The translations under genes were made by a program, and so were the position numbers. From Anaeromyxobacter dehalogenans 2CP-C (GTDB lineage: Bacteria; Myxococcota; Myxococcia; Myxococcales; Anaeromyxobacteraceae): a DNA stretch of 64,000 nt. Where the stretch lies: assembly GCF_000013385.1 (NCBI RefSeq), contig NC_007760.1, positions 2,295,001 through 2,359,000 on the forward strand. Direction: 5' to 3'. The notes under the pieces were generated by a model. It saw only the letters and a list, made by a program, of their open reading frames with translations, was not told where the DNA came from and did no database searches. Each line of letters opens with the position of its first letter. Positions within the stretch are counted from its first letter, which is position 1. Below are positions 1 to 64,000 of this stretch, in pieces.

Positions 1-2527
1 AGAGCGCATCGCGGGAGAGCTCCTGCGCCGGCGTGCGGCTCGCGGCGAGCGCCGGGTAGAGGCTGGCCGCGGCGGCGGCGGCGAGGATGGCGAGCGCCTC
101 GAGCGCGAGCGCGCGGAGCGGGACCGAGATCCCCAGCGTCCAGCCGAAGAAGGCCGGGTTCACCGCGCGCACCAGCACGATCGCCAGCGCGCCGCCGCCC
201 AGGAGCCCGAGCGCCAGCCCCGCGCCGCCCACCGCCAGCCCGCGCCCCAGGAACACCCGGAACAGCTGGCCGCGGCTCGCGCCCAGCGCCCGGTACAGCG
301 CCAGCTCGGCGCGCCGGTCGCGCGCCAGCACCAGCAGCGACAGCGTCACCCCCGCGGCGGCGATCACGAGCCCCATGGCCTCGAGCAGCCGCGTCACCGC
401 GAACGTCTGCTCGAAGATGGCGAGCACCTCGGCGCGGAGCGTGCGGTTGGAGCGGATCTGGAGCGCGGCCCCGGGGAGCGCCGTGCGCAGCGCCGCCACC
501 GCGCGCTCCGGATCGGCGCCCGGGGCGAGCGTGAGCGCGGCGTTGGACGGCGCGCCGGCGCCGAACGCGCGCGCGTACGCCCCGAGATCCATCAGCACGG
601 CCCCGCCCTCGGCGCCGTAGTCGCGGTAGACGCCGGCCACCGGGAAGCGCGCCGGGCCCGCGCGCCCGCGCAGCGTCAGCGCGCCCCCCGGCGCCAGCCC
701 GGCCCTTCGGGCGAGCGGCTCGGAGACCAGCACCGCCCCGCGCTCGCGCAGCGCCCGCATGGCCTCGGCGGCGTCGCCGGCCACCAGCGCCACGCGCCGC
801 TCCGCGCCGGGGACGCCGGCGTCCACGCCGGAGACCTGCACCCGGCGGCCGTCGCCGGTGTAGCCGGTGTGCTGCCGGAGCACGTCCACCGACCGGACGC
901 CGGGGCAGGCGCGCAGCGCCGCGAGCACCTCGGGCGCGAGCGTCGCCTCGCTGCGCGCGCGCCGCCAGGAGGGCGTGGTCACGTAGACGTCGGCGCGCAG
1001 CGTGGCGTCGAGCCAGCGCTCCACCGTGTCGCGGAAGCTCCCCACCATCACGGTGACGCCGGCGAGCATGGCGACCGCCACCGCCAGCGCCCCCGCCGCG
1101 GACGCCGAGGCCGAGAGCCGCCCGCCCAGGCTGCGGAGGCCGTAGGCGATGCCGAGCCGGTGCGGGAGGCCGGCGCGCCCCATCCCGCGGAGCAGCGCCG
1201 GCGTCGCGAGCGGCACCGCCACCAGGATGCCCACCGCCGGCGCGAAGCCCGCCGCGGCGACCCGCTGGCCGGCGAGCGCGTACACCGCCAGCCCGGCCGC
1301 GAGCGCGGCGAGCCCCGCCGCGAGCAGCCGGCCCGCCCGCGCCCCGGCGCCCTCCTCCACCGCGATCGAGGCGAGCAGCGCGCGCGGGTCGGCCCGGGCC
1401 GCGTCGAGCGCCGGCCAGAGCGCGCCCGCCAGCGCGCCCGCCAGGCCGGTGGCCGCGCCCAGCGCGACCAGGCCGGGGGTGAGCGCCACGCGGTCGATCC
1501 CCTCCAGCAGGTAGAGGTTGCGGACGGTGCCGGACACCGCGCCCACGTTGGCCCGCGCCGCGAGCCAGCCCAGCGGCACGCCGGCGGCCGTCCCGAGGAT
1601 CCCGAGCAGCGCCGCCTCGCCCAGCACGAGCCCCAGCACCTGCGCCCGGGTCGCGCCCACCGCCCGGAGCAGCCCCAGCTCCTCGCGGCGCCGCGCCAGC
1701 GAGGCGCGCACCGAGGCGTAGACCAGGAACCCTCCCACCAGCACCGAGACCAGCGACAGCGCGGTGAGGTTCAGGCGGAAGGCCGAGAGCAGCCCGCCGG
1801 CCTCGACGGTGCGCTGCTCGGGCGTGGCGACCCGCGCGCGATCGCCCAGCGCGGCCGAGAGCCGCTCCGCCAGCGCGGCCGGCGCCACGCCCGGCGCGGC
1901 GCGGACGTCGATCTGGTGGATGCGGCCGCGCGCGCCGAGCAGCCCCTGCGCCTGCCCGAGGTCCATCAGCGCCAGCCGGCGGCTCGCCAGCGGCGCCGCC
2001 GCCTGGAAGTCCACCCGCGCCCCCACCACCAGCCGCGCGCGGCGCGAGCCGAGCGACACGTCGATCCGGTCCCCCTCGCGCCAGCCCATCTCCTCCGCCC
2101 AGGCGGGCGTCAGCGCCACCCAGCCCGGGGTCCCGAGCGCGCCCTCCAGCGCGCCCGGCGGCAGCGCCGACGGGCCGCGCGCCGCGCCGAGGAGGTCGGC
2201 GCCGAGGATCTCCAGCGACGCGCCGGGGCGCCCCTCCACCACCGCGTCGGCCCGCCAGAGCGGGCGCGCGGCGGCGACCCCGGGCACCGCCAGCACCTCC
2301 GGGAACAGCGCCTCGTCGAGCGCGCCGGTCCAGCCCAGCACCGACAGGTCGGCGTCGCCGGAGACGGCGCGCACCGTGCCGGCGAACGCGCCCAGCGCGC
2401 TGCCGTTCAGGATCTGGATGGAGAGGACCGCGCCCACGCCCAGCGCCACGCCCGCCACCGAGAGCAGGAACAGCGCCTTGCCGGCCCGGAGCTCCCGCCC
2501 CACGGCGCGCGCCAGGTAGGCTCTCAT
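1..2527 (-). CDS. FtsX/MacB-type ABC transporter permease, 3' end cut by window
   Basis: The frame is open from an ATG at 2527 to the window edge, giving at least 842 residues, so only the last few codons are missing. The N-terminus has a membrane segment (about residues 17-40, FLLSVAGVALGVGAVL) followed by a large extracytoplasmic domain. An FtsX core around residues 250-380 includes RRREELGLLRAVGA and is repeated near the C-terminus (RRAELALYRALGA, then YPALAASRTPAQE). This duplicated FtsX architecture, about 850 aa, is typical of LolCE/MacB-like permeases that act on lipids, lipoproteins or peptides without crossing substrate through a channel. It starts 7 nt after the ATPase stop, so the two form one operon. 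The substrate cannot be read from sequence. It appears in no complete-ORF list because its stop lies outside the window. Confidence 0.9.
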   Translation of the reverse strand, partial: MRAYLARAVGRELRAGKALFLLSVAGVALGVGAVLSIQILNGSALGAFAGTVRAVSGDADLSVLGWTGALDEALFPEVLAVPGVAAARPLWRADAVVEGRPGASLEILGADLLGAARGPSALPPGALEGALGTPGWVALTPAWAEEMGWREGDRIDVSLGSRRARLVVGARVDFQAAAPLASRRLALMDLGQAQGLLGARGRIHQIDVRAAPGVAPAALAERLSAALGDRARVATPEQRTVEAGGLLSAFRLNLTALSLVSVLVGGFLVYASVRASLARRREELGLLRAVGATRAQVLGLVLGEAALLGILGTAAGVPLGWLAARANVGAVSGTVRNLYLLEGIDRVALTPGLVALGAATGLAGALAGALWPALDAARADPRALLASIAVEEGAGARAGRLLAAGLAALAAGLAVYALAGQRVAAAGFAPAVGILVAVPLATPALLRGMGRAGLPHRLGIAYGLRSLGGRLSASASAAGALAVAVAMLAGVTVMVGSFRDTVERWLDATLRADVYVTTPSWRRARSEATLAPEVLAALRACPGVRSVDVLRQHTGYTGDGRRVQVSGVDAGVPGAERRVALVAGDAAEAMRALRERGAVLVSEPLARRAGLAPGGALTLRGRAGPARFPVAGVYRDYGAEGGAVLMDLGAYARAFGAGAPSNAALTLAPGADPERAVAALRTALPGAALQIRSNRTLRAEVLAIFEQTFAVTRLLEAMGLVIAAAGVTLSLLVLARDRRAELALYRALGASRGQLFRVFLGRGLAVGGAGLALGLLGGGALAIVLVRAVNPAFFGWTLGISVPLRALALEALAILAAAAAASLYPALAASRTPAQELSRDAL

Positions 2528-2534
2528 GGCGCCG

Positions 2535-3218
2535 TCACCCGCCCTGCTCCAGCCGGCCGGCGTGCAGCGTCCAGGTCGCGTCGGCGAGCGCGGCCAGCTC
2601 GCGGCTGTGGGTCACGTACAGCACGGCGCTCCCCTCCTCGCGCGCGAGCGCCAGCAACAGGTCCATCACCTTCTGCCCGTTCGCCTCGTCCAGGTTCCCG
2701 GTCGGCTCGTCGGCGAGCAGCAGCTTCGGGCGGCGCAGCAGCGCCCGGCACAGCGCCACGCGCTGCATCTCGCCGCCGGAGAGCTGCTGCACCGGGTCGC
2801 GCGCGCGCTCCGGCAGCCCCACGCGCTGGAGGAGGTCCCGCGCGCGCGCCGCCGCCGGGCCGGGCGGGTCGCCGGCCACCAGCGCCGGCACGAGCACGTT
2901 GTCCTCCACCGACAGGTGCGGCAGCAGGTGGAAGAACTGGAACACCAGGCCCACGTGGTCGCGCCGGGCCCGGGTGCGCTCCGCGTCGGGGAGTGCGCCC
3001 AGCGACCGTCCGAGGAGCAGCACCTCGCCCGAGGTGGGCGCGTCGATGCCCGCCGCGAGGTGCAGCAGGGTGGACTTGCCCGACCCGCTCCGGCCGGTGA
3101 TCGCCACCGCGCGCCCGGCGGGCAGCTCGGCCGAGACGCCGCGCAGCACCGGCAGCGCGACGCCGCCGGCGCCGGCGAAGGTGCGGGTCACTTCACGGAG
3201 CGTGAGCACGGGCGCCAT
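2535..3218 (-). CDS. LolD/MacB-type ABC transporter ATPase
   Basis: A 227-residue ABC ATPase of the FtsE/LolD/MacB class. Walker A is GRSGSGKST (residues 42-50), the Q-loop follows in LVFQFFHLLP, the signature is LSGGEMQ (146-152) and Walker B is LLLADEP (167-173) followed by TGNLD, which is characteristic of this class. The H-loop histidine is in VTHSREL. It has no membrane domain and must energise the FtsX-type permease that starts 7 nt downstream on the same strand. ATG start at 3218. LolD proper is expected with LolC/LolE partners; here the partner is one long fused permease, so a role in lipoprotein or lipid release is only inferred. Confidence 0.93.
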   Translation of the reverse strand: MAPVLTLREVTRTFAGAGGVALPVLRGVSAELPAGRAVAITGRSGSGKSTLLHLAAGIDAPTSGEVLLLGRSLGALPDAERTRARRDHVGLVFQFFHLLPHLSVEDNVLVPALVAGDPPGPAAARARDLLQRVGLPERARDPVQQLSGGEMQRVALCRALLRRPKLLLADEPTGNLDEANGQKVMDLLLALAREEGSAVLYVTHSRELAALADATWTLHAGRLEQGG

Positions 3219-3291
3219 GCGCGACCCGATCCATGCCGCGGCGGGGCGCCGGGTTCAAGCGGCGCGTCGGGCGCCCGGGGCCTGGGCGCGG

Positions 3292-3561
3292 CTAGGCGCG
3301 GCGGGCGCGGGCCGGGGGCTCGGCGAGCCGCGCGCGGATCTCGGCCAGCACCAGATCGGCCGGATCCTGGCCGAGGAGGGTGCGCAGCATCGGGCGGAGC
3401 GCGTCCAGCAGCGCCGGCACGTCGGCGCGCGTGAGGTCCTCGGGCCGGCGCGCCAGGGCGCGGTCCGCGAACGTGCGCACCGCGGTGCGCGCGGTGTTCG
3501 GGCCGAGGCAGGTCGCAAGCGACGCGGCGATGATCTCGGCTGTTGAGCGCTCCTCCCCCAC
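3292..3561 (-). CDS. Small hypothetical protein (89 aa)
   Basis: The conserved-looking core reads as an alpha-helical soluble protein: AEIIAASLATCLGPNTAR, then a C-terminal ALLDALRPMLRTLLG helix and a tail rich in alanine and arginine. I do not recognise the family. A longer frame reaches an ATG at 3666, but its extra 35 residues are a low-complexity arginine/proline/alanine string. The GTG at 3561 is preferred because a TACCCT hexamer sits exactly 9 nt upstream, the spacing seen before many starts in this window. It is transcribed away from the esterase gene at 3697. Confidence 0.6.
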   Translation of the reverse strand: MGEERSTAEIIAASLATCLGPNTARTAVRTFADRALARRPEDLTRADVPALLDALRPMLRTLLGQDPADLVLAEIRARLAEPPARARRA

Positions 3562-3570
3562 GATCCGGGC

Positions 3571-3576
3571 AGGGTA
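3571..3576 (-). promoter_or_regulatory. Candidate -10 box for a leaderless mRNA (3561 gene)
   Basis: TACCCT on the minus strand ends 9 nt before the GTG at 3561 and no Shine-Dalgarno sequence is present. Transcription would begin at or next to the start codon. This is pattern-based inference. Confidence 0.45.
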
Positions 3577-3682
3577 GCGTGCGTCCCTGACGGCGGGCAA
3601 GGCGCGAGGAGCGCGCCTGGGCAGCGGGCGTGTACGCCTTGCCGCCCGGCCTGCGTCCGTGGACACCCGCCCCGGCCGGCGC

Positions 3683-3688
3683 TAGAAC
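3683..3688 (+). promoter_or_regulatory. Weak candidate -10 box (SGNH gene)
   Basis: TAGAAC lies 8 nt before the GTG at 3697. It matches TANNNT except for the last base. No Shine-Dalgarno sequence is visible. Confidence 0.3.
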
Positions 3689-3696
3689 CCGCGGTC

Positions 3697-4875
3697 GTGT
3701 CCCACCCCGCTCCCCGGCCGCCGGGCCGCCCGGCGTTCCTGCCGGTGGCGCTCGCGATCGCGACGGTCCTGGCGGCGGCAGGCATGGTGGCGTGGGAGCG
3801 CACCCCGGCGCGCCGCGCCCGCGCCGCGGCGGCCCGGGCGGAGCGGGCCGGACCCAGCCCGCACGGCGGTCCCCTGCGCCCGGCCCGCCTGCTCTCCCGC
3901 GGCGTCCGGGTGGCCGCCAGCCGCCCCGGCGCCGGGGTGCTGGTGGACGGGGTCTACCGCGGCGACGCCTGGGCGGGCGGCGTCCCCAGCCCGGCGGCGC
4001 CGGCCTGGGTGGCGCTCCGCCTCGGCCGCGGCCCGACCCGCGTGCTCCTCTCCTGGACCTCCTCCCACAACCACGACTACCGCGAGCAGCAGTACGGGGC
4101 GCCGGTGGACTACCGCATCGAGACCTCGGCGGACTCGCGCGACGGCCGCGACGGCACCTGGCGCACCGAGGTCGAGGTCCGCGCGAACCCCGTGCGCAGC
4201 CGCGCGCACGCGCTCGACTTCGCCGGCCGGCGCTGGGTGCGGCTGGTCGTCACCGGGCTCGCGCCCGGGGTGAACCGGTGGGGCCTGTTCCTCGACGAGA
4301 TCGACGTCCACGACCTCTCGCTCGGCGGCGACGACGTCTGGGTGTTCCTGGGGGACAGCATCGGCGCCGGCGTGTTCGACCGCGCCCCGGCGCACCGGCC
4401 CAGCTTCGCCGACGCGATCGCCCGGGCGCACCCCGGCTACCAGCCCGCCATGATCGACGCGGGGTTCTGCCGCGCGCGGACCTGGGAGGTGGCCGAGCGG
4501 ATCGACGAGGTGCTGGCGCTCAACCCGGACGCGAAGGTGTTCGCGATCGTGCTCGGCGCGAACGACGGGGACCTCGCGCGGCTCCGCGCCGGCCTCGAGC
4601 GGATCGTGGCGCGCGTCCGGGCGGCGGGGCGCATCCCGGTGGTGGCCCGCATCCCGTTCCAGACGCGCTACGGGTACGACTGGGTGGCGCAGAAGAACGC
4701 GGTGGTGGACGCGGTGGTGGCGGAGCACGGGCTGCTGCCCGGGCCGGACCTGTACGCCTGGTTCCGCGACCGCCCGGACCGGCTCGCCGACGGGCTCCAC
4801 CCCGACGCCGCGGGGTCGGTGGCGATGAGCCGGCTGTGGGCCGAGGCGGCGGCGCCGCTCTACCCGCCCCCGTAG
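3697..4875 (+). CDS. SGNH/GDSL-family esterase with N-terminal beta domain
   Basis: A 392-residue secreted or membrane-anchored hydrolase. Residues 12-30 (FLPVALAIATVLAAAGMVAW region) form a signal anchor. Residues about 60-205 resemble a beta-sandwich carbohydrate-binding domain (F5/8 type C-like: SSHNHDYREQ, ending GVNRWGLFLDEIDVHDL). The catalytic SGNH domain follows: block I FLGDSIGAG with the nucleophile Ser, block III GANDGD, and the C-terminal DGLHPDAAG supplying Asp and His. The domain order resembles two-domain carbohydrate esterases (CE2-like) that remove acyl groups from polysaccharides. The substrate is unknown. GTG start at 3697, with no Shine-Dalgarno site. Confidence 0.82.
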   Translation: MSHPAPRPPGRPAFLPVALAIATVLAAAGMVAWERTPARRARAAAARAERAGPSPHGGPLRPARLLSRGVRVAASRPGAGVLVDGVYRGDAWAGGVPSPAAPAWVALRLGRGPTRVLLSWTSSHNHDYREQQYGAPVDYRIETSADSRDGRDGTWRTEVEVRANPVRSRAHALDFAGRRWVRLVVTGLAPGVNRWGLFLDEIDVHDLSLGGDDVWVFLGDSIGAGVFDRAPAHRPSFADAIARAHPGYQPAMIDAGFCRARTWEVAERIDEVLALNPDAKVFAIVLGANDGDLARLRAGLERIVARVRAAGRIPVVARIPFQTRYGYDWVAQKNAVVDAVVAEHGLLPGPDLYAWFRDRPDRLADGLHPDAAGSVAMSRLWAEAAAPLYPPP

Positions 4876-4930
4876 CGGCGCCGCACGCGCGGTGGCGGCG
4901 GCGCCCGGGGCGTGCTTCACTCCCGCGCGC

Positions 4931-5566
4931 ATGAAGCCCCTGCTCGACTACGGCCTGCTCGTCTTCGTGTCGATGTTCACCATGATGGGCCCGGTGGGCG
5001 TGCTCCCGCCGTTCGTGTCGATGACCTCCGGGCTGTCGGGGGACGAGGCGCGGCGGGTGGCCCGGCGGGCGACGATCACGGCGCTGTGCGTGCTGCTCGT
5101 GTTCGCGCTGGGCGGGCAGCTCGTCTTCCGGTTCTTCAACATCTCGGTGAACAGCCTGCGGGTGGTGGGCGGGATCATCCTGCTGCTGGTCGGCTACGAG
5201 ATGCTCCAGGCGCGCCCGTCGCGGACCAAGCACGACGAGCCCGCCCCGGAGGGCTACGCCGAGGACATCGCCATCACGCCGCTCGGGATCCCGGTGATCG
5301 CCGGCCCCGGCGCGATCACCACCGTGATCATCCTGATGAGCGAGGCGCACGACCTCGCGCGCAAGGCCGTGCTGCTCGTCGTGCTGCTCGGCCTGCACGT
5401 CCTCACCTACGCGATGCTGGTGTCGGCGAAGCCGCTGCTCGCGTTCCTCGGCCCCAGCGGCAACAAGGTGCTGGTCCGGATCATGGGCCTCATCGTGATG
5501 GTGATCGCCGTCGAGTTCTTCTTCGCCGGCCTGAAGCCCATCGTCCGGGACATGCTCGGGCGCTGA
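4931..5566 (+). CDS. marC: MarC-family integral membrane protein
   Basis: 211 residues with six predicted membrane helices and typical MarC/UPF0056 features: the N-terminal MMGPVGVLPPFVSMT segment, NSLRVVGGIILLLVGYEML, and the second-half repeat ITPLGIPVIAGPGAITTV. The family was once linked to multiple antibiotic resistance but its transport substrate is unsettled. The frame is open further upstream, but the ATG at 4931 gives the family N-terminus (MKPLLDYG). The gene converges with acs, and a long perfect inverted repeat immediately follows its stop codon. Confidence 0.9.
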   Translation: MKPLLDYGLLVFVSMFTMMGPVGVLPPFVSMTSGLSGDEARRVARRATITALCVLLVFALGGQLVFRFFNISVNSLRVVGGIILLLVGYEMLQARPSRTKHDEPAPEGYAEDIAITPLGIPVIAGPGAITTVIILMSEAHDLARKAVLLVVLLGLHVLTYAMLVSAKPLLAFLGPSGNKVLVRIMGLIVMVIAVEFFFAGLKPIVRDMLGR

Positions 5567-5594
5567 GCCCCTCCCGCCGCGCGGCGGGAGGGGC
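5567..5594. terminator. Perfect 14-bp inverted repeat between convergent marC and acs
   Basis: GCCCCTCCCGCCGC is followed directly by its exact reverse complement, starting at the base after the marC stop. It has no central loop bases and no T-tract. Its place between two convergent genes suggests a bidirectional terminator. Confidence 0.65.
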
Positions 5595-5607
5595 GCGCCG
5601 CGGGTCC

Positions 5608-7563
5608 TCAGTCGGCCATGGTCGAGACGTCGCCGGGGTCCTGGCCCATCTCGACGGCCTTCAGGTAGCGCCGCATGATCTTGCCGGAGCGCGTCTTCGG
5701 CAGCGTGGCGCGGAGCTCGACGTCGGACGGGGTCGCGATGGGGCCGAGGTCCTGGCGGACGTGGTCCTTCAGCGAGCCGATGACGCCGGGGCCCTGGGGG
5801 ACGCCCTTGCGGAGCACCACGTACGCCTTGATCCGCTCGCCCTTCACCGGGTCGGGCAGGCCCACCACCGCGCTCTCGGCCACCGCCGGGTGGCGGAGCA
5901 GCGAACCCTCCACGTCGGCGGTGCCGATGCGGTGGCCGGCCACGTTCAGCACGTCGTCGGCGCGCCCGAGCACGGCGAAGTAGCCGTCGCGGTCCTTCAC
6001 CGCGATGTCACCCGCCGTGTAGACCCCGGGGATCTGCGTCCAGTACTTCTCGTAGCGGGCGTGGTCGTTCCACACCGTGCGCAGCATGTACGGGAGCGGC
6101 TTGCGGATCACGAGCAGCCCGCCCTGCCCCTCGGGCACCGGCTCCCCGCCCTGATCCAGGATGGCGACGTCGGCGCCGGGCATGGGCTTGCCCACCTTGC
6201 CCGGCCGCGCGTCGAACGTGGGCAGCGTCCCGAGCACCGGGGCGGCGATCTCGGTCTGCCACCAGTTGTCCACCACCATACCCTTCGACTGGCCCACCAG
6301 GTGCTGCTGCGCCCAGTGGTGCGCCTCCGGGTTGAGCGGCTCGCCGGCGCACGCGATGAGCCGCAGCTTGCGCAGGTCGTACTTGGCCGGCGCGTCGCCG
6401 CCGTGGCTCATCCACATGCGCACCGCGGTGGGCGCGGTGAACATGACGTCCACGCCGTAGCGCTCGCACAGCTCCCAGGTCACCTCGGGCGACGGGTAGT
6501 CCGGCACGCCCTCGCGCGTGAAGATGGTCGCGCCGACGGACAGCGGCCCGTACACGATGAACGAGTGGCCGACGATCCACCCGATGTCCGAGGTGGACCA
6601 GTAGATGTCCTTGTCGCCGATCTGGTAGTAGGCGCGCGCCAGGTACGTGGTGCCGACCAGGTAGCCGCCGGTGGTGTGGACCACGCCCTTCGGCTTCCCG
6701 GTGGTGCCGGACGTGTAGAGGATGAACAGCGGGTCCTCCGCGTCCATCGGCTCGGGCGGGCAGTGGATGGCCGCCGCGTCCTGCACGTCGTAGAAGTCGT
6801 GCTCGCGCTCCGACTCGAACGTGAACGGCGCGTCGCCGGGCCGCGAGCCGCGCCGGTGCACCACCACGTGCTCCACCGAGTACAGGTCGCGCACCGCCTC
6901 GTCCACGGTGGGCTTCAGCGGGATCTTCTTCCCGCGCCGCAGCGTGAAGTCCGAGCAGATGACGACCTTGGCGGCGGAGTCCTCGATGCGGCTGCGCAGC
7001 GCCTGCGTGCCCATGCCGGCGAACACCACCGAGTGGATGGCGCCGATGCGCGCGCACGCGAGCATCGAGATGATGCCCTCCGGCGTGAGCGGCATGTAGA
7101 TGATGACGCGGTCGCCCTTCTTCACGCCCAGCTTGCGGAGCGCGTTCCCGAAGCGGCCCACCTCGCGGTAGAGCCGGTTGTACGTGTACGTGTGCTCCTC
7201 GCCGTCCTCGCCGACCCAGATCAGCGCGGCCTTGAGGCGGCGATCGCCGAACACGTGGCGGTCGATGCAGTTGACGGAGGCGTTCAGCTTCCCGCCCACG
7301 AACCACTCGTGGCGCGGCGGGTCGAAGCGCATCACCTCCTCGAACGGCCGCATCCAGTCCACGAGCTTCGCCTTCTCGCGCCAGAACGCCTCTGGCTCCT
7401 CCTGCGCGAACGCGCGCTCGACGGCGTCGTTCGCGACGTGGGCCCGCTGCGCGAGCCACACCGGCGCCTTGATGGTGCGTTCGTCCGTGGACAGCGCCTC
7501 GATGGCGGCGCGCTGCGCCTCGGTGAGATCGGGGAACCTGGGATCAGCGGTCTCGGTAGCCAT
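5608..7563 (-). CDS. acs: Acetyl-CoA synthetase (AMP-forming)
   Basis: 651 residues, the normal length for Acs. It activates acetate with ATP and CoA to acetyl-CoA via acetyl-AMP. The adenylate-forming signature [10 protein letters not shown] is at residues 284-293. The acetate-pocket and adenylation motifs DNWWQTE and [10 protein letters not shown] are present. The C-terminal PKTRSGK motif places the catalytic lysine, the usual site of regulatory acetylation, at about residue 628. The ATG at 7563 is preceded by a purine-rich site (AGAGG) at normal spacing. Acetate is a standard electron donor and carbon source for bacteria of this type, so an assimilation or oxidation role fits. No acetyltransferase or deacetylase gene lies beside it. 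Confidence 0.97.
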
Positions 7564-7725
7564 GCGTGCACCTCTGGGGTACGCGACGTGGTTTCGGTCG
7601 CCCCCAGGAGCGGTGGGCGCCGCGTGGCCGTCGGGAGGAAAAGGAAGTCGATGCTAGCCGAGCCGCCCCCGGGGTCCGCAAGGGGCGCAGGCGAAGACCC
7701 CGACGGCAGGACGCCGATTCGGGAG

Positions 7726-10164
7726 TCAGGCCGCCGGCGCGAACCCGGCGCGCGCCAGCAGCGTCCCCTCGTCGAACCAGAGCCTCCGGGCCAGCTCCGC
7801 GACCGCCTCCCGGTCCAGCGTGACCATGGCCGAGCCGGCCCAGGCCCAGATCCGGTTCTGGGCGTTCCACAGGTCGAGCCGGAGCCCCAGCCGCTCGGCC
7901 AGGCTCAGGATCCCGGTGAGCTCCGCCGCCCGCGCCGCCGGCGACTGGCCCGCCACCAGCGCCGAGACGCGCTCCTCCACGAGCTGCTCCACGTCGCGCC
8001 GGACCGCGTCGAGGTGCAGGTGCGCCCCGAGGCGGCGCGCCAGGTCCACGGTGGCCGAGAGCTCCGCCTCGGCCGCGGCGAGGTCCACCTCTCCCGTCCG
8101 CGCCGCGCCGGTGACGCGGAGCACGCGGGCGGTCAGCGTCACGTCCGCGGTGACGCGCAGCGGCCCGGGCACGGGCGAGTCGATCTCGCGCAGGAACTCC
8201 ATCAGGCGCCGGTTGTCCTCGAAGATCTCGCGGTAGCCGTCCTCGTACCGGCGCAGCGTCCCCTCCAGCAGCGTGCCCGCCACGCGGCGGCGCTCGTCGA
8301 GGAACAGGTCGCGGAGCCCGTAGTCGCGCCCCGGGAAGAACCGGTCCACCGCCCGCAGCAGCTGCGCCAGGGACTGCGCCGGCGATCGCGCCAGGAGCGC
8401 CTCCTCCAGCTCGGCGAGCTGCTCCGGCCCGCGGTACGGCGCGAGCCCGCAGCGGAAGTCGGCCGCGCCGAAGTGGAGCACGCAGGCGACCGCGTCGAGC
8501 GTCTCGCGGGTGAGCGCGCTCTCCAGCTGCAGCCGGCACAGCGCCACCGCGACCGGCCCGGCCGCGGCGGCCCGCCGTCCCTCGACCCGGTACGCGTAGC
8601 AGAACGCCCAGCCCGCGTCCGGCACCGGCCGCACCGAGGCGGCGATGGCGAGGTGGGCGCCCACGCCCTCCAGCGACACCACGCTCGGCTCGACCAGCCG
8701 GCGGAACACCTCGCGCCCGTTCGCCAGCGCCGGGTCGTTCGAGGGCGCGGCGGCGAGCGCGCGCTCCAGGCCCGGCTGCAGGTCCACGCCGGCCACCTCG
8801 CGGGCGAGCTGCACCGCGCGCGCCGCGTACCGGAGCACCTGCACCGTCTCGATCCCGGACAGCTCCGAGAAGAACCAGCCGCAGCTCGTGAACATGAGCT
8901 GCCCCTGCCGCTGCAGCTCCAGCAGCCGCAGCGCGCGCACCAGCTCCTCCGGCGAGACCGCCCGCCCCGCCTCCCGCCGCACGAAGTCGGGCGCGTCGCG
9001 GCGCGCCGGGTCCACCAGCACCTCCGCGTAGCGGTCGCGCGTCCGCCACGGGTCCGGGAGCAGCCCCGCCGCCTCGCGCTCGTAGATCCCGTCGAGCGCC
9101 CCGCGCAGCCCCTCCAGCGCGGCCCGCAGCGGCGCGCGCCAGGCCTGGCTCCAGCCCTCCGCCCCGCCCGCGCTGCACCCGCAGTCCGAGCGCCAGCGCT
9201 CCACCCCGTGGGCGCAGCTCCAGGACGACCCCTCCGCGATCTCCGCCTCCCACTCCGCCGGGATCCGGTCCAGCGCCTGCCCCAGGTTCACCAGCTCCAC
9301 GCCCGGCCGCCGCGCCAGCTCGCGCAGCGCCCCCGCCAGCACCTCGTCGCCGCCCTTCTTGTGGTGACCGAGCGTCTCGCCGTCCACGGCCACCGTCAGC
9401 AGCTCGTCGTGGTCGCGCCCGGGGTCGAACCCGCCCTCCAGGCGGTCGAGGAGCGCCACGGCCGAGCCGAGCGCGTCCCCGAACGCCAGGTCGCGCGCGA
9501 TGTGGCCGTCGTAGAAGAACACCGTCAGCTCGCGCGAGCCCGCGCGCACGCGGTAGGGCCGCGTCGGGTCGAAGCGCGCGCCGGTGGCGTCCACCCACTC
9601 GCCGCCGGGCGGCCGGACCCGCACCGCCTGGTAGGGCGAGAGGATGGTGAAGCGGATGCCCTCGCCCGCCAGCGCCTCCAGCGTGGCCGTGTCGGCGGCG
9701 GTCTCGGGCAGCCAGAAGCCCTCGGGCTCGCGGTGGAAGCGGCGCCGGAAGTCGAGGAGGCCCCAGCGGATCTGCGTGAGCCGGTCGCGGGGCGAGGCGA
9801 GCGGCAGGATGGCGTGGTTGTAGCCCTGCGCGAGCGCGTTGCCGTGGCCGCGCAGCTCCAGGCTGCGTGCGTCCGCCTCGAGGACGCGCGCGTAGGCGTC
9901 GGGCCGGTGGCGCTCCAGCCAGGCGAGCAGCGTGGGGCCGAAGTTGAACGACAGGTGGAGGTAGCTGTCCACGATGTCCAGGATCCGCCCGCGCCCGTCC
10001 TTCAGGCGCGCCGCGCCGTTCGGCGCGTAGCACTCCACCGCGATCCGCTCGTTCCAGTCGTGGAACGGGTCGGCCGAGTCCTGCACCTCGATGGCCTCGA
10101 TCCAGGGGTTCTCGCGCGGCGGCTGGTAGAAGTGCCCGTGCAGGCAGAGCAGGCGGCGGGACAT
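7726..10164 (-). CDS. GH57-type glycoside hydrolase with DUF3536
   Basis: 812 residues. The N-terminal GH57 motifs are [13 protein letters not shown] (from residue 9), [10 protein letters not shown] and [10 protein letters not shown], the last carrying the acidic residues expected in the catalytic cleft. The C-terminal half is the DUF3536 region commonly joined to this GH57 group. GH57 enzymes act on alpha-glucans (amylase, 4-alpha-glucanotransferase, branching enzyme); which activity applies here cannot be decided. No signal peptide is visible, so it probably acts on intracellular glycogen-like glucan. An ATG four codons upstream exists, but it overlaps a TACCAT hexamer that sits 10 nt before the ATG at 10164, so the shorter start ([10 protein letters not shown]) is preferred. 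Confidence 0.85.
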
Positions 10165-10174
10165 GGGTCCGACC

Positions 10175-10180
10175 ATGGTA
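10175..10180 (-). promoter_or_regulatory. Candidate -10 box for a leaderless mRNA (GH57 gene)
   Basis: TACCAT on the minus strand, 10 nt before the ATG at 10164, with no Shine-Dalgarno sequence between them. Confidence 0.45.
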
Positions 10181-10293
10181 GGCGCGCCCCGGCGCGGCGC
10201 GACTGCTCGTCGGGGCCGTCCCGCTCCGCGCGCGGCCCCTCGTTCGGCCCCCTGCGCACCCGCGCGCCGGCCCGCGCGCTGCCGATCCTGGGC

Positions 10294-10299
10294 TATGGT
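10294..10299 (+). promoter_or_regulatory. Candidate -10 box for a leaderless mRNA (thiD)
   Basis: TATGGT, 8 nt before the thiD ATG. The interval is GCCGCACC, with no ribosome binding site. No TPP-riboswitch core is visible upstream. Confidence 0.5.
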
Positions 10300-10307
10300 G
10301 CCGCACC

Positions 10308-11093
<786 letters not shown>

Positions 11094-11105
11094 CCCCGCG
11101 GCCGG

Positions 11106-11438
11106 TCAGAGCGTGATCACCTGGTCGAGCTTCGCGCCCGAGAGCGCCTTGTACAGGTCCGGGAAGCAGCCGATGGGGATGCCCTCGATGAGCCGGTCGG
11201 CGATGGCGCGCTGGTAGCAGCACTGGTCGCAGCCCATGAGCAGCATGCCGGTCTTGCGGGCGACCGCCGCGAGCCGCTCGCCGGTGGGGTTGCCCTTCAC
11301 CAGCAGATACGTGTTGTCCACGAAGAAGAACATCCCGACCACGGTCGCGCCGTGGCGGCCCTCCTCGAGCTGCGGGACGATCATCTTCTCCAGGATGTAC
11401 GAGGCGTTCGGCGTCGAGAACACGTAGGCGACGTTCAA
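11106..11438 (-). CDS. DsrE/DsrF-like sulfur-relay family protein
   Basis: 110 residues of the DsrE/F-like fold: an N-terminal [17 protein letters not shown] segment, a central [16 protein letters not shown] strand-loop, and a cysteine-rich GCDQCCYQR followed by [11 protein letters not shown]. Family members bind or carry sulfur (or selenium) on conserved cysteines. The true start is a TTG at 11438, preceded by GGAAGGGAG at good distance. The upstream gene ends in a TGA inside TTGA, so the two genes overlap by 4 nt and are translationally coupled. A longer upstream frame is an artefact of the neighbouring gene. The clustered cysteines suggest persulfide transfer or a metal/selenium site; the partner is unknown. 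Confidence 0.82.
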
Positions 11439-11791
11439 GCGCTGCTCCCTTCCGGCTCGGCCGCGGCGGCCCGTACCGCGGCCGCGACCAGTTCCGCGCG
11501 ATCGAGGTGGGCGGGGTGCACCCCGCTCACCTGGGCCCGAAGGAGCGCCGGCGTGAGCTCGCCGGGCGGCGTGCCCGCCTCGAGCAGCGCGCAGGCCGCC
11601 TCGGCGTAGGCGAGGAGCGACGCGCAGGTGGTGGCGCGGAAGCGCGCCCGCGGCCCGGCGCCGCGGCCGGGCCACAGCCCGATCCGCACCCGCAGCCGCT
11701 CGCCGCCCTCGGCCGCTCCCGCGCGCCGCGCGCCGTCCAGCGCGCCGGCGTGGCGCAGATCCGAGACGAGCTCGGCGACGGAGCGTGGCAC
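11435..11791 (-). CDS. Degenerate NifU/IscU-like small protein
   Basis: 118 residues. The segment [18 protein letters not shown] and the later [18 protein letters not shown] match the layout of the NifU/IscU scaffold domain (cysteine after the central strand, then the ALAEEAI-type C-terminal helix). The usual third cysteine of the HCS motif is replaced, so classic Fe-S scaffold chemistry is doubtful. It starts with GTG at 11791, divergent from purT with about 70 nt between starts, and is coupled to the DsrE-like gene by a 4-nt overlap. A joint role in sulfur or selenium handling is inferred from the pairing only. Confidence 0.6.
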
Positions 11792-11849
11792 CGCGGATAC
11801 TTGTCACGGGTGCACGGCTCGTGCGGTTCCCTGACGGGTACCGGGCGCG

Positions 11850-11855
11850 TACACT
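11850..11855 (+). promoter_or_regulatory. Candidate -10 box for a leaderless mRNA (purT)
   Basis: TACACT, 8 nt before the purT ATG at 11864. A CTGACG element lies 13 nt further upstream, which is too close for a standard -35. Confidence 0.5.
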
Positions 11856-11863
11856 GCGCCGCC

Positions 11864-13027
11864 ATGCGAAAGAAGATCCTGCTCCTCGGCTCCGGCGAGC
11901 TCGGCAAGGAGTTCACGATCGCGGCGCAGCGCCTCGGCCAGGAGATCATCGCCGTGGACGCCTACGACGGCGCGCCCGCGCAGCAGGTGGCGCACGCCCG
12001 CGAGGTCGTGAGCATGCTCGACGGCGCGGCGCTCGACGCGCTGGTCGCGAAGCACCGCCCGGACGTGATCGTCCCCGAGATCGAGGCCATCCGCACCGAG
12101 CGGCTGCAGGCCTACGAGGCGCAGGGCGTCCAGGTGGTCCCGAGCGCCCGGGCGGCCGCGTTCACGATGAACCGGCGGGCCATCCGCGACCTCGCCGCCC
12201 GCGAGCTCGGGCTCGCCACCGCGCGGTACGCCTACGCCTCCACGCCGGAGGCGTTCCGCGCCGCGGTCCACGAGATCGGGCTCCCGTGCGTGGTGAAGCC
12301 GCTCATGTCGTCGTCGGGCAAGGGACAGAGCGTGGTGCGCGCCGAGGGCGACCTCGAGGCGGCCTGGGCCTACGCCATGTCCGGCACCCGGGGCGACCTC
12401 CGCGAGGTGATCGTGGAGGAGTTCATCCCCTTCGACTCGGAGATCACCCTCCTCACCGTGACCCAGCGCCGCGGCGAGACGCTGTTCTGCCCGCCCATCG
12501 GCCACCGGCAGGAGCGCGGCGACTACCAGGAGAGCTGGCAGCCCCACCCGGTCCCGCCGCCGCTCCTCGAGGAGGCGCGGCGGATGGCGGGGGCGGTGAC
12601 CCGCGCGCTGGGCGGGGCGGGCATCTTCGGCGTGGAGTTCTTCCTGGCGAAGGACCGGATCTGGTTCTCGGAGCTCTCGCCGCGCCCGCACGACACCGGG
12701 ATGGTGACGCTCGCCGGCACGCAGCCGCTGAACGAGTTCGAGCTGCACCTGCGCGCCGTGCTCGGCCTGCCCATCCCGCCCATCACGCTGGTCCGGCCGG
12801 GCGCGAGCGCCGTCATCCTGGCCCGCGGCACCGGCGCGCCGGTGGTGCGCGGGCTGGAGTCGGCGCTCGCCGAGCCCGGGGCCGACGTCCGCATCTTCGG
12901 GAAGCCGGCGCTGCGCCCGCACCGCCGCATGGGCGTGGCGCTCGTCTCGGGCGCGCCCGGCGACGACCCGCGCGCGCTGGTGGAGCGGGCCAGGGCGGTC
13001 GCCGCCCGCGTGTCGGTCGATCCGTAG
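11864..13027 (+). CDS. purT: Formate-dependent GAR transformylase
   Basis: 387 residues, close to E. coli PurT (392). It makes formyl-GAR from GAR, formate and ATP by an ATP-grasp mechanism. Motifs include the N-terminal [20 protein letters not shown], the ATP-grasp [14 protein letters not shown], the metal-ligand region FGVEFFL and [12 protein letters not shown] much longer open frame precedes it, but the ATG at 11864 gives the exact family N-terminus. Use of free formate links purine synthesis to formate, which is noteworthy in a genome region that also carries formate dehydrogenase. Confidence 0.97.
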
Positions 13028-13205
13028 CGCGGGCCTGTCGCCGCGGCGACGATCGACCGCCGGCCGGCGCGTCGGCGCGCCCACGCGACGCGTGTCCCCC
13101 GCGACACGCCGCGGGGAAAACGCGCGCCGCGGCGGCGCGCGCGGGCGGGCACGCGAGGTGCAGTACCGGGGATCGCCTTCGCAACCCCAACCCCGGAGTC
13201 GCACC

Positions 13206-13454
13206 ATGTTCGAACGCGCCGCCTTCCTCGCCATCCCCGCCGCGCTCGCGATGCTCGCGGGCGCCTGCTCCAGCCGGTCCGACGCGGCGGTCCCGCCACC
13301 CCCGCCCGCCGCGCACGCCGACGCCCTCCCCGATCCCGCCGCCGTCCCCGCGCCGGCCCCCGTGCCGGAGCAGGCCGGCTTCCACCCCGCCGAGCCCGAG
13401 CCGCAGCCGAGCGCCGACGAGATCGCCGCCTTCCAGGCGCCCGTCCCGAAGTAG
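13206..13454 (+). CDS. Small proline-rich lipoprotein (82 aa)
   Basis: An 82-residue protein with a type II signal peptide ending in the lipobox LAGAC (Cys at residue 21), followed by a low-complexity stretch of Pro, Ala and Glu/Asp ending QAPVPK. No domain is recognisable. GGAG precedes the ATG at 13206 at good spacing. The function is unknown; an envelope spacer or surface lipoprotein is the most that can be said. A strong hairpin follows the stop. Confidence 0.75.
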   Translation: MFERAAFLAIPAALAMLAGACSSRSDAAVPPPPPAAHADALPDPAAVPAPAPVPEQAGFHPAEPEPQPSADEIAAFQAPVPK

Positions 13455-13464
13455 CCCGTGCGCC

Positions 13465-13495
13465 GCGCCTCCCCCGCCCGCCGCGGGGGAGGCGC
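13465..13495 (+). terminator. 12-bp stem-loop after the small lipoprotein gene
   Basis: GCGCCTCCCCCG and its exact reverse complement are separated by 7 nt, beginning 11 nt after the stop codon. There is no T-tract, so termination may need help or be partial. Confidence 0.6.
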
Positions 13496-13532
13496 ACGCC
13501 GCGGGCGCGTTGCGCCCTCACCGGCCCGGGGT

Positions 13533-13538
13533 TAGCCT
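13533..13538 (+). promoter_or_regulatory. Candidate -10 box upstream of the methyltransferase
   Basis: TAGCCT, 11 nt before the ATG at 13550. The spacing is slightly longer than for the other candidates, which would give a leader of a few nucleotides at most. Confidence 0.35.
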
Positions 13539-13549
13539 CGCGCGCGTCC

Positions 13550-14551
13550 ATGCCCGCCGATCCCGCGCGCCTCGAGGCGCTCCGCCAGGCGATCCTCGCC
13601 GAGGCCGCCCGCCTCGCCCCCGCCAGGCTCGAGGCGCTCGCCCGGCCGGCCCCGGTTCCCGCCGCCGGCCTCCGCGCCCTCGCCGCCGCGCTGCTGCCCG
13701 AGCGCGAGGCGGTGCGCGGCTGGCTGGAGGCCGCGCTCGCGGCCCCGCGCCCCGGGGCCGGGTTCGCCGGGGATCCGGCCGGCGACCTCGCCGCGCGCCT
13801 CGCGGCCGCGCTGCTCGCCCGCAACCAGTTCCTGCCCGTCGGCGCGCGCGAGGAGGGCCGCCTGGCCGGGCTCGTGGCCGCCGCGCTCCGGTCCGGGGCG
13901 GCCGCGCTCGCGACGGCGCGCACCGAGGCGGCGCTCGCCGAGGCCCTGGCCGGCGCCGCGGAGGCGTTCCGGACGGACCTGGCCGCGTTCGTCGCCGCGC
14001 TCGCCGCCGGCGACGCGGCGCCCGCGCTGCGCGAGGTGGTCTCCGCCGAGTACGGGCCCGAGCTGCAGCTCCGCGTGCTCGGGCTCGATCCCGCGGCGCT
14101 CCTCCCGCCGGTGCTCGACCTCGGCTGCGGCCCCGGGGCGCGGCTGGTGGGCTGGCTCGCGGCGCGCGGCGTGGACGCGCGCGGCGTGGACCGCGCCGCG
14201 GAGCCCTCGGAGCGCGTCCTGCGCGGCGACTGGCTCACCGTCCCGCTCGCGCCCGGCAGCCTCGGCACGATCGTCTCGCACCTCGGCTTCTCGCTGCACT
14301 TCCTCCACCACCACCTGCGCCCGGGCGACGAGGCGCTCCGCTACGCGCGGCGGTACATGGAGCTGCTGCGCGCGCTGCGGCCCGGCGGCACGCTCGCGTA
14401 CGCGCCGGGCCTGCCGTTCGTGGAGGCGCACCTCCCGCCGGACCGCTGGCGCGTCGAGACGACGCCGGTGCCGGCGCCGGCGCCGCCTCGGGCCGCGCCC
14501 GGGGCCGCGGCGCTGCCCTGGTACGCGTGCCGCGTCACGCGGCGCGCGTAG
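13550..14551 (+). CDS. SAM-dependent methyltransferase, class I
   Basis: 333 residues. The N-terminal 185 are a helical, alanine-rich region without a recognised domain. The C-terminal half is a Rossmann methyltransferase with motif I VLDLGCGPG (about 188-196), an acidic end of strand beta-2 (GVDRA) and the post-I region GTIVSHLGFSLHF. The later segment ELLRALRPGGTLAYAPGLPF is the usual motif III. The substrate is unknown. It converges with the AsmA gene, only 3 nt apart. Confidence 0.75.
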   Translation: MPADPARLEALRQAILAEAARLAPARLEALARPAPVPAAGLRALAAALLPEREAVRGWLEAALAAPRPGAGFAGDPAGDLAARLAAALLARNQFLPVGAREEGRLAGLVAAALRSGAAALATARTEAALAEALAGAAEAFRTDLAAFVAALAAGDAAPALREVVSAEYGPELQLRVLGLDPAALLPPVLDLGCGPGARLVGWLAARGVDARGVDRAAEPSERVLRGDWLTVPLAPGSLGTIVSHLGFSLHFLHHHLRPGDEALRYARRYMELLRALRPGGTLAYAPGLPFVEAHLPPDRWRVETTPVPAPAPPRAAPGAAALPWYACRVTRRA

Positions 14552-14554
14552 CGC

Positions 14555-17191
14555 CTACCGGCCGAACAGCCCCTTCAGCTTCTTCTTCGCCTCGTCCTCG
14601 AGCTGCTGCTTGCGCTTCTGGGCCTCGTCGCGCGCCTTCTGCTCGGCCGCCGCCTTCTGCTTCCCGAGATCGGCGCCGGCGGCGCCGGCCTTGTCGCCGA
14701 GGAGCCGCCCGGCGGCCGAGGTCGCCGCCTGCTTCACGATGGCCTGGACCGCGCCGTCGAGCGACAGCCCGTCGAGGCGCGGGCTCCACGCCGGACCGGA
14801 CAGGTTGAACGTCACCGGGATGGGCGCGCTCATCTTCGCCCGGCCGCCGGTGATCTTCGCGATCACCTCCGGGCCGAGCTCGAGCGTGGTCGGCATCTGG
14901 AGCGTGCCGTCGAGCCGGACGCCGCCGTCGAACGAGAGCGCGTTGTCCCCGGTCTTCACCGTGATGGGCTTGGTGAGCTTCGCCACGCCGTTCGCGATCT
15001 GGAACGCGAACCCGAGCTGCTTGCCCAGGCTGGTCGAGCCGCCCTCGGTGACGCGCCCGCCCGCGAACGGGAGCTTCGACGCGATGGGCGCCGCCACCGC
15101 CGCGACCAGGTCCTTGCCGAAGAACGCGCCGTCGCGCAGGTCGCCGGTGAGCGAGCCGGTGGCGCTCTGCTTGATGGGGTCGAGCGAGGTGCCCTTGCCG
15201 GTGAGCTGCAGCGCGGCGTCGAGCTTGCCGCCGATCACCTTGCGCTTCGAGAAGAGCGCCAGCAGCTGCTCGCCCTCGACGCCCTTCATGGTCACGTCGA
15301 TCTTGAACGGCTCCTCCGGGTGGGCGAGCTTCACCGCGGTGCCGGCCGCGGACACGCTGCCGCCGAACGCGACCAGCCGCGCCTCCTCCAGCGTCACCGC
15401 GTCCTCCACCACCTTCACCTTCAGCACCACGTCGCGCAGGTCCTGCTTCTCCATGCGGAGCAGCCCGAGGCGCACGCTGGCCGTGCCGGAGAGCCCGGCG
15501 AACGCCTTCGGGTCGAGCGGCTTCGACGCCGCCGGCTCCTTCGGCTTCTCCGCCCCCTCCGGCGCCGGGACGAGCAGCCGGTCGAGGTCGAGCCGCTGGC
15601 CCGACAGCTCCGCGTCGAAGCGGGTGGTGGGCTTCTCCTTCGTGCCGCCCAGGGCGACCCTGGCCTTCCCGGCCAGCGCGTCGCCCAGCAGGTCCAGGTC
15701 GAGCCGCGTCAGCTCGACCTGCTGCTCGGCGCCGGCCTTCCGGTAGGTCCCGGCGGCGCGCGCCGACATGGGGTCGCCCGGCTTCTTGGCGATGGAGCCG
15801 CCCGGCCGCAGGTCCACGCCGGCGAGGTCGGCGCCGGCGTCGAAGCGGACCACGCCGCCCTGCTGCGCCAGGTCGGCGCGGGCCACCAGCGACATGGGCG
15901 CGCCGGCCGCCTTCGCGAGCTGCCGCGGGATGGCGAGGTGCACCGGGCCGAGGTCCACCCGCAGCTCGAGCGACTGCGCGGCCTGCCCGCCGGAGCCCTT
16001 CAGCGACAGCCCGATGGGCCCGGCCACCACGTTGTCGCCGAGCTGCTTCCGAAGCGGCGGGTAGTAGGCGGTGAGCGCGGCCAGGTCGAGCCCGCGGGAG
16101 ACGATCTCCAGGCCCTCGACGCGCGGCGCGTCGCCGCGCAGCCCGGTGGCGGCGCCGTGGCCGGTGAGGGCCACCGGCCCGGCGGTGAGCTCGAGCTTGC
16201 CGATGCGCAGGTCGCCCTTCTCCGCGTCCGCGTCCAGGTCGGCGTCGAGCGACGCGTCCAGCTTCTTGCCGCCCTCCTGCCCCGCGAACGCGAGCTGGTC
16301 GGCGCGGAAGCCGCCCTTCACCGTGGTGCGCCCGCTGCCGCCCGGCACCGCCGCCCCCAGCGCCACCGCCAGGTCGGCCTGGAAGCGGCCGCCGCGGAAG
16401 CCGGCCTCGCCGGGCACGAACGGCGCCAGCGGCCCGAGGTCGATGGGCTGGACCTTCAGCGTGAGCTGCTCGGGCGTGGGCACCAGCGTCGGCGGGAGCG
16501 GCGCCGCCTTCACGCGGAGCTCCAGGTTCTGCGCCTTCGCCAGCACGGCCGCCTTCAGCACGACCTCGAGCGGCCGGCCGGCGCGCAGGTCGCGCACCTC
16601 GACGTCGAGGTCGTCCACGTACAGCTCCTCGGCGCCCTTCACGCTCCGGTCGAGGAACGCGATGCGCGCGTTCTCCACCGCGGCGCGGTCCACCCGCACG
16701 GCGGAGAGATCGGCCGGCTTCGGCTCGCCCTCCGGCGCCTGCGCGGGGGGCTCCTTCGCGGCGGTCTCCTCCAGCCGCTTCGCCACGCGCTCCAGGTTCG
16801 TGATGCCGTCCGGGAAGCGGACGACGTTGACCCTCAGTCCGTCCACCACCGCCTCGCGCACCGTCACGCGCTTCCCGCCCGAGAGCAGCGCCCCGAGCAG
16901 GTTCACCTCCACCTCGGCGCGCTCCAGCGTGGCGAGCGGCCGGTCCTCTCCCTCCCCGGGCCCGACGGACACGCCGCCGACCCGCACGCCGACGCCGCCG
17001 AGCAGCCGGGTCTTCACGCGCTCGACCGTCACCGGACGGCCCAGCCGCTGCGACAATGTGTCCGCCTGCTTGCGGACCTGCCCGAGGAGGATGCGGTCGA
17101 GCAGCAGGAGCCCGGCGAGCACCACGGCGACCACGGCGACGGCGACGACGGCCAGGACCTTCGGCCAGCGGCGGGAACGAGCGGGAGGCAT
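14555..17191 (-). CDS. AsmA-family envelope protein
   Basis: 878 residues. An N-terminal cytoplasmic tip and a single membrane anchor (VLAVVAVAVVAVVLAGLLLL, about 9-28) are followed by the AsmA-type start of the periplasmic part (LSQRLGRPVTVERVK) and a long beta-rich body. The C-terminal domain near PITVKTGDNALSFDGGVRLDG is typical of AsmA_2. The protein ends in a charged coiled coil (EQKARDEAQKRKQQLEDEAK) and GLFGR. AsmA-like proteins form long grooves that carry phospholipid between the inner and outer membranes; that role is inferred by family. No companion transport genes lie beside it. Confidence 0.9.
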   Translation of the reverse strand: MPPARSRRWPKVLAVVAVAVVAVVLAGLLLLDRILLGQVRKQADTLSQRLGRPVTVERVKTRLLGGVGVRVGGVSVGPGEGEDRPLATLERAEVEVNLLGALLSGGKRVTVREAVVDGLRVNVVRFPDGITNLERVAKRLEETAAKEPPAQAPEGEPKPADLSAVRVDRAAVENARIAFLDRSVKGAEELYVDDLDVEVRDLRAGRPLEVVLKAAVLAKAQNLELRVKAAPLPPTLVPTPEQLTLKVQPIDLGPLAPFVPGEAGFRGGRFQADLAVALGAAVPGGSGRTTVKGGFRADQLAFAGQEGGKKLDASLDADLDADAEKGDLRIGKLELTAGPVALTGHGAATGLRGDAPRVEGLEIVSRGLDLAALTAYYPPLRKQLGDNVVAGPIGLSLKGSGGQAAQSLELRVDLGPVHLAIPRQLAKAAGAPMSLVARADLAQQGGVVRFDAGADLAGVDLRPGGSIAKKPGDPMSARAAGTYRKAGAEQQVELTRLDLDLLGDALAGKARVALGGTKEKPTTRFDAELSGQRLDLDRLLVPAPEGAEKPKEPAASKPLDPKAFAGLSGTASVRLGLLRMEKQDLRDVVLKVKVVEDAVTLEEARLVAFGGSVSAAGTAVKLAHPEEPFKIDVTMKGVEGEQLLALFSKRKVIGGKLDAALQLTGKGTSLDPIKQSATGSLTGDLRDGAFFGKDLVAAVAAPIASKLPFAGGRVTEGGSTSLGKQLGFAFQIANGVAKLTKPITVKTGDNALSFDGGVRLDGTLQMPTTLELGPEVIAKITGGRAKMSAPIPVTFNLSGPAWSPRLDGLSLDGAVQAIVKQAATSAAGRLLGDKAGAAGADLGKQKAAAEQKARDEAQKRKQQLEDEAKKKLKGLFGR

Positions 17192-17197
17192 GGGCGG

Positions 17198-17203
17198 AGG
17201 CTA
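17198..17203 (-). promoter_or_regulatory. Candidate -10 box for a leaderless mRNA (AsmA gene)
   Basis: TAGCCT on the minus strand, 6 nt before the ATG at 17191, with no Shine-Dalgarno sequence. Confidence 0.45.
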
Positions 17204-17337
17204 CGTCGGAGCGGCCGGCTTGTCAGCACGGAGCGTCACGACCGCCGGCGCGGGATGCACCCGGCAAACCATTCCCGCCACGGCGGGGGCGTGGCAGGCT
17301 GGGCGATCTTCGCCGACCCCTCGCCCGGAGCGCCGCC

Positions 17338-19278
17338 TTGCACACCCCGATCGCCCTCCTCGCCGCCCTCTCGGTGGCCGCCGCCCCGGCGAAGCCCGCC
17401 GCGCCGCGCGCGGCCACCAGCCGCGCCCAGGTCCCCGATCGCTACAAGTGGAAGCTCGCCGACCTGTTCCCGAACGACGCGGCCTGGGCGAAGGCGCGGG
17501 CCGACCTCGCCGGCCGGCTCCCCGGCTTCGACCGTCACCGCGGGCACCTCGCCGACTCGGCCAGGGCGCTCGCCGACGCGCTCTCCGAGATGGGCGCGCT
17601 GCAGAACGCGCTCGACCGCGTCTACGTCTACGCCTCGGCCCGCGCCGACGAGGACACGCGCGAGCCCGGGGCGCGCGCCATGCGCGCGGAGGCGGAGCGG
17701 CTCGCGGTGGACGTGCAGGCGGCGCTCTCCTGGGTGCGCCCGGCGGTGCTGGAGCTGCCGGCAGACACGGTGAAGCGCTTCCTCGGCGAGGACCCGCGCC
17801 TGCGCGAGTGGGCTTTCTTCCTCGACGACACGCTCCGCTGGAAGCCGCACACGCTCCCCGCCGGCGAGGAGCGGATCGTGGCGAAGACCGGCGACCTCGA
17901 CGGCGCCGGGCGCGACGTGCACTCGGTGCTGCTGAACGCCGACCTGCCCTTCCCCACCGTGAAGCTCTCCACCGGCGCGGTCCGGCTGGACCAGGCGGGC
18001 TACGAGCGCGCGCGCACCAGCCCGGCGGCCGCCGACCGCGAGAAGGTGTTCCACGCCTACTTCGGCGCGCTGAAGCAGTACGAGCGGACCATCGGGACGG
18101 CGCTGTACGCGCAGGTGAAGGCGCACCTGTTCGAGCGGGACGTGCGCCGGTTCGACTCCTCGCTCGCGGCCGCGCTGTTCCGCGACAACGTCCCCACCGC
18201 CGTGTACGAGCGCCTGGTCGCCGACGTGAACGCGAACCTGCCCACCCTGCACCGCTACCTGAAGCTCAGGCAGCGCATGCTGGGCCTGCCGGCGCTCCGC
18301 TACGAGGACCTGTACGTGCCGCTCGTGAAGGCGGTGGACCGCCGCTACGACGTGGACCAGGCGGTGGCGCTCACGCTCGACGCGGTGAAGCCGCTCGGCG
18401 ACGCGTACGTGTCGAAGCTGCGGGCCGGGCTCCAGGGCGGCTGGACCGACTTCCTGCCGGTGACCGGCAAGCGGGCCGGCGCGTACTCCACCGGCGTGTA
18501 CGGCGTGCACCCGTACCAGCTCCTCAACTTCAACGGGCAGTGGACCGACGTCTCCACGCTGGCGCACGAGGCCGGCCACTCGATGCACACGGTGCTGGCG
18601 TTCGAGAAGCAGCCCTACGCCACGTCGAACTACGCCACGTTCGTGGCCGAGGTCGCCTCCACGCTGAACGAGAACCTGCTGTTCCGCCGCGCCATCGGGC
18701 AGGCGAAGGACGACGGGGAGCGGCTGGCGCTGCTCGGCAACCGGCTCGAGTCGCTGCGCACCACGCTCTTCCGCCAGACCATGTTCGCGGAGTTCGAGCT
18801 CGCCATCCACCAGCTCGCCGAGAAGGGCGAGGCGCTCACCGGCGAGAGGATGAGCGCGCTGTACCTGGGGCTGGTGCGCAAGTACTACGGGCACGACGCC
18901 GGCGTCTGCCAGGTGGCCGACCTCTACGGCGCCGAGTGGACGTACATCCAGCACTTCTTCCACTACGACTTCTACGTGTACCAGTACGCCACCAGCCTGG
19001 TCGCCTCCACCGCCATCGCCCGGGCCATCCGCGAGGACGAGGCGCAGGGGCGCACCGGCGCGCGCGACCGCTACCTGGCCATGCTCGCCGCGGGGGGCTC
19101 GCGCTACCCGGTGGACCTGCTGCGCGAGGCGGGGGTGGACATGACCACGCCCGCGCCGTTCGCGGCCGCCATGGAGGAGATGAACGCCACCATGGACGAG
19201 ATGGAGCGGATCCTGAAGCGGAGCCCGGGGGCGGCCGGCGTGCGGGCGGCGCCCGCGAAGCCGGCCAAGGGCCGCTAG
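17338..19278 (+). CDS. pepF: Oligoendopeptidase F (M3B) with signal peptide
   Basis: 646 residues from a TTG start at 17338. This start follows a GGAG site at 8 nt and gives a clean signal peptide (HTPIALLAALSVAAA). The open frame runs further upstream, but that part is arginine-rich and non-protein-like. The mature protein matches PepF: an N-terminal YKWKLADLFPNDAAW motif and the zinc site HEAGH at about residues 410-414, followed by the third-ligand region around VAEVASTLNENL. Most PepF enzymes are cytoplasmic; a secreted form would digest extracellular or periplasmic peptides. Its stop codon overlaps that of the convergent EF-hand gene in a shared CTAG. Confidence 0.92.
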   Translation: MHTPIALLAALSVAAAPAKPAAPRAATSRAQVPDRYKWKLADLFPNDAAWAKARADLAGRLPGFDRHRGHLADSARALADALSEMGALQNALDRVYVYASARADEDTREPGARAMRAEAERLAVDVQAALSWVRPAVLELPADTVKRFLGEDPRLREWAFFLDDTLRWKPHTLPAGEERIVAKTGDLDGAGRDVHSVLLNADLPFPTVKLSTGAVRLDQAGYERARTSPAAADREKVFHAYFGALKQYERTIGTALYAQVKAHLFERDVRRFDSSLAAALFRDNVPTAVYERLVADVNANLPTLHRYLKLRQRMLGLPALRYEDLYVPLVKAVDRRYDVDQAVALTLDAVKPLGDAYVSKLRAGLQGGWTDFLPVTGKRAGAYSTGVYGVHPYQLLNFNGQWTDVSTLAHEAGHSMHTVLAFEKQPYATSNYATFVAEVASTLNENLLFRRAIGQAKDDGERLALLGNRLESLRTTLFRQTMFAEFELAIHQLAEKGEALTGERMSALYLGLVRKYYGHDAGVCQVADLYGAEWTYIQHFFHYDFYVYQYATSLVASTAIARAIREDEAQGRTGARDRYLAMLAAGGSRYPVDLLREAGVDMTTPAPFAAAMEEMNATMDEMERILKRSPGAAGVRAAPAKPAKGR

Positions 19279-21533
19279 CGGCCGGGCACCACCGGCGACA
19301 CCGCCGGGGGCGGCGCCTCCGGCGCGTGGGGCGCGAACGGCCACACCTGGGCGCGGCGGGCGAGCCCGAGGCCCGCGAGCACGGCCGCGAGGACGAGCCA
19401 GGCGAGCCGGCGGCGCGCCCGCGCCCGGCGGTCCTCGTACGGATCGTCGAGCGTGCGGCGCGCGCCCGGCGGCAGCGCCGCCGCCTGCGTCAGGGCCGCG
19501 CCCAGCGGCACGTTCACCTTCACCCGGCCGTTCACGGCCCAGCCGTTCGCGTCCAGCACCGGGCCGATGTTCCGCTGGCGGAGCTTCAGCCAGGCGATGA
19601 GCATGGACGGGCCGGAGATGACGAGCAGCACCCCGAGCACCGCGACCAGCTTCGCCCACCACGGCTCCAGGCCGACGAAGCCCGACACCAGCCCGCCGAG
19701 GAGCGTGCCGATGGCGCCGGCGCCCACGCCCAGGGCGGCGATGATGCCGACCATCTTGCCCACGTCCACGGCCGCCGGGACGGGCGGCTTCCCGCCGGTC
19801 GCCGCGCCCACCCCGGCCTCGGCGCCGGAGGCGAGGCGCGCCTCCGAGGCCTTCTCCTTGGCGGCGGCGAAGCGCGCCACCTGGTCCTCGATCATCCGCA
19901 GGAACTTCTTGTACGGCGAGAAGAACGCCTGGCGGATGGAGATGGGGTTGTCCACGATCTTCACGATGGTGGCGTCCCAGTCCCGCCCCTGCCGGTCGTA
20001 GAACAGGCCGTTCCGCCCCACCATCAGGTAGTCCGAGTCACCCTGCGTGAAGCAGGCCGCGATCTTCATGGCCTCGCCGCCCGGGCGGCGGCACTCGCAG
20101 TAGGCGAGGTACATGCGCGAGTGGGCCGCCAGCACGGCGTGCGCGCCCGGGTCGTCCACCCGCACGCACAGGTCGCAGCTCCGGCCGTCGAGGTACAGCG
20201 TGCCGGCCTGGAACACCGCCGGCCGGCGCGGGTCGTAGAAGTCGGCGAAGGAGACGAAGTTGCGGAGCAGCAGCGCCAGGTCGCGGTGGTAGTGGACCAT
20301 GCGCACCACGTCGCCGATGGCGGCCTCCTCCGCCTCGAGCGCGAGGTCGCGCGCCACCAGCGCCTCGATCGGCGCCTTGCCCATGGCGAGCAGCGCCCGC
20401 ACCCGCGGCACCCCGAGCCGCTCCACCGCCTGCGCGGGCTTGGCCCCGAGCCACGCCTGGTACGGCAGGAACCGCGCCGAGAGCAGCTCCCACTCCTCGG
20501 CGGCGAGCGAGCCCCGGTCCGCCCCGAGCACCGGCGCGACCACCTTCTCGCGGAGCGCGGCGAGCGCCGCGGCCCAGGCCGGGTTCACCGGCCCGCCCAG
20601 CGCGAGCGGGCGGCCCGGCTCCACGCGCGCCAGCGGGAACGCGGCCACCTCCTCGCGCGACCGGGCCAGGTCGCGGGCGGCGAGCGCCACCAGCTCCGGC
20701 TCGGACCGGTTCATGGCCACCGCGGCGCGCGGGTCGAGCGCGGCCAGCCGGCAGCGGACGAAGTGGTCGTCCACCTTGTCCTTCACCGCGTGGAACGCCT
20801 CCCACGCCGCCGCGGTCGCCTCGCCCAGGAACGCGACGTCCGCCGCCTCGCCGGCCCTCGCCCAGGCGTCGAGCTTCGCCAGGTCCTCGAAGAACGCGTC
20901 GAGCCGCTTGCGGTCGATCCCGGGCTTGCCGCTGCGGTCGCGCTCGCCGCCGGCGCAGGCGATCGCGTCGGCGATGGCCTGGCGCACCTCCGGATCGTCG
21001 GCGGTCTCGGGCGGCACCACCCCGTCGCCGTTGAAGCGGGTGCTCTCGTACAGCTTGGTGAGGTCGGCCACGTCGGCCGGCAGCACCGCGGAGGCCTCGG
21101 GCTTCCCGAGGTGGAACAGCACCTGGCGCGCGGCGCCGAGCAGCACGTGCCCGGCCGGCTTCGCGGCGTCGATGTCGGCCAGCGGCAGCGCGTCTCCGCC
21201 GCGCAGCAGCGACTCGAGGTCCACCAGCCGCTCCTCGCACCAGCGCAGCGCGGCCAGCACCTCGGGCGCGCGGACGCGGCCGTCGTGGTCGAGGTCGAGC
21301 AGCTCCAGCGTGCGGGCGTCGAGCTCCAGGCCCCGCGTCGGGCAGGAGAGCGCCACCCAGAGCTTCTGGTCGAGCTCGGCGAGCCGCGCGAGGTCCTCGC
21401 CGGTCTCCAGGTACGGCTGCTCCAGGCCGCCCACCCGGTAGAAGCGCCACCGGTGCGGGCCGGCGCGCTGCTGCGGCGCGCGGGTCGGGGTCGGCGTGGG
21501 CTGCGGGGCGGGAACCGCGGCGGGCTCGGACAT
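19275..21533 (-). CDS. Large EF-hand membrane protein of unknown function
   Basis: 752 residues from the ATG at 21533, which has GGGGGAG just upstream. After a proline/threonine-rich leader there is a canonical 12-residue calcium loop DLDHDGRVRAPE (residues 80-91, with D1, D3, D5, G6, V8, E12). A second partial loop (FNGDGVVPPET) lies about 130 residues on. A cysteine pair region (YCECRR) and a YLMVGRNGLFYDRQGRDWDA segment follow. The C-terminal third has two closely spaced membrane helices, a basic loop, a third helix (RLAWLVLAAVLAGLGLA) and a proline-rich tail. No catalytic signature is visible, and I do not recognise a described function. Confidence 0.8.
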   Translation of the reverse strand: MSEPAAVPAPQPTPTPTRAPQQRAGPHRWRFYRVGGLEQPYLETGEDLARLAELDQKLWVALSCPTRGLELDARTLELLDLDHDGRVRAPEVLAALRWCEERLVDLESLLRGGDALPLADIDAAKPAGHVLLGAARQVLFHLGKPEASAVLPADVADLTKLYESTRFNGDGVVPPETADDPEVRQAIADAIACAGGERDRSGKPGIDRKRLDAFFEDLAKLDAWARAGEAADVAFLGEATAAAWEAFHAVKDKVDDHFVRCRLAALDPRAAVAMNRSEPELVALAARDLARSREEVAAFPLARVEPGRPLALGGPVNPAWAAALAALREKVVAPVLGADRGSLAAEEWELLSARFLPYQAWLGAKPAQAVERLGVPRVRALLAMGKAPIEALVARDLALEAEEAAIGDVVRMVHYHRDLALLLRNFVSFADFYDPRRPAVFQAGTLYLDGRSCDLCVRVDDPGAHAVLAAHSRMYLAYCECRRPGGEAMKIAACFTQGDSDYLMVGRNGLFYDRQGRDWDATIVKIVDNPISIRQAFFSPYKKFLRMIEDQVARFAAAKEKASEARLASGAEAGVGAATGGKPPVPAAVDVGKMVGIIAALGVGAGAIGTLLGGLVSGFVGLEPWWAKLVAVLGVLLVISGPSMLIAWLKLRQRNIGPVLDANGWAVNGRVKVNVPLGAALTQAAALPPGARRTLDDPYEDRRARARRRLAWLVLAAVLAGLGLARRAQVWPFAPHAPEAPPPAVSPVVPGR

Positions 21534-21681
21534 GGACTCCCCCGGTGCAGGCGGCCGCCAGGCAGGCGCGCGGCGGCCGGACACGCTCCGTTGTACCCCA
21601 TGCCGTGGGGGGTGGGTACCGCGCCGCTCGCCGCAGGCGCGGCGGCCCGGCAGGCGCCGGCACGCCCGCCCGCTCCCTGTG

Positions 21682-21687
21682 TAGAAT
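21682..21687 (+). promoter_or_regulatory. Candidate -10 box for a leaderless mRNA (cls)
   Basis: TAGAAT, five of six matches to TATAAT, 7 nt before the ATG at 21695. No good -35 is visible 17 nt further upstream. Confidence 0.55.
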
Positions 21688-21694
21688 CGCGAGG

Positions 21695-23155
21695 ATGTGG
21701 ACCCCCGACCTCGCGCTCCTCGACGCGCTGCCCTCGCCGGGCGTGCTCGGGGTCCTCGAGGCGGCCTGGGTGCTCGCGGCGAGCTGCTGGATCCTGCTGG
21801 AGCGGCGCTCCCCCACCGCGACGCTGGCCTGGATCCTGGCGCTCGCCGCCATGCCGGTGGTGGGCGTGGCGGTGTACCTCGTGGTCGGGCCCCGGCGGCT
21901 CGACCGCAAGAAGCTGCGCCTGAACGTGCTGAAGCGCGCCCGCGGCGCGTACCTGGAGGCGTGGGACCGGGCCACCGCGCGCGACCTCTCCAGCATGGGG
22001 CAGCTCGCCCGGCTCGCGATCCGGCTCCAGGCGCCGCCGCCCGAGACGGCGCGATCGGTCGCCCTCTTCGCCGAGGGCGACGACTACTTCGCGGCGGTGG
22101 AGCGCGACCTCGCGGCGGCCCGGCACCACGTCCACGTGGAGATGTACATCTTCGAGCGCGACCGGACCGGCGCCCGCGTGCTGGCCGCCCTCGCCGCCGC
22201 GGCCGCGCGCGGCGTGCAGGTGCGGCTGCTGGTGGACGACGCGGGCTCGCCGCGGCTCGGCGCGGCGCTGCTCGCGCCGCTGCGCCAGGCCGGCGGCGAG
22301 GTGGAGCGCTTCAACCCCATGCTCGCCTCGCGGCTGCGCGGCGGCTCGGCCAACTTCCGCACCCACCGCAAGATCGTGGTGTGCGACGGGCGGGTCGGCT
22401 TCACCGGCGGGATGAACGTGTCGGACGACCAGAGCGCCGCCGTGGCGGGCCCGGCCGCCTGGCGGGACACCACCGTCCGCATCGAGGGGGCCGCGGTCCA
22501 CGGACTGCAGCTCACCTTCCTCGAGAACTGGGCCTTCGCCACCGGCAAGACCGGCTCGCCGCTGCCGCCCGGTGGGCTGCGGCCGTACTTCCCGGACGAG
22601 GCGCCCGGGTCGCACGAGGTCCAGGTCGTGCCGTCCGGACCGGACCAGGAGACGTCCGCCGTCGGCCACCTCCACGTCGCCGCGATCGGCGGCGCGCGCG
22701 AGCGCGTCTGGATCACCACCCCGTACTTCGTGCCCGACGAGGCGATGCTCGCGGCGCTGACCAGCGCCGCGCTGCGCGGCGTGGACGTGCGGCTGCTGCT
22801 GCCGCGCCGGACCGACTCGCGGGTGGTGGACGCCGCGTCGCGCACGTACCACGACGCGCTGCTCGCCGCCGGCGCGAGGATCTGGCTCTACGGGCCGCGC
22901 ATGCTCCACGCCAAGACCTGCCTGGTGGATCAGGACGTCGGGATGGTCGGCACCGCCAACCTCGACAACCGGAGCCTGCGGCTCAACTTCGAGGTCACCG
23001 CCGTGCTCTACGGCGCCCCCGCGGCGCAGGCGCTCGCCACGATGTTCGAGCGCGACCTCGAGGTGGCGCGGCCCAAGACCACGCGGGAGGCGGACGCGCC
23101 GTTCCTGTCGCGGCTCGGCGCCAGCGCCGCGCGCCTGCTGGCACCGCAACTATGA
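21695..23155 (+). CDS. cls: Cardiolipin synthase
   Basis: 486 residues, the same length as E. coli ClsA. Two N-terminal membrane helices ([16 protein letters not shown] and [21 protein letters not shown]) precede two phospholipase D domains. The HKD motifs are [16 protein letters not shown] and [20 protein letters not shown]. The enzyme condenses phosphatidylglycerol molecules to cardiolipin at the inner membrane. The ATG at 21695 lies 7 nt after a TAGAAT box, ruling out the longer upstream frame. It converges with the tRNA modification gene across a hairpin. Confidence 0.96.
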
Positions 23156-23168
23156 CGGTTCCACCCCT

Positions 23169-23188
23169 CCCCAGCCATGCGGCTGGGG
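23169..23188. terminator. Hairpin between convergent cls and tapT
   Basis: CCCCAGCC, loop ATGC, GGCTGGGG: a perfect 8-bp stem with a 4-nt loop located 14 nt after the cls stop. There is no T-tract. A bidirectional terminator is likely. Confidence 0.6.
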
Positions 23189-23207
23189 CCTCTCCCCGGA
23201 AGCCGCG

Positions 23208-23819
23208 TCAGGCGCCCGCGCCGCCGCCCCGGTGCCTCGGGTTCCGCCGCGCCCCGCGCGCGCACTCGAGCTGCTGCGCCACCATCTTCCGGAACGCCTC
23301 GCGCATCGGCTCGAAGCGGGCCGGGTCCTGCTCCAGCGCGCCGAGCGCGAGCGCCACCGCCTCGAGCGTGGAGAGGTACTCCGGCTCGGGCTCGCGCCGC
23401 AGCCCGGCGTAGCCGCCCGGCCGGTCGGGCACGACCGAGATGCGGGGCAGCGCCGCGAGCGACGGGCTCGCCTCCACCATCTTCCGCGCCTGGTGCCAGG
23501 TCCCGTCCACCGCCACCAGCAGCCGCGGCGGGTCGCCGGCGCGCGCCGCGGCGGGGACCGCGCCCTCCCCGGGGAACAGGAGCGCCGCGCCCGGCGCCGC
23601 GACCACCTCGCGCACGCGCGGGTGATCCTCGAAGCGGACGCCCCGGTGCAGCTCGCAGTCCTCCAGCGCCAGGCGCGTCAGCCAGGCGGTGCAGATGGCG
23701 AGCCTGGCCTCGCGGGGATGCTGGAGGATCACCACGCGCGTCCGCGCGCGCACCACCGGCAGGGACGCGCACAGGCAGAGAGCGGCGGGGCGCAGGCAGC
23801 GACGGCAGAGCTCTCGCAC
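23208..23819 (-). CDS. tapT: DTW-domain tRNA-uridine aminocarboxypropyltransferase
   Basis: 203 residues. The N-terminal cysteines ([13 protein letters not shown]) form the zinc-binding end typical of DTW proteins, followed by [19 protein letters not shown] and the signature [13 protein letters not shown]. Characterised members transfer the aminocarboxypropyl group of SAM to uridine 47 of tRNA (acp3U). GTG start at 23819. The C-terminal tail ([12 protein letters not shown]) is low complexity. It is divergent from the EF-G gene; both act in translation, but no operon link exists. Confidence 0.85.
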
Positions 23820-23828
23820 GGGACGCGG

Positions 23829-23834
23829 AGCCTA
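23829..23834 (-). promoter_or_regulatory. Candidate -10 box for a leaderless mRNA (tapT)
   Basis: TAGGCT on the minus strand, 9 nt before the GTG at 23819, with no Shine-Dalgarno sequence. Confidence 0.45.
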
Positions 23835-23936
23835 GTCGAAGCGCCGCGGATCCGGAACCGGGCGCGCGGCGGCCGCCGACGTATACTCAGCGGCAGCGCG
23901 CGGCCGGAGGCGGGGCGGCGGGCGGAGGGTCGGTGC

Positions 23937-26006
<2,070 letters not shown>

Positions 26007-26012
26007 GGCCGC

Positions 26013-26042
26013 CGCCTCGCCGCGCCGGCGCGGCCGGAGGCG
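26013..26042 (+). terminator. Stem-loop after the EF-G gene
   Basis: CGCCTC plus GCCGCGCC pairs with GGCGCGGC and GAGGCG with a 2-nt bulge, starting 7 nt after the stop. There is no T-tract. Confidence 0.55.
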
Positions 26043-26142
26043 CTGCGTCACTCGGGCGGGCCAACCCCCTGGCCGGCGCCAGGCAGGGCGTCTCGCCGGG
26101 CGGCGTTGTTCCGCCGCGCGCCAGCGCGCAGGTTGATCGGAG

Positions 26143-26619
26143 ATGGTCCGATCCCTGCTCGCGCTCGCCCTGCTCGCCACCTCGCTGCCAGCCCGTGCGG
26201 GCGACGACGGCCGCCGCCCCGTGATGCCCAGGCTCGGGCTGGCCTCCTCCCGCAGCGCGCTGGTCGCGCAGGCGCCCGCCCCCGCCGCGTCGCGCCAGCC
26301 CTCCCTGGAGGAGCCGGAGGGCGAGCTGCGCCGCCAGGCGCCCGTCTGCCCGCCCGAGGTGTGCCAGCTCCAGGCCTCGTCGCTGCCGGAGCAGTCCGGT
26401 CCGCTGTACAGGGCCAGCCGCACCGACCTCGTGCTCGGCATCCTCTCCCGCGCGCCCATCCCCGCGATCTCCACCGTGGCCGGGTACATCGCCAACGCCA
26501 ACCTGCGGGTGGACTTCCGCCCCGGCGAGCCCGGCGGCACGCCCGGGGCCCACGGGTGGGGCAAGGTGATGGTCACGCTGCGCTGGAAGCTCGACGCCGA
26601 GAACAAGCCGCACGACTAG
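26143..26619 (+). CDS. Secreted hypothetical protein (158 aa)
   Basis: 158 residues with a signal peptide (MVRSLLALALLATSLPARAG). The mature part holds a two-cysteine segment CPPEVC, a glutamine/alanine-rich linker and a C-terminal half (ISTVAGYIANANLRVDF, ending GKVMVTLRWKLD) that looks like beta strands. The final alternating strand could be the last strand of a small beta-barrel, but this is speculative. I do not recognise the family. It ends 27 nt before the stop of the convergent 66-residue protein gene. Confidence 0.65.
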   Translation: MVRSLLALALLATSLPARAGDDGRRPVMPRLGLASSRSALVAQAPAPAASRQPSLEEPEGELRRQAPVCPPEVCQLQASSLPEQSGPLYRASRTDLVLGILSRAPIPAISTVAGYIANANLRVDFRPGEPGGTPGAHGWGKVMVTLRWKLDAENKPHD

Positions 26620-26646
26620 GCCGCGCGCTGGACCGCCCCGCGGCGC

Positions 26647-26847
26647 TCACTCCCCGCGCATCGGGCAGCCGTGCTCGACCACCTCGACGGCCGCGCCCGG
26701 GTGGCGCTCCCGGAGCATCGCCGCGTACTCCTCGGCCCGCTGCCGGTTGCGCGCGCCGCACACGGGCGGCTCGAGCCGCTCCTCCTCCGCGATCACCGGC
26801 GAGGTGCAGGCCGGGACGCCGTTCACCTGGACGTGCCAGACGCTCAT
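26647..26847 (-). CDS. Small cysteine-containing hypothetical protein (66 aa)
   Basis: 66 residues, MSVWHVQVNGVPACTSPV to the C-terminal EVVEHGCPMRGE. It has three cysteines (in PACTS, PPVCGAR and HGCPM), and the central segment ARNRQRAEEYAAMLRERHPG is helical. The layout of strand, cysteine, helix, strand, cysteine suggests a small metal-binding or redox fold, but no family is recognised. A TATCCT hexamer 10 nt before its ATG supports this as a real gene. It lies 29 nt downstream of uup on the same strand. Confidence 0.6.
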   Translation of the reverse strand: MSVWHVQVNGVPACTSPVIAEEERLEPPVCGARNRQRAEEYAAMLRERHPGAAVEVVEHGCPMRGE

Positions 26848-26857
26848 GGGGGCGCGG

Positions 26858-26863
26858 AGGATA
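26858..26863 (-). promoter_or_regulatory. Candidate -10 box for a leaderless mRNA (66-aa gene)
   Basis: TATCCT on the minus strand, 10 nt before the ATG at 26847. It lies in the short gap after uup, so the small gene may have its own promoter. Confidence 0.45.
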
Positions 26864-26876
26864 CCACCGCGCCGGC

Positions 26877-28841
26877 CTACGCCGGTCCGCCGCGGAACGA
26901 CTCCAGCTCCTGCCAGCGCGCGTACAGCCGCTCCACGTCGGCCGCGAGCCGCTCCAGCTCCTCGCGCATCCCGGCCACCGCGCCGCCCTCCCGGCGGTAC
27001 GTCTCGGGGTCGGCGAGCGTCGCCTCGAGCGCGGCCTTGCGCTCCTCGGCCGCCAGGATCGCCGCCTCCATCCCCTCCAGCTCGCGCTGCTCCTTGAACG
27101 AGAGCTTGCCGGGCTTGCGCGCCCTCGGCTCCGGCGCGGCGGCGCTCGCCCCGGAGGGCGCCTCGCGCGCGCGATCGCTCACCGGGGCCGGCGACGGCGC
27201 GTTCGCGGCCGCCGCCTGCTCCTTCAGCGTCCGGTACGTCTCGTAGTTCCCGGGGTACCGCACCGCGCGGCCGTCGCCCTCCAGCGCCAGGATCGAGGTC
27301 GCCACCTTGTCGAGGAAGTAGCGGTCGTGCGTGACGAGCAGCACCGTCCCGTCGAACCCGAGCAGCAGGCTCTCGAGCACGTTCAGCGTGACGAGGTCGA
27401 GGTCGTTGGTGGGCTCGTCGAGCACCAGCACGTTCGCGCCCTCGAGGAACAGCCGCGCCAGCAGGAGCCGGTTGCGCTCGCCGCCGGAGAGCGCCTTCAC
27501 CTGCATGCGCTGCATGGTGGGCGGGAACAGCAGGTCGTCGAGGTAGTCGCGGAGCGCGACGCGCTTGCCGGAGAGCTCGACGAAGTCCTCGCCGGTGCGC
27601 CCCGGCGGCGAGCCCCCCGCGGCCTCGTACACGGTCTGCTCCGGGTCGAGCCGGGCGCGCTGCTGGTCGTAGTAGGCGACGCGGGTCCGCTTCCCCACCA
27701 CCACCTCGCCGGCGTCGGGCGCGAGCTCGCCGAGGAGCACGCGCAGGAACGTGGTCTTGCCGGCGCCGTTCGGGCCGACGATGCCGAGCCGTTCGCCCCG
27801 CTGCAGCACCACCTCGACCTCGCGCAGGACGGTCCGCTCGCCGAAGCGCTTCTCCACCCCGTGCGCCTCCAGCACCACCTGCGACAGCCGCGGCGCCTCC
27901 GCCAGCCTCAGGTCGGCCGCGCGCGGCCGCTGGTACCCGCGCTCGGCCATCAGCCGCCGCGCGCGCTCGATGCGCGCCTTGCTCTTGGTGCGCCGCGCCT
28001 CCACGCCGCGGCGGAGCCAGGCCACCTCCTGCGCGATCCACCGCTCCTGCTTGTGCTGCGCGGTCGCGGCAAGGGCCTCCAGCTCCAGCTTCTGCTCGAG
28101 GTACGCCTCGTAGTTGCCGGGGAAGCTGGTGACGCCGGCGCCGGGGGTGATCTCGACGATCCGGTCCACCAGGTCGTCGAGGAAGTAGCGGTCGTGGGTG
28201 ACGAGCAGGAGCGCGCCGTCGAGCCGGTCCAGCTCCTCCTCCAGCCAGTCCACCGTGTCCGCGTCGAGGTGGTTGGTGGGCTCGTCGAGGAGCAGCAGGT
28301 CCGGCCGCGTGAGCAGCGCCCGGGCGATGGCCACGCGCTTGCGGGCGCCGCCGGACAGCTCCGCCACCGGGCGATCCCAGTCCGGCACGCCGAGCCGGTC
28401 GAGCAGCCGGCGCGCCTCGTGCGCGGTGTCCCAGCCGCCCAGGTGCTCGATGCGATCCGACAGCGCCGCCATCTCGGCGAGGAGCCGCTCGTGCGCCGCC
28501 CCGTCGCGCTCCGTCTCCAGCCGCGCCGCGAGCGCGGCGTGCGCCTCCAGCGCGGCGCGGAGCGGGGCGCGCGCGACCTCGAGCTCGGACGCGACGGTGG
28601 CGCCCTCCGGGAACGAAGGCTCCTGCGGCAGGTACGTCACCAGCGCGCCGCGGCGGAGCTGCACCTCGCCGCGATCCGGCTCGGCGGCGCGCGCCAGGAT
28701 GCGCATGAGCGACGACTTGCCCGCGCCGTTCACGCCCACCAGGCCGACCCGCTCGCCCTCCTCGATGGTGAAGGTGAGGCCGTCGAACAGGGTGCGGCTG
28801 CCGAAGGAGAGGCCGAGGCCGGCCGCGTGGAGGAGCGTCAC
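26877..28841 (-). CDS. uup: ABC-F ATPase, Uup type
   Basis: 654 residues with two ABC domains and no membrane segments. Walker A motifs are GVNGAGKSS and GPNGAGKTT, signatures LSGGARKR and LSGGERNR, and Walker B segments LLLLDEPTNHLD and VLVLDEPTNDLD. The inter-domain P-site tRNA interaction region contains KSKARIERARRLM. After an alanine/proline linker the C-terminus has the Uup coiled coil (FKEQRELEGMEAAILAAEE) that binds nucleic acid. ABC-F proteins act on ribosomes. The GTG at 28841 fits the family N-terminus (LLHAAGLGLSFG). A TATGAA hexamer precedes it by 6 nt, and a weak AAGG overlaps that stretch. Confidence 0.94.
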   Translation of the reverse strand: MTLLHAAGLGLSFGSRTLFDGLTFTIEEGERVGLVGVNGAGKSSLMRILARAAEPDRGEVQLRRGALVTYLPQEPSFPEGATVASELEVARAPLRAALEAHAALAARLETERDGAAHERLLAEMAALSDRIEHLGGWDTAHEARRLLDRLGVPDWDRPVAELSGGARKRVAIARALLTRPDLLLLDEPTNHLDADTVDWLEEELDRLDGALLLVTHDRYFLDDLVDRIVEITPGAGVTSFPGNYEAYLEQKLELEALAATAQHKQERWIAQEVAWLRRGVEARRTKSKARIERARRLMAERGYQRPRAADLRLAEAPRLSQVVLEAHGVEKRFGERTVLREVEVVLQRGERLGIVGPNGAGKTTFLRVLLGELAPDAGEVVVGKRTRVAYYDQQRARLDPEQTVYEAAGGSPPGRTGEDFVELSGKRVALRDYLDDLLFPPTMQRMQVKALSGGERNRLLLARLFLEGANVLVLDEPTNDLDLVTLNVLESLLLGFDGTVLLVTHDRYFLDKVATSILALEGDGRAVRYPGNYETYRTLKEQAAAANAPSPAPVSDRAREAPSGASAAAPEPRARKPGKLSFKEQRELEGMEAAILAAEERKAALEATLADPETYRREGGAVAGMREELERLAADVERLYARWQELESFRGGPA

Positions 28842-28947
28842 GGCGCCTTCATAGCACCGGCGCGGCCCCGGCGGGCCGGGGTCGAGGTCACAAGGCGGCC
28901 GGCGCCCCCTCCCATCCCGAGCGGCCCCCGCCGCCCGAGATCGCCCG

Positions 28948-29946
28948 ATGTTCCCGCCCGCACCCGCCCTCGCCCTCGCCCTCCTGCACCTCGCCGCCGC
29001 CACCCCGCTGCCCGGGAAGGTCGGGCCGGATCCCCAGCTCTCCGCGCGCGTCGAGCAGGACCTGCTCGAGGGGCGCTGGGACGCGGCGCGCGCCGCGGTG
29101 GAGCGCGAGCTCGCCTGCGGCGAGGCCCCGGCGGCGGTGCGCGCGGAGCTGGCGGTGCTGCTGGCGCGCATCGCGGTGGACCGGAGCCAGTTCCACCGCC
29201 ACGCGCCGCGGGAGGCCGCCGCGGCCGCCGACCGGGCGCTCGCCGCCGCGCGGGAGGCCGGCGACCCGCGCGTGCTCGCCACCGCCCTGCTCGTCCAGGC
29301 GCGCCGCGTCTTCTTCGAGGCGCTCGACGACCCCTCGCGGATGCGCGCGGCCGCCGCCGCGGTCCGCGAGGCCCGCGCCGCCGCGGGGCGCGCCGGCGAC
29401 GCGCGCCTCGAGGCCGAGGCGATCTTCCACCAGGCCCTCACCGAGGATCGGCAGGGGCGGCCGGAGGCGGCCCGCGCGCTCCTCGAGGACGGCGCCGCCC
29501 GCGCCCGGCGGCTCGGCGACGACTTCATGCTGTCCAACATGGAGCGCCACCTGGCCGGGCTGGACCAGGACCGCGGGGACCTCGCGCGCGCCGAGCTCGG
29601 GTTCCGCCAGTCGCTCGCGCTGCGCGAGCAGGCCGGCGCGGCCGCGTACGTGCCCTGGGCCCAGATCGCGCTCGCCGACGTGCTCGCGGAGCGCGGCACC
29701 GCCGAGGAGGAGCAGCGCGTGCTGCTCCGGAAGGCGGCGCAGCTCGGCGAGCGGAGCGGCAGCCTGCGCGCGGCGAGCGCGGCCTCGGCGACGCTGGCGC
29801 GGCGGCTGCTCGCGGCCGGGCACCGCGGCGCCGCCCGCACCGCGGCCCAGCGCGCCGTGGCGCTGGCGCGGCGGTTCGGCGCGCCGGAGGACGTCCGCGC
29901 CGCCGAGGAGGTCGCCTCCCGCGCCTCGACCCCGGGCCAGCCGTGA
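28948..29946 (+). CDS. Secreted TPR-repeat protein
   Basis: 332 residues with an N-terminal signal peptide (FPPAPALALALLHLAAATPL) followed by helical pairs with TPR character, for example QDLLEGRWDAARAAVEREL and DDFMLSNMERHLAGLDQDRGD. It continues to a C-terminal GHRGAARTAAQRAVALARRFG repeat. TPR proteins of this sort serve as periplasmic scaffolds; no catalytic domain is visible. It is divergent from uup (106 nt between starts) and has no recognisable partner among its neighbours. Confidence 0.72.
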   Translation: MFPPAPALALALLHLAAATPLPGKVGPDPQLSARVEQDLLEGRWDAARAAVERELACGEAPAAVRAELAVLLARIAVDRSQFHRHAPREAAAAADRALAAAREAGDPRVLATALLVQARRVFFEALDDPSRMRAAAAAVREARAAAGRAGDARLEAEAIFHQALTEDRQGRPEAARALLEDGAARARRLGDDFMLSNMERHLAGLDQDRGDLARAELGFRQSLALREQAGAAAYVPWAQIALADVLAERGTAEEEQRVLLRKAAQLGERSGSLRAASAASATLARRLLAAGHRGAARTAAQRAVALARRFGAPEDVRAAEEVASRASTPGQP

Positions 29947-30056
29947 GGCGATCCCCGGCGCAGGCCCGGGTGGTTCCTCACGAACTCCGCGCCCCACCGG
30001 ACGGGCTGGAAACGCTGCGCCTCAGCGTGTAACGTCTGGGCTTCGAAGGGGGCGGC

Positions 30057-31019
30057 ATGCGGGCAGCGGAGGGAATGGAGCCGGTGCGCACCTCCGCCCG
30101 CGGCGAGGTGGAGTTCCCCCGCCTCGTGTTCCTGGTCAACCCCGAGGCGCAGGACGGCCACGCCGCCGCGCGCCTGCGCGGGCTCCTCTCGCGCGCGCCC
30201 GCCTGGACCCGCCGCTCGCGCCTGTCGGTCGTGACCACGCTGTCCGGCGCCGAGCGCGCCATGCGCGGCCTCGCGCCCGACGAGATCCCGGTGGCGGCCG
30301 GCGGCGACGCGACGGTGAACTTCGTGGCGCGCGCGGTGCGGGCCGCGGGGCGCGCCGACCGGCCCATGGCCATCCTCCCGCTCGGCGTCGGCAACGCCAT
30401 CGCCCACGCGCTCGGGGTGGCGGACCTGCGCCGCGCGCTCGCCGCCATCGCCGACGGCCGCTCGGTCCTGATCGACGCGCTCGTGACCACGCACCCCGAG
30501 GCCCCGCTGGCGCTCGCCTCGGTGAGCTGCGGGTTCGAGGGGCAGATCATCTCCGGCGCGTCGCGCGGGCGCGGCCTGGCGCGCGTGGGCGGCTTGCTCG
30601 CGGCGCTCCCGGGGGCGCTCCGCAAGCACACCGGGGTCCGCCTGGAGGCGGACGGCGTGGTGCTCGCCGATCCCTCCGAGCCGGTGTTCAACGTGGGCGT
30701 GTACAACCTCCCCTGCGTCGCCTGGGGCACCGTGGTCCACCCGGACGCCGACCCCGCCGACGGCCTCGCCGACGCGGTGGTGCACCGGCGCCGCCGCACC
30801 TTCACCTCCGCGCTCCGGCACGGCGTCGCGACGGCCGCCCCGCCCAGCGGCAGCGTGCGCACCGCGCGCGCGGCGCGGATCCGCCTCGACTCGCGCTGGC
30901 CCATCCAGATCGACCTGGAGGGCTCGGTCTCCCCGGGCGAGCTCGAGATCCGGGTCGAGCCGGCCGCGCTCCGCATCATCGCCGGGCGCCGCAAGCGCGC
31001 CGCCGCGAACGGCGACTGA
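30057..31019 (+). CDS. Diacylglycerol kinase-family lipid kinase
   Basis: 320 residues of the DAGK/NAD-kinase fold. Motifs: FLVNPEAQDG near residue 28, AAGGDATVNFV as the nucleotide-binding GGDGT-type loop (with Ala in place of the usual Gly), and ILPLGVGNAIAHALG matching PLGTGN. The C-terminal domain is beta-rich, ending VEPAALRIIAG. Members phosphorylate diacylglycerol, sphingoid bases or other lipids. The substrate cannot be assigned. GGGGG precedes the ATG at 30057 at a short distance. Confidence 0.82.
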   Translation: MRAAEGMEPVRTSARGEVEFPRLVFLVNPEAQDGHAAARLRGLLSRAPAWTRRSRLSVVTTLSGAERAMRGLAPDEIPVAAGGDATVNFVARAVRAAGRADRPMAILPLGVGNAIAHALGVADLRRALAAIADGRSVLIDALVTTHPEAPLALASVSCGFEGQIISGASRGRGLARVGGLLAALPGALRKHTGVRLEADGVVLADPSEPVFNVGVYNLPCVAWGTVVHPDADPADGLADAVVHRRRRTFTSALRHGVATAAPPSGSVRTARAARIRLDSRWPIQIDLEGSVSPGELEIRVEPAALRIIAGRRKRAAANGD

Positions 31020-31167
31020 GCCGCTGCCGCGCCGCCCGCGCCTTCCCCCGCAAGCGTCACGCTCCGCGCGCGCCGCCGCGCACGCACGGATGGGCTCTTG
31101 CGCCGGTGCCCCGCGAGGGGGGATACGCGAGGACGACGGCACTCGACCGCGCGAGAGGGGGCTCGCC

Positions 31168-31728
31168 ATGGCTCGACCGCTCCGTTCCGCTGCAGCGTTC
31201 CTCGTGGCCGCGCTGCCCGCGCTGGGCTGGGCGCAGGCGCCGGCGCCGCCCGGGAGGACCGACGGCCCGGAGGGCTCCGAGGTGGGCCAGGGCGGCTACC
31301 GCCGCGCGCCCGGCCCGGGCGCCTTCCAGCTCAGCTTCGACGCGGGCGGCGCCATCACCAGCGAGGGCCCGGGCTACCCGCTCCACGACCGGCCCTACTT
31401 CCTCGGCGCCGACCTCGCCTGGTCGCCCGACGACTGGCTGCTGCTCGAGCTGACCGGCGCGTACGACTTCGACCTCGAGCGGACGCTGGTGCTGGTGGGG
31501 CCGCGCCTGCGCACCCCGGCGTCGCCGTTCTCGCTGAGCGCCGGGGTGAAGGGCGGCGTGATGCACTGGAACGGCCGGAGCCGCTTCGGCCTGAGCCCGC
31601 AGGTCGGCGCCGAGCTGGAGGCGAGCGACCGCTTCGTGCTCGGCCTCCACTACGCGCTCGACGTCCCGGTGGAGCAGGACACCACCGTCACCCACCGCAT
31701 CTTCCTCGGCCTCGGCGTGCGCCTGTAG
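31168..31728 (+). CDS. Small outer-membrane beta-barrel-like protein
   Basis: 186 residues with a signal peptide (MARPLRSAAAFLVAALPALGWAQ) and a mature part of alternating amphipathic strands (FQLSFDAGGAI, WLLLELTGAYDF, FSLSAGVKGGVMHW) ending in a terminal aromatic/aliphatic strand IFLGLGVRL. This is the pattern of an eight-strand OmpA/OmpW-like barrel. GAGAGGGGG lies upstream of the ATG at 31168. The lpoB gene starts 19 nt after its stop, so it appears to lead a three-gene envelope operon. Confidence 0.68.
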   Translation: MARPLRSAAAFLVAALPALGWAQAPAPPGRTDGPEGSEVGQGGYRRAPGPGAFQLSFDAGGAITSEGPGYPLHDRPYFLGADLAWSPDDWLLLELTGAYDFDLERTLVLVGPRLRTPASPFSLSAGVKGGVMHWNGRSRFGLSPQVGAELEASDRFVLGLHYALDVPVEQDTTVTHRIFLGLGVRL

Positions 31729-31747
31729 CGCCGCCAGGAGGGACGCC

Positions 31748-32338
31748 ATGCCCCGCATGCTCCCGCTGATCGCCGCCGCCGCGCTCGCCGCCGCCTGCGG
31801 CCCGCGGGCCTTCACCCGCGGCGCGTACCAGGATCCGAACACCATCGAGCTGCTGTCCGACCAGTTCAACGAGAACGACCTGCAGCTCATCGCGAAGAAG
31901 ATGACCGGCTCGCTGCTCGGCGCGCCCGCGGTGCAGGCCCTGCCGGGCCGGCCGGTGCTGGTGGTGGGCCGCGTCCGGAACAAGACCTCCGAGCACATCG
32001 ACACCGAGTCGCTCGCCGACAAGGTCCGCGTCGAGCTGCAGCGGTCCGGCCGCTTCGCGTTCGCCGACGCGGCGGCGCGCGAGCAGATCGCCGCGGAGTA
32101 CGACTACCAGCAGTCCGGCATGGTCGCGAAGGACACCGCCAAGGGCCCCGGCGCCCAGGTCGGCGCCGACTACGTCCTCACCGGGCAGATCGCGTCGATC
32201 GTGCAGGAGGTCGGCGCGGACAAGGTCGTCTACTACAAGATGACCATGCAGCTCACCGACCTCCGGACCGGGCTCATCACCTGGACCGACGAGAAGGAGC
32301 TGCGGAAGAAGTTCCGCAAGCAGTCGGTGGGCTGGTAG
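31748..32338 (+). CDS. lpoB: LpoB-type penicillin-binding protein activator lipoprotein
   Basis: 196 residues with a lipoprotein signal (LAAACGP, Cys at 17). The body matches LpoB/FlgO-like proteins: VLVVGRVRNKTSEHIDTES, VRVELQRSGRF, GADYVLTGQI and a C-terminal LTDLRTGLITWTDEKEL. LpoB is an outer-membrane lipoprotein that reaches through the periplasm to activate PBP1b. AGGAGGG precedes the ATG. The next gene starts 9 nt later with its Shine-Dalgarno overlapping this stop codon. The pairing with that lipoprotein is common and suggests a shared complex. Confidence 0.88.
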   Translation: MPRMLPLIAAAALAAACGPRAFTRGAYQDPNTIELLSDQFNENDLQLIAKKMTGSLLGAPAVQALPGRPVLVVGRVRNKTSEHIDTESLADKVRVELQRSGRFAFADAAAREQIAAEYDYQQSGMVAKDTAKGPGAQVGADYVLTGQIASIVQEVGADKVVYYKMTMQLTDLRTGLITWTDEKELRKKFRKQSVGW

Positions 32339-32347
32339 GAGGCCGCC

Positions 32348-33571
32348 GTGCGCCGCGCCCGCGCGGCCGCGATCGCGCTCGGGGCCGTGCTCGGCTCCGG
32401 CTGCGCCGGGGACTACGTCTCGCGCACGCGCGCGATGCGCGAGGCGTACCAGGCCGGCGACCACGAGCGCGCCGCGGCGCTCGCCGGGGAGGAGGTCCGC
32501 CGCGGGCCCGAGCGCGACCGCCTGCTCGCGCTGCTCGATCAGGGGATGATCCTGCACGCGGGGCGGCGCTGGGAGGAGAGCCTCCCGGTGCTCGCCCGCG
32601 CCGAGCGGCTCGCCGCCTCGCTGGAGGCGATCTCCGTGAGCGAGGAGGGGCGCGCGCTGCTCGAGAACGAGCAGGCCCGCGCCTACCGCGGCGAGGACTT
32701 CGAGAAGCTGATGATCAACGTCGTCCAGGCGCTCAACTACGCCGCCCTCGGCGAGGACGAGGACGCGCTGGTGGAGGTGCGCCGGGTGGACGAGCGGCTC
32801 CGCAAGATGGTGCAGGAGGAGAAGAAGCCCTACCAGCAGCTCGCCGTGGCGCGCTACCTGGGCGGCGTGCTGTGGGAGGACTCGGGCAACCCCGACTCGG
32901 CGTACATCGACTACGCCGACGCCCTGCGCCTCGCGCCGGAGCTCGGCCCGCTCGCCGAGCCCGCGCTGCGGCTGGCGCGCGCCACCGGCCGCGCCGACGA
33001 GGCCGACGCGCTCGCCGCGGCGCGCCCCGCCCTCGGCGCGGATCCGCTCGGCGCCGAGGAGGGCCAGGTCGTGCTCGTGCTCGAGGCCGGCCTCTCCCCG
33101 GAGAAGCGCTCCAGCCGGCAGGGCGCCGGGCCGGAGCTCCTGGTGGTCCCGGTGTACGTGACGCGCCCGTGGGTGCGAGACGCCGCCACCCTGGAGGCCG
33201 GCGCCCGCCGCGCCGACGCGGTCACCGTCACGTCCATCGAGGAGGTGGCGCAGGTGCACCTGTCGGAGCGCATCGGCCGCATCGCCGCCAAGGCGGTGGC
33301 GAGCACGGTGCTGAAGGGGGGCGTCGCCGCGGCGGTCGGCGAGGCCACCGACAGCGAGGTGCTCGGCTGGCTCACGTTCCTCGCCCTGACCTCGACCAGC
33401 GAGGCCGACCGGCGGAGCTGGCTGTCGCTGCCGGCCGAGCTGCAGGTGGCCCGCCTGCGCCTTCCGGCGGGCACGCACGAGGTGGAGATCCGCAGCGGGG
33501 GCAAGGTGCTCCGCCGGACCGTGGCGGTCCGGCCCGGCCGCGTGACCCTGCTGGTGGAGCGGCGGTACTGA
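32348..33571 (+). CDS. LpoB-associated lipoprotein (COG3014-like)
   Basis: 407 residues from a GTG at 32348 with AGGAGG 6 nt upstream, overlapping the lpoB stop. A lipobox GSGC (Cys about 19) is followed by helical repeats (AAALAGEEVRRGPERDR, VQALNYAALGEDEDALVEV, RYLGGVLWEDSGNPDSAYI) of TPR type. A C-terminal domain includes KAVASTVLKGGVAAAVGEA and a beta region ending LRRTVAVRPGRVTLLVERRY. Proteins of this kind are regularly found beside LpoB but their biochemical role is not defined. A regulatory or scaffolding role in peptidoglycan synthesis is inferred. Confidence 0.75.
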   Translation: MRRARAAAIALGAVLGSGCAGDYVSRTRAMREAYQAGDHERAAALAGEEVRRGPERDRLLALLDQGMILHAGRRWEESLPVLARAERLAASLEAISVSEEGRALLENEQARAYRGEDFEKLMINVVQALNYAALGEDEDALVEVRRVDERLRKMVQEEKKPYQQLAVARYLGGVLWEDSGNPDSAYIDYADALRLAPELGPLAEPALRLARATGRADEADALAAARPALGADPLGAEEGQVVLVLEAGLSPEKRSSRQGAGPELLVVPVYVTRPWVRDAATLEAGARRADAVTVTSIEEVAQVHLSERIGRIAAKAVASTVLKGGVAAAVGEATDSEVLGWLTFLALTSTSEADRRSWLSLPAELQVARLRLPAGTHEVEIRSGGKVLRRTVAVRPGRVTLLVERRY

Positions 33572-33690
33572 GCGCACGCGCTCCGGGCGCACGCGAGGCC
33601 GCCCCCTCCCCTGCGTCACGTCGCCCGGGCTCCCACCCGGACCCTCCGCGCCGGCGCCGTTTCGCCGCAGGATCCGGCCAGGAGCCAACG

Positions 33691-35127
33691 ATGACCCGCG
33701 AGCCGATGAGCCGGGTGGACGCCGCCTGGCTGCACATGGACCGACCCGAGAACACCGCCGACATCGTCGCGCTGCTGCGCCTCGACGGCCCCCTCTCCCA
33801 GGCGCGGCTCCGCGCCCTGCTGCAGGACCGCCTCGTGACGCACGAGCGGTTCCGCGCGCGCGTGGTGGACACCGGCGCGCTGGGGCAGCCGGTGTGGGAG
33901 CGCGACCCGCACTTCTCGCTCGCGCGCCACCTGAGCGCGCGGACGCTGCGCGGCGACGGGCGCGAGGCGCTCGAGGAGGTGGTGTCCGAGGCCGCCACCC
34001 GGCCGCTCGCGCCGGGCCGGCCGCCCTGGCGCGCCTGCCTGATCGAGGGCGGCGAGGAGAGCGCGGTGCTGGTGAAGCTCCACCACTGCATGGCGGACGG
34101 GTTCGCGCTCCTCACCGTGCTGCTCGGCCTCTCCGACGAGCGCGCCGGGCGCGGCGCGCCGCCCGAGGCCACCCCGCCGCCGACCGCCGCCGCGGCGCTC
34201 GACCCGCTCCGGCGCGGCGCCCGGGCGCTGCTCGGGGACCCGCTGGCCGCGGTCGGCTCGCTCTGGAGGATGGCGACGCTGCCCGAGGCGCGCGGCCGGC
34301 TCGCCCCGCCGGCGCTCACCGGCCTGCGCCGGACGTCCTGGTCCCGCCCCTGGCCGCTCGCCGCCCTGCGCGACGCCGCCCACGCCGGCGGCGCCACCGT
34401 CAACGACGCCCTGCTCGCGGCGCTCTCCGGCGCGCTCTCCCGCGTGCTCCGCGACCCGGCCGCGCCCGGCGCGCCCGGGCCGCTGCCGGACGACGTCCGC
34501 GCGCTCGTGCCGGTGAACCTGCGCGCCGGGCCGCCGGCGGCCGGCGCGCCGCTCGGCAACCAGTTCGGGCTGGTGTTCCTCGATCTGCCCATCGAGCCGC
34601 TCGCGCTCGACGAGCGCCTCGAGCTGCTGCGTGGCCGCACCGCCGCGGTGAAGCGCAGCCCGGACGCGTGGGTGGCGCTCGGGATCCTCGGCGCGCTCGG
34701 CCTCGCCCCGGCCGCGCTGGAGCGGCTCGGCACCGCCTTCTTCTCGCGCAAGGCGTCGATGGTGGTGACGAACGTCCCCGGGCCCGCGCGGCGGCTTCAC
34801 CTCGGCGGCCGGCGGGTGGACGAGCTGCTGTTCTGGGTCCCGCACCCCGCCGCGCTGGGCCTGGGCGTGAGCCTGCTCAGCTACGCCGGCCAGGTGACGG
34901 TGGGCGTGCGGGCCGACACGGCGTTCCCGCTGGAGCCGCGGGCGCTCGCGCAGGCCATCGACGAGGAGCTGGCGTCGCTCGCCCCGCGGCCGGCGCGGGC
35001 CGGGCGCGACCGGGCCGCCGCCGCGGCCCCGGAACACGCCGGCCGGCAGGCGGCCTTCGCGGGCGCGCCTGCCGGCCGGAGGGTGCGGGTGATCGAGGCG
35101 AGGCCGGCTACATCCCCAGCTTCTTGA
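33691..35127 (+). CDS. WS/DGAT wax ester synthase / diacylglycerol acyltransferase
   Basis: 478 residues, the usual length. The catalytic motif HHCMADG is at residues 131-137 with the active-site second His. The C-terminal motif NVPGP, within a VVTN-containing segment, and [14 protein letters not shown] near the C-terminal domain are typical. It esterifies fatty acyl-CoA with alcohols or diacylglycerol to make storage lipid. AGGAGC precedes the ATG at 33691. The frame continues far upstream but that part is shadow. Its last 20 bp overlap the 3' end of the convergent fumarase gene. Confidence 0.92.
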
Positions 35128-36730
35128 AGAAGTCGTTCCCCTTGTCGTCCACCAGGATGAACGCGGGGAAGTCCTCGACCTCGATCCTCCAGACGGCCTC
35201 CATGCCGAGCTCGGCGAAGTCGATGCACTCCACCTTCTTGATGTTCTCCTCGGCCAGCACCGCGGCGGGACCGCCGATCGAGCCCAGGTAGAAGCCGCCG
35301 TGCTTCTTGCACGCGTCGGTCACCTGCTGGCTGCGGTTGCCCTTCGCGATCATCACCATCGACGCGCCGTGCGACTGCAGCAGGTCCACGTACGAGTCCA
35401 TGCGGCCGGCGGTGGTCGGGCCGAACGAGCCGGACGGCTTGCCCGGCGGCGTCTTGGCGGGGCCGGCGTAGTACACCGGGTGGTTCTTCAGGTACTCGGG
35501 CACGCCCTTGCCCTGGTCGATCAGCTCCTTGAACTTGGCGTGCGCGATGTCGCGGGCCACCACCAGCGTGCCGGTGAGGAGCAGCGGGGTCGAGACCGGG
35601 TACTTCGTCAGCTCGGCCAGGATCTCCTTCATCGGCTTGTTGAGGTCCACCTTCACGCCGTGCTCGTGCTTGCCCTTCTTCAGCTCGAGCGGGATGAGGC
35701 GGGCGGGGGCGTGGTCGAGCTCCTCGATCCAGAGCCCTTCCTTGTTGATCTTGGCCTTCACGTTGCGGTCGGCCGAGCAGGACACCGCCATGCCCACCGG
35801 GCAGGACGCGCCGTGGCGCGGCAGCCGGACCACGCGGATGTCGTGCGCGAAGTACTTGCCGCCGAACTGCGCGCCGATGCCGAGCTTGTTGGCCGCCTCG
35901 AGCAGCCGCTGCTCCAGCTCCAGGTCGCGGAACGCCTGGCCGTGCGCGTTCCCCTCGGTGGGGAGCCCGTCGTAGTACTTGGTCGAGGCGAGCTTCACCG
36001 TCTTCAGGCAGGTCTCGGCGCTCGTGCCGCCCACCACCACCGCGATGTGGTACGGCGGGCAGGCGGCGGTGCCGAGGTACTTCATCTTGTCCACCAGGAA
36101 CTTCTCCAGCTTCTCCGGCGTGAGGAGCGCCTTGGTCTCCTGGAACAGCATGGTCTTGTTGGCCGACCCGCCGCCCTTCGCGACGAACAGGAACTTGTAC
36201 TCGGCGCCCTCGGTGGCGAGGACGTCGATCTGCGCCGGCAGGTTCGTGCCGGTGTTCACCTCGCGGTACATGTCGAGCGCGGAGGTCTGCGAGTAGCGGA
36301 GGTTCTCGCCGGTGTACGTGAGGTACACGCCCTCCGACAGGTACTGCTCGTCCTTCACGCCGGTCCAGACCTGCTGCCCCTTCTTCGCCACGATGGTGGC
36401 GGTGCCGGTGTCCTGGCAGATGGGCAGCTCGCCGCGGGCGGCGATCTCGGCGTTCTTGAGGAACGCGATCGCCACGCCCTTGTCGTTCTGCGAGGCCTCG
36501 GGGTCGGAGAGGATCTTCGCGACCTGCTCGTTGTGCTCGGGGCGGAGGAAGAACGACACCTCGCGCATCGCCTCGCGCGCGAGCCGGGTGAGCGCCGAGG
36601 GCTCGACCTTCAGGATCTCCTTGCCCTCGAACGTCCCGACCGACACGCCCTCCTTGGTGAGGAGCCGGTACTTGGTCGCGTCCTTCGAGACGGGGAACGG
36701 GTCCTGGTACTGGAACGCGGGAGTCGCCAT
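35108..36730 (-). CDS. fumA: Class I fumarate hydratase (4Fe-4S)
   Basis: 540 residues, as for FumA/FumB. It interconverts fumarate and malate with an oxygen-sensitive 4Fe-4S cluster. Cluster cysteines are visible in PICQDTGTA and [13 protein letters not shown]. The C-terminal half carries [16 protein letters not shown] and the [10 protein letters not shown] segment typical of the class I beta domain. GGAGAGG precedes the ATG at 36730; the much longer frame upstream is artefact. An iron-sulfur fumarase fits an organism that runs the TCA cycle under low oxygen. Confidence 0.96.
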
Positions 36731-36921
36731 GGGTGCCTCTCCTTCGCGGGCGAACGGGGTGGGAAGTCGAAACGCGGGCCGGTGCGCTCTCGGTGCCCGG
36801 GGCCCGCAGGAAAGCACAGGACGGCGGCCGGTGTCGATGCGCCGCTGAGCCCCGATCGCGCGCGGATTCTCGCCCGGACCGGTCCGCTTTCGCGCCCTGC
36901 GCGGGCGCGCCGGCGCGGCGC

Positions 36922-38052
36922 CTACGCCGCGGCGCGGCGCGGCGCGAGCCGGTCCTTGAGCGCGAGGAAGCGCTTCTCCACCAGGTGGAAGCTCCCCCAG
37001 GCGAGCAGCAGCGAGGCGGCCAGCGCGGCGGCCGCGTAGGCGGCGTAGCCGGTGCGGGAGGCGAGCAGCGCCGCGCCCCACGGCCGCGCCCGCAGCGCGC
37101 CGAGCGCGCCCACGTGCACGAGGTAGTGCACGACGTAGAGCCCGTAGCTGTACCGGCCGAGCGCCCGGAGCGGCCCGGCCGACAGCGCGCGGCGGAGCGG
37201 GTGATCGGCGCCCGCGGTCGCGACCGCGCCCGCCACCAGGCCGCCGAACGCGAGCGCCAGCCACAGGTGGCTCCAGATCTCGAGCGGCCGCGCGTGCATG
37301 TCGAACCCGTGCGGCAGCCCGAGCGCCGCGAACCCGGCCGCGCCGGCCGCCGCCGCGGGGAGCCACGCGCGCCGCAGCAGGCCGGCGCCGCCCGCGGCGC
37401 GCGCCAGCACCGCGACGAGCGCGCCCATGGCGAGCGCGTCCACCCGGCCCGGGGTGAGCCGGTAGGCGCTCCCCACCGGCAGCCCCGAGTCCACGATGAG
37501 CCACCGCAGCGCCGGCCCGGCGCAGACGAGCGCGGCCGACGCCGCCGCGAGCGCCCGCCCGCGCGCGAGCAGCACCACCAGCGGCCACGCCAGGTAGAAC
37601 TGCTCCTCGACCGCGAGCGACCAGAAGTGCGAGAGCGCCGGGATGACCTGGCGCGCCGCGTAGGCCCAGTTGCCGAGGTAGCTCCAGTACCACCAGCCCC
37701 AGCGGCCGAACGTCCAGGGATCGACGAGGCCGAGCGCCGGCCCGGCCGCCGCGAACGCGGCCAGCGCGAGGTAGTAGAGCGGGAAGATGCGGAGCGCGCG
37801 CCGGACCAGGAAGCCGCGCCACCAGCCGCGCTGGCCGAGCGTGTCCACCAGGCCGCCGGTGATGAGGAAGCCGGAGAGGACGAAGAACAGGTCCACCCCG
37901 GTCCAGCCCAGGCCGAGCGCCGCCACCGCGCGCCGCTCCCAGGCGCCGTCGCCGGGCCAGGCGTTGAGCAGGTGGCAGGCGAGGACGCCGCCGATGGCCA
38001 GCCCGCGCAGCCCGTCGAGCGCGGGGAGCGGGCCGCGTGGGCCGGCGGGCAT
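36922..38052 (-). CDS. OafA-type acyltransferase-3 membrane protein
   Basis: 376 residues with about ten membrane helices. Family motifs are [16 protein letters not shown] at the N-terminus, [25 protein letters not shown] and [12 protein letters not shown], with the conserved His in the first helix and Arg after FLITG. Such proteins acetylate surface polysaccharides or other glycans at the inner membrane. Start at ATG 38052 (MPAGPRG). It lies 20 nt downstream of leuB on the same strand, so it may be co-transcribed without being functionally related. Confidence 0.88.
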
Positions 38053-38072
38053 GGCGGCGTCCGGACGCGTGG

Positions 38073-39134
38073 TCAGGCGAGCCGCTTCAGGATCTCGTCG
38101 GCCATGGCGCGGGTGGAGAGCTTCCCGCCCAGGTCGGCGGTGCGGCAGCCGTCGGTGATGGTCTGGTCCACCGCGCGCTCGATGGCCGCCGCCTCCGGCT
38201 CGAGGCCGAGCGAGTGGCGGAGCAGCAGCGCGGCGGAGAGCACCGTGCCCACCGGGTTCGCGATGCCCTTGCCCGCGATGTCCGGGGCGGAGCCGTGGAT
38301 GGGCTCGTAGAGGCCCGGGCCCTGCTCGCCGATGGAGGCGGACGGGAGCATGCCCATCGAGCCGGCCAGCACCGAGGCCTCGTCGGTGAGGATGTCGCCG
38401 AACATGTTCTCGGTGACGACCACGTCGAGGGTGGCCGGGCTGGTGACGAGCCGCATGGCGGCGGTGTCCACCAGCATGTGGTCGAGCGCGACGTCGGGGT
38501 TGGCCTGCCCGATGGCGGTCGCGAGCTCGCGCCAGAGCCGCGAGGACTCGAGCACGTTCGCCTTGTCCACGCTGGTGACCTTCTTCTTGCGCCCCTTGGC
38601 GATGCGGAACGCGAGCTCCACCACCCGGCGCACCTCGAAGTCCTGGTACTCGAGCGTGTCCACCGCGCGCGCGTGGCCGTCCTTCACGTCGCGCCCCTTG
38701 GGCTGGCCGAAGTAGAGGCCGCCCGTCAGCTCGCGGATCACCATGATGTCCACGCCGCGGAGCTTCTCCGGGCGGAGCGGCGACGAGTCGAGCAGGCTCG
38801 GGTGGACGCGCACCGGGCGCAGGTTCGCGAAGACGCCGAGGCCCTTGCGCAGGCCGAGCAGCCCCTGCTCCGGACGCACCTTGGCGCGCGGGTCGTCCCA
38901 CTTCGGCCCGCCCACCGCGCCGAGCAGCACCGCGTCGGCCGCCTGGCAGTCGGCGAGCACCTCGGGGGTGAGCGCGGTCCCGTGCGCGTCGATGGAGCAG
39001 CCGCCCATCAGCCGCTCGGTGAACGAGAGCGCGTGCCCTCCCCGGCGCGCCACCGCCTCCAGCACCCGCACCGCCTCGGCCGTCACCTCCGGCCCGATCC
39101 CGTCGCCCGGCAGCACCACGATCTTCGCGTTCAC
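38073..39134 (-). CDS. leuB: 3-isopropylmalate dehydrogenase
   Basis: 353 residues. Motifs: the N-terminal [18 protein letters not shown], the substrate-binding arginines around RPVRVHPSL, the metal-binding region [17 protein letters not shown], and [17 protein letters not shown] for NAD binding. It performs oxidative decarboxylation in leucine synthesis and can serve the citramalate route. GTG start at 39134, with AAGGAGA 8 nt upstream. It follows cimA by 34 nt in the same operon, which supports a role in the CimA-dependent isoleucine pathway as well as leucine. Confidence 0.96.
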
Positions 39135-39168
39135 GCTGCGTGTCTCCTTCGGTTCCTGCGTGTGAGGT

Positions 39169-40719
<1,551 letters not shown>

Positions 40720-40894
40720 CCGCGTTCCTTCCGCGCGCTGCGGACGACGCGTCCCCGACCGCCGGCGCCCGTCGCGCCGCGGCCGTCCCGCCGTCCGCTG
40801 TGGTCGAGCCCCCGACGGGGCTGGACCGTGCACGATACACGACCCGGATGGTTGCGTCGATCCGCCACGTTGCGTGCGGGCGGCGGGCCGCGCG

Positions 40895-41128
40895 TCACCG
40901 CCGGAACGCGAACAGGAGCGCCCCCACCACGCCGGCGAGGCCGGTGGCGAGGTACAGCACGCCCGCGGCGAGCGCCTTCCCGCCGGTGAGCAGCCCGCCG
41001 CTGGTGGGCATGCGGCGGCGCAAGAACCCGTCGCGCACGCCGATCCAGGCGCAGACCAGGCCGGAGACGAGCAGCACCGCGGCGACGATCCAGTGGAGCG
41101 GCTTCGAGGGGTCGAGGAAGGCTTCCAA
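40895..41128 (-). CDS. Small two-helix membrane protein (77 aa)
   Basis: 77 residues with two membrane helices (HWIVAAVLLVSGLVCAWIG and ALAAGVLYLATGLAGVVGALL) joined by a basic loop (RRRMPTSGG). The start must be the TTG at 41128 because an in-frame TAG lies 5 codons upstream. There is no Shine-Dalgarno site; a TAGAAT box sits 9 nt before it, with GTGACG 17 nt further up. It is well separated from cimA. Function unknown. Confidence 0.68.
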   Translation of the reverse strand: MEAFLDPSKPLHWIVAAVLLVSGLVCAWIGVRDGFLRRRMPTSGGLLTGGKALAAGVLYLATGLAGVVGALLFAFRR

Positions 41129-41137
41129 GGGGCGGGG

Positions 41138-41166
41138 ATTCTACGGTCCCAGCCCGCGGGCGTCAC
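41138..41166 (-). promoter_or_regulatory. Candidate -35/-10 promoter for a leaderless TTG-start mRNA
   Basis: On the minus strand GTGACG (41166-41161) and TAGAAT (41143-41138) are separated by exactly 17 nt, and the TTG start follows 9 nt later. This is the best two-part sigma-70-like match among the leaderless candidates. Confidence 0.6.
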
Positions 41167-41261
41167 CCGCGGAAGCGCGCCCGGCCTTGACCCCGTCGGG
41201 GTCTAGATCGGATCCGGCCCCCGGGCGTTCCTACCGCCGAACCCGCACCGGAGGTCGCACC

Positions 41262-41990
41262 ATGTTCCGCACCCTGGCCCTCGCAGCCGCCCTCGCCCTC
41301 GCGCCCGCCGCCCCGCGCGCCCAGCCCGTCCCGGCCGCGCCGCCGCCGGCATCCACCCCATCGCCGCGCGTCATCGCCGTCTCCGGCGAGGGGCACGTCT
41401 CGGTGCGCCCGGACGTCGCGGTGCTGTTCGCCGGCGTGACCGCCACCGGGAAGGACCTGAAGCGCGTCACCGCCGACACCGACGCCCAGCTCCGCCGCGT
41501 CCTCGACGCCCTGGCCCGCGCCGGCGTCGCCGGGAAGGACGTCCAGACCGTGCGCCACGACGTCTCGGTGGACCGCGACTGGAACGTGAAGGGCGGCGGC
41601 CCCGGGCCCATCACCGGCTACACCGTGACGGACGAGCTGCGCGTGAAGGTCCGCGACCTCGACAGCCTCGGCACGGTCATCGAGCGCGTGCTCGCGGCCG
41701 GCTCCAACACGCTGCGGTCGCTCGCGTTCGAGAAGGAGGACCCCACGCCGGAGCAGGGCCGCGCCCTCGCCGCCGCCTACGCGGTCGCGAGGTTCAAGGC
41801 GGAGGCGATCGCCCGCGCCGCCGGCGTGACGCTCGGCGAGGTGCTGACCGTCTCCGAGGGCGGCGAGGTCCGCCCGTTCCCGGTCATGCGCGACGCGCGC
41901 GTGATGGCGATGAAGGCCGAGGCCGCGCCGGTGGCCGCGGGCGAGGTCGAGGTGGCCGCCACGGTGAGCGTCACCTTCGCCATCCGCTGA
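41262..41990 (+). CDS. SIMPL-domain (DUF541) periplasmic protein
   Basis: 242 residues with a signal peptide (MFRTLALAAALALAPAAPRAQ) and the SIMPL domain: VIAVSGEGHVSVRPDVAVLFAGV, then PITGYTVTDELRVKVRDLD, and a C-terminal AATVSVTFAI strand. Family members form periplasmic or outer-membrane oligomers; some are linked to oxidative stress. Biochemical function is not established. CGGAGG precedes the ATG at 41262. A longer frame upstream lacks the signal sequence and is discarded. Confidence 0.85.
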   Translation: MFRTLALAAALALAPAAPRAQPVPAAPPPASTPSPRVIAVSGEGHVSVRPDVAVLFAGVTATGKDLKRVTADTDAQLRRVLDALARAGVAGKDVQTVRHDVSVDRDWNVKGGGPGPITGYTVTDELRVKVRDLDSLGTVIERVLAAGSNTLRSLAFEKEDPTPEQGRALAAAYAVARFKAEAIARAAGVTLGEVLTVSEGGEVRPFPVMRDARVMAMKAEAAPVAAGEVEVAATVSVTFAIR

Positions 41991-42089
41991 GCCGCGCCGG
42001 CCGCCCGCCCGTCTCCGGGCCGCGCCGCGTGGCGCGCCGGGCGGCGCGCGGGTACCCTACGCGCCACACCCGTCGAGGAGCGCACGCGA

Positions 42090-42413
42090 ATGGCCAAGCC
42101 GAAGATCGAGGAGCTGGTGAAGGGAAAGGGCCCGGAGGCGGTCCGGGGCAAGACGGTCGAGGTCCACTACACGGGCTGGCTCCTCGACGGGAAGCAGTTC
42201 GACTCGTCGGTGGGCGGCAGCCCGTTCTCCTTCCGGCTCGGCGCCGGCGAGGTGATCGAGGGCTGGGACCGCGGGGTCGCCGGCATGAAGGTCGGCGGCA
42301 AGCGCAAGCTGACGCTGCCGCCCGACCTGGCCTACGGCGCGCGCGGCGCGCCGCCGGAGATCCCGCCCAACGCGACGCTCGTGTTCGAGGTCGAGCTGCT
42401 CTCGGTTTACTGA
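42090..42413 (+). CDS. FKBP-type peptidyl-prolyl isomerase
   Basis: 107 residues, a single minimal FKBP domain: [38 protein letters not shown], and the C-terminal [13 protein letters not shown]. Active-site aromatic residues (Tyr of HYTG, Trp of EGWD, Tyr of LAYGARG, Phe of VFEV) are present. There is no signal peptide, so it acts in the cytoplasm. GAGGAG lies about 10 nt before the ATG. Confidence 0.96.
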
Positions 42414-42532
42414 GCGTCCGCGCCCGGCCGCCGCCCTCCCGCGCGGGCCCCCGAGAGGAGGCCCCGGCGGCCGTCGCAACCCGCCCCGCCCGCCGTTAGG
42501 TGCTCCCCGTCCGCGATCGACCGGAGGGCACC

Positions 42533-43060
42533 GTGACGACCCCGACCATCGACTTTGCCAGCCTGAGCCTGCAGGACGCGCTCGACCTCGCCATCGGCAT
42601 CGAGCAGGAGGCGCAGGAGCGGTACGAGGAGTTCACGAAGCTGGTGGGCGGCCGCTACGCCGGCGACGCGTCCGACATGTTCCGCATGATGGCGAGCTAC
42701 GAGGCCCGGCACCGCACCGAGCTGGCCGAGCGGCGCGCAAAGCTGTTCGGCGCCGCGCCGGCGCACGTCTCCCGGGACGCCACCGAGGACGTCGAGGCGC
42801 CGGACGTGACCGCGCCGCGCGTGTTCATGTCGGCGCGCCAGGCGATGGAGGTCGCGCTCGCCTCCGAGGAGAAGGCCTACGACTTCTTCACCGCCGCGCT
42901 CGCGCAGGTGCGCGATCCGGACGTGCGCAAGCTCTTCACCGAGCTGCAGGGCGAGGAGCTGAAGCACCAGCGGCTGGTGCGCGAGAAGATGGAGAAGCTG
43001 CCGCCCGGACCGGACCTCGAGGAGGAGGACGCGGACGAGCCCGGGTCCGACGCGGGGTAG
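42533..43060 (+). CDS. Ferritin-like (rubrerythrin-type) diiron protein
   Basis: 175 residues, a four-helix bundle with carboxylate-bridged diiron ligands: a Glu in IGIEQEAQERY, E-x2-H in SYEARHR, a Glu in ASEEKAYDFF, and E-x2-H in GEELKHQRLV. It lacks a rubredoxin domain. Such proteins handle iron or peroxide in anaerobes and microaerophiles. GTG start at 42533 with CCGGAGGGC just upstream. The acidic C-terminal tail (DLEEEDADEPGSD) is not part of the fold. Confidence 0.85.
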   Translation: MTTPTIDFASLSLQDALDLAIGIEQEAQERYEEFTKLVGGRYAGDASDMFRMMASYEARHRTELAERRAKLFGAAPAHVSRDATEDVEAPDVTAPRVFMSARQAMEVALASEEKAYDFFTAALAQVRDPDVRKLFTELQGEELKHQRLVREKMEKLPPGPDLEEEDADEPGSDAG

Positions 43061-43072
43061 GCCGGGCCCGCC

Positions 43073-44098
43073 TCACCCGAGCCAGCTCGGGTTGTGCGTG
43101 GTCGCGTCGTAGCCGTCGGTGGTCTTGTACCGCTCGTCCGCGCCGCTCGCGGCGGCGGGGGCGGTGCGGGCGAGCAGCGCGTTCACGTCGGCCTCGGCGA
43201 GCGGCCGGAACCCGCGCGCGATCCGCAGCGCCTGCTCCACCCGCTCCAGCGCGTCGCAGCCGGTGATCACGGTCGCGACCGGCAGGCTCAGGGCGTAGCG
43301 CAAGCACTCCTCCGCCGAGGCGATGTTCCGCTGCACGATGCGCGCGTCGGCCATGGGCTTCATGCCGAGCGGCGCGATGCCCCGCTCCAGCAGCGCCGGC
43401 AGCACGCGCTGCTCGAAGCTGCGGAAGTGGGCGTCGAGCACGTTGAGCGGCAGCTGCACGGTGTCGAAGCGGAACCCGTGGGCCTCGGCGGCCGCCAGCA
43501 TGGCCAGGTGGACGTCCGGCGACTTGTGGCCGGTGAAGCCGAGGAAGCGCGCCTTGCCGGCCCGGCGCGCCTCCAGCAGCGCCTCGGCGGCGCCTCCCGG
43601 CGCGAAGGTCCGGCCCGGGTCGTCGTCGCGGATCACCTCGTGGAGCTGCAGCAGGTCCACATGGTCGGTCTCGAGGCGGCGCAGCGACTCGTCCAGCTGC
43701 CGGGCGGCGGCCTCCTTCGTGCGCCCGTCCACCTTCGTCATCAGGAACACGCGGTCGCGGTAGCCGTCGCGGAGCCCCTTGCCCATGCGCCGCTCGCTCT
43801 CGCCGTCGTGGTAGTCCCAGCAGTTGTCGAGGAACGTGATCCCGCCGTCCACCGCGGTGCGGAGGATGCGGAGGCTCTCCTGCTCCGACGGCGGCACCGC
43901 CAGGTGGAAGCCGCCCAGCCCGACGATCGAGACCGTCTCGCCGGTGCCGCCCAGCGCACGGCGCGGGACCTCGTCCGCGCCCCCTCCCCGTCCGTCGCCC
44001 ATGCCGGCGCCTCCGCCGCAGCCGACCGCCGGGATCACGGTCGCGGCGAGCGCGGCGCGGAGGAAGTCCCGGCGGGTCAGGGGCGGCATCTCCGCCAC
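43073..44098 (-). CDS. Aldo/keto reductase with Tat signal
   Basis: 341 residues. The N-terminus TRRDFLRAALAATVIPAVGCGG is a twin-arginine signal, possibly with a lipobox-like Cys. The AKR barrel follows with catalytic Asp and Tyr in FLDNCWDYHDGESERR, Lys in VFLMTKVDGR and His in VDLLQLHEV. A GTG at 44098 or the ATG three codons later (44089, with GGCGGAG directly upstream) could be the start. Export of a cofactor-dependent reductase is unusual but known for Tat substrates folded in the cytoplasm. Substrate unknown. Confidence 0.85.
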   Translation of the reverse strand: MAEMPPLTRRDFLRAALAATVIPAVGCGGGAGMGDGRGGGADEVPRRALGGTGETVSIVGLGGFHLAVPPSEQESLRILRTAVDGGITFLDNCWDYHDGESERRMGKGLRDGYRDRVFLMTKVDGRTKEAAARQLDESLRRLETDHVDLLQLHEVIRDDDPGRTFAPGGAAEALLEARRAGKARFLGFTGHKSPDVHLAMLAAAEAHGFRFDTVQLPLNVLDAHFRSFEQRVLPALLERGIAPLGMKPMADARIVQRNIASAEECLRYALSLPVATVITGCDALERVEQALRIARGFRPLAEADVNALLARTAPAAASGADERYKTTDGYDATTHNPSWLG

Positions 44099-44152
44099 AG
44101 GATGCGGCCGCCGCGGGCGCGGCGGGAGGGCCCGGCCGCGCGCCCGGGCCGG

Positions 44153-44704
44153 CTACGCGCGCGAGGAGCGGGGCGCCGGCGGCCCGCCGGCCAGGAACGC
44201 CTCCGCCCGCAGCGCCGCCACCACCTCGGCCTCGCCCGGGCCGGCCACGCCGCGCGCGGCGGCCTGCGCGAGCTGGTCCACCACCTCGTTCACGGCGTGC
44301 CCGTCGTGCCCGCGCACCCAGGTGTACGTGACGCTCAGGTCGCGGGCGCGCGCGTCGAGCGCCTCGATGAGATCGCGGTTCAGCACCGGCTCGCCGCTGG
44401 CGGTGCGCCAGCCCTTCCTGCGCCAGCCGTGGATCCACCGGGAGAGCGCGTCCACCACGTAGCGCGAGTCGGAGATGACCTGGACCGCCTCGCCGCCCGG
44501 GAGCCCCTCCAGCGCCTCCAGCACCGCCCGCAGCTCCATGCGGTTGTTGGTGACGGCGTTCGGGCCGTCCTCGACCCAGCGCGTGCCGCCGAACCGGTAG
44601 GCCGGGCGGGCGCGGTCGAGCACCACGTAGCCGGTGCCGCCCGGGCCGCCCGGGTTCACGAGCGCCGAGCCGTCGGAGAAGGCGATGAAGCGGGCCTGGG
44701 ACAT
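44153..44704 (-). CDS. rnhA: Ribonuclease HI
   Basis: 183 residues. The catalytic acids are in [30 protein letters not shown] and VNEVVDQLA, and WVRGHDGH supplies the loop histidine. It degrades the RNA strand of RNA:DNA hybrids. A C-terminal extension of about 30 residues (after AQAAARG) goes beyond the minimal 155-residue enzyme. ATG at 44704 with no Shine-Dalgarno; TAGGGT lies 9 nt upstream. Confidence 0.95.
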
Positions 44705-44713
44705 GGGGCGCGC

Positions 44714-44719
44714 ACCCTA
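44714..44719 (-). promoter_or_regulatory. Candidate -10 box for a leaderless mRNA (rnhA)
   Basis: TAGGGT on the minus strand, 9 nt before the ATG at 44704, with no Shine-Dalgarno sequence. Confidence 0.45.
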
Positions 44720-44813
44720 CCCCGCCCCCCTGACGCGGGCCGAGCGCGCCGCCCCGCCCCGCCCGGCGTCGCCAGGCTGCCGCCCGGCCCGCTACCCTGT
44801 CCCCGGTGCCACG

Positions 44814-45599
44814 ATGACGATGCGCCGCCTGCTCGCCACCGCCTTCACCTACGCGCTCGCCGCGGCGGTGGTGGCCGTGTCCTTCCCGCTCGCGCTCGTG
44901 CTGTTCGTGCTCACCGCGCCGTTCGACCGCCGGCGCATGGCGGTGAGCGAGCTGCTGCGCTGGCTCGGCGAGGTCCTGCTCCGGCACGCGCCGCTCTGGC
45001 CGGCGCGCATCGAGGGGTCGCTGCCGCCGCCGCCCGCCACGTTCGTGGTCGTGCCGAACCACCAGTCGCTGGTGGACGCGATCGCGGTCGCGTGCCTGCC
45101 CCGCAACATGAAGTGGCTGGGTAAGGTGGAGGCGTTCCGGCTGCCCTGGCTCGGCTGGGCTTTCCACCTCGCCGGCTACGTGCCGGTGAAGCGCGGCGAC
45201 CGCGCCAGCGGGGCGGTGGCGCTCGCGGCGATGCGGCGCTGGCTGGAGGCGGGCGTGCCGGTGGGCCTGTTCGCGGAGGGGCATCGCACGCGCGACGGCC
45301 AGCTCCAGCCGTTCCACGCCGGGCCGTTCCGCCTGGCGGTGGACCTGGGCGTGCCCATCGTGCCGGTGGCGATCTCCGGCGCGTGGCGCGCCATGCCGCC
45401 CGACCGCGCCGCCATCCGGCCCGCCACCATCCAGGTGCGGATCCTCCCGCCGGTGCCGACCGCCGGCCGGACGCCCGCCGACGTGGACGCGCTGCGCGAG
45501 GAGGTGCGCGGCCGGATCGCGGCGGCGCTGGCGGAGCTGGAGGCCCCCGCCGCGCCGCCCGGTCCCGCGGCGGCTAGGCCTTCTCCAGGATCGCGGTGA
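44814..45599 (+). CDS. plsC: 1-acylglycerol-3-phosphate acyltransferase family
   Basis: 261 residues with N-terminal membrane helices (AFTYALAAAVVAVSFPLALVLF). The acyltransferase blocks are NHQSLVD (the HX4D motif), GYVPVKRGDR, FAEGHRTRDG (motif III with His in place of the usual Thr) and VPIVPVAISG. It transfers an acyl group to lysophosphatidate at the inner membrane. Start at ATG 44814, although the ATG two codons later is possible. Its 3' end overlaps the convergent pepD gene by 26 bp. Confidence 0.9.
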   Translation: MTMRRLLATAFTYALAAAVVAVSFPLALVLFVLTAPFDRRRMAVSELLRWLGEVLLRHAPLWPARIEGSLPPPPATFVVVPNHQSLVDAIAVACLPRNMKWLGKVEAFRLPWLGWAFHLAGYVPVKRGDRASGAVALAAMRRWLEAGVPVGLFAEGHRTRDGQLQPFHAGPFRLAVDLGVPIVPVAISGAWRAMPPDRAAIRPATIQVRILPPVPTAGRTPADVDALREEVRGRIAAALAELEAPAAPPGPAAARPSPGSR

Positions 45600-47028
45600 G
45601 CAGGCGCCAGAACGCCGCCACCGACGCGATCGAGACGCGCTCGTCGGGCGTGTGCGCGTCCCACATGCTGGGGCCGATGGAGGCCATCTCCATGCCCGGG
45701 TACTTCTCGCCGATGAGGCCGCACTCCAGGCCGGCGTGGATGGCCTTCACCAGCATCGGCTTCCCGAACAGCTCCTCGTGGACGCCGTTCACCAGCTTCA
45801 CCATCCCGGACCCCGGCTCCGGCTTCCAGCCCGGGTAGCCGCCGGAGTGCCGCGCCTCGAACCCGGCCAGCGCCGCGATGGCGGCGATGCGGGCCGCGAG
45901 CGCGCGCTTGGACGCGTCGATGGCGCTGCGGGTCAGGAAGCAGACCTCGGCGCGCGCCGTGGCCGCGTCCGCGTCCACGATCGCGAGGTTGGTGGAGGTC
46001 TGCACCAGCCCCGGGATGTCCGGGCTCATCGCCTCCACGCCGTGCGGCCCGGCCACCAGCAGCCCGATCACCGCGCGCGCGTCGGCGGCGGCGATCACCC
46101 GCGCCGCCGCGCCGGGCTCGAGCGCGATCGCGAGGCCGGGGTCGAACGCGCCCAGCGCCGCCTTCCAGTCGCGCTCCAGCGCCGCCGCGTCCGCGCGGAG
46201 CGCCGCCTCGCGGGCCGGCTCGACCAGCACCACCGCCGAGGCCTCGCGCGGGATGGCGTTCCGCTTGTTGCCGCCCTTCAGCGCCGCGACCCGCAGGTCG
46301 TGCCGCGCGGCGAGCGCCTCGAGCACCTGGCCCAGCAGCCGGACCGCGCTCCCGCGGCCGGCCGCGATGTCCACGCCGGAGTGGCCGCCCTTCAGGCCCA
46401 TCACCCGCAGCCGCAGCGCGGTCCGGCCGGCCGGCGCCGGCTCGGTGGCGAGCGCGCGCGAGGCGACGGTGTCCACGCCGCCGGCGCAGCCGATGGTCAG
46501 CTCGCCCTCCTCCTCGCTGTCGAGGTTGAGCAAGCGCGGCGCGCGCAGCCAGCCGGGCTTCAGGTTGTTCGCGCCGGTGAGCCCGGTCTCCTCGTCCACC
46601 GTGAACAGCGCCTCGATGGCCGGGTGGGCGAGGTCGCGCGCGGCGAGCACCGCCAGCGCGGCCGCCACGCCCACGCCGTTGTCGGCGCCGAGCGTGGTGC
46701 CGCGCGCGCGCAGCACCTCGCCGTCGCGCCACACCTGGATCGGATCCTTCTCGAAGTCGTGCGGCGTGCCCTCGTTCTTCTCGCACACCATGTCGAGGTG
46801 GCCCTGCAGCGCCAGGGCGGGCCGGCCCTCGCGGCCGGGCGAGGCGGCCTTGCGCACCAGCACGTTGCCGATCGCGTCGCGCTCCACCTCGCAGCCGAGC
46901 CGCCTCGCCTCCCCCTCGACCCAGGCGGCGGCCGCCGCCTCGTTCTTCGAGCTGCGCGGGATGCGCGAGAGGTCGAGGAAGTAGCTCCAGAGGGCCCTGG
47001 GCTCGAGGGTTCCGAGATCGGCGGACAT
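45574..47028 (-). CDS. pepD: Cytosol non-specific dipeptidase (M20)
   Basis: 484 residues, the standard length for PepD. Metal and catalytic residues are seen in LQGHLDMVCEKN, LGADNGVGVAAAL and FTVDEETGLTGANNL. The lid domain is inserted around MGLKGGHSGVDI. The enzyme hydrolyses Xaa-His and other dipeptides in the cytoplasm. The ATG at 47028 (MSADLGTLEP) gives the family N-terminus; the 14 extra upstream codons are not needed. It converges and overlaps with plsC. Confidence 0.95.
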   Translation of the reverse strand: MSADLGTLEPRALWSYFLDLSRIPRSSKNEAAAAAWVEGEARRLGCEVERDAIGNVLVRKAASPGREGRPALALQGHLDMVCEKNEGTPHDFEKDPIQVWRDGEVLRARGTTLGADNGVGVAAALAVLAARDLAHPAIEALFTVDEETGLTGANNLKPGWLRAPRLLNLDSEEEGELTIGCAGGVDTVASRALATEPAPAGRTALRLRVMGLKGGHSGVDIAAGRGSAVRLLGQVLEALAARHDLRVAALKGGNKRNAIPREASAVVLVEPAREAALRADAAALERDWKAALGAFDPGLAIALEPGAAARVIAAADARAVIGLLVAGPHGVEAMSPDIPGLVQTSTNLAIVDADAATARAEVCFLTRSAIDASKRALAARIAAIAALAGFEARHSGGYPGWKPEPGSGMVKLVNGVHEELFGKPMLVKAIHAGLECGLIGEKYPGMEMASIGPSMWDAHTPDERVSIASVAAFWRLLTAILEKA

Positions 47029-47241
47029 GCGTGCTCCCGTGGCGAAGGTTCGCGGATGCGGTCCCCGCACCGTGCGGGCGGGCTCCGTGCGCGCGCAGCC
47101 TAGCAGGAAGCCGGCGCGGCGGAACGCCCGCGCGCGGCCGCCGGGGCTCGCGTCACGGACGGCCGGCCCGCGTCTCCCTGCGGCGGGCGTCCGCCCGATG
47201 CGCTATACCGACGCCCCTCACCTCCCGGAGCGCTCCCCTCC

Positions 47242-47823
47242 ATGCGGATCTGCATCTTCTGCGGCTCTTCCAGCGGCGTCCGGCCCGAGTACGCGGCGGC
47301 CGCCCGCGACACCGGCGCCCTGCTCGCCCGGCGCGGCATCGGCATGGTGTTCGGCGGCGGGCGGGTGGGCCTCATGGGCCTCGCCGCCGACGCCGCGCTC
47401 GCCGGCGGCGGCGAGGTGGTGGGCGTCATCCCGCGCACGCTGGTCGAGCGCGAGGTGGCCCACCAGCGCCTCACCGCGCAGCACGTGGTCGAGACCATGC
47501 ACGAGCGCAAGGCGCTCATGGCGAAGCTGACCGACGCGTTCGTGGCGCTGCCGGGCGGGGCCGGCACGTACGAGGAGCTGTTCGAGATCTGGACCTGGGC
47601 GCAGCTCGGCATCCACCGCAAGCCGCTCGGCGTGCTGGACGTGGCCGGCTACTTCGCGCCGCTGCTCGCGATGGCCGACCACGCGGTGAAGGAGGGCTTC
47701 ATGCGGCCCGAGTACCGCGCCATGCTGCAGGTCGCGGCGGAGCCCGCGGAGCTCCTCGACAAGCTCGCCGCGTACCGCCCGCCCGAGCACAAGTGGGCGC
47801 CGGCCCGCGACGTGAAGCCCTAG
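47242..47823 (+). CDS. LOG-family nucleotide phosphoribohydrolase
   Basis: 193 residues with the family motifs FCGSSSGVRPEY, FGGGRVGLMGL, the MHERKALM arginine/lysine segment and the signature PGGAGTYEELFE. Members hydrolyse nucleoside 5'-monophosphates at the glycosidic bond; in plants and some bacteria they activate cytokinins. GGAG precedes the ATG at 47242. The stop codon is shared as CTAG with the convergent membrane protein gene. Confidence 0.94.
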   Translation: MRICIFCGSSSGVRPEYAAAARDTGALLARRGIGMVFGGGRVGLMGLAADAALAGGGEVVGVIPRTLVEREVAHQRLTAQHVVETMHERKALMAKLTDAFVALPGGAGTYEELFEIWTWAQLGIHRKPLGVLDVAGYFAPLLAMADHAVKEGFMRPEYRAMLQVAAEPAELLDKLAAYRPPEHKWAPARDVKP

Positions 47824-48701
47824 ACACGCGCCCGGCGCCGCAGCCGCCACGCGGCCGGGGCGCCGCCGCGCGCCCACGCGGCGCGCGAGGCGGGCAGCAT
47901 CTCGTCGCCGGCGGTCGCGCCCGCCGTGGCGCGCATCACCCAGCCCTCGCGCACGTCGGCGCGCAGCTGCGCGGCCATGGAGCGCGCGCTCGCCACGCGC
48001 CACCACCCCAGCCCGGCCGCGAGCACCCAGAGCGCCGCCGTGGCGGGCGCGGCCGCGTGCGCGCCCGCCCGGCCGGCGGCCGCCGCGAGCAGCCCGAGCG
48101 TCAGGATCGCGAGCGCCCAGGGGAAGCGCGCCACCCGCGCCGCGAACGCCGCGATCTCGTCCTTCTCCTCCGGGGTCAGGGCGCGCTTCACCCAGCCGCC
48201 GACCTGCAGCGCCTCCGGCACCTCCGAGACCGGCAGCGCCCAGGTGACCGGATCCGCCGGGACGGCCGCGGCCTCGCCCACCGCCACGCGCCGCGCCCGG
48301 CCCCGCGCGGCGGCGGGCAGCACCCGGCCGCTCCGCGGCAGCACCTCGAGCGCGCCGGCCCCGTCGCCGAAGCGCACCGCGACGCCCTCGTCGAGATCGC
48401 GGGCCAGCGTCCGCCAGGCGCGGAGGCCGTCGCGCACCAGCAGCACGGTGGCGGGCACGCCGAGCAGCAGCACCAGCCCCATCCACCCGGTGCCGGCGGC
48501 GTAGGCCATGCGCTCGCCGAGGCGCACCACGTGGCGCGCGAACCACGGCGCGAGCGGGACGGTCGCGAGCGCGAGCGGCCCCGCCAGCGCGGCCAGCCCG
48601 GCGCGGACCGCCAGCCGGCGCCGCAGCGCGGCCGCCCAGGCCCGCTCGCCGGGCGTGAGCGGGCGCGCGCCCGACTCCGGCCGTCCCTCGCAGTAGCGCA
48701 C
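47820..48701 (-). CDS. Hypothetical membrane protein (293 aa)
   Basis: 293 residues with about four membrane helices in two pairs (LAALAGPLALATVPLAPWFA plus MGLVLLLGVPATVLLVRDGL; then WALAILTLGLLAAAAGRAG plus TAALWVLAAGLGWW). Between them is a cytoplasmic or periplasmic domain with RFGDGAGALEVLPRSGRVLP. The C-terminal 50 residues are basic and soluble. No family is recognised. GTG start at 48701 with TACAGT 6 nt upstream. It may head the minus-strand genes that end here, but its upstream neighbour starts beyond a 40-nt gap. Confidence 0.68.
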   Translation of the reverse strand: MRYCEGRPESGARPLTPGERAWAAALRRRLAVRAGLAALAGPLALATVPLAPWFARHVVRLGERMAYAAGTGWMGLVLLLGVPATVLLVRDGLRAWRTLARDLDEGVAVRFGDGAGALEVLPRSGRVLPAAARGRARRVAVGEAAAVPADPVTWALPVSEVPEALQVGGWVKRALTPEEKDEIAAFAARVARFPWALAILTLGLLAAAAGRAGAHAAAPATAALWVLAAGLGWWRVASARSMAAQLRADVREGWVMRATAGATAGDEMLPASRAAWARGGAPAAWRLRRRARV

Positions 48702-48707
48702 GCGGGG

Positions 48708-48713
48708 ACTGTA
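48708..48713 (-). promoter_or_regulatory. Candidate -10 box for a leaderless mRNA (48701 gene)
   Basis: TACAGT on the minus strand, 6 nt before the GTG at 48701, with no Shine-Dalgarno sequence. Confidence 0.45.
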
Positions 48714-48741
48714 CCAGCGGCGGCGCGCGGCGGGGGCGCCG

Positions 48742-49149
48742 TCACGAGCCGCCGGCGCCGCGCTCGTCGCGCCCGTAGGCCCGCGCGGGATCGACGTGGA
48801 GCCGCCGCAGCGTCTCTCGGTCCGGCGCGCCGGTGGCGGCGAGCCCCTGCGCCTCCTGGAAGCGGCGGAGCGCGGCGCTGGTGGCGCGGTCGAGCTCGCC
48901 GCGGCGGTGCGCGCCGAGGTAGCCGCGATCGCGCAGCGCGTCCTGGATCTCGCCCACCGCGCCCGGGGCGAGCAGCGCCTCGGGCGAGGCCGGCACGCGC
49001 GGGCGCTCGCCGCGCGGGGGGACGCCGCGCTCCTCCCGGCGGTCCGGCGCCTCGGGCGCGCCGGTGGGCGGCGGGCGCACCGGCTCCTGCTTGCCCCGGG
49101 CGGCGCAGCCGAGCGCCGCCGCCAGCGCGACCGCGCGCCATGGCCTCAC
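48742..49149 (-). CDS. Peptidoglycan-binding domain lipoprotein
   Basis: 135 residues from a GTG at 49149 that overlaps the stop of the preceding gene (GTGA, 4 nt), so the two are translationally coupled. A short signal (AVALAAALGC) suggests lipid attachment at Cys 14. After a charged, proline-rich linker comes a PG_binding_1 domain: GEIQDALRDRGYLG, LDRATSAALRRFQEAQGL and GAPDRETLRRL. It probably anchors to the envelope and binds the cell wall. Its partner is the DUF748-type protein upstream. Confidence 0.75.
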   Translation of the reverse strand: MRPWRAVALAAALGCAARGKQEPVRPPPTGAPEAPDRREERGVPPRGERPRVPASPEALLAPGAVGEIQDALRDRGYLGAHRRGELDRATSAALRRFQEAQGLAATGAPDRETLRRLHVDPARAYGRDERGAGGS

Positions 49150-50303
49150 CGCTTCTCTCCCTTCCGCGGCTGCGCCCGAGGCGGCCCGTGCCCCGGCGAC
49201 AGCGCCCGCCGCGCCTGCTCCAGCGTGCCCTGCTTCTCCTTCGCCTTCGGCGGCGGCAGGCCCGAGAGGCCGCCGGCGAGCCCGCGGACGAACGCGTTCC
49301 GCAGCACGCCCAGGATCGTCGGCACCGCCTGCACCTGCGGGCCCTTCACGCTCCCCTCGATCGGGATGGTGGTCGCGACGACCTCCTTCCCGCCGCGCTC
49401 GTCCGAGAACAGGTGCAGCGACGCGTCGGCGAGCATCGCCTTGAGGCGCGTGCCCAGGCCGGACGCGCCCGCCTTCAGCGCCGCGTCCTTCACCAGGGGG
49501 CGCACGCCGCCGGAGAGCCGCCCGTCCTCGGCGCGGAACGACACGTACAGGTCGAGCGTCCCCTTCTCCGGCACGAGATCGGTCTTCGCGTCGAGCAGCT
49601 CGCCCAGCTCCGCGAGCCGCAGCCCGGTGACCGTGCCCTGCCCGGCGAAGGTGAGCTGCTTCGCGAGCGGGTCCGCGGTCGCGAACACCGACACCGTGCC
49701 GGAGCGCTGCAGCGTGGCGCGCGCGGCGAGCACGGTGGGCTCCCGGCGCGCCAGCGCGGCGCGGGTGGCGAAGTTCTCGAGCGTGGCCTCGATGCCGTGG
49801 AACCAGAGCCGCGGCTTCTCCGGCTCGCGGCCGTCCACCCAGAGCAGCTCGCCGTCCTTCACCTCGGCCCGGTCGATCCGGAACGGCGCCAGCGCCTCCA
49901 GGCCGCGCCCGGCCTCCGGCGCCTCCTTCGCCGCCTGCGTCCCCTCGCGCGCCTTCCCCACCAGCAGGTTCATCTTGGGCCGGCGCAGCTCGACGCCCGC
50001 CACCAGGTGCCCGTGCAGCAGCTCCTTCGCGTAGACGCCCAGCTCGGCGCGCTCGACCTCGAGGTACGGGAGCGCCTCGCCGCCCGCGCCCACCTTCTCG
50101 ATGCGGAGGTGGTGGATGACGTAGGACAGCGAGAGCAGCCGGATCTCGACGTCGGAGAAGGTCCCGCGCATGCCCTCCAGGCCGGCCAGCACCTTGCGCG
50201 TGCGCCAGGTGGCGATCGGGTCGAGCGCCAGCCGGACCGCGATCCCGAGGACGAGCAGGATCCCGAGCGCGACGGCGAGGCGTCTGGCGTTGCGGCGCCG
50301 CAT
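49146..50303 (-). CDS. DUF748/AsmA-like envelope protein
   Basis: 385 residues from ATG 50303. A membrane anchor (RLAVALGILLVLGIAVRLAL) is followed by DUF748-type sequence: EIRLLSLSYVIHHLRIEKVG, FRIDRAEVKDGELLWVDG and LWFHGIEATLENFA. The C-terminus is basic (GPPRAQPRKGEKR). DUF748 proteins resemble a shorter AsmA fold and are thought to sit in the periplasm. The stop overlaps the start of the PG-binding lipoprotein. The upstream PLP-enzyme gene is 65 nt away. Confidence 0.82.
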   Translation of the reverse strand: MRRRNARRLAVALGILLVLGIAVRLALDPIATWRTRKVLAGLEGMRGTFSDVEIRLLSLSYVIHHLRIEKVGAGGEALPYLEVERAELGVYAKELLHGHLVAGVELRRPKMNLLVGKAREGTQAAKEAPEAGRGLEALAPFRIDRAEVKDGELLWVDGREPEKPRLWFHGIEATLENFATRAALARREPTVLAARATLQRSGTVSVFATADPLAKQLTFAGQGTVTGLRLAELGELLDAKTDLVPEKGTLDLYVSFRAEDGRLSGGVRPLVKDAALKAGASGLGTRLKAMLADASLHLFSDERGGKEVVATTIPIEGSVKGPQVQAVPTILGVLRNAFVRGLAGGLSGLPPPKAKEKQGTLEQARRALSPGHGPPRAQPRKGEKR

Positions 50304-50368
50304 GGCCTCCCTCGAGCATGGCCCCGGGGACGCGTCCCGGCACGCGCGGCGGCCGCCCGGAGGGCGCC

Positions 50369-51445
50369 CTAGCCGGCGGCCACGGCGCGGAGCCCCTGCT
50401 CCAGGTCGGCGACGAGGTCGTCGGGGTCCTCCAGGCCCGCCGACACGCGCAGGAGCGCCGCGGGCGCCTCGGGGTCCACCTTGCGCCGCCACTCGACCAG
50501 CGACTCGACGCCGCCGAGCGAGGTCGCGTCGCGGAACAGCCTTAGCTTGCCGGGGAGCGCCCGCGCCTCGGCCTCGCTGCCGAGCTCGAACGCGAGCATG
50601 GGGCCGGGCCCGCGCATCTGGCGGGCGGCGAGCTCCCGGCCCGGGAAGTCGGGCCGCGAGGGGTGCCACACGCGCGCCACCCGCGGCGCCAAGAACTCGG
50701 CCAGGCGCGTGGCGGTCGCGGTCTGCGCGCGGACGCGGACGCCCAGCGTGCGCACGCCGCGCAGCACGAGCCACGTCTCGAGCGCGCCCAGGACCGCGCC
50801 GCCCACCGTGCGCGCGCGGCGGAGCGCGTCGCCCAGCGCCGGATCGCGCGCCACCAGGACGCCGCCGAGCGCGTCGGAGTGGCCGGAGAGGAACTTGGTG
50901 AGCGAGTGCATCACCAGGTCGGCGCCGAGCGCGAGCGGCTGCTGCAGCGCCGGCGTCGCGAACGTCCCGTCCACCACCAGCAGCGCGCCCGCCGCGTGGG
51001 CGCGCGCGGCGTGCGCGGCGACGTCCTGCACCTCGCAGGTGGGGTTGCGGGGGGTCTCCAGCCAGACGAGGTCGCCCTTGCCCACCGGCGCGTCGAGCGG
51101 GACCTTCTCCACCCCGAGCCGCGCCAGCGCGTCGATGGCGGCGTGCGTCCCGTGGTAGCCGCCGCGCGCGAGGGCCACCCGGCGCGGCTGCAGGTGCAGC
51201 AGGGCCGCCGTGACCGCGGCGAGGCCCGAGGCGTACACCACCGCGGCGCCGCCGCCCTCGAGCGCGCCCAGCACCGCCTCCAGGCGGCGGCGCGTCGGCT
51301 GGTCGTCGCGCGAGTAGACGAGGCGCTCCGGGTTGTCCGCGTCGAACGTGGTGGAGAGGTGGATGGGCGGGGCGACGTCGGCGGACGCCTCCAGGCCGGC
51401 GTCGGCGTGCAGGGCGAGGGTCTCGGGGCGGAGCGGATCGGCCAT
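50369..51445 (-). CDS. Cys/Met metabolism PLP enzyme (cystathionine gamma-synthase type)
   Basis: 358 residues. PLP-site motifs: YASGLAAVTAALLHL, VDGTFATPALQQPL and HSLTKFLSGHSDALGG, where the Lys forms the Schiff base. Family members include cystathionine gamma-synthase, gamma-lyase and O-acetylhomoserine sulfhydrylase; the specific reaction cannot be fixed by eye. It is slightly short for the family (380-420). Start at ATG 51445 (MADPLRPETLALHADAG), the conserved N-terminus. It is divergent from the PFK gene. Confidence 0.9.
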   Translation of the reverse strand: MADPLRPETLALHADAGLEASADVAPPIHLSTTFDADNPERLVYSRDDQPTRRRLEAVLGALEGGGAAVVYASGLAAVTAALLHLQPRRVALARGGYHGTHAAIDALARLGVEKVPLDAPVGKGDLVWLETPRNPTCEVQDVAAHAARAHAAGALLVVDGTFATPALQQPLALGADLVMHSLTKFLSGHSDALGGVLVARDPALGDALRRARTVGGAVLGALETWLVLRGVRTLGVRVRAQTATATRLAEFLAPRVARVWHPSRPDFPGRELAARQMRGPGPMLAFELGSEAEARALPGKLRLFRDATSLGGVESLVEWRRKVDPEAPAALLRVSAGLEDPDDLVADLEQGLRAVAAG

Positions 51446-51566
51446 GCGGCGCATCCTCGTCCCGGGCGGCCCCGGCGGCAAGCTGCCGCACGCGGTCGCC
51501 CCCTTGCCCCCGCCCGGTCACCCCCGCGTCGCGCTCCGGTTTCGAGCGCCGGCGCGCGGGCGCGGC

Positions 51567-51572
51567 TAGGAT
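51567..51572 (+). promoter_or_regulatory. Candidate -10 box for a leaderless mRNA (pfk)
   Basis: TAGGAT, 7 nt before the ATG at 51580. The alternative ATG at 51571 lies inside this box, which favours 51580 as the start. Confidence 0.45.
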
Positions 51573-51579
51573 GCTGGCC

Positions 51580-52764
51580 ATGACCAAGAAGCGCGTCGGC
51601 ATCCTCACCGGCGGCGGCGACGTCCCCGGCCTGAACAGCGTGATCAAGAGCGTCGTGTACCGCGGCGCCGAGCACGACATCGAGGTCGTGGGCATCCGGC
51701 GCGGGTGGGAGGGGCTCACCCACCTCGACCTCACCGACTCCGCCAGCAAGGCGCGCTACGTCTGGCCCCTCGACCGCGAGAACACCCGCACCATCGACCG
51801 GACCGGCGGCACCATCCTCCACTCCTCGCGGACGAACCCCGCGAAGATGAAGAAGCTGCCGCCGCACCTGCAGGGGACGTCGTTCCCGACCGCGACCAGC
51901 ACCAAGGGCGGGACGGCCACCACCACCTACGACGTCTCGAAGCAGGTGCTCGCGAACCTCGAGGCGCTCGGGCTCGACTACCTGCTCGCCATCGGCGGCG
52001 ACGACACGCTGTCCTACGCCGCCCGGCTCCACGACCTCGGGTTCAAGGTCATCGCGATCCCGAAGACCATGGACAACGACGTCCGGAACACCGAGTACTG
52101 CATCGGGTTCTCGACCGCGATCACCCGCGCCATGGACGCGATCGAGCGCCAGCGCACCACCGTCGGCTCGCACGAGCGCATCGGCGTGTTCCGGGTGTTC
52201 GGCCGCGACGCGGGCTTCACCTCGCTCTACACCGCCTACGTCACCTCCATCCGCTGCCTCATCCCCGAGCACAAGCCGAAGATCGAGCACGTGGTGGACC
52301 TGCTCGTCACCGACAAGCGCGAGAACCCCTCCGGCTACGCGCTCATCGTGCTCTCCGAGGGCGCGCAGTGGGAGGGCTACGCGGTGCAGGAGTACGGCGA
52401 CGCGGACGCGTTCGGCCACCGCAAGAAGGCCAGCGTGGGCGAGTCGCTCTCCGACGAGATCAAGCGGCGGACGGGCGAGGAGACGATCGTCTCCGACCTG
52501 ACCTACGACCTGCGCTCCGGCGATCCCGACTTCATCGACAAGCTCATCGCGTACACCTTCGGCACCATGGCGTTCGACGCGGTGCTGGAGGGGAAGAGCG
52601 GCCTCATGTCGGCGCTGGTGGACGGGCGCTACGACCTCGTGCCCATCCCCGACCCGAAGCTCGGGCCCCGCAAGGTGGACGTGGCGAGCATGTACAACAC
52701 CGACCGCCTGCGGCCGATCTACGCGAACAAGCGCGGCCTGCCGGTGTTCCTCAACAAGATCTGA
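51580..52764 (+). CDS. 6-phosphofructokinase, probably pyrophosphate-dependent
   Basis: 394 residues. The N-terminal phosphate loop is GILTGGGDVPGLN. The nucleotide/PPi site reads GGDDT (residues 139-143) where ATP enzymes have GGDG, and the catalytic segment is PKTMDND (161-167) where ATP enzymes have PGTIDND. Asp142 and Lys162 are the two residues known to switch specificity from ATP to pyrophosphate. The other motif is GRDAGFTS. A PPi enzyme is reversible, so it can serve glycolysis and gluconeogenesis. Start at ATG 51580. A hairpin separates it from the convergent fdhE gene. Confidence 0.92.
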   Translation: MTKKRVGILTGGGDVPGLNSVIKSVVYRGAEHDIEVVGIRRGWEGLTHLDLTDSASKARYVWPLDRENTRTIDRTGGTILHSSRTNPAKMKKLPPHLQGTSFPTATSTKGGTATTTYDVSKQVLANLEALGLDYLLAIGGDDTLSYAARLHDLGFKVIAIPKTMDNDVRNTEYCIGFSTAITRAMDAIERQRTTVGSHERIGVFRVFGRDAGFTSLYTAYVTSIRCLIPEHKPKIEHVVDLLVTDKRENPSGYALIVLSEGAQWEGYAVQEYGDADAFGHRKKASVGESLSDEIKRRTGEETIVSDLTYDLRSGDPDFIDKLIAYTFGTMAFDAVLEGKSGLMSALVDGRYDLVPIPDPKLGPRKVDVASMYNTDRLRPIYANKRGLPVFLNKI

Positions 52765-52775
52765 CCGGCCGCGGC

Positions 52776-52802
52776 GCCCGCCCCTGCGCGCCCGGGGCGG
52801 GC
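52776..52802. terminator. Hairpin between convergent pfk and fdhE
   Basis: GCCCGCCCC and GGGGCGGGC are separated by 9 nt, starting 12 nt after the pfk stop. There is no T-tract. Confidence 0.55.
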
Positions 52803-52818
52803 CGGCGCTCCCGCTGGC

Positions 52819-53649
52819 CTACAGCTCGTAGAGCGACGTCCCGAGCCGCTTGTAGCCGCGCTCGCGGGCGAGCGCGTCGAGCTGGAGCGTGGTCCAGTCC
52901 GCGAGCAGCAGGTCCGGCCCGCCCTCGCGGGCCACGGTCTTGAGGTAGCCGTTGCAGCCCTGGCAGACGTCGAGGCGCAGCCCGTCCTCGCCCTCCACCT
53001 CGAAGACGTCGATCTTCTCGGGGGCGGCGTTGCCGCAGTACGGGCAGCCGATGCGGCGGAACTTCCAGCGCGTCCCGCAGCACCCGCAGGCGAGGCGGCG
53101 CTCGCGGCCCGCGGCCGCGGGGACGAGCTGCGCCACCACCGGGCGCGCGGCGCAGGTGGGGCAGTGCGCGTGCATCCACCCGTCCTCGTCGCGCCAGGCC
53201 TGGAACGCCGCGACCGTGGGCGCGAGCACCCGCCGCAGCGCGCTCCAGCCCAGGTAGCGCAGCAGGCCCGGCTGCGCCGGCGCCTGGGCGTGCTCGCCGT
53301 CGAGCACCCACGCGACCGCCCCGCGCAGGTCGGCAGGCCGCCCGGCGAGGCGGTCCTTCAGCTCGCGCACGCCGGCCGCGACCGCGTCGGGCAACGGCGC
53401 GGCGTCGAGCGCGGCGATGACCTGCTCGAGCGCGGCGGCGCCCTGCGCCGCGACGTCGGGGCGCCCTTGCTCGGCGCGCAGGAGCGCGATCCCGCGCCCG
53501 TACTCGGCGCGGTAGGCCTCCCACTGCTCCGGCGCGGGCGGGGGGGCGGCCTCGGCGCGCGCCGCGGCGTCCTCGACCCTCGCCTGGACGTCGGCGATCC
53601 GTGAGAGGTAGGGGTGGGTGCGCAGCCAGTCGTGGAGTTCCGTTTCCAT
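52819..53649 (-). CDS. fdhE: Formate dehydrogenase accessory protein FdhE
   Basis: 276 residues. The C-terminal part carries four CxxC pairs (CPTC, CGCC, CPYC, CQGC) that bind iron or zinc, as in E. coli FdhE. FdhE is needed for activity of membrane formate dehydrogenases, probably during cofactor assembly. It is the third gene of the formate dehydrogenase locus, 85 nt after the fused subunit gene, with a strong terminator-like hairpin in that gap. AGGGTAGG precedes the ATG at 53649. Confidence 0.93.
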   Translation of the reverse strand: METELHDWLRTHPYLSRIADVQARVEDAAARAEAAPPPAPEQWEAYRAEYGRGIALLRAEQGRPDVAAQGAAALEQVIAALDAAPLPDAVAAGVRELKDRLAGRPADLRGAVAWVLDGEHAQAPAQPGLLRYLGWSALRRVLAPTVAAFQAWRDEDGWMHAHCPTCAARPVVAQLVPAAAGRERRLACGCCGTRWKFRRIGCPYCGNAAPEKIDVFEVEGEDGLRLDVCQGCNGYLKTVAREGGPDLLLADWTTLQLDALARERGYKRLGTSLYEL

Positions 53650-53673
53650 GGACCTACCCTTGTAGCGAAAAGA

Positions 53674-53711
53674 GAAGCTCCCGGCACCGGGATCCGGTCG
53701 CCGGGAGCTTC
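53674..53711 (-). terminator. Intrinsic terminator or attenuator between the FDH fusion gene and fdhE
   Basis: On the minus strand GAAGCTCCCGGC pairs perfectly (12 bp) with GCCGGGAGCTTC across a 14-nt loop that can itself form a small stem (ACCGG/CCGGT). The stem is followed by TCTCTTTTC. This is the only hairpin in the window with a T-rich tail, and it should lower fdhE transcription relative to the structural genes. Confidence 0.75.
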
Positions 53712-53734
53712 GGGGTCGCGTACGCGCGGGCGCG

Positions 53735-55930
53735 TTACGCGCTGGCCTGCTCCGCCTTCGGCTCGTTCGCTGCCTCGGCGGGCTCCTCCTTGGGCAGCAC
53801 CGGCATGTGCCGGACCGCGAGCCCGAAGAGGAAGATGGTCGCCGCGATGAGGCCGAGCGAGACGCCCCACTCGACCGAGCTCGGGAGGTACGCCTGCGCC
53901 GAGTCCTGCGGCATGGCGCCCTTGAGGTTCATCGCGAACACCACCACGCTCATGCGGTTCAGCACGATGCCGCCGGTGGCGAGCGCCGACGCCACGCCCA
54001 GGATCGCCGGACGCTCACGGAGCTTCGCCGCGCCGAGGAGCACGAGCGGCAGGAGGCCGCCCAGCACCACCTCGGCCAGGAACAGGCCGGCCTTCGGGCC
54101 GGTGAGCGCGTGCCCGAGCTGGCCGCGGACGGCCAGGTCGCCGAGGCGGAACGCCTCGTACACCGCGAGGGCCCAGAACGCCACCTTGCCGAGCGCGGCG
54201 AGCTGCGCCACGCGGACCTGCCGCTTGAACGCCTTCGCGATCCACAGCTCCACCAGCACCATCAGGCCCAGGCCGGCCGCGATGGACGAGAGGAAGAAGT
54301 AGACCGGCATCACCGGCGACCACCAGGCGTGGTCGAGCTTGTCGGGCATGAGCAGGAACAGCGAGCCCAGCGAGCTCTGGTGCATGGTGGACAGCGTCAC
54401 CGCCGCGATGGCGAGCAGGATGGGCACCGGCTTCTCGCCCGGGCGCGTGCGGAACGCGTACGCCAGGACCGAGAACACCGCCGCCGCCGCCGCCGCGATC
54501 ACGACGTTGCGGGACATCAGGTAGACGAACAGCGTCACCGCGCCCACCACGTACCAGGGCGACCAGCGCTTCCAGGCCTCCATCGCCTTCTTCATGCCCC
54601 AGCGCTCGAACGGCACCGGCATGAACTCGAACGCGAGGACCGTCACGTACAGGCCGACGCACCAGGAGACCTCGAACATGGCCGAGTGGTGCGGGGCCTC
54701 GGTGCCGAGACGCCAGAAGTGCCACGGCAGGCCGAGGTCGGCGAGCAGCGTCACCGTGACGAACGAGTAGGACAGGAGGCCCATCAGCACGGCGGACCGT
54801 CCGATGGAGTACAGGTCCTTGCGCTGGAGCACGTAGATGAGGCCCGCCGTGGCGAACGCGCCGGCCGCGACCGCGATCCAGACCAGGTCGAAGACGATCC
54901 AGAGGCCCCAGGCGTAGGTGTCGCTGAGGTTGGTGGAGCCGCCCAGGCCGAGGGCGAACCGGGCCACGAAGGAGATCGCGCCCCAGGCCATCACCGCCGC
55001 GAGCAGCTTGTTCGCGGTGGTCCAGAACGGCTGCTTCACCGGGGCGAACTCGGGGTGGTGCTCGTGCGCCTTCCTCTCCTTCGCCTTCACCTCCTGCCTG
55101 CGCTTCGACAGCGCGTACACGCCGCCGAGCGCCGCGCCCACCCCGATGACCGCGGGCGGGACCGCGCCGAGCGCCACCGCGCTGCGGCGCGGGAGCGGAT
55201 CGGTGCCGAGGTCCGTCGGGAAGCCGAGCTTCTCGAACGGGACCGGCGACAGGTACAGCATGTTCGTCCCGCCCACCTCGTGCTCGCCGTAGACGTGGTC
55301 CACGTACTTGGCCGGGCTGGCCGCGATGCGCGCGTGCGCCTCCTTCAGCAGCTCGTCCCGGTCGCCGTACTTCAGCGCGCCGGCCGGGCACTGCTTGACG
55401 CACGCCGGGATGGCGTACGCCGCGGCGAGGTGGGCGCGCTCCTCCGCGGTGAGCGCGACGCCGTTGCGCTCGTCGGGCACGGCCGCCGTCTGGCGGCCCA
55501 CGCACATGTCGCACTTCTGGATCTTCGGCGCGAGCGAGTCCCACTCCGCGGTGGGCACGCCGAACGGGCAGGCCCACATGCAGTAGCGGCAGCCGATGCA
55601 CTTCGAGGCGTCGTAGGCGACGGCGCCCGACTCGGTCTTGTGCAGCGCCGTCACCGGGCAGGCCGCCGCGCAGGCCGGCTCCTCGCAGTGCATGCACTGG
55701 CGCTTGGTGGACACGTACCGGAGCCCGCCCGGCGCGTTCGCGTCCTCCACCTCGTCGAAGGTGACCACCGCGAACGTGCTGGAGGTCAGCGTGTTGGGGT
55801 TCTGGAGCCCCTTGTCACCGCCGAGCAGCACCGTCTGCTCGGCGGGGAGGTCGTTCCACTGCTTGCAGGTGCTCTGGCACGAGCGGCAACCGATGCAGTA
55901 CGTCGTGTCGATCAACGTGGCCTTGCTCAT
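53735..55930 (-). CDS. Fused FDH iron-sulfur (FdnH-like) and HybB/NrfD-type membrane subunit
   Basis: 731 residues. The N-terminal 235 are an FdnH-like ferredoxin subunit with four 4Fe-4S cluster motifs: CIGCRSCQSTC from residue 12, CMHCEEPACAAACP, CIGCRYCMWACP, and CDMC with CVKQCP. A membrane helix follows (PPAVIGVGAALGGVYAL, about 252-268), as in the C-terminus of FdnH, then a basic linker. The rest is a polysulfide-reductase/HybB-like integral membrane domain with about nine helices (for example YAWGLWIVFDLVWIAVAAG and HFWRLGTEAP). It would carry electrons from FdnG to a quinone site. The usual heme b subunit FdnI is absent. AAAGGAGA precedes the ATG; the gap to fdnG is 27 nt. Confidence 0.92.
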   Translation of the reverse strand: MSKATLIDTTYCIGCRSCQSTCKQWNDLPAEQTVLLGGDKGLQNPNTLTSSTFAVVTFDEVEDANAPGGLRYVSTKRQCMHCEEPACAAACPVTALHKTESGAVAYDASKCIGCRYCMWACPFGVPTAEWDSLAPKIQKCDMCVGRQTAAVPDERNGVALTAEERAHLAAAYAIPACVKQCPAGALKYGDRDELLKEAHARIAASPAKYVDHVYGEHEVGGTNMLYLSPVPFEKLGFPTDLGTDPLPRRSAVALGAVPPAVIGVGAALGGVYALSKRRQEVKAKERKAHEHHPEFAPVKQPFWTTANKLLAAVMAWGAISFVARFALGLGGSTNLSDTYAWGLWIVFDLVWIAVAAGAFATAGLIYVLQRKDLYSIGRSAVLMGLLSYSFVTVTLLADLGLPWHFWRLGTEAPHHSAMFEVSWCVGLYVTVLAFEFMPVPFERWGMKKAMEAWKRWSPWYVVGAVTLFVYLMSRNVVIAAAAAAVFSVLAYAFRTRPGEKPVPILLAIAAVTLSTMHQSSLGSLFLLMPDKLDHAWWSPVMPVYFFLSSIAAGLGLMVLVELWIAKAFKRQVRVAQLAALGKVAFWALAVYEAFRLGDLAVRGQLGHALTGPKAGLFLAEVVLGGLLPLVLLGAAKLRERPAILGVASALATGGIVLNRMSVVVFAMNLKGAMPQDSAQAYLPSSVEWGVSLGLIAATIFLFGLAVRHMPVLPKEEPAEAANEPKAEQASA

Positions 55931-55957
55931 CGTCGTCTCCTTTCAGCGCGCCGCCCC

Positions 55958-58900
55958 CTACCGCGAGGCGACGGCCTCCTCCACGCGAGCGACGTCGACG
56001 AGGCACGCCTTGGTCTCCTGGGTGCCGGCTCCCGGGTCCACCGCGTCGATGGTCAGGTAGTTGGTGCTCGGACCGGTGCTGAGGCCCTTGAACCCCCAGT
56101 TGTACGGCATCCACACCACCGGCACCTCCTGGCCGGCGATCTTCATGACCTGCATGCGCTTGGTGACGACGGCCTTCACCGTCACGTCGCCGCGCGCCGA
56201 GGTCACCTTCACCTTGTCGCCCGACCGGATCGTGAGCTTCGCGGCGAGCTTCTCCGGCAGCTCGATCACCGGCTCCGGGAACAGCTCGTTCAGCCACGGC
56301 ACGTTGCGGGTGGTGGACCCGGCGCACCAGTGCTCCGCGATGGACGAGGTCATGAGCACGTAGGGGAAGTCCTTCGACGTGCCGATGGGCTGCTTGGCCT
56401 TGACCCGCGGGTACTTGAGGCACGGGTTCGTCTGCACCTTCGGGTGCATGACGTTCGCGACGGGGCTCTCGACCGGCTCGTAGTGCTCGGGGAACGGACC
56501 GTCCTTCGGCACGTAGGAGCTGTCGATCGGCAGCTCGTCCTTCGCCTCCTTGAAGGACTTGTACGGCGCAGCCATGAGCCGCCCCAGCCCCTCGGCGTTC
56601 ATGCGGAACGCGCGCTGGCCCTCCGGCGTGTCCGGGCCCTTGGTGGCGTCCGGCACGTCCGGCGTGTCCTTGCCCTTCCACTTCTTCTCGGTCTCGTCCC
56701 AGGCGATGATCGGGATGGTCCCGGGCCAGGGCTTGCCGTTCGCGTCGCAGGAGGCGCGGTTGTAGAGGATCTTCATGTTGCCCGGCCAGGACCAGGCGAA
56801 GTCCTTGTAGAAGCCGATGCCGGACTTGTCCGAGCTGTCGCGGCGCTTCGACAGGTTCTTGCCGCCGGCGAACACGCCCGCGTACAGCCAGACGCCGGAC
56901 GAGGTCGAGCCGTCGGCCTGCAGCTGGCCGATGCCGCCCACCATGTCACCCGCCTTCAGCACCTTGCCGTCGGGGAGCGTCACGTCGCGGTGCACGCGGC
57001 CGTTGATCTCCTTCAGGACGTCCTCGGCGAGGCTCTCCGCGCGGTAGTCCCAGGCGGCCTTGGCGAGCGGCGCGTCCTTGGGATCCGCCGAGCCGGCGTA
57101 CAGGCCGCGGACCTTGCGGTAGACCGCGTCGATGATCTCGATGTCGGTCTTGGCCTGCCCGGGCGGCTTCACCGCCGCGTGGCGCCACTGCACCATGCGG
57201 CCCGAGCCGGTGATGGTGCCCTCCTTCTCCATGAAGTAGGCGGCCGGGAGCAGCAGCACCTCGGTCTGGATCGCCTTCGGGTCGGTGCCCGGGCGCTGCC
57301 AGAACGCGGCGGTCTCGGTCTCCCACAGCTCCTGCACCACCAGCATGTCGAGCTTCGACAGCGCGTCGTGCACGTAGGAGAGGTTCGGGTTCGTGACCAT
57401 CGGGTTCTGGCCGAGGGCCCACAGCACCTTCATCTGCCCGGCGTAGGCGGCGTCGAGGATGCCGTAGATCGAGTAGTCCTTCTTTGCGCTCTTCTTCGGC
57501 AGCCAGGCCCAGCCGAACTCGTTCTCGGGGGTGGCGTTCTCGCCGAACCACGCCTTCAGGCCGTTCGCGGTCATCTTCGCGCGGAAGCTGCCGTTGGCCT
57601 TCGTCCAGTCCTTGAACGTCGTGTGGGCGTGCTCGGGGTAGTTCAGGTAGCCGAACATGTAGCCGTGCAGCACGGACATGTCGCAGGCGCCCTGCACGTT
57701 CGGCTCGCCGCGCAGCGCGTTGACGCCGCCGCCGGCCACGCCGATGTTGCCGAGCAGCATCTGCAGGATGCCGTAGCAGCGGATGTTCTGGATGCCGACC
57801 GTGTGCTGGGTCATCCCGAGCGCGTACAGGATCGTGCCGGGCCGGTTGTTCGCGTACAGCTCCGCGATCTCGACCACCTGCTTCGCCGGCACGCCCGAGA
57901 TCTGCTCCGCCACCTCCGGCGTGTAGCGCGCGAAGTGCTGCTTCAGCTTCGAGAACACGCAGCGCGGGTCGTCGAGGTCCTTCGCCTTGACCGGCTTGCG
58001 CGCGGCGTCGAGCTCGTAGCCCCACGAGGCGTTGTCGTACTTGTGCTTCTCGTGGTCGTACCCGGAGAACACGCCCTCGTCGAAGCCGAACTCGTCCTTC
58101 GACACGAGGAGCGCGTTCGTGTGCAGCTTCACGTACGCCTCGTCGTAGAGGCGCTTCTGCAGCACGTGGTTGATGACCGCCGAGAGGAACGCGATGTCCG
58201 AGCCCGGGCGGATGCGCGCGAACACGTCGGCGATCGAGGAGGTGCGGTTGAAGCGCGGATCGACGTGGATGACCTTGGCGCCCTTCTCCTGCGCCTTGCG
58301 GATCCACTTCATCGCCATCACGTGGTTCTCGGCGGCGTTGGACCCCTCGATCAGGAAGACCTTGGCGTTCTGCAGGTCAGCCCAACCATTCGTCATCGCG
58401 CCACGGCCGAACGATGCCCCCAGACTGGGGACGGTGGGGCTGTGTCAAAGCCGTGCCTGGTGCTCGACGTAGCTCGTCCCGAGCAGCCGGCCCATCTTGT
58501 TGAAGAGGTAGCACTCCTCGTTCGTGTTCTGGGCGCCGCCCATGAGCGCGATCGCGTCGGTGCGGTTCACCGGGTACTCGGCGTCGCCGTCCTTCTCGGT
58601 GACGGTCCAGCTCGCGTCGCGGACCTCCTTGAGCTTCCGGGCGAGCTTCTCGTACGCCTGGTCCCAGGAGATCTCCTCCCAGCGATCGGAGCCCGGCGCG
58701 CGGTACATCGGCGCCTTCACCCGCCGCGGGGAGTCGTGGGTGGCCTTCATGGCCGCGCCCTTGGTGCAGAGCGCGCCGAAGTTGATGGCGTGGTCCGGAT
58801 CGCCCTCGAGGTTGACGAGCTGCCCGTCCCTGACGTGGGCGACCATGCCGCAGCCGCACGAGCAGAAGTTGCAGGCGGTGGTGAACTCCTTGGTGCCCTT

Positions 58901-59020
58901 CAGCTTCAGGGCGCCGGTGGCGGCCCGCGCCTCGCCCGGGCCGAAGCCCAGGTCGGCGAGCGCCAGCCCGGCCGTGCCCCCGGCTGCAATCTTCAACCAA
59001 TTTCTTCTGCTCAGGGTCAT
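55958..59020 (-). CDS. fdnG: Formate dehydrogenase catalytic subunit, selenocysteine enzyme with Tat signal
   Basis: 1020 residues when the in-frame UGA at 58447-58445 is read as selenocysteine 192; E. coli FdnG is 1015 with Sec196. The frame before UGA ends VEHQARL and continues after it as HSPTVPSLG...GRGAMTNGW, matching the E. coli sequence around its Sec. SRRNWLK near the start is a twin-arginine signal. The 4Fe-4S cluster cysteines are 50, 53, 57 and 85 (CNFCSCGC, then LCTKG). The C-terminal molybdopterin domain carries the Tat-exported enzyme body ending VARVEEAVASR. It oxidises formate to CO2 outside the inner membrane. AAAGGGAAG precedes the ATG at 59020. Reading the UGA as stop gives two apparent genes; they are one. 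Confidence 0.95.
58418..58447 (-). promoter_or_regulatory. Selenocysteine UGA and bacterial SECIS stem-loop in fdnG
   Basis: The UGA occupies 58447-58445. Fourteen nucleotides later CCCC (58430-58427) and GGGG (58421-58418) form a stem around the loop AGUCU. The GUCU of the loop starts 20 nt after UGA, the same register as the GUCU in the E. coli fdhF SECIS. SelB binds this kind of loop and bulge to deliver Sec-tRNA. A perfect GC stem and matching distance make this convincing without a folding run. Confidence 0.9.
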
Positions 59021-59499
59021 TGTGGTGCTTCCCTTTCGTTGCCAATCCGGATGGCGGCTGCTCCCGCGGGTCGCGGCGTGTGCACCGCCCGGGCCACCCG
59101 AAGGATTGCCTCCTCGGGCGTACGCCGGGCGACGACGCGGGCGCACTGTACCGATCGGTCCACATTGATGCAAGTGCCCGTCACACCGAGCGAATTCTGG
59201 CTCAAGTCGAGTTCAAAGGTCCATGAAGTTCGGAATACCTGTTCCGGGGGAGCGGGGAAGCCCCTGGACTTCCGGGGTCCGGTACCGGCTTGACCCGGAT
59301 CAATTGACCACGCGCATTTGGGCGCCGGCGCGGGAGGGGGACGAAAATTACGCGCCGGGAATCCCCTGCGGCGCACCCGGCGCAATCGCTGCGCGGCGGG
59401 CGGCCGCGCGCCGGGGCGCCCGCGCGATGCCTCCCCTGCCCGGCCCGCACAACGGGCATACTTTGACGAGGCGGGGCCGCGGGCCCGGCCCACAGGCCC
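59021..59499. promoter_or_regulatory. Divergent, relatively AT-rich control region between fdnG and the histidine kinase
   Basis: 479 bp without a gene, holding the least GC-rich stretch of the window (about 59160-59360). Within it are a perfect palindrome ACCGATCGGT (59150-59159) and a dyad CGGAA-N6-TTCCG (59231-59246). I find no convincing sigma-54 (TGGCAC-N5-TTGC) or sigma-70 pair. It must contain the fdn promoter and probably that of the kinase; the palindromes are candidate operators only. Confidence 0.5.
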
Positions 59500-61791
59500 A
59501 TGCCCAACCGTCGCCGCCCGCCCGTCGCCGTCCTCCGCACGCACGCGGTGCCCGCGGCCGTGGCCGCCATCAGCCTCGCGGCCACGCTCGCGTCCTGGCA
59601 GTACGTGCGGGCCGCGGTCCAGGCGCAGGAGGTGGCGCGCTTCCGCGAGCGCGCCACCGCGGGCACCGACGCGCTCCGCGACCGGATGAACGCGTACGTG
59701 GCGATGCTGCGCGCCACGCGCGGCTTCGTCGAGGGGACCGGCGGCGAGCCGGACCGCGTCGGCTTCCGCACCTACGTCCAGAGCATCGAGCTCACCCGCT
59801 ACTACCGGGGGATCCAGGGCCTCGGCTGGTGCCGGGCGCTCCGGCCCGGCGAGGTCACCGCCCACGTGGCGGCGGTGCGGGAGCAGTGGAACCCGGAGTA
59901 CCGCGTCTGGCCCGAGGGCGAGCGCGCGCTCTACTCCAGCATCGTGTTCCTCGAGCCGCTGGACTGGCGAAACCGCCGGGCCATCGGCTTCGACATGTTC
60001 TCGGAGCCGGTCCGGCGCGCGGCGATGGAGCGGGCGCGCGACACCGGCGACGTGGCCGCGTCCGCCCCGGTGGAGCTGGTGCAGGAGGCCGGCACCGAGC
60101 GGCAGGCCGGGTTCCTCGTGTACCTGCCGGTGTACGCGCGCGCGCCGCGCTCGCCGGAGGAGCGGCGCGAGCTGCTGCGCGGCTGGGTGTACGCGCCGTT
60201 CCGCGCCACCGATCTGCTGCGCTCCACGCTCGGCGACGCGCCGGCGCGCACCATCGGGCTGGCGGTGTTCGACGGGGAGGTGGAGACGCCCGACGCCCTG
60301 CTCTACGACGACGGCACCGCCGCCCGCGGCGGCGCGCTCACCACCGCGCAGCGCCTGGAGGTGGCCGGCCGCACCTGGACCGTGCGCCACACCGCCAGCG
60401 CCGCGTTCGTCTCGCGCACCGACCGGGCGCTCCCGGGGCTGGTGCTGGGCGTGGGGGCGGCGCTCACCGTGCTGCTGTTCTGGATCACCCGCTCCGAGGT
60501 GCTGGCGCGCGGCCGCGCCGAGCAGGACGCGCGCCGCACCGCGTTCCTCGCCGCCGCCAGCCAGCGGCTGGCCTCGGACCTCGACTACCGGCGCACCCTC
60601 CCCGAGGTGGCCCGGCTCGCCGCCGAGCGGGTGGCGGACGTGTGCGTGGGCTGCGTGGTGGAGCCGGCCGGACCGCTCTGGTTCGCCGGCCACCGCGACC
60701 CGGCCCGCGCGGCGGCGTGGCAGGCCGCGGCCGCCGCCACCGGCCTGGACCCGCAGGCGCGCACCGGCATGGCGGCCGCGCTCTCCACCGGCCAGCCGCA
60801 CGAGGTGGACCGCGCGCCGGACCGGGTGCCGTTCTTCGCGCGCTCCCCCGCGCTCGCCGACCGGATGCGCGAGGATCGCGTGGACGCGCTGCTGAGCGTG
60901 CCGCTCATGGTCCGCGGCGAGCCGCTCGGCGCCATCACCCTGCTCTCCGCGCACGGCCCCTTCGACGGGCACGATCGGGCCATCGCCGAGGACCTGGCCC
61001 GGCTGCTCGCGGCCTCGGTGGACACGGCGCGGCTCACCTGGCGCGCGCAGGACGCGGTGCGCGTCCGGGACGAGTTCCTCTCGATCGCCTCGCACGAGCT
61101 GAAGACGCCGCTCACCTCGCTCGCGCTCCAGTCCGACAGCCTGCGCGCCAGCGCCGGCCGCGGCGACGCGGAGGCGCTGGTGCGCAAGTCGGAGGTGATC
61201 CGGCGCAGCGTGGACCGGCTCACCCGCCTGGTGGCGAGCCTGCTCGACCTCTCGCGCATCAACGCCGGCCGGCTGGAGCTGGAGCTCGAGCCGGTGGACC
61301 TCGCCGAGGTGGCGCGGGACGTGGTGGCGCGGTTCGAGGAGGAGGCGGCGCGGGCGGCGTGCCCGCTCTCGCTGGAGGCGCCCGAGCCGGTGGTGGGGCG
61401 CTGGGATCGGGTGCGGCTCGACCAGGTGCTCACGAACCTGCTCGGGAACGCGGTGAAGTACGGGCCCGGGCGGCCGGTGGAGGTGCGGGTCCGCGCCGAC
61501 GGCGACCGGGCGCTGCTCTCGGTGCGCGACCACGGCATCGGCATCTCCGCGAGCGACCAGCGGCGCATCTTCGAGCGCTTCGAGCGGGCGGTGTCGCGCC
61601 GCCACTACGGCGGCTTCGGCCTGGGCCTGTGGATCGTGCGCGAGATCGTCGAGGTGCTGGGCGGGACCGTCCGCGTCGAGAGCGCGCCCGGCGCCGGCTC
61701 GACGTTCACCGTGACGCTGTCGCGCGCGCCCGAGCCCGCCGCCGCGCGCCGGGCCGGGGCCGCCACCACCAGCCCCCCGCCCACGGCCTGA
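59500..61791 (+). CDS. CHASE-GAF sensor histidine kinase
   Basis: 763 residues. A membrane segment (about 19-37) and a second one (about 312-330, LPGLVLGVGAALTVLLFWIT) flank an extracytoplasmic CHASE domain with the typical FRTYVQSIELTRYYRGIQGL and GFDMFSEPVRRAAMERA. Inside the cell a GAF domain (about 350-510) precedes HisKA with the phospho-acceptor His532 in SIASHELKTPL. The HATPase_c domain follows (NLLGNAVKYGPG, RDHGIGIS, GGFGLGLWIV). No receiver domain or response-regulator gene adjoins it. Its divergent position beside fdnG suggests, but does not prove, control of formate metabolism. A CHASE domain senses small external ligands. Confidence 0.93.
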   Translation: MPNRRRPPVAVLRTHAVPAAVAAISLAATLASWQYVRAAVQAQEVARFRERATAGTDALRDRMNAYVAMLRATRGFVEGTGGEPDRVGFRTYVQSIELTRYYRGIQGLGWCRALRPGEVTAHVAAVREQWNPEYRVWPEGERALYSSIVFLEPLDWRNRRAIGFDMFSEPVRRAAMERARDTGDVAASAPVELVQEAGTERQAGFLVYLPVYARAPRSPEERRELLRGWVYAPFRATDLLRSTLGDAPARTIGLAVFDGEVETPDALLYDDGTAARGGALTTAQRLEVAGRTWTVRHTASAAFVSRTDRALPGLVLGVGAALTVLLFWITRSEVLARGRAEQDARRTAFLAAASQRLASDLDYRRTLPEVARLAAERVADVCVGCVVEPAGPLWFAGHRDPARAAAWQAAAAATGLDPQARTGMAAALSTGQPHEVDRAPDRVPFFARSPALADRMREDRVDALLSVPLMVRGEPLGAITLLSAHGPFDGHDRAIAEDLARLLAASVDTARLTWRAQDAVRVRDEFLSIASHELKTPLTSLALQSDSLRASAGRGDAEALVRKSEVIRRSVDRLTRLVASLLDLSRINAGRLELELEPVDLAEVARDVVARFEEEAARAACPLSLEAPEPVVGRWDRVRLDQVLTNLLGNAVKYGPGRPVEVRVRADGDRALLSVRDHGIGISASDQRRIFERFERAVSRRHYGGFGLGLWIVREIVEVLGGTVRVESAPGAGSTFTVTLSRAPEPAAARRAGAATTSPPPTA

Positions 61792-61806
61792 GCGCGGTCC
61801 GAGGGC

Positions 61807-62643
61807 TCAGCCCGGGCCCGGCTGGCAGCGCGGGCACCACCAGGTGGCCTGCGCGTGCGGGCCCTGCCGCGCGAACGCGATGGGCGCGCCGCACCGGCGG
61901 CACGGGCGCCCGCCGCGGCCGTACACCCAGGCCCGCTCGCGCGGGTTCATGCGGCGGGTGGTGCGGCGCCCGCCGCGCCAGGTCTCCACGCCGCCGGGCC
62001 CGGGCGGCGGGACGTTCTCGGCGATGAGCCGGCGCGCGGTCGCGATCACCGCGCGCAGCTCCGCGTCGGCGAGGTCCTCGACCCGGCGGAACGGGCTCAC
62101 CCCGGCCACGAACAGGATCTCCGACTTGAGCTCGTTGCCGGCGCCGGCGAGCGCCCCCTGGTCCACCAGCGCGTCCGCGACGGCGAGCGCGCCGCGCGCC
62201 CGCAGCCGCCGCTCCGCCTCGGCCTGGTCGAACGCCGGCGAGAGCAGGTCGGGCCCGAGGCGCGCCAGCGCCGGGGCCCGCCCCAGGTCCGCGGCGCGGA
62301 TCCACTCCGCCACCGGCAGCTCGAACGCCACCGCCACCGCGTCCGGCACCTCGACGAGCACGCGCATCGCCGAGGCGGGCCGCCGCCACGGGGCGCCGGG
62401 CCGGTACAGGTGCCAGCTCCCGTTCATGCGCAGGTGCGTGCGCAGCACGAGGCCGCCCGAGAAGTGGAGGAGCAGGTGCTTGCCGACGGACTCCACCCGC
62501 TCCACGGTGCGCCCGGCCACCGGCGCGCCGGCGTCCACGCGCGCCAGCCGGGGCAGCACCGTCTCGAAGCGGACCACCGGCTTGCCGGCGAGCGCGCGGT
62601 GCAGGGCGCGCGCGGCCCGGGCCAGCGTGTCGCCCTCGGGCAT
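61807..62643 (-). CDS. Nei/Fpg-family DNA glycosylase (Nei2-like)
   Basis: 278 residues. The N-terminal MPEGDTLARAA carries the catalytic Pro2 and Glu3 in the endonuclease VIII form (PEGDT). Later blocks are LRTHLRMNGSWHLYRPG, the H2TH region DQGALAGAGNELKSEILF, and a C-terminal zinc finger CRRCGAPI with CPRC. It excises oxidised pyrimidines and cleaves at the abasic site. The start codon overlaps the stop of the upstream helicase gene by one base (TGATG), so both are expressed together as a repair operon. Confidence 0.9.
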   Translation of the reverse strand: MPEGDTLARAARALHRALAGKPVVRFETVLPRLARVDAGAPVAGRTVERVESVGKHLLLHFSGGLVLRTHLRMNGSWHLYRPGAPWRRPASAMRVLVEVPDAVAVAFELPVAEWIRAADLGRAPALARLGPDLLSPAFDQAEAERRLRARGALAVADALVDQGALAGAGNELKSEILFVAGVSPFRRVEDLADAELRAVIATARRLIAENVPPPGPGGVETWRGGRRTTRRMNPRERAWVYGRGGRPCRRCGAPIAFARQGPHAQATWWCPRCQPGPG

Positions 62644-64000
62644 CAGGCCAGCCCGGCGCCGGAGGGGAGCGTCAGCGCGCCGGCGGCGCGGCGCGGGAGC
62701 TGCAGCGCGGTGCCGGCCGGCGAGAACCCGGCCTGCACCAGGAAGCCGGCCAGCGGGTGCGTCGCCGCAGCGACCCCGTTCACCTCCTCCAGCAGCGCGC
62801 CCTCCCCGCGCGCGAGCGCGTCGCGGGCCAGCGCCGCGAGCGCGCCCGCCACCGCCTCGCCCACCCGCGAGCGGTCCGGCTCGTCCTCCGGCAGCCACGC
62901 CAGCACCTGCCGCAGCCCGCGGGCCGCCCAGGCGCCGGGCGCCCCGTCCACCAGCACCACCTCGGCGCCCACCGCGCGCGCGGGCCGCTTGCCCTCCGGC
63001 GCCCCCGGCACCGGCGGCCACTCCACCAGCGCGCCCCACGCGTTGGCCGGGTCGGCCGCCGCCAGCGTCACCACCTCCGGCGCCTCGCCCGGCTCGCGCG
63101 AGGCGCGCAGCAGGTCGAGCGCGCCCGGCTGCGCGAACTGCATCGCGCCCACCCCGGCCACGAAGTAGCCGCGCCGGATCCGCCCCGACTCCTCGAGGTG
63201 GCGCAGCACGTCGTAGACCGCGCCGAAGCCGCCCGGCAGCGCCTCGGCGGCGGCCACGCCGCGGGTCACCACGCCGTAGCGCGCCAGCAGCTGCTGCGCG
63301 AGCGCCGCGCTCCACTGCGTCGGGGTGGGCCGGGGCCGGCCGCCGGCGTCGCGGCGCGCCTCCACCAGCGTCCAGCGCCCGCCCGCGCCGGGCGGCGCGG
63401 AGAGGCGCGAGCGGTACCCGGCCGCCGCGGCCCGCCGGGCGGTCCGGCGCGCCCGCTCGCGATCGCGCCGCGGCGCGGCCCGCGCGGCGCGGGCCCGCAG
63501 CACCTGGAACGTGTCGTTCGTCACCAGCCCCCGCCACACCAGCGCCCAGATCGCGTCCACCGTCTGCTGGGCGAAGCCGCCGCCCGCGGCCTCGTGCAGC
63601 TCCGGGAAGAAGCAGGCCCCGCGGTGCGCCAGGTGATCGAGGATGCGCCGCTCCCGCGGATCCTCCGGCGGCTCGGCGGCCGGCGCCGGGGGGAGCAGCG
63701 CGGGCAGCGCGTCGGCGAGGAAGATCGCGACCCGCCCGTCGCGCTCGCCCAGCGGCTCGAGGCCGACCCAGGTCACCTCCCCGCCCGCCGCGAGCGCGTC
63801 GAGGTCGCCGGGCAGGTAGCCCTCCACCCGCGCCGGCAGGATCTCGCTCTCGAGCAGCGACGCCGGCAGCGGCGCGCCCTGGAGCTTCTCGACCGCGTCC
63901 AGCACCGCGTCCAGGCCGGCGGCGCGGCGCGTGATCCCGTGCCAGCCGAGCAGCGTCCGCCCCAGCACCCGCGGCTCGACCGGCTCGATCTCCTCGCGGA
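62643..64000 (-). CDS. lhr: Lhr-type ATP-dependent helicase, C-terminal part (5' end outside window)
   Basis: The frame is open from the window edge, with no start inside; at least 452 residues are visible. A GTG at 63968 is internal, since the sequence reads through (EEIEPVEPRVLGRTLLGWHG). The visible part is the C-terminal region of Lhr helicases: WHGITRRAAGLDAVLDAVEKL, LPARVEGYLPGDLDALAAGG, GACFFPELHEAAGGGFAQQ and the long winged-helix and beta-barrel tail. Helicase motifs lie upstream, outside the window. It ends TGATG into the glycosylase gene. Lhr paired with a Nei2-type enzyme suggests joint DNA repair. Confidence 0.88.
   Translation of the reverse strand, partial: REEIEPVEPRVLGRTLLGWHGITRRAAGLDAVLDAVEKLQGAPLPASLLESEILPARVEGYLPGDLDALAAGGEVTWVGLEPLGERDGRVAIFLADALPALLPPAPAAEPPEDPRERRILDHLAHRGACFFPELHEAAGGGFAQQTVDAIWALVWRGLVTNDTFQVLRARAARAAPRRDRERARRTARRAAAAGYRSRLSAPPGAGGRWTLVEARRDAGGRPRPTPTQWSAALAQQLLARYGVVTRGVAAAEALPGGFGAVYDVLRHLEESGRIRRGYFVAGVGAMQFAQPGALDLLRASREPGEAPEVVTLAAADPANAWGALVEWPPVPGAPEGKRPARAVGAEVVLVDGAPGAWAARGLRQVLAWLPEDEPDRSRVGEAVAGALAALARDALARGEGALLEEVNGVAAATHPLAGFLVQAGFSPAGTALQLPRRAAGALTLPSGAGLA

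Follow-up and report, generated by a model that had tools for sequence, protein, structure and literature searches.

The window analysed here is a stretch of 64,000 nucleotides from the genome of Anaeromyxobacter dehalogenans 2CP-C. It contains, on the minus strand, the gene of a formate dehydrogenase alpha subunit with an in-frame TGA, followed by the gene of a fusion protein, then by an fdhE-like gene and finally by a convergent phosphofructokinase gene. The features of this locus are collected in Table 1.

Table 1. Features of the formate dehydrogenase locus (positions within the window; U of the UGA is nt 1 of the hairpin numbering).
Feature	Position	Strand	Evidence
FdhA/fdnG-type formate dehydrogenase alpha subunit, 1,020 aa, Sec192	55958..59020	minus	translation with TGA = U, TIGR01553, Pfam, PDB matches
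In-frame TGA, codon 192, Sec codon (predicted)	58445..58447	minus	translation; UGA or Cys at the aligned codon of relatives
SECIS apical hairpin CCCC-AGUCU-GGGG, nt 18-30, with U17, G23, U24	58418..58430	minus	pair counts in Sec versus Cys relatives
Rfam SECIS_3 (RF01989) match, full model length	58392..58450	minus	55.5 bits, E 1.6e-12, gathering score 63
731-aa fusion of a HybA/HmcB-like 4Fe-4S electron-transfer domain and a HybB/NrfD-like integral membrane domain	53735..55930	minus	NF045715, NF008133, Pfam
FdhE-like formate dehydrogenase accessory protein, 276 aa	52819..53649	minus	PF24859, PF24860, TIGR01562

If the TGA is translated as selenocysteine, it is the sole stop within the frame of the alpha subunit, while the standard code splits the gene into two ORFs (59173..58445 and 58396..55958). 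The sequence-only reading of this DNA had described this split, with correct coordinates for the gene but no mention of its minus strand. The alpha subunit matches TIGR01553 (formate dehydrogenase-N alpha) over its full length, residues 3-1011, with 1052.2 bits against a curated cut-off of 814.2, and it carries the Pfam domains Molybdopterin, Molydop_binding and Molybdop_Fe4S4. Among the solved structures we find the homologues 1h0h, 1kqf and 6sdv, the best match being 1h0h (771 bits). The 1h0h alignment runs through the site, and the residue aligned with codon 192 is a non-standard one, given as X in 'EHQARIXHSATV'; the corresponding context in Anaeromyxobacter is HQAR-L-U-HSPTVPSLGASFGR. The homology is thus unbroken across the TGA, which lies in the column of the catalytic Sec, a position where other homologues have Cys; on both points the earlier reading was right. 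The N-terminus contains a twin-arginine-like signal, SRRNWLK, as read by eye. The nearest relatives reach 97% protein identity (Anaeromyxobacter sp. PSR-1).

Directly after the UGA follows a hairpin with the layout U17, C18-C21, a loop of A22-G23-U24-C25-U26, and G27-G30. GUCU begins 20 nt after the UGA, that is, at nt 23 when the U of the UGA is counted as 1, and the hairpin claimed for this place is therefore present in the canonical bacterial SECIS register. A loop GU at nt 23-24, a U at nt 17 and an apical stem of 4 bp are also features of the SECIS of the E. coli fdhF type. In the whole window, a GU at 23-24 together with a 4-bp stem was found at only 3 of 748 TGA triplets, and among these three only the TGA of codon 192 is flanked by long open frames, of 255 and 828 codons.

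The hairpin had been called a well-matched SECIS. It resembles Rfam SECIS_3 in that the match covers the full length of the model, and differs in that the score stays under the gathering score. Folding of the sequence after the UGA, which had been proposed as a check, gave -15.5 kcal/mol (z = -0.81), no better than shuffled sequences; an unremarkable energy is expected, because the DNA is GC-rich. Since single-sequence folding does not separate the hairpin from the shuffles, we left it out as evidence, and the case for the hairpin is carried by the comparison with relatives. The same numbers could be turned into an argument for another explanation, namely near-cognate suppression of the UGA (as Trp or Cys, for instance) beside an incidental hairpin, as a CCCC/GGGG stem arises easily by chance in GC-rich DNA.

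For the comparison we used 37 distinct sequences with UGA at the aligned codon, consisting of the window gene, its two paralogues in A. dehalogenans and sequences of relatives among other Myxococcota, Acidobacteria, Bacillota, spirochaetes and further groups; 19 other relatives have a Cys codon there. In the UGA sequences 98.6% of the stem cells are paired, compared with 38.2% in the Cys relatives. Three of the four stem pairs show changes on both sides among the 37 sequences, although the covariation counts are inflated by the kinship among them. The two outer pairs alternate between C-G and G-C, and the outermost one occurs also as A-U, U-A, G-U and U-G, while G16, U17, G23, U24 and U26 are invariant. 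None of the slid control stems comes near the pairing of the real stem. The compensatory changes therefore preserve the real stem and not its slid alternatives, and the stem is lost in the Cys homologues; together with the dedicated Sec machinery of the genome (see below) this leaves near-cognate suppression with a negligible probability.

The conservation of the codon bears on a second alternative, according to which the gene is a pseudogene whose TGA arose by nonsense mutation or sequencing error. The two ORFs obtained under standard translation would fit such a view. On the other hand, the identical TGA is found in full-length close relatives from the genus and the family, and also in acidobacterial MAGs; the frame has no other stop, this one falls exactly on the catalytic residue, and the hairpin behind it covaries. 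We consider a pseudogene exceedingly improbable, and on the grounds of conservation and covariation we rejected both this explanation and near-cognate readthrough.

Two acidobacterial relatives, with 63-65% identity, carry Cys at the site, and their hairpin is decayed but retains SECIS remnants (L092:1720-1763, CCCAGUCU-UACC; L095:4569-4612, CCCAGUUU-GACG). These two are likely to be recent changes from Sec to Cys. In addition, two formate dehydrogenase alpha genes, one with Cys (at 2898) and one with Sec (at 7372), lie within 5 kb of one another on a spirochaete contig (L096).

The sequence-only reading had stated that the organism must also encode SelA, SelB, SelC and SelD, and it had named beforehand the absence of selB or selC as the observation that would speak against it. 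All four genes are present in the genome: selA (482171-483586, 515 bits), selB (495652-497577, 315 bits with neighbours in the frame) and selD (3870998-3871924, 380 bits), each over its curated cut-off, and the tRNA-Sec gene selC with the anticodon TCA (2130853-2130947). A second over-threshold tRNA-Sec match (4428761) and the next one (4166908) are ordinary tRNA-Ser according to ARAGORN. The selD gene, on the minus strand within 3870700-3872300, has itself an internal in-frame TGA at the Sec/Cys site, in the context SHGAG-U-ACKI, and therefore the selenophosphate synthetase of A. dehalogenans is a predicted selenoprotein as well. A search of the genome with the window protein returned three FdhA genes, and no more, that have a TGA at the aligned place: the window gene, 4300575-4303643 and 956791-959793.

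In summary, the predicted decoding of codon 192 as Sec has the support of the UGA position, the covarying hairpin, the loss of this hairpin in Cys homologues and the complete set of selA, selB, selC and selD.

Next to the catalytic subunit, the operon differs from what the name fdnG suggests. In the fusion protein the HybA/HmcB-like domain is N-terminal and the HybB/NrfD-like domain C-terminal; NF045715 matches residues 2-288 and NF008133 residues 297-714, both under their equivalog cut-offs, and the Pfam domains are Fer4_11 and NrfD. TIGR01582 (FDH-beta) reached only 138, compared with a cut-off of 335. The FdhE-like protein has PF24859 and PF24860 above their gathering scores, and a TIGR01562 match of 58.9 bits, which is under its cut-off. 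We were not able to find an FdnI cytochrome b after the alpha subunit in the operon, where the fusion and fdhE genes stand instead before the convergent phosphofructokinase gene, and the combination of FdnH and FdnI that would mark an Fdn/Fdo complex (FdnGHI) is likewise not seen there. Hence the name fdnG, as it was given before, is appropriate for the catalytic subunit (TIGR01553) and not for the operon, which has a HybA/HybB-like fusion and no fdnI.

The fusion state of the partner varies among the relatives. Where the flanking DNA is long enough, most of the closest relatives have the fusion in one frame beside the alpha gene; among them are Anaeromyxobacter species, several acidobacterial and myxococcal MAGs and a deltaproteobacterial MAG. 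In two relatives (L066 and L101) the Fe-S half and the membrane half share a frame but are separated by a single stop, and in another (L065) the two halves are in different frames. No match to the membrane half was found nearby in the relatives from Bacillota, Mucispirillum and Selenomonas.

Of the known systems, E. coli FdnG is similar over nearly its whole length (residues 1-1011 align with 1-1013 of 1kqf), belongs to the same TIGR01553 equivalog and shares the active-site Sec with a SECIS directly downstream; the enterobacterial fdnG copies are about 40% identical to the Anaeromyxobacter alpha subunit. However, E. coli Fdn has separate FdnH and FdnI subunits in place of the HybA/HybB-like fusion. 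The Sec formate dehydrogenases of Desulfovibrio (1h0h, 6sdv) are similar in the non-standard residue that 1h0h has in the aligned column. These are soluble enzymes of the periplasm, built as dimers or trimers, whereas in Anaeromyxobacter the alpha gene is followed by that of a membrane-bound fused partner.

We are very nearly certain that the locus encodes the catalytic subunit of a respiratory-type Sec formate dehydrogenase, predicted to be periplasmic, with UGA192 decoded via SelB and the SECIS and with electrons probably passing to the fused partner and quinone. In such a mechanism SelB carrying Sec-tRNA-Sec would bind the hairpin immediately downstream of the UGA, so that Sec would be incorporated at codon 192. 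Sec192 would ligate Mo or W and take part in the oxidation of formate by an alpha subunit that is presumably located in the periplasm. From there, electrons may flow by way of the 4Fe-4S cluster within the alpha subunit to the HybA-like Fe-S domain of the fusion, and further through the HybB/NrfD-like membrane domain to the quinone pool as the probable acceptor. It is conceivable, but on the whole rather improbable, that the Sec formate dehydrogenases of Anaeromyxobacter and some Acidobacteria use a single fused HybA-HybB-type quinone-reducing subunit and not FdnH/FdnI. If this were true, such an arrangement would represent a modular type of its own among the membrane formate dehydrogenases.

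The finding of a Sec FdhA is correct and already known, and the gene belongs to the best known of the bacterial selenoprotein families. The formate dehydrogenase alpha subunit is the commonest such family with 103 members (PMC1794560, Table 1), and 11 selenoproteins of A. dehalogenans were catalogued in 2006 (PMC1794560): FdhA (3), SelD, peroxiredoxin (3), proline reductase, thioredoxin (2) and DsbA-like (PMC1794560, Table 3). The three UGA-containing FdhA genes and the UGA-containing selD reported here agree with this list. The window gene almost certainly belongs to the three published FdhA, an assignment that we infer, since loci are not listed in the table. Selenium is not mentioned in the 2CP-C genome paper, where 'formate' appears in the reference list alone (PMC2330069). 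It had also been expected that automated gene calling would report two genes or a pseudogene; two ORFs do result without recoding, but callers that know TIGR01553 and Sec probably handle FdhA, and the Sec FdhA was not overlooked, since the three were published in 2006 (PMC1794560).

The case is a clean check that a genuine Sec codon and its SECIS can be recognised in GC-rich DNA by a reading of the raw sequence; as far as the genetic code is concerned, the UGA of FdhA raises nothing new. For the organism, it confirms a known trait, namely that this facultatively anaerobic myxobacterium oxidises formate with a Sec enzyme.
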